Position numbers and translations under genes: made by a program
In this document: positions 1 to 33,210 of the stretch, piece by piece
Layout of the letters: each line of letters opens with the position of its first letter
How positions within the stretch are numbered: position 1 is the stretch's first letter
Origin: Clostridia bacterium
Lineage (GTDB): Bacteria > Bacillota > Clostridia > Oscillospirales > CAG-272
Assembly: GCA_017631855.1 (NCBI GenBank)
Contig: JAGBSP010000054.1
Coordinates: forward strand, 1 to 33,210
Direction: 5' to 3'
Length of the DNA stretch: 33,210 bases
Notes under the pieces: model-generated
The model's database searches: none
Told to the model about the DNA's origin: nothing
The model's input: the letters and a program-made list of their open reading frames with translations, nothing else

Positions 1-3000
1 AGAACAGACATCAAGAAGATTTTGATTATTGGTTCAGGACCTATCGTTATCGGTCAGGCGGCAGAATTTGACTACGCAGGCACTCAGGCTTGTCTCGCAC
101 TTAAGGAGGAGGGCTACGAGGTAGTTCTCGTTAACTCCAACCCCGCAACGATTATGACCGACACGACGATTGCAGATAAGGTATATATGGAGCCTCTGAC
201 GCTCGAATATATCGCAAAGATCCTGCGCTACGAGCGTCCCGACGCGATCGTTCCCGGCATCGGCGGACAGACCGGACTTAACCTTGCGATGCAGCTGGAG
301 AAGAAGGGCATTCTGAAGGAGTGCCGCGTGGAGCTTCTCGGAACGAGCAGGGAGAGTATTGAGCGTGCTGAGGACAGAGAGCTCTTCAAGGAGCTTTGCC
401 AGTCGATCGGCGAGCCTGTCATTCCTTCGGAAATCACGTATAGTTTGGAAGAGGCAAAGGGTGCTGCCGAGCGCATCGGATACCCCGTCGTGCTTCGTCC
501 CGCATTTACCCTCGGTGGTACGGGCGGCGGCTTTGCCAACAACGAGGCAGAGCTGATTGAGATCGGAACGAATGCGTTCAAGCTCTCTCCCGTGCATCAG
601 GTACTGATCGAAAAGAGCGTGAAGGGATATAAGGAAATCGAGTTTGAGGTTATGCGCGACTCGGCAGACCACGCCATTACCATCTGCGGTATGGAAAATA
701 TCGACCCCGTCGGCGTACACACGGGCGACTCGCTGGTCGTTGCTCCCATTATGACGCTCTCCAAGCACGATGAAAAGATGCTCAACGATTCGGCAATCAA
801 GATCATTCGTGAGCTGAAGATCGAGGGCGGTTGTAACGTACAGTTCGCACTCAATCCTCACACGAGCGAATATTACCTCATCGAGGTCAACCCCCGCGTA
901 TCGCGTTCGTCGGCACTTGCGTCCAAGGCATCGGGCTATCCCATTGCCCGTGTAACGGCAAAGATCGCGGTTGGTATGCTTCTTGAAGACATCAAGATTG
1001 CAAATACCAATGCCGCATTCGAGCCGAAGCTTGATTACTGTATTGCAAAGCTTCCTCGCTTCCCGTTTGATAAGTTTACCGCGGCTTCCAACACGCTCGG
1101 TACGCAGATGAAGGCAACGGGTGAGGTTATGGGCATCGGTTCGAATCTTGAGGAGTGCCTGCTGAAGGGTATGAGATCTCTCGAGATCGGTGTCAACCAC
1201 GTATATCACCATAAGTTTGACAATATGACCACCGAGGATATTCTTGCTTATATCCACGAGTTCCGCGATGATAATATCTTTGCGATCGCAGAGCTGATTT
1301 ACCGCGGTGTGACGATTGAAGAGCTCCACAAGATCACGATGATCACGCCCTACTTCCTCGAAGCCATCAAGCATATCATCGATATGGAAGAGGCACTTCG
1401 TGTGAACGTGTTCGATCTCGAAACCCTCACGGCGGCAAAGAAGATGGGCTTTAGCGACAAGTACGTTGCAAGAATGTGGAAGTGCTCCGAGCTTGAGGTG
1501 TACGATTTCCGCAAGAAGCACAATCTGTTCCCCGTATTCAAAATGGTAGACACCTGCCATACGGGCGCGTATATTCCGTATTTCTATTCCTCCTACACGG
1601 GAGAGAACGCTTCGGTGCTCACCGATAAAAAGAAGATCGTGGTGCTGGGTGCAGGACCGATCCGTATCGGACAGGGTGTTGAGTTCGACTACTCGACGGT
1701 GCACGCAGTACAGACCATCAAGAATGCGGGCTACGAGGCAATTATCATCAACAACAACCCCGAAACGGTATCGACCGACTACACGACGGCAGATAAGCTC
1801 TACTTCGAGCCTCTGACGCCCGAGGACGTTATGAATATCATCGAGTTTGAAAAGCCCGAGGGAGTCATTGCATCGCTCGGCGGACAGACCGCCATCAACC
1901 TCGCCGAGCCGCTCGACGCGCGCGGAGTGAAGATCATCGGTACCGACTGCGCGGCGATTGCTAAAGCAGAGGACAGAAATCAGTTTGAAAATCTGCTCAA
2001 CGAATATAACATTCCTCGTGCACAGGGACGCGCCGTAACCAAGATTGAGGACGGTGTTGCGGCTGCTGCCGAGATCGGCTATCCCGTACTTGTTCGTCCC
2101 AGCTTCGTGCTTGGCGGACGCGCAATGCAGATCGTTGGAAACGAGCGTCAGCTTCGCCACTATCTGAAGACCGCCGTTGAAATCGACGAGGATAAGCCTG
2201 TATTGGTTGATAAGTATATCATCGGTAAAGAGGTCGAGGTTGACGCAATCTGCGATGGACGCGACGTATTCGTTCCCGGTATTATGGAGCTTGTCGAGCG
2301 TACGGGTGTTCACTCGGGTGACTCGATCTCGGTATATCCGCCCTTCTCCATTTCGGACAAGGTCAAGGGAGTAATTCTGCAGTATGCAAAGAAGCTTGGC
2401 TTGGGCATCGGTATCGTCGGTCTTTACAATATTCAGTTTATCGTGGATAAAGAGGACAACGTATTTATCATCGAGGTCAACCCCCGTTCGTCGAGAACTG
2501 TACCCTTCCTTTCGAAGGCAACGGGCTACAGCCTTGCCGACATTGCAACCGAGGTTATTATGGGCAAGAGCCTCAAGGAGCAGGGAATTTTCGATATTTA
2601 TCCTGCCGAGAAGAAGCGTTGGTACGTCAAGGTTCCCGTATTCTCCTACAACCAGCTCCGCGGACTTGACGCGTACCTCTCGCCCGAGATGAAATCGACG
2701 GGTGAGGCAATCGGCTACGACGATCAGCTCAACCGCGCACTCTATAAGGCACTTCAGGCGTCGAGCATGCACCTGCAGAACTACGGTACGGTCTTTGTAA
2801 CCATTGCGGACAAGGATAAGGAAGAGGCACTGCCGCTCATTCGCCGCTTCTACGAGCTCGGATTTAACATCGAAGCAACGATCGGAACGGCAAACTTCCT
2901 CAAGTCGAACGGGATTCGTACGCACGTCCTGGAGAAGATCGAAACGGGATCGAACGAAATTCAGGAGTCGATCCGTCAGGGACATATTGCATACGTCATC

Positions 3001-3165
3001 AATACCTCCGACGTACAGTCTGAAAATCAGCTCAGCGACGGACGCCAGATCCGCGCTTGGGCGATTGAGAGCAACGTAACGATGTTCACCTCGCTCGATA
3101 CCGTCCGCGTTCTCTTGGACGTTCTCGAGGAAACAACGCTTTGCATCTCGACCATTGACGCATAA
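1..3165 (+). CDS. carB: Carbamoyl-phosphate synthase large subunit, 5' end cut off by window
   Basis: Makes carbamoyl phosphate from bicarbonate, ATP and ammonia delivered by the small subunit CarA; feeds pyrimidine and arginine synthesis in the cytosol. The reading frame is open from base 1 (RTDIKKILIIGSGPIVIGQ), and family members normally have only a few residues before this, so perhaps three or four codons are missing upstream. Two homologous halves are visible: GSGPIVIGQAAEFDYAGTQA near the start and GAGPIRIGQGVEFDYS near residue 550, each followed by an ATP-grasp domain (GGTGGG in the first, EVNPRVSRSS and EVNPRSSRT late in each). The C-terminal part, from about residue 930, is the MGS-like allosteric domain. 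About 1055 residues, normal for the family. The pyrK start follows 17 bases after the stop. carA and pyrC are not in the window and may lie upstream. Very sure. Confidence 0.98.
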   Translation, partial: RTDIKKILIIGSGPIVIGQAAEFDYAGTQACLALKEEGYEVVLVNSNPATIMTDTTIADKVYMEPLTLEYIAKILRYERPDAIVPGIGGQTGLNLAMQLEKKGILKECRVELLGTSRESIERAEDRELFKELCQSIGEPVIPSEITYSLEEAKGAAERIGYPVVLRPAFTLGGTGGGFANNEAELIEIGTNAFKLSPVHQVLIEKSVKGYKEIEFEVMRDSADHAITICGMENIDPVGVHTGDSLVVAPIMTLSKHDEKMLNDSAIKIIRELKIEGGCNVQFALNPHTSEYYLIEVNPRVSRSSALASKASGYPIARVTAKIAVGMLLEDIKIANTNAAFEPKLDYCIAKLPRFPFDKFTAASNTLGTQMKATGEVMGIGSNLEECLLKGMRSLEIGVNHVYHHKFDNMTTEDILAYIHEFRDDNIFAIAELIYRGVTIEELHKITMITPYFLEAIKHIIDMEEALRVNVFDLETLTAAKKMGFSDKYVARMWKCSELEVYDFRKKHNLFPVFKMVDTCHTGAYIPYFYSSYTGENASVLTDKKKIVVLGAGPIRIGQGVEFDYSTVHAVQTIKNAGYEAIIINNNPETVSTDYTTADKLYFEPLTPEDVMNIIEFEKPEGVIASLGGQTAINLAEPLDARGVKIIGTDCAAIAKAEDRNQFENLLNEYNIPRAQGRAVTKIEDGVAAAAEIGYPVLVRPSFVLGGRAMQIVGNERQLRHYLKTAVEIDEDKPVLVDKYIIGKEVEVDAICDGRDVFVPGIMELVERTGVHSGDSISVYPPFSISDKVKGVILQYAKKLGLGIGIVGLYNIQFIVDKEDNVFIIEVNPRSSRTVPFLSKATGYSLADIATEVIMGKSLKEQGIFDIYPAEKKRWYVKVPVFSYNQLRGLDAYLSPEMKSTGEAIGYDDQLNRALYKALQASSMHLQNYGTVFVTIADKDKEEALPLIRRFYELGFNIEATIGTANFLKSNGIRTHVLEKIETGSNEIQESIRQGHIAYVINTSDVQSENQLSDGRQIRAWAIESNVTMFTSLDTVRVLLDVLEETTLCISTIDA

Positions 3166-3182
3166 GAAAAGGAAAACAAAGA

Positions 3183-3920
3183 ATGAAGCAAGGAATTTTT
3201 ACGATTGCCGAGAATATCGCGCTGACCGACAGCGTCATGAAAATGACGCTGATCGGCGACGTGTCGGACATTACGGCATCGGGACAGTTTATCAATATTC
3301 TCCTCGACGGACTCTATTTGCGTCGTCCGATCTCGGTATTCGACCGCGACGAGAAGAGCGTGACGATCATCTATAAGGTGGTTGGAAAGGGAACCGAAAA
3401 AATGAGAGAGATGACGGCGGGACAGACGCTTGACGTCCTCACGGGTCTTGGCAACGGATACGATCTTTCTCTTTCGGGAGAAAAGCCGCTTCTGCTTGGC
3501 GGCGGCGTTGGCGTGCCCCCTCTCTATCTGCTTGCAAAAAAGCTCATTGCCGAAGGCAAGACGCCCACGGTGGTGCTTGGCTTTAACACGAAGAGCGAGA
3601 TTTTTTGCGAAGAAGATTTTAAGGCACTCGGCGTGAAGACGGTTGTTGCGACCGCCGACGGCTCGTACGGTGTGCGTGGCTTCGTTACCGACGCGATGGC
3701 AGAGATCGATTACGATTATTTCTACACCTGCGGTCCCGAACCGATGCTCCGTGCCATCTACAAGACGGCAAAGACGGAGGGACAGTTCAGCTTTGAGGAG
3801 AGAATGGGCTGTGGCTTTGGTGCTTGTATGGGTTGCTCCTGCAAGACGGTCACGGGCTATAAGAGAATTTGTAAGGACGGACCTGTGCTTCGAAAGGAGG
3901 AGATCTTATGGGAAAACTGA
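3183..3920 (+). CDS. pyrK: Dihydroorotate dehydrogenase B, electron-transfer subunit
   Basis: Iron-sulfur flavoprotein that passes electrons from PyrD to NAD+ in the PyrD-B/PyrK heterotetramer of Gram-positive bacteria. 245 residues, normal length. A ferredoxin-reductase-like N-terminal FAD domain (RRPISVFDRDE around residue 50) is followed by an NAD-binding domain (LLLGGGVGVPPLYLLAKKL). The C-terminal [2Fe-2S] site reads MGCGFGACMGCSCK then RICKDGP, so Cys210, 215, 218 and 230 are the likely ligands, with an extra Cys220. An AAAAGGA site lies about 9 bases before the ATG. The 3' end overlaps pyrD by 13 bases, and the pyrD ribosome site lies inside pyrK, so translation is probably coupled. 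Very sure. Confidence 0.96.
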   Translation: MKQGIFTIAENIALTDSVMKMTLIGDVSDITASGQFINILLDGLYLRRPISVFDRDEKSVTIIYKVVGKGTEKMREMTAGQTLDVLTGLGNGYDLSLSGEKPLLLGGGVGVPPLYLLAKKLIAEGKTPTVVLGFNTKSEIFCEEDFKALGVKTVVATADGSYGVRGFVTDAMAEIDYDYFYTCGPEPMLRAIYKTAKTEGQFSFEERMGCGFGACMGCSCKTVTGYKRICKDGPVLRKEEILWEN

Positions 3921-4816
3921 GTGTAAATCTCTGCGGCATCGAGCTGGATAATCCCGTGATCCCCGCCAGCGGAACCTTTGGATACGGCTACGAATTTGCT
4001 GAAATTTACGATATCAATCTACTTGGTACTTTCTCCTTCAAGGGAACAACCAAGGATCCCCGCTTCGGCAACCCCACCCCGAGAATTGCCGAGTGTACGG
4101 CGGGAATGATCAACGCCGTCGGTCTGCAGAACCCCGGTGTTGAAAAGGTCATCGCGGAGGAGCTTCCCAAAATGCGGAAGGTCTTTCACAAAAAGGTGAT
4201 GGCAAACGTCAGCGGCTTTGCTGTGGATGATTATGCGTACACCTGTCAGAAGCTTGACGCGTGTGAGGAAGTGGGCTGGCTTGAGGTAAACGTCAGCTGT
4301 CCCAACGTGCACGGCGGCGGTATGAGCTTCGGTACGTCTCCCGAGGCAGCGGCAGAGGTGGTAAGAGCCGTAAAGGCGGTGACCACGAAACCCGTGATCG
4401 TGAAGCTTTCGCCGAACGTCACCGATATCGTTGCGATTGCTAAGGCGTGTGAGGAAGCAGGTGCGGATGGCATCAGCCTGATCAACACGATGCTCGGTAT
4501 GAGAATCGACCTGAAGACCAAAAAGCCCGTCATCGCCAACAAAATGGGCGGTTTCTCGGGACCTGCCATCTTCCCCGTAGCGGTGAGAATGGTGTATCAG
4601 GTGTCGCACGCTGTCAAAATTCCCGTGGTGGGAATGGGCGGCGTCAGCACGGCAGAAGACGTGATCGAAATGATGCTCGCGGGTGCGACTGCCGTGGAAG
4701 TCGGCGCGGCAAATCTCGTCGATCCCTTTGCCTGTAAAAAGATCATCGAGGATCTTCCTCGCGTGATGGAAAAATACAGAATTGATTCGCTTTCCGATAT
4801 CATCGGACTTGCATAA
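3908..4816 (+). CDS. pyrD: Dihydroorotate dehydrogenase B, catalytic subunit
   Basis: FMN enzyme oxidising dihydroorotate to orotate, fourth step of UMP synthesis; class 1B, using NAD+ through PyrK. 302 residues. The TIM-barrel signature VNVSCPNVHGGG is present, with Cys131 as the catalytic base expected for class 1 enzymes (class 2 uses Ser). N-terminal NPVIPASGTFGYG and C-terminal VVGMGGVSTAEDVIEMMLAGA (FMN phosphate site) are typical. The start is set by AAAGGAGGAG just upstream and overlaps the end of pyrK. The adjacent pyrK confirms the B type. Very sure. Confidence 0.97.
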   Translation: MGKLSVNLCGIELDNPVIPASGTFGYGYEFAEIYDINLLGTFSFKGTTKDPRFGNPTPRIAECTAGMINAVGLQNPGVEKVIAEELPKMRKVFHKKVMANVSGFAVDDYAYTCQKLDACEEVGWLEVNVSCPNVHGGGMSFGTSPEAAAEVVRAVKAVTTKPVIVKLSPNVTDIVAIAKACEEAGADGISLINTMLGMRIDLKTKKPVIANKMGGFSGPAIFPVAVRMVYQVSHAVKIPVVGMGGVSTAEDVIEMMLAGATAVEVGAANLVDPFACKKIIEDLPRVMEKYRIDSLSDIIGLA

Positions 4817-4824
4817 GGAGCGAT

Positions 4825-5634
4825 ATGAAGCACGAAAGAATTTATCTTATGGAGGGGAACGAGGACGCGTATCTTGACACCTATATTGCCGATCCGATTC
4901 CCTCGTTTACCCGCAAGGCATTGTTGATTATTCCGGGCGGCGGTTACGGAAAAATTTGCTCCGAGCGTGAGGGAGAGCCGATCGCGCACGCGTTTATGCC
5001 CTACGGCTACAACGCCTTCGTCCTGCATTATACCGTCGGACGCAAAAAGCCGTTTCCCGCACAACTGATCGAAGCAACGCTGGCGATCAAGCATATCAAG
5101 GACAACGCGGAGAACTACGGAATTGATCCGGAACAGCTCTTCGTCGTCGGCTTTTCGGCGGGCGGACATCTGGCGGCGTCGACCGGTGTGCTTTGGAAGA
5201 ATGACGAGGTTCTCAAAGCAGTAGCGATGCCGTACGGTGAGACAAAGCCGCGCGGCGTGATGCTGATCTACCCCGTGATCTCGCCGAAGTTCCAGAATCA
5301 TATCAAATCCTTTCGCAATCTTTGGTGCACCGATACGCCGACCGAGGAGCAACTCTCTGCGGCGGCAATTGAACAGCACGTGGATGCGGACAGTGCCCCT
5401 GCCTTCATTATGCACACGGCAAACGATCAGGTGGTGGACGTTCGCAACGCCCTGACGGTGGCAGACGCGTACGCGCAGGCACAAATTCCGTTTGAACTTC
5501 ATATTTATCCCGACGGACCGCACGGAATGGCGCTTGGCAACCGTATTACAGAGTGCGGAACGCCGAAATATAATCAATCTGCCATTGCCGAATGGGTTCG
5601 CCTTGCGGCAAATTGGGCAGATACCCTATCATGA
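4825..5634 (+). CDS. Alpha/beta-hydrolase, acetyl-esterase-like
   Basis: Predicted cytosolic serine esterase of the alpha/beta-hydrolase fold, resembling the BD-FAE / acetyl-xylan-esterase group. 269 residues, no signal peptide. The oxyanion-hole loop IPGGGY (residues 36-41) replaces the HGGG of related lipases. The nucleophile elbow GFSAGG gives Ser111, HTANDQVV gives Asp201 and YPDGPHG gives His233, so the triad is complete. It starts 8 bases after pyrD stops and ends 25 bases before pyrF, so it appears to be a full member of the pyrimidine operon, which is not usual. A role in removing acetyl groups from imported sugars would fit the rhamnose genes downstream, but this is inference; the substrate is unknown. 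Confidence 0.85.
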   Translation: MKHERIYLMEGNEDAYLDTYIADPIPSFTRKALLIIPGGGYGKICSEREGEPIAHAFMPYGYNAFVLHYTVGRKKPFPAQLIEATLAIKHIKDNAENYGIDPEQLFVVGFSAGGHLAASTGVLWKNDEVLKAVAMPYGETKPRGVMLIYPVISPKFQNHIKSFRNLWCTDTPTEEQLSAAAIEQHVDADSAPAFIMHTANDQVVDVRNALTVADAYAQAQIPFELHIYPDGPHGMALGNRITECGTPKYNQSAIAEWVRLAANWADTLS

Positions 5635-5659
5635 AAACTATAGTTAAGGAGAGTATATT

Positions 5660-6364
5660 ATGGGAAAAGACGTAATTATTGCGTGTGACTTTGATTCTGC
5701 CGAGAAGGTGTTTTCCTTCCTCGACAAGTTTTCGGGCTGTGAGAGAAAGCCCTTCGTCAAGATCGGAATGGAGCTTTACTATGCGGAAGGTCCGTCGATC
5801 GTTCGCGAGATCAAGAAGAGAGGACACAAGATTTTCCTTGACCTCAAGCTTCACGACATTCCCAACACCGTGAAAAAGTCGATGGCGGTGCTTTCGCGCC
5901 TCGACGTCGATATGACGAATCTCCACGCAGGCGGTACGGTTCGTATGATGGAAGCGGCACTTGAGGGACTGACCCGTCCCGACGGAACGCGCCCGATGCT
6001 CATCGCCGTCACGCAGCTCACCTCGACCGATCAGGAGAGTATGGAAAAGGATCTGCTCATCAAGGAGCCGATTGCCGACGTCGTTCTGCACTACGCGCAC
6101 AACGCAAAGACCGCGGGACTTGACGGTGTCGTTTGCTCGCCGCTTGAGGCAGGCAAGGTGCACGAGAAGTGCGGCGACGGCTTTGTTACCGTGACTCCCG
6201 GCGTTCGCTTTGCCGATGGAGAACTCGGTGACCAGAAGCGCGTGATGACCCCCGAAGAGGCAAAGAAGATCGGCTCGGATTACATCGTCGTAGGCAGACC
6301 GATCACCGCCGCAGAGGATCCCGTTGCGGCATACGAGCGTTGCGTTCGTGAATTCGTAGACTAA
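5660..6364 (+). CDS. pyrF: Orotidine 5'-phosphate decarboxylase
   Basis: Decarboxylates OMP to UMP, the last step of the pathway. 234 residues, normal for the short bacterial class. The catalytic Asp-Lys-Asp array is seen in [13 protein letters not shown] (Asp61, Lys63, Asp66); VTPGVRF and [14 protein letters not shown] near the C-terminus form the phosphate-binding loop. An AAGGAG ribosome site lies 8 bases before the ATG. Lies between the esterase gene and pyrE on the same strand. Very sure. Confidence 0.97.
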
Positions 6365-6382
6365 ATTAAAGGAGAAAACACG

Positions 6383-7039
6383 ATGGAAGCTTATAAGAGA
6401 GAATTTATTGCATTTCTGGAGCGCGCAGGCGTTTTGAAGTTTGGCGATTTTACCGCAAAGAGCGGCAGAAAGATCCCCTATTTCATCAATGCGGGAATGA
6501 TCAAGACGGGCGAGGATATCGCAACGCTTGGCGAGTTCTACGCAAAGGCTTATTTTGAAAAGCTCGGCGAGAAGAAGGCTGTGCTGTACGGTCCTGCGTA
6601 TAAGGGAATTTCGCTGTCGGTCTCTGCCGCAGTTGCTCTTTCGAAGAAGGGACTCAACGTTCCGTTCTTCTTCAACCGCAAAGAGGTGAAGGACCACGGA
6701 GAGGGCGGTGTATTCGTAGGATACGTTCCCGAGGCAGGCGAGGAGATCGTCATTATCGAGGACGTTATTACCGCAGGCACGGCAATCCGTGAGAGCATGG
6801 AAATCCTTTCGCACCTCGACGGTGTAAAGGTTGCCGCAACCTTTATTATGGTTGACCGCAAGGAAAAGGGTCAGACCGAAAAGGGAGCAATGCAGGAGAT
6901 CGAGGAGCAGTTCGGATTCCCCGTATATTCGATCGTTGACGTATACGACATCATCGAGTATCTTGAGGATGGCGGAAAGCACGAAGAGGACGTTGCCCGC
7001 ATCAAGGCATACCTTGCCATGAACGGCGCAAAGGCATAA
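6383..7039 (+). CDS. pyrE: Orotate phosphoribosyltransferase
   Basis: Joins orotate to PRPP, giving OMP, the substrate of PyrF encoded just upstream. 218 residues. The PRPP-binding motif VIIEDVITAGTA lies at about residues 123-133 and the flexible catalytic loop FNRKEVKDHGEGG at residues 97-109. GPAYKGISLSV is the usual PyrE helix. An AAAGGAG site precedes the ATG by 8 bases, and the gap from pyrF is 18 bases. Very sure. Confidence 0.97.
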   Translation: MEAYKREFIAFLERAGVLKFGDFTAKSGRKIPYFINAGMIKTGEDIATLGEFYAKAYFEKLGEKKAVLYGPAYKGISLSVSAAVALSKKGLNVPFFFNRKEVKDHGEGGVFVGYVPEAGEEIVIIEDVITAGTAIRESMEILSHLDGVKVAATFIMVDRKEKGQTEKGAMQEIEEQFGFPVYSIVDVYDIIEYLEDGGKHEEDVARIKAYLAMNGAKA

Positions 7040-7057
7040 GCCGAAAGGAATAAAACA

Positions 7058-7984
7058 ATGAAGAGTTTGATTGATATTTTGGATTTTTCGGTGGAAGAGG
7101 TCAACGCGCTGCTTGACACCGCCGACGATATTATCGCAAATCCCGACAAATATGCCGAGTGCTGTAAGCGCAAAAAGCTCGCAACGCTCTTCTTTGAGCC
7201 GTCGACGAGAACTCGTCTGAGCTTTGAGGCGGCAATGATTGAGCTTGGCGGAAGTGTGATCGGATTTTCCGATGCGCAGAATACCTCGTCCTCGAAGGGT
7301 GAGAGTGTTTCGGATACCGCAAAGGTCATCAGCTGTTACGCCGATATCATTGCAATGCGCCATCCCAAGGAAGGTGCTCCGTTGGTTGCGGCGCAGGCGG
7401 CATCGATTCCCGTCATCAATGCGGGAGACGGCGGACATAATCACCCCACGCAGACGTTGGCAGACCTTCTTACCATTCGCCGTGAAAAGGGAAGCCTTGA
7501 GAATTTCACCATCGGTTTTTGTGGAGACCTCAAGTTTGGTCGTACCGTGCACTCGCTGATCAACGCGCTGGCTCGTTATGAGGGCGTTCGCGTGGTGCTG
7601 ATCTCGCCCGATGAGCTCAAGCTTCCGAGCTACGTCAAGACCGACGTGCTCGATCGCAAGGGCATTTCTTATACTCAGACGACCGATCTTGAAGCGGTGA
7701 TGCCCGAGCTCGACGTTTTGTATATGACGCGCGTTCAGAAGGAGCGATTCTTCAACGAAGAGGACTACCTGCGACTTAAGGACAGCTATATTTTGACGCC
7801 GCAGAAGCTGACGGCGGCAAAGAAGGATCTTTGTATCCTGCATCCGCTGCCCCGTGTCAACGAGATCAGTGTTGCGATCGACGACGATCCCAGAGCTTGC
7901 TATTTCAAGCAGGTGCTCTGTGCCAAGTATGTTCGTATGGCACTCATTCTGAAGCTTTTGAAGGAGGCAGGTAAAATCGTATGA
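7058..7984 (+). CDS. pyrB: Aspartate carbamoyltransferase, catalytic subunit
   Basis: Condenses carbamoyl phosphate (from CarB) with aspartate to carbamoyl aspartate. 308 residues, typical. The carbamoyl-phosphate motif [12 protein letters not shown] lies at residues 46-57, and HPTQTLADL marks the second substrate region. [10 protein letters not shown] near the C-terminus is the conserved aspartate-binding 240s loop. The start follows GAAAGGA by 8 bases. The stop overlaps the pyrI start as ATGA, indicating coupled translation of catalytic and regulatory subunits. Very sure. Confidence 0.98.
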
Positions 7985-8406
7985 ATATTGATTCCATCCA
8001 TAACGGCTTCGTGATCGACCATATCCCCGCAGGCAGAGGAATGAAGCTTTACGAGCTTCTCGGACTCGATGCACTCGATTGCTCGATCGCGCTGATCAAG
8101 AACGTTCCCAGTAAAAAGATGGGAAAGAAGGATATCATCAAGATCGATGCGGATATTTCGCTCAATCTTGATCTCATTGGATTTTTCGCTCCCGACGTCA
8201 CCGTCAATATCATTCGTGACGGCGTTCTCGTTGAGAAAAAATCCATCGCACTTCCCGAATATCTTACGGGTGTGATTCGTTGCAAGAACCCCCGTTGCAT
8301 TACCTCGTGCGAGCAGGAGCTGGCGCATAAATTCAAGCTCACCGACGCAGAGAACCACGTCTATCGCTGCATTTATTGCGAAACCAAGGCGAGCACGGAG
8401 CAGTAA
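7981..8406 (+). CDS. pyrI: Aspartate carbamoyltransferase, regulatory subunit
   Basis: Zinc-binding regulatory chain that assembles with PyrB; in the family it gives nucleotide feedback control. 141 residues, slightly shorter than the enterobacterial form of about 150. The C-terminal zinc site is clear: Cys101, Cys106, Cys130 and Cys133 (RCKNPRC and YRCIYC). The N-terminal allosteric domain begins [20 protein letters not shown], a good match to the family. Starts inside the pyrB stop codon. Sensitivity to CTP or ATP cannot be judged from sequence. Very sure of identity. Confidence 0.96.
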
Positions 8407-8452
8407 ACCGAACAAAACGGAACAACGAAACTAACTTAAAAGGAGAATTACA

Positions 8453-9847
8453 ATGAAACCTACGTATTATCTCGCCGTAGATATCGGCGCGTCGAGCGGA
8501 AGACATATTCTCGGATGGATCGAGGACGGAAAGATTCAGCTAGAGGAAGTTTACCGCTTTCCAAACGGAATTGAAATGAAGAACGGACACTACTGCTGGG
8601 ATCACGTATCTCTGGCAGAGAACGTGATTGCAGGTATGAAGCGCTGTGCCGAGATCGGCAAAATTCCCTCGTATATGGGAATTGACACCTGGGGCGTAGA
8701 CTTCTTGCTTCTCGACGAAGAGGGCAAGGTGATCGGTGACGCTGTCGGCTACCGTGACGCGCGCACCGAAGGTATGGACGAAAAGGTATTTGCGCTGATT
8801 TCGCACGATGAGCTGTATGCCCGTACGGGAATTCAGAAGCAGATGTACAATACCATCTATCAGCTGACGGCACTCAAGGAGCAGGAGCCTGAGCAGCTTG
8901 TAAAGGCAAAGACCTTTTTGATGATGCCCGACTACTTAAACTATTGCCTGACGGGCATTGCTCATCAGGAGTATACCGAAGCAACCACCGCACAGCTTGT
9001 TAACATCGAGACCGGCGAATGGGATCTTGAGCTGATTGAGCGCCTCGGCTTGCCGACGCACCTCTTCGGCAAGCTTTCGATGCCCGGTGAGACGGTCGGA
9101 ACGCTTCGCAAGGACATAGCAGATCGCGTCGGCTACGACCTCACGGTCTTGCACCCCGCTTCGCACGATACGGGTTCGGCAGTACTTGCCGTTCCCACTA
9201 ACTCGGACAATATCGTTTACATCAGCTCGGGTACCTGGTCGCTGATGGGCGTGGAGTCGTTGAAGGCAAATTCCTCGAAGGAAGCCTTTGCGCATAACTT
9301 CACCAACGAGGGCGGCTACGATCACCGTTACCGCTTCCTCAAGAACATTATGGGACTTTGGATCATTCAGTCGATCAAGAAGGAGCTTGGCGGCAAGTAT
9401 TCCTTCAACGACCTTTGCGAGATGGCAAATGCACTTGGTGATACGCCTTACCGCATCAACGTCAACGACAACGCGTTCCTCGCTCCCAAGAGTATGATGG
9501 AAGCTATCAAGACCTATTGCGGCGCACCTGAAATGCCCCTCGACCATATGATGTGCTGTGTCTACCACAGCCTTGCCGAGTGCTATGCCGAAACGATCGC
9601 CGAGATCGCAGAGGTCATGGGCAAGAAGCCCGATGCACTCCATATCATCGGCGGCGGTACGAAGGACGACTATCTCAGCGAGCTGACGGCAAAGGCAATC
9701 GACATTCCCGTATTTGCAGGTCCTACCGAGGCAACTGCGATCGGTAACCTTTTGGCACAGATGCTCGGAACAGGTGTGTTCGCTTCGATTGCAGAGGCAA
9801 GAGAGGCAGTATTTGCGTCGTTTGACGTCAAGAAAATTAACGTTTAA
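8453..9847 (+). CDS. rhaB: Rhamnulokinase
   Basis: FGGY-family sugar kinase that phosphorylates L-rhamnulose at C1. 464 residues (E. coli enzyme about 489). The first ATP-fold motif AVDIGASSGRHILG is at the N-terminus, followed by rhamnulokinase-type RFPNGIEMKNGHYCWD and IDTWGVDFLLLD. The C-terminal FGGY part has HIIGGGTKDDYL and TEATAIGNLLAQ. AAAAGGAG precedes the ATG. It begins 46 bases after pyrI, and I see no terminator or clear promoter between them, so it is probably transcribed with the pyr genes. rhaA follows after 15 bases. Confidence 0.95.
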   Translation: MKPTYYLAVDIGASSGRHILGWIEDGKIQLEEVYRFPNGIEMKNGHYCWDHVSLAENVIAGMKRCAEIGKIPSYMGIDTWGVDFLLLDEEGKVIGDAVGYRDARTEGMDEKVFALISHDELYARTGIQKQMYNTIYQLTALKEQEPEQLVKAKTFLMMPDYLNYCLTGIAHQEYTEATTAQLVNIETGEWDLELIERLGLPTHLFGKLSMPGETVGTLRKDIADRVGYDLTVLHPASHDTGSAVLAVPTNSDNIVYISSGTWSLMGVESLKANSSKEAFAHNFTNEGGYDHRYRFLKNIMGLWIIQSIKKELGGKYSFNDLCEMANALGDTPYRINVNDNAFLAPKSMMEAIKTYCGAPEMPLDHMMCCVYHSLAECYAETIAEIAEVMGKKPDALHIIGGGTKDDYLSELTAKAIDIPVFAGPTEATAIGNLLAQMLGTGVFASIAEAREAVFASFDVKKINV

Positions 9848-9862
9848 CAAAGGGAAAAGACA

Positions 9863-11110
9863 ATGAATCAGGCATATAATATTGCAAAAGAACAGTATGC
9901 GACACTCGGAATTGACACTGATGCCGTCATCGAAAAACTTCGTACACTTCCCGTAGCTCTCCATTGCTGGCAGGGTGACGACGTCAAGGGATTTGACTTT
10001 AAGGGAGATCTCAGCGGCGGTATTCAGACGACGGGTAACTACCCCGGACGCGCAAGAACGCCCGACGAGCTGATGGCAGACATCGACAAGGTGCTTTCGC
10101 TTGACGGCGGTGCGCACAAGCTCAATCTGCACGCGTGCTACGCCATCTTTGAGGACGGCGAGTGGGCAGACCGCGACGCGTTTGAGCCCAAACACTTCGC
10201 AAAGTGGGTAGAATTCGCCAAGGCAAGAGGAATGGGCATTGACTTCAACCCTACCTTCTTCTCGCATCCCAAGGCAGATAGCGGTCTGACGCTTTCTTCG
10301 CCCGACGATGAGATTCGTAATTTCTGGATTCGCCACGGTCAGGCGTGCCTCAGAATTGCCGAATATTTCGCAGATGAAACGGGAATGCCCTGCGTAATGA
10401 ACGTGTGGATTCCCGACGGCTACAAGGATATTCCCGCCGACAGACTCTCCCCCAGACAGCGCTTTGCCGACTCGATGGATAAGATTCTCGGCATCGGCTA
10501 CGACCGCGAAAAGGTTCTCGTTTGTCTCGAATCGAAGGTGTTCGGTATCGGTGTTGAGTCTTACACGGTCGGTTCGGCAGAATTCGGACTTGGCTACGTG
10601 CTCAGCCGCGGTATTATTCCGCTGATGGATAACGGACATTATCATCCCACCGAGGTGGTTTCGGATAAGATTTCGTCGATGCTTTGCTTTGCACCCAAGC
10701 TCGCACTTCACGTAACGCGCGCCGTTCGTTGGGACTCCGACCACGTGATTCGTCTGGATGACGAAACGAAGGAGATTGCAAAGGAGATCGTAGCAAGCGG
10801 CAGAATGGACGATATCTGCATCGCGCTCGACTATTTCGATGCCAGCATCAACCGTATCGCTGCTTGGGTGCTCGGACTTCGTAACTTCCGTAAGGCAATG
10901 CTGATCGCAATGCTCACGCCTCACGCAGACCTCGCAAAGCTTCAGGCAGAGGGACGCTACACCGAGCTGATGCTCAAGCAGGAAAGCTACAAGGAATATC
11001 CTTGGGGCGCCGTTTGGGCAGAGTACTGCAACCGTTGCGGCGTGAAGGCAGGCGACGAGTGGTTCGATGAGGTTAAAACCTACGAGGAAGAAGTTCTTTC
11101 GAAGAGATAA
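9863..11110 (+). CDS. rhaA: L-rhamnose isomerase
   Basis: Converts L-rhamnose to L-rhamnulose, the substrate of the upstream RhaB; a metal-dependent TIM-barrel enzyme. 415 residues against about 419 in E. coli. Family motifs include LHCWQGDDVKGFD, GGIQTTGNYPGRA, KLNLHACYA, GIDFNPTFFSHP, MNVWIPDGYKDIP and the metal/substrate stretch MDNGHYHPTEVVSDKI. The start follows AAAGGGA. Last gene of the operon; hairpins at 11122-11259 follow. The rhamnulose-1-phosphate aldolase (rhaD) and a rhamnose transporter are not in the window. Very sure. Confidence 0.97.
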   Translation: MNQAYNIAKEQYATLGIDTDAVIEKLRTLPVALHCWQGDDVKGFDFKGDLSGGIQTTGNYPGRARTPDELMADIDKVLSLDGGAHKLNLHACYAIFEDGEWADRDAFEPKHFAKWVEFAKARGMGIDFNPTFFSHPKADSGLTLSSPDDEIRNFWIRHGQACLRIAEYFADETGMPCVMNVWIPDGYKDIPADRLSPRQRFADSMDKILGIGYDREKVLVCLESKVFGIGVESYTVGSAEFGLGYVLSRGIIPLMDNGHYHPTEVVSDKISSMLCFAPKLALHVTRAVRWDSDHVIRLDDETKEIAKEIVASGRMDDICIALDYFDASINRIAAWVLGLRNFRKAMLIAMLTPHADLAKLQAEGRYTELMLKQESYKEYPWGAVWAEYCNRCGVKAGDEWFDEVKTYEEEVLSKR

Positions 11111-11121
11111 GGACGCGATAC

Positions 11122-11152
11122 GTACCTTTTCTTTTGAAAAAGAAAAGGTACC
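11122..11152 (+). terminator. Long AT-rich hairpin just after rhaA
   Basis: GTACCTTTTCTTTT pairs with AAAAGAAAAGGTAC around a very small loop (about 13 bp with a 4-base loop). It begins 12 bases after the rhaA stop. There is no clean T-run behind it, so it could equally be a 3' stabilising hairpin or a small repeat element. The first of three consecutive hairpins. Confidence 0.5.
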
Positions 11153-11175
11153 GAAAAGAAAACTACACAAATTAA

Positions 11176-11201
11176 GGGACTAGGGATAGTCCCTTTCTTT
11201 T
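11176..11201 (+). terminator. Rho-independent terminator for the pyr-rha operon
   Basis: GGGACTA, loop GGGA, TAGTCCC, then TTTCTTTTG. A 7-bp GC-containing stem with a T-rich tail; the most terminator-like structure after rhaA. Confidence 0.75.
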
Positions 11202-11227
11202 GTGCGGATTTCGGCTTTCTAAGGAAC

Positions 11228-11259
11228 AAAACCGTCGGACACTACGTACCGACGGTTTT
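11228..11259. terminator. Second terminator-like hairpin, usable from both strands
   Basis: AAAACCGTCGG pairs perfectly with CCGACGGTTTT (11 bp) around a 10-base loop. The A- and T-runs at its two ends make it look bidirectional. It may insulate the dehydrogenase promoter from read-through. The remaining bases to 11433 hold the promoter at 11350-11378 and an AT-rich leader; I see no gene in this gap. Confidence 0.65.
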
Positions 11260-11349
11260 GGGATGCGATTTTATGAAAAGAAAAGTAAAAAAGCAAGTAA
11301 AATATTATAAAATTAATGAAGAAATCCCAAAGAATTCCTCAAAAGCATA

Positions 11350-11378
11350 TTGACTTTTTTATCACAAAGTGCTACAAT
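11350..11378 (+). promoter_or_regulatory. Sigma-A promoter of the 2-oxo-acid dehydrogenase operon
   Basis: TTGACT (11350-11355), a 17-base spacer, then TACAAT (11373-11378). Transcription would start near 11385, leaving a leader of about 50 bases with the ribosome site GAAAGGA at 11423-11429. Confidence 0.8.
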
Positions 11379-11433
11379 TAAAGTGCATATTTATCGAAAT
11401 GCAAATTTTGTAAATAAATACCGAAAGGAATGA

Positions 11434-12774
11434 ATGAATATGGCAACACCAATTATTATGCCTCGCCAGGGTCAGAGCGTTGAGTCCTGTATCATTACGG
11501 CGTGGAACAAAAAGGTCGGCGACACGGTAGCTGAGGGCGAGATCCTCTTCTCCTACGAAACCGACAAATCTTCGTTTGACGAGCCCGCTCCCGTCGCAGG
11601 TAAGCTTCTTGCGATTTTTGCCGAGGAGGGCGACGACGTTCCTTGTCTGGAAAACGTCTGCGTCATCGGTCAGGACGGTGAGGACTTCGCACAGTTTGCT
11701 CCCGCATCCGAGGATGCTCCCGCAGCTCCTGCCGCAGAGGCAGCTCCTGCAGAGGCAGTAGCTCCCGCAGCTGAGGCAGCTCCCGCAGAGGTAATCGCAC
11801 AGACGGGTGACGTCAGCGGTGCAATCTCTCCCAGAGCTCGCGCACTTGCCGCAAAGACGGGCGCAGATCTTCTGAAGGCAACTCCCACGGGTCCCAACGG
11901 ACGTATCATCGAGCGTGACGTACAGTCGCTGGTTGACCGCGGACTGACCGTTTCGGGCGCTGCTTCGGCAGGCTACACGACGGCAGTAGAGGGAAGCGGT
12001 ATCAATGGAAAGGTCGTTCTGAACGATCTGAATGCTCCCGCAGCAGCAGCTCCCGCAACAGTAGCAGCTCCTGCCGTTTCGGAGTACGAGGACGTCAAGC
12101 TTACGAACATCCGCAAGATCATCGCAAAGGCAATGGTAGATTCGCTGTCCTCGATGGCACAGCTTACCTTTACCTCGTCCTTCGACGCAACCAAGCTTCT
12201 CGCATACAGAAAGTCGCTCAAGGGCGCGGCTGAAAAGCTCGGTCTTGCAAATATTACGCTCAACGATATGATCCTCTTCGCAGTATCGCGCGTCATTCTG
12301 AAGTACAGAAACGCAAACGCACATATGCTTGGCGACACGATGCGTTACTTCAACACCGTCAACCTCGGTATTGCAGTTGACACCGATCGCGGACTGATGG
12401 TTCCCACCGTCTACCACGCAGAGAAGCTGACGCTCAACGAGCTTTCGAAGGAAGCAAAGACGGTCATCACGGCGGCACAGAGCGGAACGATCAATCCCGA
12501 CCTGCTCAAGGGCGCAACCTTTACGGTATCCAACCTCGGCTCGCTCGGTATCGAGTCCTTTACTCCCATCGTCAACCCGCCCCAGACCTGTATTCTCGGC
12601 GTTGACTGTGTCATGACGAGAATGAAAGAGGTAGACGGCGAGTACGTTCCTTATCCTGCAATGGGTCTTTCTCTGACGGTCGACCACAGAGTGCTCGACG
12701 GTGCAGACGCTGCAAGAATTCTCAAGGATATCGGCTTTGCGCTTGAAAATATTGATCTGCTTCTTGCAAAGTAA
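11434..12774 (+). CDS. pdhC: Dihydrolipoamide acyltransferase, E2 of a 2-oxo-acid dehydrogenase complex
   Basis: Core of a pyruvate-dehydrogenase-type complex; moves the acyl group from lipoyl-lysine to CoA. 446 residues. Order: one lipoyl domain (residues 1-80, lipoylated Lys45 in YETDKSSFDEP), an Ala/Pro-rich flexible linker (about 88-120), a peripheral-subunit-binding domain (SPRARALAAKTGADL to GRIIERDV), a second linker, and the catalytic domain ending in SLTVDHRVLDG, which holds the active-site His and Asp. The start is ambiguous: ATG at 11434 lies 4 bases after GAAAGGA, while ATG at 11440 (MATPIIMP, usual E2 beginning) lies 10 bases after it; I slightly favour 11440 on family grounds. 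First gene of an E2-E3-E1-lplA cluster. Acyl specificity (pyruvate or branched chain) is not proven. Confidence 0.93.
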   Translation: MNMATPIIMPRQGQSVESCIITAWNKKVGDTVAEGEILFSYETDKSSFDEPAPVAGKLLAIFAEEGDDVPCLENVCVIGQDGEDFAQFAPASEDAPAAPAAEAAPAEAVAPAAEAAPAEVIAQTGDVSGAISPRARALAAKTGADLLKATPTGPNGRIIERDVQSLVDRGLTVSGAASAGYTTAVEGSGINGKVVLNDLNAPAAAAPATVAAPAVSEYEDVKLTNIRKIIAKAMVDSLSSMAQLTFTSSFDATKLLAYRKSLKGAAEKLGLANITLNDMILFAVSRVILKYRNANAHMLGDTMRYFNTVNLGIAVDTDRGLMVPTVYHAEKLTLNELSKEAKTVITAAQSGTINPDLLKGATFTVSNLGSLGIESFTPIVNPPQTCILGVDCVMTRMKEVDGEYVPYPAMGLSLTVDHRVLDGADAARILKDIGFALENIDLLLAK

Positions 12775-12795
12775 TCGCAGAGAAAGGATTTTAAA

Positions 12796-14154
12796 ATGTA
12801 CGATTTAATTATTCTGGGCGGCGGTCCTGCCGGCTATAATGCCGCAGAGAGAGCAGGACATGCAGGCCTGAAAACGCTTGTTATTGAAGAAAGAGCACTC
12901 GGTGGTGTTTGCCTCAATGAAGGCTGTATCCCCACCAAGACGCTTCTGTATTCGGCAAAGATTTACGATTATGCCAAGCACGGCAAGGACTACGGTGTGA
13001 CCTTCGGCTCTGCCGAGATCGACCACGCCTTCGTTGTCAACCGCAAAAACGGTGTTGTTAAGCAGCTCGTTTCGGGCGTTGGCGCAAAGCTCAAGAAGAG
13101 CGGCGTTGAGGTTGTTAAGGCAACTGCCGTGATCAAGGAAAGAAATGCCGAGGGCTTCGTTGTCACTGCAGACGATAAGGAATACGTCGGAAAGCAGCTT
13201 CTGATTGCGACCGGTTCTTCTCCCGCGCTTCCCCCCATCGACGGTTTGGCTGACTCGCTGAAAGAAGGCTTTGCGCTGACCAACCGTGAGGTGCTCGACC
13301 TGAATGCCATTCCGAAGACGATTGTCGTCGTTGGCGGCGGTGTCATCGGACTTGAGATGGCGTCCTACTTCAACTCGGTTGGATCGAAGGTTTACGTCGT
13401 TGAGATGCTCGACCATATCGCAGGTCCTGTGGATCGCGAGATCTCGAAGCTTCTGCAGAAGGATTACGCTTCGCGCGGTGTAGAATTTATTCTCGGCGCA
13501 AGAGTTACCTCGATCAAGAACAAGACCGTGACCTATGAAAAGGACGGCAAGACGGTGGAAATTCCCGCCGATTACGCACTTGTTTCGATCGGCAGACGCG
13601 CAAGAACGGCAGGCATCGGATGCGAGAATATCGGTCTGAAGCTCGAGCGCGGCGCAATCGTTACGAACGAGCAGGGTAAGACCAACGTTCCCGGTGTCTG
13701 GGCGGCAGGCGACGTCAACGGAAAGTCGATGCTCGCACACACGGCATACCGCGAGGGCGAGGTTTGTATCAACAACATTCTCGGCAAGAAGGATCGCGTG
13801 AACTACGCGTCGATCCCCTCGGTCATCTACACCAACCCCGAGGTTGCGTCGGTCGGTGAAACCACCGAAACTGCCAAGGAGAAGGGACTTGACGTGGATA
13901 TTCAGAGCGTAACGCTCAAGTACAGCGGTCGTTACATTGCTGAGAACGAGCACGGCTACGGAATTCTCAAGGTCATTACCGACAAGAAGCATAAGAATAT
14001 CGTTGGACTTCATATGATCGGCTCCTATGCATCCGAGATCATCTACGGTGCGGCTATGATGGTGGAAACCGAGATGAGAGTCGAGGATATTCAGAAGCTC
14101 GTATTCCCGCACCCCACGGTTTGCGAAGTAATCCGCGAATCGATGTTTATGTAA
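12796..14154 (+). CDS. lpdA: Dihydrolipoamide dehydrogenase, E3
   Basis: FAD enzyme that reoxidises dihydrolipoyl-E2 with NAD+. 452 residues, without a fused lipoyl domain. FAD site ILGGGPAGYNAAERAG at the N-terminus, redox disulfide in GGVCLNEGCIPTKT, NAD site VVVGGGVIGLEMASYF, second FAD motif GVWAAGDVNG, and the C-terminal active-site pair in FPHPTVCE (His and Glu). The ribosome site GAAAGGA precedes the ATG by 8 bases. It lies 21 bases after E2, and the E1 gene follows 25 bases later, so all three are probably one operon. Very sure. Confidence 0.96.
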   Translation: MYDLIILGGGPAGYNAAERAGHAGLKTLVIEERALGGVCLNEGCIPTKTLLYSAKIYDYAKHGKDYGVTFGSAEIDHAFVVNRKNGVVKQLVSGVGAKLKKSGVEVVKATAVIKERNAEGFVVTADDKEYVGKQLLIATGSSPALPPIDGLADSLKEGFALTNREVLDLNAIPKTIVVVGGGVIGLEMASYFNSVGSKVYVVEMLDHIAGPVDREISKLLQKDYASRGVEFILGARVTSIKNKTVTYEKDGKTVEIPADYALVSIGRRARTAGIGCENIGLKLERGAIVTNEQGKTNVPGVWAAGDVNGKSMLAHTAYREGEVCINNILGKKDRVNYASIPSVIYTNPEVASVGETTETAKEKGLDVDIQSVTLKYSGRYIAENEHGYGILKVITDKKHKNIVGLHMIGSYASEIIYGAAMMVETEMRVEDIQKLVFPHPTVCEVIRESMFM

Positions 14155-14179
14155 ATTTTAAAAAAGGAGATATATTACA

Positions 14180-16666
14180 ATGCCTAAGAGTCAATACGTA
14201 GATCCCGGTAAAGCATTTGACGCCGGCTACATTCATTTTGAGGACATTCCCGTATGTCAGTACAACAAGACCCTCAAGGAAGAGATGAAGCTCTACACCA
14301 AAGAGGATATGATGCGCATCTATCGCGATATGGCAATCATTCGCGAGTTCGAGACGATGCTCAACGAAGTCAAGGTCAAGAGCTGCTACAACGGTGTTGA
14401 GTACAACAACCCCGGCCCTGCTCACCTTTCGATCGGTCAGGAAGCATCGGCAGTTGGTGAGGCTTACTGCCTTGATATCAACGACCTTTCCTTCGGTTCG
14501 CACCGTAGCCACGGTGAGATCCTTGCAAAGGGACTTTCCTCGATCGAGAAGCTCGACGAGAAGGAGCTTTACGACATTATGAAGGAATTCCTTGACGGCT
14601 CGGTTCTCGCAGTCGTTGAGAAGCACATGAACGCAGGCGGCAACGTCAAGGAGCTCGCAATCAACTTCCTGCTCTACGGCGCACTCGCTGAGATCTTTGC
14701 TCGTAAGACCGGCTTTAACCGCGGTCTTGGCGGATCGATGCACGCGTTCTTCATTCCCTTCGGTCTGATGCCCAACAACGCAATCGTTGGTGCGTCTGCT
14801 CCCATCGCACTCGGTGCGGCTCTCTATAAGAGATCGAACCATAAGCCCGGTATCGTTATCTCCAACTGCGGTGACGGTGCTACGGGTCGTGGACCTGTTC
14901 TTGAGTCTCTCAACTTTGCTTCGATGGATCAGATCACGAAGCTGTGGGGTATGGACGGCAAGTTCGAGGACGGCGGTATGCCCATCCTCTTCAACGTATT
15001 CAACAACCACTACGGTATGGGCGGTCAGACCCGCGGCGAGACGATGGGCTTCGATATGGTTGCTCGTCTTGGTGCAGGCTTCAATCCGAGCCAGATGCAC
15101 GCAGAGCGCGTCAACGGCTACGACCCGCTCGCAGTCATCGACGCTGTAACCCGCAAGAAGAAGCTGCTTCTTGAGGGCAAGGGTCCCGCACTTCTTGACG
15201 TCGTTACTTACCGTGTTTCGGGACACTCTCCTTCCGACTCTTCCACCTACCGTACGGCAGAGGAGATCGAGGCTTGGAAGGCAGCAGACCCGATCGTAGC
15301 ATTCAAGCAGAAGCTGATCCTCGGCGGTATCGCTACCGAGAACGAGTTTGCTACGATGCACGAGCAGATCACCGCTCGTATGACCGAGATCATGAAGCTC
15401 GCGATCAACGACGAGATCTCGCCTCGTATGGACCTCAACAAGGAGCCCGATGCAATCGCATCTCTGATGTTCTCGAACGAGAAGGTTGTCAGCATGGATC
15501 CCGAGCGCGAGCCCGACGTGCTGATGCCCACGGAAGAGTGTCCCAGAGTCAAGGAAATCAAGGGCAAGATCCGCACCGCAAAGGATGCAAACGGCAAGCC
15601 TGTTTCCAAGATGAAGATGTACAACGTCTGCGACGGTCTCTTTGAGCCGATCATTGACAAGTTCTATGAGGATCCCACGCTCATCGCTTACGGTGAAGAT
15701 AACCGTGACTGGGGTGGCGCATTCGGTGTTTACAAGAAGATGACCGAGGCAATTCCTTACCACAGATTCTTCAACTCTCCTATTTCCGAGTCGGCAATCG
15801 TCGGTTCGGCAGTAGGTTACGCAATGTGCGGCGGCCGTGCAATCGTTGAGCTGATGTATGCAGACTTTATCGGTTGTGCAGGCGACGAAATCTTCAACCA
15901 GATGGCAAAGTGGCAGGCAATGTCGGCAGGCATTTTGAAGATGCCGATCGTTCTCCGCGTTTCTGTTGGTTCGAAGTACGGCGCACAGCACTCTCAGGAC
16001 TGGACGGCACTCTGTGCTCATATCCCCGGTCTGAAGGTTGTATTCCCCTCGACTCCTACCGACGCAAAGGGTCTGATGACCAGTGCGCTCAACGGTACCG
16101 ACCCCGTTGTCTTCTTCGAGTCGCAGAGAGTTTACGGCTTCGGTGAAGAGTTCGTGAAGGACGGTGTTCCGGAAGGACACTTCGAGATTCCGTTCGGCGA
16201 GCCCGACGTGAAGAAGGAAGGTAAGGACGTTACCATTCTGACGGTTGGTGCAGTTCTTTACCGTGCAATGGAAGCTGCTAAGATTCTTGAGGAGCAGTAC
16301 GGCATTTCCGCAGAAGTCATCGACACCCGTTCGATCGTTCCTTTCAACTATGAAAAGGTTATCGAGTCGGTCAAGAAGACGGGTAAGGTTCTCATCGTCG
16401 GCGACGCTTGCGAGCGTGGATCGATTATGAGAGATATGGCGTCCAACATCACCGAGCTTGCATTCGATTACCTCGATGGACCTCCCGTAGTTGTTGGTTC
16501 TCGTAACTGGATCACGCCTTCGTTCGAGCTTGAGAAGAGCTTCTTCCCGCAGGCAAGCTGGATCATCTCCGCACTTGCTGAAAAGATCATGCCGATTCCC
16601 GGATACGTTCCTGAGGTGAACTTCACCGAGATCGAAAAGATTGAGCGCGCAAAGAAGGGTATCTAA
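14180..16666 (+). CDS. 2-oxo-acid dehydrogenase E1, alpha and beta fused in one chain
   Basis: Thiamine-diphosphate decarboxylase that starts the complex cycle, passing the acyl group to E2. 828 residues, where alpha (about 350) and beta (about 330) are usually separate. The alpha half runs to about residue 430 with GFNRGLGGSMHAF, the ThDP motif GDGATG (231-236) to NN (275-276), and VSGHSPSDSSTYRT. The beta half starts near residue 475 and contains AYGEDNRDWGG, NSPISESAIVGSAVGYA and VSVGSKYGAQHSQDW. Between GDG and NN there are 41 residues instead of the usual 25-27, and there is extra sequence before GLGGSMH. AAGGAG precedes the ATG by 10 bases. Context with E2, E3 and lplA suggests pyruvate; a branched-chain or acetoin substrate is possible. 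Confidence 0.9.
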   Translation: MPKSQYVDPGKAFDAGYIHFEDIPVCQYNKTLKEEMKLYTKEDMMRIYRDMAIIREFETMLNEVKVKSCYNGVEYNNPGPAHLSIGQEASAVGEAYCLDINDLSFGSHRSHGEILAKGLSSIEKLDEKELYDIMKEFLDGSVLAVVEKHMNAGGNVKELAINFLLYGALAEIFARKTGFNRGLGGSMHAFFIPFGLMPNNAIVGASAPIALGAALYKRSNHKPGIVISNCGDGATGRGPVLESLNFASMDQITKLWGMDGKFEDGGMPILFNVFNNHYGMGGQTRGETMGFDMVARLGAGFNPSQMHAERVNGYDPLAVIDAVTRKKKLLLEGKGPALLDVVTYRVSGHSPSDSSTYRTAEEIEAWKAADPIVAFKQKLILGGIATENEFATMHEQITARMTEIMKLAINDEISPRMDLNKEPDAIASLMFSNEKVVSMDPEREPDVLMPTEECPRVKEIKGKIRTAKDANGKPVSKMKMYNVCDGLFEPIIDKFYEDPTLIAYGEDNRDWGGAFGVYKKMTEAIPYHRFFNSPISESAIVGSAVGYAMCGGRAIVELMYADFIGCAGDEIFNQMAKWQAMSAGILKMPIVLRVSVGSKYGAQHSQDWTALCAHIPGLKVVFPSTPTDAKGLMTSALNGTDPVVFFESQRVYGFGEEFVKDGVPEGHFEIPFGEPDVKKEGKDVTILTVGAVLYRAMEAAKILEEQYGISAEVIDTRSIVPFNYEKVIESVKKTGKVLIVGDACERGSIMRDMASNITELAFDYLDGPPVVVGSRNWITPSFELEKSFFPQASWIISALAEKIMPIPGYVPEVNFTEIEKIERAKKGI

Positions 16667-16689
16667 CTTTATTGCAAATCTTATGAAAG

Positions 16690-16727
16690 GATTTCGGGCA
16701 TAGCAATATGCCCGAAATCGGTTTTTT
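16690..16727 (+). terminator. Strong hairpin with T-run abutting the lplA start codon
   Basis: GATTTCGGGCATA, loop GCAA (a GNRA tetraloop), TATGCCCGAAATC, then GG and six T residues that touch the lplA ATG at 16728. A 13-bp perfect stem plus T-run is a typical intrinsic terminator for the E1 gene. Its position between a GAAAGGA site (16685-16691) and the lplA start also suggests an attenuator or translation-control element. Confidence 0.8.
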
Positions 16728-17690
16728 ATGAAGTATTATCGATTAAAAACAACCAATCCTTACCAAAATCTCGCCGTAGAGGAGTATCTGTTCCGTCACA
16801 CGGACGATGACGTATTTATGCTCTGGCAGAATGAGCCGACCGTGGTGATCGGAAAAAATCAGAATGCCTATGCCGAGGTGGATCTTTCCTATGCCAAGGA
16901 GCAGGGAATTCATATCAGCCGACGCATTACGGGCGGCGGCGCGGTCTATCACGATCTGAAAAATCTGAATTTTACCTTTATTACGTCGCAAGAGAAGGCG
17001 GCGGTGCTCGACTATGCCTATTTTACCGAGCCGATCATTCGCGCGCTTGCAGAGCTGGGACTTTCTTGTTCTTTGAGTGGACGCAACGACCTCGAATGTG
17101 ACGGCAGAAAGTTTTCGGGCAACGCGCAGCACGCCGAGGGCGGACGCATTTTGCACCACGGAACGATTCTGTTTGATACCGACGTGTCGGTGATGTCGAA
17201 GGTGCTCCGCGTCGACCGTGAGAAGCTCGAAGTTCGGGCGGTCAAGTCGCACGCGAGCCGAGTGGTCAATCTGAAGGAGCTTTTGGGTGATTCGATTGAC
17301 GTCACGGGACTGATTTCGCATATCGAAACGTTTGTGCTTGGGACGATGGGTGCAGAAGCGGCAGTTTTGCCGAAGAGTGCCGAGATCGACGCGCTTTGCG
17401 CAAGAAACGCCAGTGAAGCGTGGAATTTGTCCGAAAAGCGCTATTTGACGAGCTATACCGTTCACCGCAAGAAAAAATATCCGTTTGGACTTGTCAAGCT
17501 CTCGATGGAAATGGAGAAAGATCGCATTGCGGGAATTCTGATCTCGGGCGATTTCTTCGGAACGCAACCGATCGAGGTGCTGGAGCAAATGCTTGTCGGG
17601 CAGGACGTCAACGAGCTCTCTCCCATAGAGCTCGATCCGTATATCGCGGGAATGAGCTTTTCGGAGCTTGAAGAATTGATACAATCATAA
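16728..17690 (+). CDS. lplA: Lipoate-protein ligase A
   Basis: Activates lipoate with ATP and attaches it to lysine of lipoyl domains, here presumably Lys45 of the E2 encoded upstream. 320 residues, normal length. RRITGGGAVYHDLKNLNFTF (residues 65-84) binds lipoyl-adenylate, and GRKFSGNAQ supplies the catalytic Lys127. A C-terminal accessory domain follows (GDFFGTQPIEVLEQMLVG). The N-terminus MKYYRLKTTNPYQNLAVEEY matches the family, which supports the start at 16728, although no ribosome site lies in the usual place: a hairpin and T-run directly precede it. Ends in a shared terminator at 17690-17721. Confidence 0.95.
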   Translation: MKYYRLKTTNPYQNLAVEEYLFRHTDDDVFMLWQNEPTVVIGKNQNAYAEVDLSYAKEQGIHISRRITGGGAVYHDLKNLNFTFITSQEKAAVLDYAYFTEPIIRALAELGLSCSLSGRNDLECDGRKFSGNAQHAEGGRILHHGTILFDTDVSVMSKVLRVDREKLEVRAVKSHASRVVNLKELLGDSIDVTGLISHIETFVLGTMGAEAAVLPKSAEIDALCARNASEAWNLSEKRYLTSYTVHRKKKYPFGLVKLSMEMEKDRIAGILISGDFFGTQPIEVLEQMLVGQDVNELSPIELDPYIAGMSFSELEELIQS

Positions 17691-17721
17691 AAAATCGCAG
17701 TCGTATGACTGCGATTTTTTT
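17690..17721. terminator. Bidirectional terminator between lplA and a DeoR gene
   Basis: AAAAATCGCAGTC, loop GTAT, GACTGCGATTTTT, followed by more T. A 13-bp stem with A-run and T-run on its two sides; it serves lplA on the plus strand and the DeoR gene ending at 17741 on the minus strand. Confidence 0.88.
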
Positions 17722-17740
17722 GGTTGTGCCTTTGGTCGTG

Positions 17741-18445
17741 TTATTCCGATGCTTCACTAACGGTCGCGTCAATTTCATTGAAGTGGCAGAGGTTGACCAT
17801 ATATTCCTTGCCAAGCTTGGACGTATCGTAAAGATAGATTTTTTTCTTGGCGTGGGTCAGCATTACCTGCCGCAAACGAGATTCTTCCACCGACGAATCG
17901 GTAATACGGCCGTCCTCGGTCACGCCTCGGCTGGAGAAAAACATTAGATCAGCGTTGAAACGACGGATAAAATCTTCCGCTTGAGCACCAACAAAGGCTT
18001 GCGAGCTTGGCAGAAGCGCACCGCCCGTGCAGAAGGTGCGGATGCCGAGATTGCCGAGCTCGAGTGAGGTGCTCGGGGAATTGGTTATGATGGTCAGATC
18101 GGAAAATTCCGCAAGCACGGGGACGAGATGCGCTACGGTCGTTGAGGCGTCCAAAAAGATTACCTTGCCATTGGAAAGATATTTGCGTGCCTTTTGCGCG
18201 ATGCGTTGCTTGGCTTCGTGATTTTGCGATTGGCGCAAAAGACGCGGAACTTCCTTGGTCAGTGTTTCCTCAAGTACAACACCGCCAAAGGTGCGGCGTA
18301 CCTTGCCCGCCGCCTCAAGGTCGCTCAGGTCGCGCCGTACAGTCGATTCGCTGGTGAAGAGAAGCGCGGAGAGTGCGCGTACCGTCATACTTTTGCGTTC
18401 TCGTAAGAGTGCCATAATTTCATTTTGCCGTTCTAGATGTAACAT
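17741..18445 (-). CDS. DeoR-family transcriptional regulator 1
   Basis: Predicted repressor of sugar metabolism. 234 residues: an N-terminal winged helix-turn-helix (MTVRALSALLFTSESTVRRD, then a GGVVLEE wing) and a C-terminal sugar-phosphate-sensing domain (VIFLDASTTVAHL, TIITNSPSTSLEL, ADLMFFSSRGVTEDGRI, YLYDTSKLGKEY). The start at 18445 (MLHLERQ) is preserved in DeoR proteins and follows AAGGAG by 6 bases; a longer frame to 18463 lacks a ribosome site. Divergent from the GatD-like gene, which is its probable target. A perfect 18-bp palindrome lies just upstream at 18461-18478. The effector is unknown, though the family usually senses sugar phosphates. Confidence 0.93.
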   Translation of the reverse strand: MLHLERQNEIMALLRERKSMTVRALSALLFTSESTVRRDLSDLEAAGKVRRTFGGVVLEETLTKEVPRLLRQSQNHEAKQRIAQKARKYLSNGKVIFLDASTTVAHLVPVLAEFSDLTIITNSPSTSLELGNLGIRTFCTGGALLPSSQAFVGAQAEDFIRRFNADLMFFSSRGVTEDGRITDSSVEESRLRQVMLTHAKKKIYLYDTSKLGKEYMVNLCHFNEIDATVSEASE

Positions 18446-18460
18446 AAAAATCTCCTTGCA

Positions 18461-18478
18461 CAAATTTGATCAAATTTG
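18461..18478. promoter_or_regulatory. Perfect 18-bp palindrome, candidate DeoR operator
   Basis: CAAATTTGATCAAATTTG is its own reverse complement. It lies 16 bases upstream of the DeoR-1 start, in the divergent region shared with the GatD-like gene. A possible minus-strand promoter (TTGCGG, 17 bases, CATATT; plus coordinates 18495-18523) would put it downstream of the regulator's own start site, suiting autorepression. Inference only. Confidence 0.6.
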
Positions 18479-18527
18479 CATTAGTTTGCGCGAAAATATG
18501 AAAAATTCTCAAAATTTCCGCAAAATC

Positions 18528-18556
18528 TTGACGGAATATGCTTGATTTGATATAAT
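18528..18556 (+). promoter_or_regulatory. Promoter of the GatD-like/AlsE-like operon
   Basis: TTGACG (18528-18533), 17-base spacer, TATAAT (18551-18556). A close consensus match, about 38 bases upstream of the ATG. Confidence 0.8.
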
Positions 18557-18593
18557 TATAATACAAATTTATAAAAAATGCAAGGGAGTTTTT

Positions 18594-19592
18594 ATGAAAA
18601 CAACGATGAAAGCACTCAATTTGCACGCCATTGACGATCTTCGCCTGGATACGCTTCCCGTACCTGAGGTGGGAGAGGACGAGGTTCTCGTTAAGATCGC
18701 CTACTGCGGCGTTTGCGGAAGCGACATTCCGCGCGTGTATTCCAAGGGTACCTATCATTTTCCGACTGTCATCGGACACGAGTTTTCGGGCGTGGTCGAG
18801 CACGACCCCAAGGGAGAGCTGAATGGCAAGCGCGTGGCGGTCTTCCCCCTGCTTCCTTGCTTTGAATGCGAGTCCTGTAAACAGGAGAGATATGCACTCT
18901 GTGCCGACTACGACTATTACGGCTCTCGCCGCGACGGTGCAATGGCGGAGTATCTCTCGGTCAAGCGCTTCAATCTTTTGCTTCTTCCCGACGACGTTAG
19001 TCTCGAAGCGGGTGCGATGTGCGAGCCGTCGGCGGTCGCTTGCCACGCAACGAAAAAGCTCGGCGATTTTGCGGGCAAGAGCGTGCTGATCTCGGGCGCA
19101 GGTCCGATCGGTATTCTTGCGGCAATGTTCTGCCGTCACAGAGGCGCGGAGAAGGTTTACTTCTTTGATCTTGACGATGCCAAGGTGCGCGCAGCGGAAG
19201 AGCTCGGATTCTATGAATATACTGACGATATCTCGGTGGATGCTGTTGTTGAGGGAACCGGCGCAGGTCCTGCTCTCGTGCGTTGCTTGAAGGCGCTGAA
19301 GCCTTTTGGAAAGATCGTTCTGATGGGCAACCCCTCGCGCGGTGTCGAGCTGACACAGGCAGATTATTGGCTGATTCTTCGCAAGGAACTTCAGGTGTTC
19401 GGCACTTGGAATTCGTCCTACGGTGAGCGCGAAAACGATTGGCGCGAAGCCATTGACGCAATGGGCAAGGGAATTATCACCCCCGAGGCGCTGATTACGC
19501 ACAAATTTGGTCTTGAGGACTATCGCGAGGCGTTTGAGCTGATGCGCGACAGAAAAGAATTTTATCAGAAAGTAATGCTGGAGGTAAAGTAA
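18594..19592 (+). CDS. Zinc-dependent dehydrogenase resembling galactitol-1-phosphate 5-dehydrogenase
   Basis: Medium-chain zinc dehydrogenase, predicted to oxidise a sugar-alcohol phosphate to a ketose phosphate with NAD+. 332 residues. Catalytic zinc ligands are Cys41 (CGVCGSD), His62 and Glu63 (GHEFSG); structural zinc Cys89, 92, 95 and 103 (PCFECESC, then C). The stretch VFPLLPCFECESC, then YDYYGSRRDGAMAEY and VKRFN closely follows E. coli GatD, which has PLLPCFTC and GSRRDGGFAEY. The NAD fold is SGAGPIGILAAMF. AAGGGAG precedes ATG 18594 by 5 bases; ATG 18606 is an alternative. A 1-base gap to the epimerase shows tight coupling. Substrate not proven: sorbitol- or other polyol-phosphate dehydrogenases are close relatives. 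Confidence 0.85.
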   Translation: MKTTMKALNLHAIDDLRLDTLPVPEVGEDEVLVKIAYCGVCGSDIPRVYSKGTYHFPTVIGHEFSGVVEHDPKGELNGKRVAVFPLLPCFECESCKQERYALCADYDYYGSRRDGAMAEYLSVKRFNLLLLPDDVSLEAGAMCEPSAVACHATKKLGDFAGKSVLISGAGPIGILAAMFCRHRGAEKVYFFDLDDAKVRAAEELGFYEYTDDISVDAVVEGTGAGPALVRCLKALKPFGKIVLMGNPSRGVELTQADYWLILRKELQVFGTWNSSYGERENDWREAIDAMGKGIITPEALITHKFGLEDYREAFELMRDRKEFYQKVMLEVK

Positions 19593-19593
19593 G

Positions 19594-20262
19594 ATGGGAA
19601 AAAAGCAGATTTCTCCTTCGATGATGTGCGTGGATTTTATGAACGTCGGCGCTGACCTTGCGACTATGGAAAAGCACGGCATCGAATATTTACATATCGA
19701 TATTATGGACGGCGAGTTCGTCAACAACTATACGCTCGGAACCGATTTTTGTAAGGTGATGAAGAAGAATTCGTCGATTCCGCTCGATATTCATCTGATG
19801 ATCGAAAAGCCCGAAAATAAGATGTCTTGGTTTGAGTTTGGTGAGGGTGACTACGTTTCGGTGCACTACGAGAGCACCAAGCATATTCAGCGCGCACTCC
19901 AGCAGATCAAGCAGAGAGGTGCAAAGCCGATGATCGCGCTCAATCCCGCAACGCCTCTTGAGGTACTTGAGTGGGTGCTTCCCGACATCGACGCTGTGCT
20001 CCTGATGACCGTCAATCCCGGCTTTGCAGGTCAGAAGCTCGTGCCCCAGACGCTCGAGAAGATCACCGCTTGCCGCAAGTTCCTCGACGAGAGAGGATAT
20101 ACGAACGTCGAGATCGAGGTCGACGGAAACGTCAGCTTTGAGAATGCGCGTAAGATGAGTGACGCGGGCGCCGATATCTTCGTCGCAGGCAGCTCCTCTA
20201 TGTTCGCAAAGGACATCACCCTCGACGAGGGCATCGAACAACTCAGAGAAGCAATTAAATGA
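19594..20262 (+). CDS. Ribulose-phosphate 3-epimerase family, allulose-6-phosphate epimerase-like
   Basis: TIM-barrel metal-dependent epimerase acting on C3 of a ketose phosphate. 222 residues. ISPSMMCVDF at the N-terminus recalls AlsE (ISPSLMCMD) more than ordinary Rpe. Metal and acid/base residues are in HIDIMDGEFV, LDIHLMI, MTVNPGFAGQ and IEVDGNV; the phosphate loop is FVAGSSSMF. Its GGAGG ribosome site lies within the end of the upstream dehydrogenase gene, which stops one base before. It is probably regulated by the divergent DeoR-1. A six-hairpin repeat follows from 20273. It could be the general pentose-phosphate epimerase, but the context favours a specialised hexulose-phosphate role. 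Confidence 0.88.
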   Translation: MGKKQISPSMMCVDFMNVGADLATMEKHGIEYLHIDIMDGEFVNNYTLGTDFCKVMKKNSSIPLDIHLMIEKPENKMSWFEFGEGDYVSVHYESTKHIQRALQQIKQRGAKPMIALNPATPLEVLEWVLPDIDAVLLMTVNPGFAGQKLVPQTLEKITACRKFLDERGYTNVEIEVDGNVSFENARKMSDAGADIFVAGSSSMFAKDITLDEGIEQLREAIK

Positions 20263-20272
20263 AGTTTTTGAT

Positions 20273-20428
20273 CAAGCTTTTTTCAAAAAGCTTGCGGAGT
20301 CCAGAGGCAGAGCCTCGGTCGCCCGTCGCAACGGGCGAAACTCCCAATACTTCTATAGCGCCCGAAAGGGTGAATTTATGTTTGCGAAGCAAACGGAAAG
20401 AGGGAAAACCACAAGTGGGGTTTTCCCT
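20273..20428 (+). repeat. Six-hairpin structured repeat, copy 1
   Basis: Six hairpins in a row. H1: CAAGCTTTTT/AAAAAGCTTG, loop TC. H2: GAGGC/GCCTC, loop AGA, flanked by CC and GG. H3: TCGCCCGT/ACGGGCGA, loop CGCA. H4: CGCCC/GGGTG, loop GAAA. H5: TTTGC/GCAAA, loop GAA. H6: AGGGAAAACC/GGTTTTCCCT, 8-base loop, followed by TTTTTGTGTTTTTG, so this last one can act as terminator for the epimerase operon. A 20-base linker with TCCCAAT joins H3 to H4. The same order recurs at 32749-32899. It fills most of the 335-base gap between the epimerase gene and feoA; no protein is convincingly encoded. Confidence 0.85.
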
Positions 20429-20521
20429 TTTTGTGTTTTTGTTAAAAATCATCAAATTCCAAAGGTTACTTTCATCAAACTGTCGTTTTTTGCCAAAAAA
20501 AGATTTTTTGCAAAATCTCTC

Positions 20522-20550
20522 TTGACAAGGAAGGAAAAATGCGGTATAAT
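20522..20550 (+). promoter_or_regulatory. Perfect consensus promoter of the feo operon
   Basis: TTGACA (20522-20527), exactly 17 bases, TATAAT (20545-20550). Both hexamers match consensus fully, so the promoter would be very strong unless repressed; the inverted repeat at 20557-20574 sits at the expected transcription start. Confidence 0.9.
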
Positions 20551-20556
20551 ATACGA

Positions 20557-20574
20557 GGTTAGAAGATACTAACC
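20557..20574. promoter_or_regulatory. Inverted repeat at the feoA transcription start, candidate iron-responsive operator
   Basis: GGTTAG, 6 bases, CTAACC, starting 7 bases after the -10 box. The identical half-sites with the same spacing recur before feoB at 20844. The half-site equals the core of DtxR/IdeR boxes (TTAGGTTAGSCTAACCTAA), but there the halves are 1 base apart, so the regulator here may be of a different type. Inference from position and repetition. Confidence 0.65.
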
Positions 20575-20597
20575 AAATAAAACGGTAGGAGATCGTT

Positions 20598-20819
20598 ATG
20601 AATTTGCGCATGGCAGAGGACGGAAAAGAATATCTGGTTGAGCAGATCGACGTAGACGACGCAGAACTTTCGTCGTTCTTGTTTTCGCTCGGCTGTTATC
20701 GCGGAGAGCCGATTACGGTGATTTCACACCGAAAGAGCGGTGCGGTCGTTTCAATCAAAGACGGACGCTATCATTTCGATCGAAACCTGCTCGAAGCCAT
20801 TACGGTTCGAGAGTCTTAA
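20598..20819 (+). CDS. feoA: Ferrous iron transport protein A
   Basis: Small SH3-like cytosolic partner of the FeoB iron channel. 73 residues, about the usual 75. SLGCYRGEPITVISHRK and the ending DGRYHFDRNLLEAITV are the typical FeoA core and C-terminus. The ribosome site AGGAGA lies about 6 bases before the ATG. Transcribed from the strong promoter at 20522-20550; feoB follows after 70 bases containing another inverted repeat. Confidence 0.92.
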   Translation: MNLRMAEDGKEYLVEQIDVDDAELSSFLFSLGCYRGEPITVISHRKSGAVVSIKDGRYHFDRNLLEAITVRES

Positions 20820-20843
20820 AAAACAGCTTATTTTTTACATAAA

Positions 20844-20861
20844 GGTTAGGTTTTTCTAACC
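20844..20861. promoter_or_regulatory. Second GGTTAG-N6-CTAACC inverted repeat, before feoB
   Basis: Half-sites identical to those at 20557-20574, same 6-base spacer length but different spacer sequence (GTTTTT against AAGATA). Lies 28 bases upstream of the feoB start. As RNA it would form a 6-bp hairpin between feoA and feoB; as DNA it could be a second operator. No good promoter is seen beside it. Confidence 0.55.
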
Positions 20862-20889
20862 GATTGAATCGCAAAGTGAGGAATTGACA

Positions 20890-22911
20890 GTGAGAATTGC
20901 ATTGGCAGGAAATCCGAATAGCGGAAAGACCACAATGTATAATGTCCTGACGGGACAAAACGAAAAGGTCGGAAACTGGGCGGGAGTTACGGTGGATCAA
21001 AAGAGTCACCCCATCCGAAAGAGTCTGTACGAGGGAACAGAGAAGCTTTGGATCGTGGATCTGCCCGGTACGTATTCTATGTCGCCGTTTACCTCGGAAG
21101 AAGGTGTAACGCGTGACTATATCAAAAACGAAGCGCCCGATGCGATCATCAACGTTGTCGACGCGACAAATCTGAGCCGAAGTCTTTTCTTTACCACGCA
21201 GCTGCTTGAGCTTGGTATCCCCGTTGTGGTTGCGCTCAATAAGAGTGACCTCAATCAAAAAAAGCATAATAAAATCGATGCAAAGCGTCTTGCCAAGCGC
21301 CTTGGCTGTCCTGTTGTTGAAACGGTATCGAGCCAAAAGCGCGGCGCAAAGGAGCTCGTTGCGGCGGCAGTTACTTTGCTTGGAAAAAAACAGGTCGCAC
21401 CGTACATACAAAAAGACGTTGACGTGACCAGCAAGCGTGCAGTGGAAAGTGCCGATCGAGCACGTTTTGCATTTGTAGATCAGATCGTTTCCGAGGTGGA
21501 GCAGAGAAAGACGCATACCAACGAAAAGAATTTTCAAGACAAGATCGACGCCGTTCTTACGAGCAAGTGGGTAGGACTTCCGATCTTTGCCGTCGTGATG
21601 TTCCTCGTGTTCCAAATTTCGCAGGCGTGGCTTGGCGAGTGGCTTGCCAACGGCATTGACGTGGGCGATACGCACGTCTGGGGCTTGGTTGACGTCATCG
21701 GCGCCTTCAAGGGTGTCGTTGAGGGTTGGCTTTCGGAGAGTCATATTCTTCTTCAAGCCATCGTGCTTGAAGGTCTGATCGAGGGCGTTGCCGCCGTCGT
21801 CGGATTTTTGCCGCTCGTAATGGTCATGTATTTCCTGATCGCGCTTCTTGAGGATTGCGGCTATATGGCGCGTGCTACGGTTGTGCTCGACCCGATCTTC
21901 AAAAAGGTCGGTCTTTCTGGAAAATCGGTCATTCCGTTCGTCATCGGAACGGGATGCGCTGTCCCCGGTGTGATGGCGTGCCGTACAATCCGCAACGAGC
22001 GTGAGCGCAGAGCGACTGCAATGCTTGCTCCCTTTATGCCTTGCGGAGCAAAGCTTCCCGTAATCGCGCTTTTCGTGGGAGCATTTTTCCCCGAGCAGGG
22101 CTGGGTTGGCACGATGATGTATTTCCTCGGTATTGTCGTCATTCTGCTTTGCGCGCTTCTCGTCAATGAGATCACGGGCAATCGCAAAAAGAAGAATTTC
22201 TTCCTCATCGAGCTTCCCGAGTACAAAGGTCCTTCGGTCAAGAAGGCGGCGATCTCGATGTGTCAGAGAGGCTGGTCGTATCTTGTTAAGGCGGGCACGA
22301 TCATTCTCGTTTGTAACTTTGTCGTTTATATGATGCAGACCTTCAACTGGAGGCTTGCAATGGTGGACGATCCGTCGCAATCGATTCTTGCAAGCATCGG
22401 AACACCGGTTGCCTACGTGATCGCACCGATGATCGGAATCGTTGCATGGCAGTTTGCCGCGGCGGCAGTGACGGGCTTTATTGCAAAGGAATGTGTCGTT
22501 GGAACGCTTGCAACCTGCTTTGCCTTTGAACGACTGCTCGATGAAGAAATGATTGGACTTGCCGAGGGTGCTGATGCAATGGGCGCGGCAAGCGCAATGG
22601 GCATCGGCTCGGTTGCGGCACTTGCGTTTTTGATGTTCAATTTGTTCTCACCTCCTTGCTTTGCGGCAATCGGAGCGATGAGAGCAGAGCTCGGTAGCAA
22701 GAAATGGCTCTTTGCGGGCGTTGGACTTCAGCTCGCGGTGGGATATACGCTTGCCTTTGTCACCTTCTTCTTCGGAACGCTCTTTACGGGCGGCTCGTTC
22801 GGTGCGATGTGGATGCCGATTGTCGGTTGGATGATCGTAGCGGCATTTGCGGTAGTCCTTGCTTTGCTGATTCTTCGTAATCGCCGCAGAACTGGGGCGG
22901 TGGCGAGATGA
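20890..22911 (+). CDS. feoB: Ferrous iron transport protein B
   Basis: Inner-membrane Fe(II) importer with an N-terminal G-protein domain. 673 residues from GTG 20890. I prefer this start to TTG 20884 because GTGAGG lies 8 bases before it and the family begins directly with the G1 motif. G1 GNPNSGKTT (residues 7-15), G3 DLPGTYS, G4 NKSD, then a helical region and the membrane domain of about 8-10 segments, with FeoB signatures GFLPLVMVMYFLIALLEDCG, GCAVPGVMACRT and MPCGAKLPV. FIAKECVVGTL and FSPPCFAAIGAM mark the second gate repeat. The stop overlaps the next ATG (ATGA). Very sure. Confidence 0.96.
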   Translation: MRIALAGNPNSGKTTMYNVLTGQNEKVGNWAGVTVDQKSHPIRKSLYEGTEKLWIVDLPGTYSMSPFTSEEGVTRDYIKNEAPDAIINVVDATNLSRSLFFTTQLLELGIPVVVALNKSDLNQKKHNKIDAKRLAKRLGCPVVETVSSQKRGAKELVAAAVTLLGKKQVAPYIQKDVDVTSKRAVESADRARFAFVDQIVSEVEQRKTHTNEKNFQDKIDAVLTSKWVGLPIFAVVMFLVFQISQAWLGEWLANGIDVGDTHVWGLVDVIGAFKGVVEGWLSESHILLQAIVLEGLIEGVAAVVGFLPLVMVMYFLIALLEDCGYMARATVVLDPIFKKVGLSGKSVIPFVIGTGCAVPGVMACRTIRNERERRATAMLAPFMPCGAKLPVIALFVGAFFPEQGWVGTMMYFLGIVVILLCALLVNEITGNRKKKNFFLIELPEYKGPSVKKAAISMCQRGWSYLVKAGTIILVCNFVVYMMQTFNWRLAMVDDPSQSILASIGTPVAYVIAPMIGIVAWQFAAAAVTGFIAKECVVGTLATCFAFERLLDEEMIGLAEGADAMGAASAMGIGSVAALAFLMFNLFSPPCFAAIGAMRAELGSKKWLFAGVGLQLAVGYTLAFVTFFFGTLFTGGSFGAMWMPIVGWMIVAAFAVVLALLILRNRRRTGAVAR

Positions 22912-23090
22912 CTCTCGTGGATTGGATCGTGCTCGGCGTGATCGCGCTGATCGTCGGAGGCGCGGTTGCATATATCGTTTGGGCAAAGAAGAGAGGGCAA
23001 AAGTGCATCGGCTGTCCCGACGCAAAACACTGCGGCGGAAGCTGCGGATCGTGTTCCTGTTCTTGTTACGAAAACAACGAAAACGAATAA
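22908..23090 (+). CDS. FeoB-associated Cys-rich membrane protein
   Basis: 60 residues: one N-terminal membrane segment (about residues 4-26, WIVLGVIALIVGGAVAYIVW), a basic stretch KKRGQK, then seven Cys residues in about 22 positions (CIGC, HC, SCGSC, SCSC). This is the layout of the small FeoB-associated family found after feoB in many Firmicutes; a role in handling Fe(II) at the channel exit is proposed but unproven. Starts inside the feoB stop codon, so it is translationally coupled. Followed by a strong terminator. Confidence 0.88.
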   Translation: MTLVDWIVLGVIALIVGGAVAYIVWAKKRGQKCIGCPDAKHCGGSCGSCSCSCYENNENE

Positions 23091-23096
23091 AAAATA

Positions 23097-23130
23097 CAGC
23101 TCCTTACCTCGGTAAGGAGCTGTTCTTTTT
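23097..23130. terminator. Bidirectional terminator after the feo operon
   Basis: CAGCTCCTTAC, loop CTCG, GTAAGGAGCTG, then TTCTTTTTT. An 11-bp stem shared with the transporter gene ending at 23137 on the minus strand. Confidence 0.88.
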
Positions 23131-23136
23131 TGAAAC

Positions 23137-24378
23137 TTATGTTTCTTCGGGAATTTTCTTCCAACGTGTGTATGCAATGAAGCAGGCAACAAGTCCAAGC
23201 GCGGCAATGATAAACCAAATGCCGACCGTAAATCTCCAACCGATTTTTTCGGAAAGCACCGCAATTCCGTAAGTAAAGATCGCCGCACCGATATGTGAGC
23301 AGGCATTCAGCGTTCCCGTAATCGTTGCCACGTTGCCGTATTTTTTGAAGAGCTTGGGAAAGTGGGAAAGCAGCATAAAGTTGACACCGTGCATACATCC
23401 CGTAATCAAAGCCATCATCAAAATGGCAAGGATCGCGCCGCCCCCTTCAAAGAAGAAGAAGAGCAGAAGAGAAGCGGTGGCGGCAACAAGGAAAATGAAG
23501 AACGCGCAAAAGACCTCGCTTTTGAACCATTTTTTGTAGATTGCACCGACGACGGTGACGGCAATACCGCTGAAGATTGCAAGAACGACCGTGCAGAAGA
23601 TTGCCGTGCTGTTGCCTAAGGTAAAGACCTCGGCAAGATACGAGGGCATCCACGCCGTTACACCGTCGCGGAGCATTCCGTGACACATTACGCCGAGCGC
23701 AACGAGAACAAGCGGAAGAAATGCCGCCGGGGGAATTCGCATTTTTTCTTTGGCGGGTTCGTTTTCTTTTTTCTTGATTCGGCGTGCGGGAGCGATCGAG
23801 GGCACTTTGCTTTTTAAAAGTCCCCACGAGGTACAGCCAACGATACCGAAGGTTCCGCACATTACAAGAACGAATTTCCACGAGCTGAGGGTGATGATCA
23901 GCGGAGCGGCGAGATAAACAAAGACGGTGGCAATCGTCGTGCCCCACGTAATAAAGATTTGTGCAAAGTTAAAGTCGTCGCCTTCAAAATTTTCCACGAT
24001 AATACGCATAATCGGTGGCCACATCATCGCCTGAGCAAAGCCGTTGATTGCCCAAAGGATTGCCATTGAGAGCACCGATTGCGAGAAGAGCGGAAAGGTG
24101 AGATTGACGATGGTGGAGATGAGACTTCCGAAAAAGATCATGTTTTGCGGACGAATCTTATCGGCAATCATTCCGTTGAGGATCTGTCCGAGTCCGTAGG
24201 TGATCGACAGAGAAATGAGAATGACCGAAAGCGTGGATTTTTCAAATCCCGTGTCGGTAACGATCTCCTGAATGATGGCGGCAAGGTTGACGCGCATCAT
24301 ATAGCTTGCAAAGTAAACGACGGTCAGCGCCCAAAGTAGAGGGCGTCCCGTCAGGTTTTTTTTGTTGGATAACAGCAT
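23137..24378 (-). CDS. Major-facilitator transporter of the organophosphate:phosphate antiporter type
   Basis: Predicted 12-segment membrane carrier that exchanges a phosphorylated sugar for phosphate. 413 residues from ATG 24378, chosen because GAAAGG lies 7 bases before it; an upstream in-frame ATG at 24405 lacks such a site. Similarity to GlpT/UhpT is seen in YFASYMMRVNLAA and GFAQAMMWPPIMR (GlpT has GWFQGMGWPP). Two arginines that hold phosphate in GlpT (Arg45, Arg269) appear to be conserved as Arg29 (YMMRVN) and Arg237 (GMLRDGVTAW). A basic cytoplasmic loop ARRIKKKENEPAKEK (about 198-212) separates the halves. Lies 31 bases downstream of DeoR-2 on the same strand, so probably one operon. 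Substrate unknown. Confidence 0.85.
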   Translation of the reverse strand: MLLSNKKNLTGRPLLWALTVVYFASYMMRVNLAAIIQEIVTDTGFEKSTLSVILISLSITYGLGQILNGMIADKIRPQNMIFFGSLISTIVNLTFPLFSQSVLSMAILWAINGFAQAMMWPPIMRIIVENFEGDDFNFAQIFITWGTTIATVFVYLAAPLIITLSSWKFVLVMCGTFGIVGCTSWGLLKSKVPSIAPARRIKKKENEPAKEKMRIPPAAFLPLVLVALGVMCHGMLRDGVTAWMPSYLAEVFTLGNSTAIFCTVVLAIFSGIAVTVVGAIYKKWFKSEVFCAFFIFLVAATASLLLFFFFEGGGAILAILMMALITGCMHGVNFMLLSHFPKLFKKYGNVATITGTLNACSHIGAAIFTYGIAVLSEKIGWRFTVGIWFIIAALGLVACFIAYTRWKKIPEET

Positions 24379-24409
24379 ACTTGAACCTTTCTTGATAAAA
24401 TACAACGGA

Positions 24410-25153
24410 TTATATCTTTTTTAACATTTCTTGATATTCTTTTGGGATCTCGCCCTCGGTGACAAGCGCATCGATGTCGCGAAGATTTCCCATATTGTAA
24501 AAGTAGGTTTTTCCGAATTTCGAAGAGTCGCAAAGCAGGATCTTCTTTCGGCAGGAGGCAAACATCACCTTGCGAAGATTGGCTTCCTCAATGGCGCGGT
24601 CGGTCATCTGTCCCGCTTCGGACAGTCCGTGACAGGAGAAGAAAAAGAGATCGGCGTTGATCGTCTTGACAAAGCTTTCCGCCTGCTCTCCGACGTAGCA
24701 AAAGGAGCGTGTGATCATTTGACCGCCCGTGGAAAAGGTGCGCACGCCGTGCTCGGCAAGAGCAACGGCTGTTTTTGCGCCGTTGGTGATCACGATGAGA
24801 TCCTTAAAGCGGGAAAGATAGGGGACGAGGTGGTAGGCGCTCGTCGAGCCATCCAGCATCACGACCATACCGTCGCGCACAAGCTCTGCCGCTTTGGCAC
24901 CCATCACGGTTTTGACCGAGCTTTTTTCTTGTTCGCGCAAAAGAAAGGGAATTTCGCGGTCTGCCGCACCCATATTCAAAATTGCGCCGCCGTAGCGCTT
25001 GGTAATAAATCCTTTCTTGTGAAGCTCGGTAAAATCGCGCCGTACCGTTGGTTCACTCACCGAAAGCTTTTTCGCAAGCTCACGCACCGTCAGATCGGGC
25101 GTTTTTTGCAATTCTTCCAAAATGCGCTTTTGGCGCTCTTCAATCATCATCAA
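24410..25153 (-). CDS. DeoR-family transcriptional regulator 2
   Basis: Predicted sugar-phosphate-responsive repressor, 247 residues. HTH: LTVRELAKKLSVSEPTVRRD, wing RYGGAIL. Sensor domain: VVMLDGSTSAYHLVPYL, VITNGAKTAVAL, ADLFFFSCHGLSEAGQM, LLCDSSKFGKTY. The start is ambiguous between two adjacent ATGs (25153, 25150) and a TTG just before; AAAAAGGA lies 8-14 bases upstream. It precedes the transporter gene on the same strand and is divergent from the SorE-like/PfkB operon. Direct repeats TGATTATTTG in the divergent region are likely operators. Similar in length and motifs to DeoR-1 and DeoR-3. Confidence 0.93.
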   Translation of the reverse strand: MMMIEERQKRILEELQKTPDLTVRELAKKLSVSEPTVRRDFTELHKKGFITKRYGGAILNMGAADREIPFLLREQEKSSVKTVMGAKAAELVRDGMVVMLDGSTSAYHLVPYLSRFKDLIVITNGAKTAVALAEHGVRTFSTGGQMITRSFCYVGEQAESFVKTINADLFFFSCHGLSEAGQMTDRAIEEANLRKVMFASCRKKILLCDSSKFGKTYFYNMGNLRDIDALVTEGEIPKEYQEMLKKI

Positions 25154-25168
25154 TGTTATGTTCCTTTT

Positions 25169-25210
25169 TGATTATTTGTGATTATTTGGAGGACTAAAAA
25201 TGATTATTTA
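25169..25210. promoter_or_regulatory. Tandem 10-base direct repeats, candidate DeoR-2 operators
   Basis: TGATTATTTG at 25169-25178 and again immediately at 25179-25188, then TGATTATTTA at 25201-25210. Successive starts are 10 and 22 bases apart, close to one and two helical turns. Direct repeats of about 10 bases are common operators in the DeoR family. They lie 16-57 bases upstream of the DeoR-2 start. Confidence 0.6.
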
Positions 25211-25229
25211 TAAAAATCTTCGTCCTCTA

Positions 25230-25264
25230 TTGACTTTTTGATCAATTTGTGGTTCAATTATAAT
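25230..25264 (+). promoter_or_regulatory. Probable promoter of the SorE-like/PfkB operon, with a TTGATCAA core
   Basis: TTGACT at 25230-25235 and a perfect TATAAT at 25259-25264 are 23 bases apart, too far for one promoter. Alternatives are TTGACT with TTCAAT (17 bases), or TTGATC (25238) with TATAAT (15 bases). The palindrome TTGATCAA at 25238-25245 lies inside the promoter and could be bound by a repressor. Confidence 0.5.
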
Positions 25265-25316
25265 ATAGAAATAAAATTTTGTCAAGAGAGTTGACGAAAA
25301 CAATAGGAGGACTATG

Positions 25317-26570
25317 ATGAAAACTACTGCCGTTCGCCTTTACGGCGCAAACGATCTTCGTACCGAAGAATTTGAACTGCCCGAAATTACCGAAAAAGAG
25401 GTTCTTTTGCGCGTTGTGACCGACTCGCTGTGTACCTCGACCTATAAGGCTGCCGTGCAGGGAGCTGCGCACAAGAGAGTTCCCGACGACGTTGCCGAAA
25501 ATCCCATCATCGTCGGACACGAAATGTGCGGCGAGATCATTCAGGTGGGAGATGCGATCAAGGATCAGTGGAAGGTCGGACAGAAGATCGTCATTCAGCC
25601 CGCGCTGAAGCTGGAGAACAATCACGACGTAGGCTATTCTTTCCCATATATTGGCGGTAACACGGTCTATGCCGTCGTTCCAGAAATCGTGATGGAAAAG
25701 GGCTGTATGATTCCCTATGAGGGCGACAGCTTTTTCAAGGGCTCGCTGACCGAGGCACTTGGCTGTATCGTTCGCGGATATAAGGGATTCTATCACACCG
25801 ACTATACCAACTACGTTCGCACCGACGGTGCAAAGAAGGGCGGTAAGATCGCCATTCTCGGTGGCGCAGGACCGATGGGAATCGGTACGGTGGAGCTTGC
25901 ATTTGGCTATGCGGGCGCATCGCAGGTCGTCGTTACCGACCTCAACGAAGACCGTTTGGCTTACGCTGAGTCGAAGTGCACCGTAGAGAACGCCGCAAAG
26001 CACGGCTGTGCGCTGACCTATCTCAATACCTCGACGCTCGAGGATCCCGTGAAGACGCTCATTGAGATGTCGGACGGCGGATTTGACGACGTGTTCGTGA
26101 TGGTTCCCGTACCCGCCCTCTTTACGATGGCAGAGCAGATCTGTCGCTTTGACGGATGTATCAATTTCTTCGCAGGTCCTGCCGTACATAACCTGCCCGG
26201 TTCGCTCAATCTCTATCGTGTTCATTATGACGGAATTCACGTCGTCGGCACGGCGGGCAGTATTCCCGAGGATACCGTTGACACCATTCGTCTGATCGAG
26301 CAGAATGCCATCAACCCCGGGTGTATCGTTTCTCACATTCTCGGTATGAATGCCGCCATTGATACGCTGATGGCAATGGAGAAGCCGAGCGGAGCAAAGA
26401 AGGTCTGCTACAACGAGCTTGACCTGCCGCTGATCGCGATCGACGAGCTCGCCGAGTGGGGCAAGAAGGATCCGATGTACGCCGAGCTTGACCGCATCGT
26501 CAAGGCAAACGGCGGTCTGTGGTGCGCTGAGGCAGAGAACTATCTGCTTGCAAATTGCCCGAAGATCTAA
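25317..26570 (+). CDS. Medium-chain dehydrogenase resembling L-sorbose-1-phosphate reductase
   Basis: Predicted NAD(P)-dependent oxidoreductase of a sugar phosphate. 417 residues, longer than ordinary zinc dehydrogenases (about 340) and in the range of SorE, which interconverts sorbose 1-phosphate and glucitol 6-phosphate. Catalytic zinc ligands Cys39 (DSLCTSTYKA), His68 and Glu69 (VGHEMCGE); the four-Cys structural zinc lobe is absent. Nucleotide fold AILGGAGPMGIGTVELA. AGGAGG lies 6 bases before ATG 25317; ATG 25314 is also possible. Operon with the PfkB kinase, 11 bases downstream, and divergent from DeoR-2 and the phosphate-ester transporter. The substrate is inferred from family and context only. 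Confidence 0.8.
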   Translation: MKTTAVRLYGANDLRTEEFELPEITEKEVLLRVVTDSLCTSTYKAAVQGAAHKRVPDDVAENPIIVGHEMCGEIIQVGDAIKDQWKVGQKIVIQPALKLENNHDVGYSFPYIGGNTVYAVVPEIVMEKGCMIPYEGDSFFKGSLTEALGCIVRGYKGFYHTDYTNYVRTDGAKKGGKIAILGGAGPMGIGTVELAFGYAGASQVVVTDLNEDRLAYAESKCTVENAAKHGCALTYLNTSTLEDPVKTLIEMSDGGFDDVFVMVPVPALFTMAEQICRFDGCINFFAGPAVHNLPGSLNLYRVHYDGIHVVGTAGSIPEDTVDTIRLIEQNAINPGCIVSHILGMNAAIDTLMAMEKPSGAKKVCYNELDLPLIAIDELAEWGKKDPMYAELDRIVKANGGLWCAEAENYLLANCPKI

Positions 26571-26581
26571 CGGTGAATTCA

Positions 26582-27511
26582 ATGAAAATTATCACCCTAA
26601 CCCTCAACCCTGCCTTTGACGTGCATTGCTTTGTCGAGGATTTTCAGCCCTATCACGAAAATCTTGCAAAGATCACCACGAGCGAGGCGGGTGGCAAGGG
26701 TGTCAATATTTCGCGTGCGTTGACCGTATGCGGAACCGAAAATCTTGCCTTTGTCGTGCTCGGCGAGGAGAACGGAGAAGGTTTTACACGCGCGATGAGT
26801 GCGGATGGGATGACCTATCAAACGATCACGGTGGCGGGAAGAATTCGTGAGAACATCACGATCCATACCGATACCGCTGATGAAACGAGAATCAGCTTTT
26901 CCGGCTTTGACGCGCCCGAGGATCTGCTTGCGCAGGTCGAGGCGCCGCTTCTGCCGATGATCGACAGAGATACAGTGCTCACACTCACGGGACGCAATCC
27001 GTCGGGCGTTGGCATCGTGGAAACCAAGGAAATGCTTCGCCGTTTCATTGCACGCGGCTCGAAGATTGTGATCGACTCTCGTTCCTTTGAGCTTTCCGAC
27101 CTCGTAGAAATGAAGCCTTGGCTCATCAAGCCCAATCAGGAAGAAATTTCCGCCTATCTCGGACGTGAGATTTCCAAGCTCGACGAGGTGGTCGAAGCGG
27201 CAAGAGAGCTTCACGAGGGCGGCATCGAGAACGTGATGATCAGCCTTGGATCCAAGGGCGCTCTGCTCGTATCGGACGAGGGTGTGTTCTCGGCAAGACC
27301 TCCGAGAATCGAGGCGCTTTCCACGATCGGTGCGGGAGATAGCTCGATTGCGGGCTTCCTTGCGGCAACAGCCGAGGGATGTAGCGCAAAGGATTGCCTC
27401 TGCCGAGCGGTCGCCTACGGAACGGCGGCGTGCCTGACCGAAGGAACCAAGCCTCCGCGCCCCGAGGACGTTGCACGCGTGATGGACGAGATCGTGGTGG
27501 AACAAATGTAA
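26582..27511 (+). CDS. PfkB-family sugar-phosphate kinase (1-phosphofructokinase / tagatose-6-phosphate kinase type)
   Basis: Ribokinase-fold kinase that phosphorylates a ketose monophosphate to the bisphosphate. 309 residues, typical of FruK and LacC. The start MKIITLTLNPAFDVHCFV is the diagnostic N-terminus of this branch (TLNPAxD); SEAGGKGVNISRAL binds sugar, KPNQEE is typical, and STIGAGDSSIAGF contains catalytic Asp253. The upstream in-frame start at 26555 overlaps the previous gene and is less likely. The ribosome site is weak (GGTGA), so translation may depend on coupling with the dehydrogenase. Could accept fructose 1-phosphate or tagatose 6-phosphate. Ends in a strong terminator. Confidence 0.88.
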   Translation: MKIITLTLNPAFDVHCFVEDFQPYHENLAKITTSEAGGKGVNISRALTVCGTENLAFVVLGEENGEGFTRAMSADGMTYQTITVAGRIRENITIHTDTADETRISFSGFDAPEDLLAQVEAPLLPMIDRDTVLTLTGRNPSGVGIVETKEMLRRFIARGSKIVIDSRSFELSDLVEMKPWLIKPNQEEISAYLGREISKLDEVVEAARELHEGGIENVMISLGSKGALLVSDEGVFSARPPRIEALSTIGAGDSSIAGFLAATAEGCSAKDCLCRAVAYGTAACLTEGTKPPRPEDVARVMDEIVVEQM

Positions 27512-27514
27512 ATA

Positions 27515-27546
27515 AAAAAACCTTCCCCCGCTGGGGAAGGTTTTTT
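27515..27546. terminator. Bidirectional terminator after the PfkB gene
   Basis: AAAAAACCTTCCCC, loop CGCT, GGGGAAGGTTTTTT; a 14-bp perfect stem. It also faces the minus-strand gene ending at 27559. Confidence 0.92.
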
Positions 27547-27558
27547 ATGCCATTTTTT

Positions 27559-28020
27559 TTACAAATAATTCTTCATTCGCTCGACCGAGTCTTCCATAAA
27601 GGCGACGGTTTCGCGTGCGAGTTTGAGCGAGCGCTCGGAGCAGTGCTTGTTTTCGTATTCATGAATGAGCTTGGTGTTCTCGGTGATGCCCATTGTCGCG
27701 CCCTCGATCATCATTTGCGCAATGTGCGAGTCGGTGGAGTCCATCATCGTGTTCATTGCCATTCCCATCTTGGCGCCGAGCTTTGCGAGAATGTTTTCTT
27801 CTTTCGGATCGTTGCCCGCCGAGGTGATTTCATTTGCAATTTCCTTGGCAAATTCCTCGTAGCGGTTGAGCTCTGCCGTCAGCTCCTGGCGAAGTTCCTT
27901 TCCGGTGACCTTCGGCATAATATTGACGATTGCATCCGAACCCATTTTTACGTTTTTATACAGCTCGCCTAAGAATTCCTGCGTGCTGTTTTTTTCGTTT
28001 GTTTCCATAAAAGTATTCAT
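27559..28020 (-). CDS. Helical protein of unknown function
   Basis: 153 residues, not recognised. The sequence is almost entirely amphipathic helix with few Pro or Gly, suggesting a four-helix bundle. It is rich in Met (KLGAKMGMAMNTMMDS and IAQMMIEGATMGI) and has Glu/His positions (SHIAQMM, HEYENKHCSE) that recall ferritin-like bundles, but I cannot identify a metal site. No signal peptide or membrane segment. The start is ATG 28020 (5 bases after GGAGG) or the adjacent ATG 28023 (2 bases). The open frame continues further upstream, but without a ribosome site. Divergent from the DUF4317 gene; a common control region of 124 bases lies between. Confidence 0.7.
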   Translation of the reverse strand: MNTFMETNEKNSTQEFLGELYKNVKMGSDAIVNIMPKVTGKELRQELTAELNRYEEFAKEIANEITSAGNDPKEENILAKLGAKMGMAMNTMMDSTDSHIAQMMIEGATMGITENTKLIHEYENKHCSERSLKLARETVAFMEDSVERMKNYL

Positions 28021-28082
28021 CATAGCCTCCGTATAAAAATTTTGACTCGATGTTATTTTTTCCGAAAAGCGACGAAGAATAC

Positions 28083-28111
28083 TTGCAAAAAAGAGGAATT
28101 TATGGTAAAAT
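28083..28111 (+). promoter_or_regulatory. Promoter of the DUF4317 gene
   Basis: TTGCAA (28083-28088), 17 bases, TAAAAT (28106-28111), about 33 bases upstream of the ATG. One to two mismatches per hexamer. Confidence 0.6.
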
Positions 28112-28144
28112 AAAAACGATAAATTTTGAAAATTGAGGTAGGTT

Positions 28145-29266
28145 ATGAACGAAAAAGAGCTTGCCGAGCTCCGTCGGAGATATCGGCACGATAAAAGTAA
28201 TATCACACACGTTCGCGGTTGCTTCGTGAACGAAAAAAAGGAGATCATTTCGGAATTTGAGCAGAGCCTCGGAATGATCTCGGAGGATGATGCCGATGAT
28301 ATTCTCTCGCTGATGCGCAAGAGTCTTTCGGGAGTGATCGGACGAAATCTTTTGGAAATCGAATTTTCGACCGCGCAGGTGATGGAGAGCGAGGAGCACA
28401 AGCTTCTTTCGGTGCTCCGCGCGACAAAATGCGCCGATGCCGACAGCCGACGCGCACTCTTTGAGAAGATCGCGGGCTCTCTCGAGCACGACGGAAGCTA
28501 CGTCATTCTGCTCGCGCACGAGCGATACGATGTTCCCGCCCACGGTGCGGACGGGGAAGAGAAGCCGTCCGAGAGCGTATTCTCCTATATCCATTGCGCG
28601 ATTTGCCCGATCAAGGCGTCGCGCCCCGTGCTCAGCTATTATTTTCCCGGCAACTGTATGAGAAGTATTACGGCGGATTGCTCGCTCTCCTCGCCGCTGC
28701 TTGGCTTTACCTTCCCCGCGTTTGAAAACGGGGGTGCGAATATCTACAAGGCAATGTACTATGCCAAGGATCTGAAAAACAATCACAAGGAGCTTTCCGA
28801 GGCACTCTTTGCGTCCGAGATCCCGATGCCTGCCGCCGAGCAGAAGGCAACCTTCGGCGCAATTCTGGAAACGGCAATGGCAGAGGATTGCTCACTGCGC
28901 GTTGTCCGCGCGGTACATACGCAGATGTGTCAGCTGATCGAAGCATATAAGGAAGAGCCGACCGAAGAGCCGTTGAAGGTGACCAAGGACGACGCGGCAG
29001 AGATGCTTCGCGTTTGCTCGGTGCCCGAAGAGAGGGTGACACTCTTTGAGGAGAAATTTACCGAAGCCTTTGGCGAGAATGCTGAAATTCATCCCAAAAC
29101 GGTTGCCGAGAGCAAGCGGTTGAAGGTCAAGACCCCCGAGGTTTCGATCACGGTTGCTGAGGGATGTGGAGAACGCCTTGAAACGAGAGTGATCGACGGC
29201 GTGCGCTATCTCTTGATCCGTGCCGACGGCGACGTCGAGGTCAATGGAGTTAACATTCAGATGTAA
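28145..29266 (+). CDS. DUF4317-family protein
   Basis: 373 residues. The N-terminus MNEKELAELRRRYRHDKSNITHVRGCFVNEKKEIISEF matches what I know of DUF4317 proteins, widespread in Firmicutes and of unknown function. A predicted cytosolic protein: mixed alpha/beta, Cys residues at HCAICP, no membrane segment or signal peptide. The C-terminus (SITVAEGCGERLETRVIDG) may be a small beta domain. GAGGTAGG lies just before the ATG. Single gene, with its own promoter and terminator. The function is not known, and the neighbours do not show one. Confidence 0.8.
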   Translation: MNEKELAELRRRYRHDKSNITHVRGCFVNEKKEIISEFEQSLGMISEDDADDILSLMRKSLSGVIGRNLLEIEFSTAQVMESEEHKLLSVLRATKCADADSRRALFEKIAGSLEHDGSYVILLAHERYDVPAHGADGEEKPSESVFSYIHCAICPIKASRPVLSYYFPGNCMRSITADCSLSSPLLGFTFPAFENGGANIYKAMYYAKDLKNNHKELSEALFASEIPMPAAEQKATFGAILETAMAEDCSLRVVRAVHTQMCQLIEAYKEEPTEEPLKVTKDDAAEMLRVCSVPEERVTLFEEKFTEAFGENAEIHPKTVAESKRLKVKTPEVSITVAEGCGERLETRVIDGVRYLLIRADGDVEVNGVNIQM

Positions 29267-29268
29267 AT

Positions 29269-29298
29269 AAAAAAAGCCAAGATTTCTTGGCTTTTTTT
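29269..29298. terminator. Bidirectional terminator between the DUF4317 gene and DeoR-3
   Basis: AAAAAAAGCCAAGA pairs with TCTTGGCTTTTTTT around a tiny loop. It overlaps the stop codon of DeoR-3 on the minus strand. Confidence 0.85.
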
Positions 29299-30013
29299 AT
29301 TTCTCCCACGGGAGTGCTGTGTTGCAGATCACACCCGTGATATCGTCCTTATGGCAGACCGAAAAAATTCGTCGTTCTCCGATTTTAGAATCGTCGCAGA
29401 GAAAATATTGGCGTGCCGATCGCGCGATCATAATGCGGCGCAGTGCGGTTTCCTCTTCGGACGAATCGGTGATCTCTCCGTCCTCGGTGATCGCTTGGCT
29501 GGAAAAGAAGAGAAGATCGGCAGAAACCGAGCGCAAATAATTTTCTGCAGCAGGACCTACGAGGGTTTGCTCCACCTTGGAATAGGTGCCGCCCGTGCAG
29601 AAGAGCTCACAGTTCGATCCGCCGTATTCGGAAAAGATTTTGACGTTGTGGGTGATGATCTTCAAATTTTTTCGGTGACCGAGATATTTCATCATTCGGC
29701 GCACGGTCGACGAGGCATCGAGAAAGAGTGTGTCTCCGTCGTGCACCAGCTCGGCGGCGCGTCGTGCAATTTCTTCCTTGACGGCAGAATGATCTCCGTC
29801 GCGCAGATCGATCGGAATCGAGCTGTTTTGATAGCGGGAGAGCAACACACCGCCGTAAACGCGCTTCACAAGTCCCTTGTTTTCCAAGGATTCAATATCG
29901 CGTCGAATCGATGCTTCGCTGACGAACAGCTCGCGCGCAAGCTCACGGACCGACGAGGATTTCTTTCGTTCCAAAATGGCAATGATCTTTTCCTGACGTT
30001 CAAATTGGATCAT
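29297..30013 (-). CDS. DeoR-family transcriptional regulator 3
   Basis: Predicted sugar- or glycerol-phosphate-responsive repressor. 238 residues. HTH: SVRELARELFVSEASIRRDI, wing RVYGGVLL. Sensor: TLFLDASSTVRRMM, KIITHNVKIFSEY, ADLLFFSSQAITEDGEI, FLCDDSKIGERR. AAGGAG lies 7 bases before the ATG at 30013. Divergent from the GpsA-like gene, its likely target. The family includes GlpR, which senses glycerol 3-phosphate and would suit a GpsA-like target, but the effector cannot be read from sequence. Same motif layout as DeoR-1 (both have TDSS near the end of the sensor). Confidence 0.93.
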   Translation of the reverse strand: MIQFERQEKIIAILERKKSSSVRELARELFVSEASIRRDIESLENKGLVKRVYGGVLLSRYQNSSIPIDLRDGDHSAVKEEIARRAAELVHDGDTLFLDASSTVRRMMKYLGHRKNLKIITHNVKIFSEYGGSNCELFCTGGTYSKVEQTLVGPAAENYLRSVSADLLFFSSQAITEDGEITDSSEEETALRRIMIARSARQYFLCDDSKIGERRIFSVCHKDDITGVICNTALPWEK

Positions 30014-30100
30014 ATCGAGTCTCCTTTATGTAATAAAATGAAAAAGTTTGAAATAGTTTTCTTCTTCTGCGTGACAAAGCTTCAATTTTCGCAACACCGC

Positions 30101-30129
30101 TTGACAGGCTTTGAAAAAACGAGTATAAT
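30101..30129 (+). promoter_or_regulatory. Perfect consensus promoter of the GpsA-like gene
   Basis: TTGACA (30101-30106), 17 bases, TATAAT (30124-30129). Both hexamers are consensus. The predicted leader of about 90 bases contains the TTGATCAA site. Confidence 0.88.
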
Positions 30130-30150
30130 TGGCTTATAGGAATGAAAAAA

Positions 30151-30201
30151 TTGATCAAATAAATTGTATCACAGTTTGATGAGTTTTGCAAGAGTTATCA
30201 A
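30151..30201. promoter_or_regulatory. TTGATCAA site and further TTTGAT/ATCAAA half-sites, candidate DeoR-3 operator
   Basis: TTGATCAA at 30151-30158, TTTGAT at 30175-30180, and ATCAAA at 30197-30202 (overlapping the end of this span). All lie downstream of the strong promoter, where a bound repressor would block transcription. The same palindromic core is found beside DeoR-1 and DeoR-2. Inference. Confidence 0.5.
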
Positions 30202-30227
30202 ATATTTTTAAGTATGGAGAAGAGAAT

Positions 30228-31274
30228 ATGGCAATCGTAACGATCATTGGTGCCGGAATGATGGGCTCGGCGCTCGCATTTCCCGCAAGAGAAAATCAAA
30301 ATGAGGTTCGTTTGGTTGGAACGCATCTTGACCGCGAAATTATTGAAAAGAGCAGAGAAACGGGCCGCCACCCGAAGTTTCAGAAGGATTTTCCCGCGGG
30401 TGTGAAATATTATCAGATCGAAGAAATGGAAGAAGCGATCGCGGGCTCGGATGTGATCATTGGTGGCGTAAGCAGCTTTGGTGTCGATTGGTTTGGTGAC
30501 GTGGTTCTTCCGAAGATTCCCGACGAGATTCCCGTGATCAGCGTGACGAAGGGTCTTTGGGATACGCCTGAGGGCAAGCTTCTTTGCTACCCCGAGGTAT
30601 GGCAGGAGAAGTTGGACGCGCTTGGAAAGAAGAACGTTCTTTGTGCCATTGGCGGTCCTTGCACGAGCTATGAGCTTGTTGCACACGATCAGACCGAGGT
30701 TGCATTCTGCGGAAACGATCTTGAGGTGCTCAAAAAGATCAAGAAAATGATGGCAACCGACTATTATCATATCAGCCTTTCGACCGACGTGATCGGTATT
30801 GAGAGTGCCGTGGCGCTCAAGAACGGCTATGCGCTTGCCATTGCACTGACCATTGGATTGAACCAAAAGGAATTTGGCATCGACAGTGAGCTGCATTTCA
30901 ACTCTCAGGCGGCGATCTTCGGACAGAGTGTCAAGGAAATGTCGAGACTTTTGGATTTTCAGGGCGCGGGAAGCCTTGACAATCTCGCGGTCGGTGCGGG
31001 GGATCTTTACGTGACGGTTTACGGAGGACGCACGCGTCTTGTGGGAATTCTACTCGGACGCGGATTGAACATTGACGAGGCAAGGGAAGAGCTTGCGGGT
31101 GTGACGCTCGAGTCGCTCGTGGTTGCCGTTCGCGTGGCACGCGCTGTCAAGAAGAACGCGGAGCGTGGAATTCTCAACCCCGCCGATTTCCCGCTTCTTT
31201 TGCACGTCGACGAGATTTTGACCGAAAAGAAGCCTGTTAACCTTCCTTGGGAAGAGTTTACCTTTGAAAAATAA
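30228..31274 (+). CDS. Glycerol-3-phosphate dehydrogenase (NAD(P)+)-like protein
   Basis: Cytosolic Rossmann-fold oxidoreductase, predicted to interconvert dihydroxyacetone phosphate and glycerol 3-phosphate or a similar pair. 348 residues (GpsA about 335). Nucleotide motif IGAGMMGSALAF (residues 7-18). SVTKGLWDTPEG, AIGGPCTSYELVA, ALKNGYALAIAL and GAGDLYVTVYGGRTR line up with GpsA blocks, but the usual GPSFA, GLGDLVLT and SRN(R)xFG are altered, so this is a divergent member. GGAG lies 8 bases before ATG 30228. Single gene with a strong promoter, divergent from DeoR-3. Whether it serves lipid synthesis or catabolism of another phosphorylated compound is open. Confidence 0.82.
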   Translation: MAIVTIIGAGMMGSALAFPARENQNEVRLVGTHLDREIIEKSRETGRHPKFQKDFPAGVKYYQIEEMEEAIAGSDVIIGGVSSFGVDWFGDVVLPKIPDEIPVISVTKGLWDTPEGKLLCYPEVWQEKLDALGKKNVLCAIGGPCTSYELVAHDQTEVAFCGNDLEVLKKIKKMMATDYYHISLSTDVIGIESAVALKNGYALAIALTIGLNQKEFGIDSELHFNSQAAIFGQSVKEMSRLLDFQGAGSLDNLAVGAGDLYVTVYGGRTRLVGILLGRGLNIDEAREELAGVTLESLVVAVRVARAVKKNAERGILNPADFPLLLHVDEILTEKKPVNLPWEEFTFEK

Positions 31275-31279
31275 AACGA

Positions 31280-31307
31280 AAGCGAGTCGAAATCGGCTCG
31301 CTTTTTT
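31280..31307 (+). terminator. Terminator of the GpsA-like gene
   Basis: AAGCGAGTCG, loop AAAT, CGGCTCGCTT (one G-T pair), then a run of T. Confidence 0.88.
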
Positions 31308-31357
31308 ATAATTTTGCATAAAAAATGAAAAAAAGATATTTTTTTAACAAATAGGTC

Positions 31358-31386
31358 TTGATATATTTCAAAGTTTGTGGTATATT
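31358..31386 (+). promoter_or_regulatory. Promoter of pgk
   Basis: TTGATA (31358-31363), 17 bases, TATATT (31381-31386), about 45 bases upstream of the pgk start. Confidence 0.75.
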
Positions 31387-31431
31387 ATTAAATGGTAAAA
31401 AATGAAATTTTTTGAAAGGTGGATCTTTATA

Positions 31432-32727
31432 ATGACCTACAACAAGAAAACCATTGAAGACATTGACGTTGCCGGCAAGCGAGTTCTCGTTCGTTGCGAC
31501 TTCAACGTTCCGCTCAAGGATGGCGTGATCACCTCCGATAAGAGAATCGTTGGCGCGCTTCCTACCATTAAGTACCTTCTCGACAAGGGCGCAAAGGTAA
31601 TTCTTTGCTCTCACATGGGCAAGCCCCACTCGATCTTTACCGAGGGCTTTGGTCTGACCAAGAAGGAAAAGAAGAAGGTTGAGGCTCTTCCCGCAGAGGA
31701 GCAGGCAGCTGCAACGGCTGACCTCCTCAAGAAGGCTCTTGACGACAAGAAGAAGTTTACGCTTCGCCCCGTTGCTGACAGACTCAACGAGCTGCTCGGC
31801 GGCAAGGTGACCTTTGCCGAGGACATCATCGGTGAGGACGCAAAGGCGAAGGTTGCCGCTCTCAAGGAGGGTGAGGCAGTTCTGATTGAGAACGTTCGCT
31901 TTGATGCTCGTGAAACCAAGAACGGCGCAGATTTCGCAAAGGAGCTTGCTTCTTTTGCTGAGGTTTACGTGAACGATGCGTTTGGCTCGGCTCACCGCGC
32001 ACACGCTTCGACCGCAGGTGTTGCTGACTATCTGCCCGCTGTTTGCGGATACCTGATCCAGAAGGAGATCTCGGTGATGGGTAAGGCTCTGGCTGATCCC
32101 GCACGTCCCTTCGTTGCGATCCTTGGCGGTGCTAAGGTTTCGGACAAGATCGGCGTTATCAACAACCTTCTTGAAAAGGTTGATACCCTCATCATCGGTG
32201 GCGGTATGGCATACACCTTCTTCAAGGCAGCAGGTCACGACGTTGGAACCTCTCTCTGTGAGGAGGACAAGGTTGACCTCGCAAACGAAATGGTTGCAAA
32301 GGCTGAGGCTAAGGGCGTAAAGTTCCTGCTTCCCATTGACAACCGCGTTGGTAAGGAATACGATGAAAACACCGAGCACATGCTCGTGAACTCCGACGAC
32401 ATTCCCGATGGTTGGATGGGTCTGGATATCGGACCTGCAACCGAGAAGCTGTTTGCTGAGGCAATTCAGGGCGCGGGCACGGTTGTTTGGAACGGACCGA
32501 TGGGTGTTTCCGAGTGGAAGAACTTCGCTTCGGGTACCGAGTCTGTTGCAAAGGCAGTCGCTGAGAGCGGCGCAATCTCGATCATCGGTGGCGGTGACTC
32601 GGCAGCAGCAGTTGAGAAGCTTGGCTATGCTGACAAGATGACGCACATCTCCACGGGCGGCGGCGCATCTCTCGAGTTCCTCGAGGGCAAGGAGCTTCCC
32701 GGCATTGCTTGCCTGCTCGACGCGTAA
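31432..32727 (+). CDS. pgk: Phosphoglycerate kinase
   Basis: Glycolytic enzyme moving phosphate from 1,3-bisphosphoglycerate to ADP. 431 residues against about 395 in the family. Signature [15 protein letters not shown] (residues 17-31), SHMGKPH (60-66), [39 protein letters not shown] and the C-terminal [14 protein letters not shown] and [13 protein letters not shown] are all intact. The extra length is a charged, Lys/Glu/Ala-rich insertion at about residues 67-108, between the SHMGKP loop and [12 protein letters not shown] 31432 follows AAAGGTGG; an in-frame ATG at 31402 lacks a ribosome site. tpiA follows after a repeat element. Very sure. Confidence 0.97.
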
Positions 32728-32748
32728 GTCAAAAAGGAAAGTTTTCGC

Positions 32749-32899
32749 CCGCCTTTTTCAAAAGGCGGCACGAATCCAACGCCGTGGGGCGTTGGTCGCC
32801 CTCCGCAGAGGGCGAAATTCCCAATCGTTTATAAACGCCCGAAAGGGTGAATTTGCATCAACGATGCAAAGAGGGGAAACCACACGAGGGGTTTCCCCT
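32749..32899 (+). repeat. Six-hairpin structured repeat, copy 2
   Basis: Same order as at 20273-20428. H1: CCGCCTTTT/AAAAGGCGG, loop TC. H2: CCAACGCC/GGCGTTGG, loop GTGG. H3: TCGCCCTC/GAGGGCGA, loop CGCA. H4: CGCCC/GGGTG, loop GAAA. H5: TTTGCATC/GATGCAAA, loop AAC. H6: AGGGGAAACC/GGTTTCCCCT, 8-base loop. The linker before H4 is again 20 bases with TCCCAAT. Unlike copy 1, no T-run follows H6, so transcription from pgk to tpiA need not stop. It fills nearly the whole pgk-tpiA gap. Confidence 0.85.
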
Positions 32900-32943
32900 T
32901 CCTATACAAAAAACGAATGAATTTTACGAAAGAGGTATTTACA

Positions 32944-33210
32944 ATGAATCCTGCAAAGAGAAGAACCGTGATCGCGGGCAACTGGAAGATGAACTTCACG
33001 CCCGACGAAGCAACTGCATTTATCAACGAGATTAAGCCCATGGTTGCCGGCAAAGACGCTTGCGACATTATTTTCTGCGCTCCCTACGTAACCATTTCCG
33101 CTGCAATGAAGGCAGCAGAGGGCTCGAACATTAAGATCGGCGCCGAGAACGTTCACTACGAAGAGAAGGGTGCGTTCACGGGTGAGGTTTCCGCAAAGAT
33201 GCTCAAGGCA
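32944..33210 (+). CDS. tpiA: Triosephosphate isomerase, 3' end cut off by window
   Basis: Interconverts glyceraldehyde 3-phosphate and dihydroxyacetone phosphate. Only the first 89 residues are in the window. TVIAGNWKMN contains Asn13 and Lys15 of the active site; IIFCAPYVTISAAM and IGAENVHYEEKGAFTGEVSA are standard for the family (the bacterial form usually has GAQN). AAAGAGG lies 7-8 bases before the ATG. Probably transcribed with pgk through the repeat. Very sure. Confidence 0.96.
   Translation, partial: MNPAKRRTVIAGNWKMNFTPDEATAFINEIKPMVAGKDACDIIFCAPYVTISAAMKAAEGSNIKIGAENVHYEEKGAFTGEVSAKMLKA

What the first reader, a model, noticed from the sequence alone, without database searches (positions are those of the whole stretch)
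20273..20428. Dispersed six-hairpin element with paired stem changes between two copies
Seen directly: the two copies (20273-20428 and 32749-32899) hold six hairpins in the same order. Conserved parts are the H1 loop TC, H3 loop CGCA, the whole of H4 with its GAAA tetraloop, the 8-base H6 loop beginning AC and ending GG, and a 20-base linker with TCCCAAT. Variable parts are the stems, and they change on both sides together: H3 GT/AC to TC/GA, H6 A-T to G-C, and H1 and H2 nearly fully re-sequenced but still paired. This is covariation, so structure rather than sequence or protein seems selected. I know no named family with this exact order. It may be a structured non-coding RNA, a 3'-UTR module, or a small mobile element spread by a transposase elsewhere.
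Basis: seen in the sequence. Interest (0 to 1): 0.85.

Follow-up and report, generated by a model that had tools for sequence, protein, structure and literature searches.

The report
Mobile hairpin repeat at gene ends
A small DNA repeat that folds into a row of hairpins has spread between genes in a group of gut bacteria, and one of its strands changes together with the last hairpin in a way that suggests a triple helix, which is unusual for such repeats.

Summary
The two copies belong to a dispersed family: 27 strong model matches in this draft genome, strong matches in 8 of 29 congeners, and related copies in four families of the order, its own included. No Rfam family matches it. Paired stem changes far exceed shuffles. 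Best reading: a modular, MITE/BOX-like small interspersed repeat that in this genome sits behind genes and ends in a terminator-like hairpin. Mobility: sense, antisense or not seen at pgk-tpiA, inverted ends in one species, one copy inside the RNase P RNA gene of a relative, not in its congener. No mobilising enzyme was found. Its purine strand (GAAAGGG) instead co-varies, in mirror register only, with the purine arm of H6 (45 distinct pairs, 0 of 5000 permutations; shifted, direct and Watson-Crick registers show no excess), as expected of a purine strand lying on the H6 duplex as a triple helix. The coupling is shown; the triple helix is inferred.

The parts
20262..20432 (+). Copy 1 (type A), whole unit, from the AAGTTTT overlapping the rpe stop codon (TGA 20260-20262) to the T-tract
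20273..20294 (+). H1 of copy 1 (CAAGCTTTT-TTCA-AAAAGCTTG)
20304..20316 (+). H2 of copy 1
20319..20338 (+). H3 of copy 1, CGCA loop; stem covaries across species
20339..20363 (+).
20364..20371 (+). P4: purine strand GAAAGGG plus T, mirror partner of the H6 5' arm; proposed third strand
20375..20399 (+). H5 of copy 1, variable covarying stem; proposed to turn P4 back onto H6
20401..20428 (+). H6 of copy 1, terminator-like hairpin; purine arm P6 at 20402-20408; TTTTT at 20428-20432
32739..32899 (+). Copy 2 (type A'), whole unit, 11 nt after the pgk stop codon and before tpiA
32749..32768 (+). H1 of copy 2
32776..32795 (+). H2 of copy 2
32796..32815 (+). H3 of copy 2, CGCA loop
32841..32848 (+). 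P4 of copy 2, GAAAGGGT
32852..32870 (+). H5 of copy 2
32872..32899 (+). H6 of copy 2; P6 GGGGAAA at 32873-32879; only two Ts follow the stem

Best explanation
A non-coding, modular, mobile small interspersed repeat of the MITE/BOX kind, found so far in one order of Clostridia. It spreads and swaps its hairpin modules. In this genome it lies mostly behind genes, often directly after the stop codon, where it would be read into the mRNA 3' end and its last hairpin H6 could act as a terminator. Shown: many copies, covarying stems, different modules at shared sites, presence, absence and reversal at one site, inverted ends in one species, a copy inside an RNase P RNA gene, and the position of copies in this genome. 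Inferred: that it is transcribed, that H6 terminates transcription, and that an enzyme supplied in trans moves it.
For: 27 strong matches (E<1e-8) in the own genome; E<1e-10 in 8 of 29 congeners. pgk-tpiA, 28 readable of 30 loci: sense in G000, antisense in G011, H1-H3 with another repeat and inverted H3-H1 in G020, not seen in the other 25 (one, G016, is cut by a contig end); of these G005 and G010 have a bare H6-like hairpin. rpe site: present in G000, a different repeat cluster in G020. 15 matches in G025, with a shared layout of inverted ends and modules. Whole element in the P12 loop of the RNase P RNA gene of G400 (640 nt); 364 nt without it in G250 of the same genus; the full-length matches in 78 of the 88 genomes (G400 not among them) span 335-491 nt. 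Context in G000: the upstream gene is on the same strand in 21 of 22 copies where it was called (of 26); of 19 with both neighbours called, 11 convergent, 7 tandem sense, 1 tandem antisense, 0 divergent.
Against: No constant target duplication could be read by eye at the G025 ends. No transposase gene was recognised: mapped G025 loci hold only the known modules between the ends, many run off contigs, and one full unit has only short overlapping ORFs, at most 106 aa, not compared with protein families. Y1 transposase (PF01797) is not associated with carriers: match at E<=0.001 in 4 of 9 strong carriers and 8 of 21 others. No long inverted ends were seen by eye around G000 copies. Only 12 of 26 own copies have three or more Ts after the stem, 7 have four or more. 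Outside G000 the same caller, trained on this window, finds the upstream gene on the same strand in 17 and the opposite strand in 11 of 28 called copies; in G025 1 against 4, so 3'-end sense placement is not general. A second gene call by longest ORF gave many antisense ORFs and was not usable. No transcript data.
Confidence: 0.75

Rival explanations
1. A structured element in which the P4 purine strand (GAAAGGGT) lies antiparallel on the purine arm of H6 as a third strand (G.G-C, A.A-T, T.A-T), with H5 as the turn. The triple helix would cap the 3' end of a transcript, or mark a folded single DNA strand for a transposase. This is a structural claim and is compatible with the repeat being mobile.
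For: 45 distinct P4/P6 pairs from 117 copies: mirror match 0.746 against 0.651 +/- 0.014, 0 of 5000 permutations; within-genome permutation of 66 pairs 0.758 against 0.709 +/- 0.009, 0 of 5000. Registers shifted by -2, -1, +1, +2, direct and Watson-Crick show no excess. Mutual information is highest on the mirror diagonal (z 4.7, 16.3, 3.9, 11.9, 3.4 at positions 0, 3, 4, 5, 7). Instances: GAAAGAGGG/GGGAGAAAA, GAAGAGG/GGAGAAA, GAGAGGG/GGGAGAA, GGGAGATGGG/GGGAAGAGGA. Internal T in P4 faces A in 5 of 7 distinct pairs, C in 1, G in 1. Tract lengths are equal in 26 of 33 combinations outside G015 and G004. P4 against the upstream linker shows no Watson-Crick excess.
Against: Copies are related, so permutations overstate significance. 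Many pairs mismatch at position 4. Diagonal position (6,6) shows nothing while its neighbour (6,7) has z 10.1, and three other off-diagonal cells reach 2.5-2.7. In G015 and G004 tract lengths are equal in 0 of 13 combinations by the same rule. G181 copies fit only with a one-base slip (by eye). Purine-motif triplexes are, as I recall, poor in RNA and better in DNA. No structural assay.
Confidence: 0.3
2. An ordinary intrinsic terminator or 3'-UTR module fixed by selection at gene ends, not mobile.
For: Position and orientation in G000; terminator-like H6 with T-tract in copy 1; bare H6-like hairpin at pgk-tpiA in G005 and G010.
Against: Reversed copy inside the pgk-tpiA pair in G011, copy in the RNase P RNA gene, weak placement rule outside G000, no strong match in 21 of 29 congeners, no T-tract of three or more in 14 of 26 own copies.
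Confidence: 0.1
3. A trans-acting structured non-coding RNA or riboswitch-like family.
For: Plan kept across four families of the order; covariation.
Against: No Rfam match at gathering score and only chance-level ones below it; high copy number; module differences at shared sites; few G-U pairs. Own promoters and classes of neighbouring genes were not tested.
Confidence: 0.07
4. Paired stem changes come from a copying mechanism (template switching, arm-to-arm conversion or module exchange) rather than selection on a fold.
For: Different 5' modules at three sites shared by G000 and G020, with H5 different at two and lost in G000 at the third, while unusual H4/H6 variants are shared at two; G-T only 1.1% of stem pairs; 124 of 188 distinct stems perfect; H6 inverted in one copy (C50).
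Against: Single-position compensations also occur; copying of hairpin arms does not explain mirror coupling of P4 with P6.
Confidence: 0.35

Closest known systems
BOX, RUP and SPRITE repeats of Streptococcus pneumoniae (PMC3049150; found passages and section 6 seen)
   Same: Small interspersed, folded; BOX is modular and varies in modules between strains; all three are over-represented between convergent genes; SPRITE resembles a terminator and lies near 3' ends of genes.
   Different: Other class of bacteria; no sequence comparison made. Here several covarying hairpins and a mirror-coupled purine strand; terms beginning covari or compensatory do not occur in that paper's main text.
MITEs (general; features as given in PMC3049150)
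   Same: Non-coding, folded, long inverted ends in G025, scattered insertions.
   Different: No target duplication or partner transposase identified; no long inverted ends seen around own-genome copies.
REP/BIME palindromes with RAYT (recalled)
   Same: Intergenic palindromic modules in combinations.
   Different: Much longer unit; no association with a Y1 transposase.
Intrinsic terminators (recalled definition)
   Same: H6 with following T-tract in copy 1.
   Different: Comes with further conserved parts; three or more Ts in only 12 of 26 own copies.

Membership tests
Any Rfam 15 family | Score at or above the gathering cut-off over the element | tested here: not met
   (window and 20 loci): no family on the element itself; the two hits are the RNase P RNA around the insert and a separate tmRNA.
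MITE | Terminal inverted repeats | tested here: inconclusive
   Met in G025; not seen by eye around G000 copies.
MITE | Target-site duplication | tested here: inconclusive
   Read by eye on G025 ends; no constant duplication.
MITE | Partner transposase with the same ends | tested here: inconclusive
   None recognised in mapped G025 loci; genomes were not screened for transposases other than Y1.
REP/BIME | Association with a Y1 (RAYT) transposase | tested here: not met
   4 of 9 strong carriers, 8 of 21 others.
BOX-type repeat | Modules differing at one site between genomes | tested here: met
   A, A' and B 5' modules at three sites shared with G020.
BOX-type repeat | Sequence homology to pneumococcal BOX | not tested
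   Not compared.
Intrinsic terminator | Stable hairpin followed by a T run | tested here: inconclusive
   TTTTT in copy 1, two Ts in copy 2; 12 of 26 own copies have three or more.
Purine-motif triple helix | Mirror-register coupling of third strand and purine arm | tested here: met
   with the exceptions told there.
Purine-motif triple helix | Physical formation | not testable with these tools
   Needs probing or melting.

The most novel reading that the evidence does not exclude
A mobile bacterial repeat whose conserved core is an intramolecular purine-motif triple helix (P4 on the H6 hairpin, turned by H5), kept by base-triple covariation across four families of an order. It would act as a stable 3'-end cap and terminator when transcribed, or as the folded DNA form recognised for its own movement.
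Probability: 0.28. Interest if true: 0.88.

Novelty: new variant of a known kind. Interest (0 to 1): 0.74.

Why it matters
It adds an order-wide family of modular repeats in uncultured gut Clostridia that changes gene ends and can sit inside an RNase P RNA gene. If the mirror coupling reflects a triple helix, it would be a natural triplex in bacteria backed by covariation, with many sequence variants ready for testing.

Tried and rejected
H4 as a GAAA-tetraloop hairpin: rejected. A helix between the upstream C-rich linker and P4: no excess over permutation (4.20 against 4.21-4.22). Strand-specific RNA selection by G-T against A-C mismatches with symmetric scoring: 19 to 5 (some stems lie in the flanks), p 0.11; weak. 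A Y1 transposase as mover: no association. Viral contigs: a 19-base pattern gave 2 contigs, but the model finds only a partial 19.6-bit match in one of them. Rfam at a loose E-value: 9 matches, all far below their gathering scores. Gene calling by longest ORF: unusable. Literature: nine searches showed no listing that names this repeat, a triplex of this kind in repeats, or this RNase P insertion; listings only, except PMC3049150, of which passages and section 6 were seen. Most papers of subscription journals are not held.

Rows dropped: of 27 oriented own copies two were left out of the model (C41 without H5; C16 contig start, probably the same copy as C31). Of 118 matches the 21 below 38 bits were left out of the copy set; most are H6 read backwards, but L217 plus strand (35.7 bits) is probably a real copy. 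The remaining 97 rows gave 87 distinct copies. L059 (C41) was left out for lack of H5. One search used 77 of the 85 sources.

Full report
What was checked. The two stretches were read, aligned and folded: both copies are present, share the described order of parts and fold far better than shuffles. The unit begins 11 bases before the stated start, at the AAGTTTT that overlaps the rpe stop codon at 20260-20262.

How many copies. BLAST with copy 1 gave 33 matches in the own genome, several of them parts of one copy. A covariance model of the H4-H6 part, built from 25 own copies, gave 42 matches, of which 27 are strong (E<1e-8). Two of these lie at contig starts (C31, C16) and may be one copy; many of the weaker ones are the palindromic H6 read backwards. 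Upstream of the shared core there are three exchangeable 5' modules, here called A, A' and B. Of 59 genomes searched, 13 had a match at E<=0.001; E<1e-10 occurs in the own genome and 8 of 29 congeners, and nothing was found in 6 other genera of the family. A wider sample of 394 genomes of the order, with only 11 candidates scored in each, gave 10 with E<=1e-4, own genome included, in families f1 (two more genera), f20, f23 and f26. 391 genomes of the class, scored the same way, gave 4, all of this order. An exact 18-base piece of H6 occurs in 39 stretches of named genomes: 38 from Clostridia or Oscillospiraceae MAGs, whose titles, where they name a host, name ruminants, and one Lacticaseibacillus. 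By equal contig lengths G020 is RGIG2022, G026 RGIG4042, G010 SIG646 and G011 SIG707.

Covariation. On 25 own copies aligned by sequence alone, 12 of 25 pairs change on both sides, all in H5 and H6. On 85 matches (80 distinct) fitted to the model it is 20 of 25, with H4 the weak helix. H3 gives 6 of 8 pairs on 27 distinct versions; there the score and the cells exceed all shuffles but the number of pairs does not. Versions slid by 1 to 3 columns score far lower in all three. These counts treat related copies as separate.

Movement. Between pgk and tpiA the repeat is sense in this genome, antisense in G011, a composite with another repeat in G020, and not seen in the other 25 of 28 readable loci. 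Behind rpe the relative G020, whose Pgk and Rpe are 98% identical, has a different cluster of hairpins. At three further sites shared with G020 both genomes carry a copy with different 5' modules; H5 differs at two and is missing in G000 at the third, while unusual H4/H6 variants are shared at two. At one site shared with G026 both have an A-like 5' module, but H2 and H5 differ. In G025 the copies carry long inverted ends of two types and a fixed order of modules; one full unit has only short overlapping reading frames. In G015 several copies form tail-to-tail pairs. In G400 a complete copy lies in the P12 loop of the RNase P RNA gene, on the opposite strand; the ribozyme model still matches from end to end with 202.5 bits across 640 nt, and G250 of the same genus has a 364-nt gene without it.

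Position. A simple gene caller trained on this window found the upstream gene for 22 of 26 own copies, on the same strand in 21. Where both neighbours were called (19), 11 pairs are convergent, 7 tandem in sense, 1 tandem antisense and none divergent. Outside this genome the same caller found the upstream gene in 28 copies, same strand in 17 and opposite in 11; with both neighbours called, 5 tandem sense, 4 tandem antisense, 1 convergent and 1 divergent. The pneumococcal repeats BOX, RUP and SPRITE show an excess between convergent genes, which their authors read as tolerance of parasitic insertions, with SPRITE possibly taken over as terminators (PMC3049150, section 6). Only 12 of 26 own copies have three or more Ts after H6.

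The mirror coupling. The 3' half of the supposed H4 hairpin, P4, does not track its own 5' side. It tracks the purine arm of H6 read backwards. With 117 copies from the genus and from other genera and families, reduced to 45 distinct P4/P6 pairs, the mirror match is 0.746 against 0.651 +/- 0.014 in permutations, 0 of 5000 as high; within genomes (66 pairs) it is 0.758 against 0.709 +/- 0.009, 0 of 5000. Shifted, direct and Watson-Crick registers show no excess. Mutual information is highest on the mirror diagonal; exceptions are one neighbouring cell with z 10.1, three cells at 2.5-2.7, and no signal at diagonal position 6. An earlier count on the genus alone agrees; there tract lengths are equal in 26 of 33 combinations but in 0 of 13 for G015 and G004. 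Hairpin arms that copy each other cannot produce mirror images. The geometry, with H5 as a turn, is that of a purine strand lying antiparallel on the purine arm of a duplex. This is the most novel part of the finding, and the step from coupling to triple helix is inference. Against it: relatedness of copies, imperfect matches, and the recalled weakness of purine-motif triplexes in RNA, which would favour a DNA form.

Verdict. A real family of a known kind, small modular mobile repeats, not found described in the searches made, with an unusual conserved core. What moves it, whether it is transcribed, and whether the triple helix forms remain open.

Noticed in passing
L263:1158-1797 (G400): RNase P RNA gene with the whole element in its P12 loop, antisense to the ribozyme; congener G250 lacks it.
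   Followed up: yes
own-genome flanks, e.g. L019, L021, L024, L028; related loop in G020 rpe site (L120): A second repeat hairpin with a near-constant loop (ACACTACGTACC) and exchanged but paired stems.
   Followed up: no
own-genome flanks, e.g. L012, L030; L120: A third hairpin repeat of the type GTTACTTTTCTTT...AAAGAAAAGTAAC next to several copies.
   Followed up: no
L007/L041 (G000:C50): H6 is inverted relative to the rest of this copy.
   Followed up: partly
L219, L221 (G015); L012 (G000:C44): A small hairpin is inserted in the H6 loop in two G015 copies; the C44 copy has an insert in H3.
   Followed up: no
G000:C41:11-85: Fragment of a Y1 transposase at a contig end.
   Followed up: no
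G015 loci L069, L087, L217, L218, L219, L221: Copies in tail-to-tail pairs a few tens of bases apart.
   Followed up: partly
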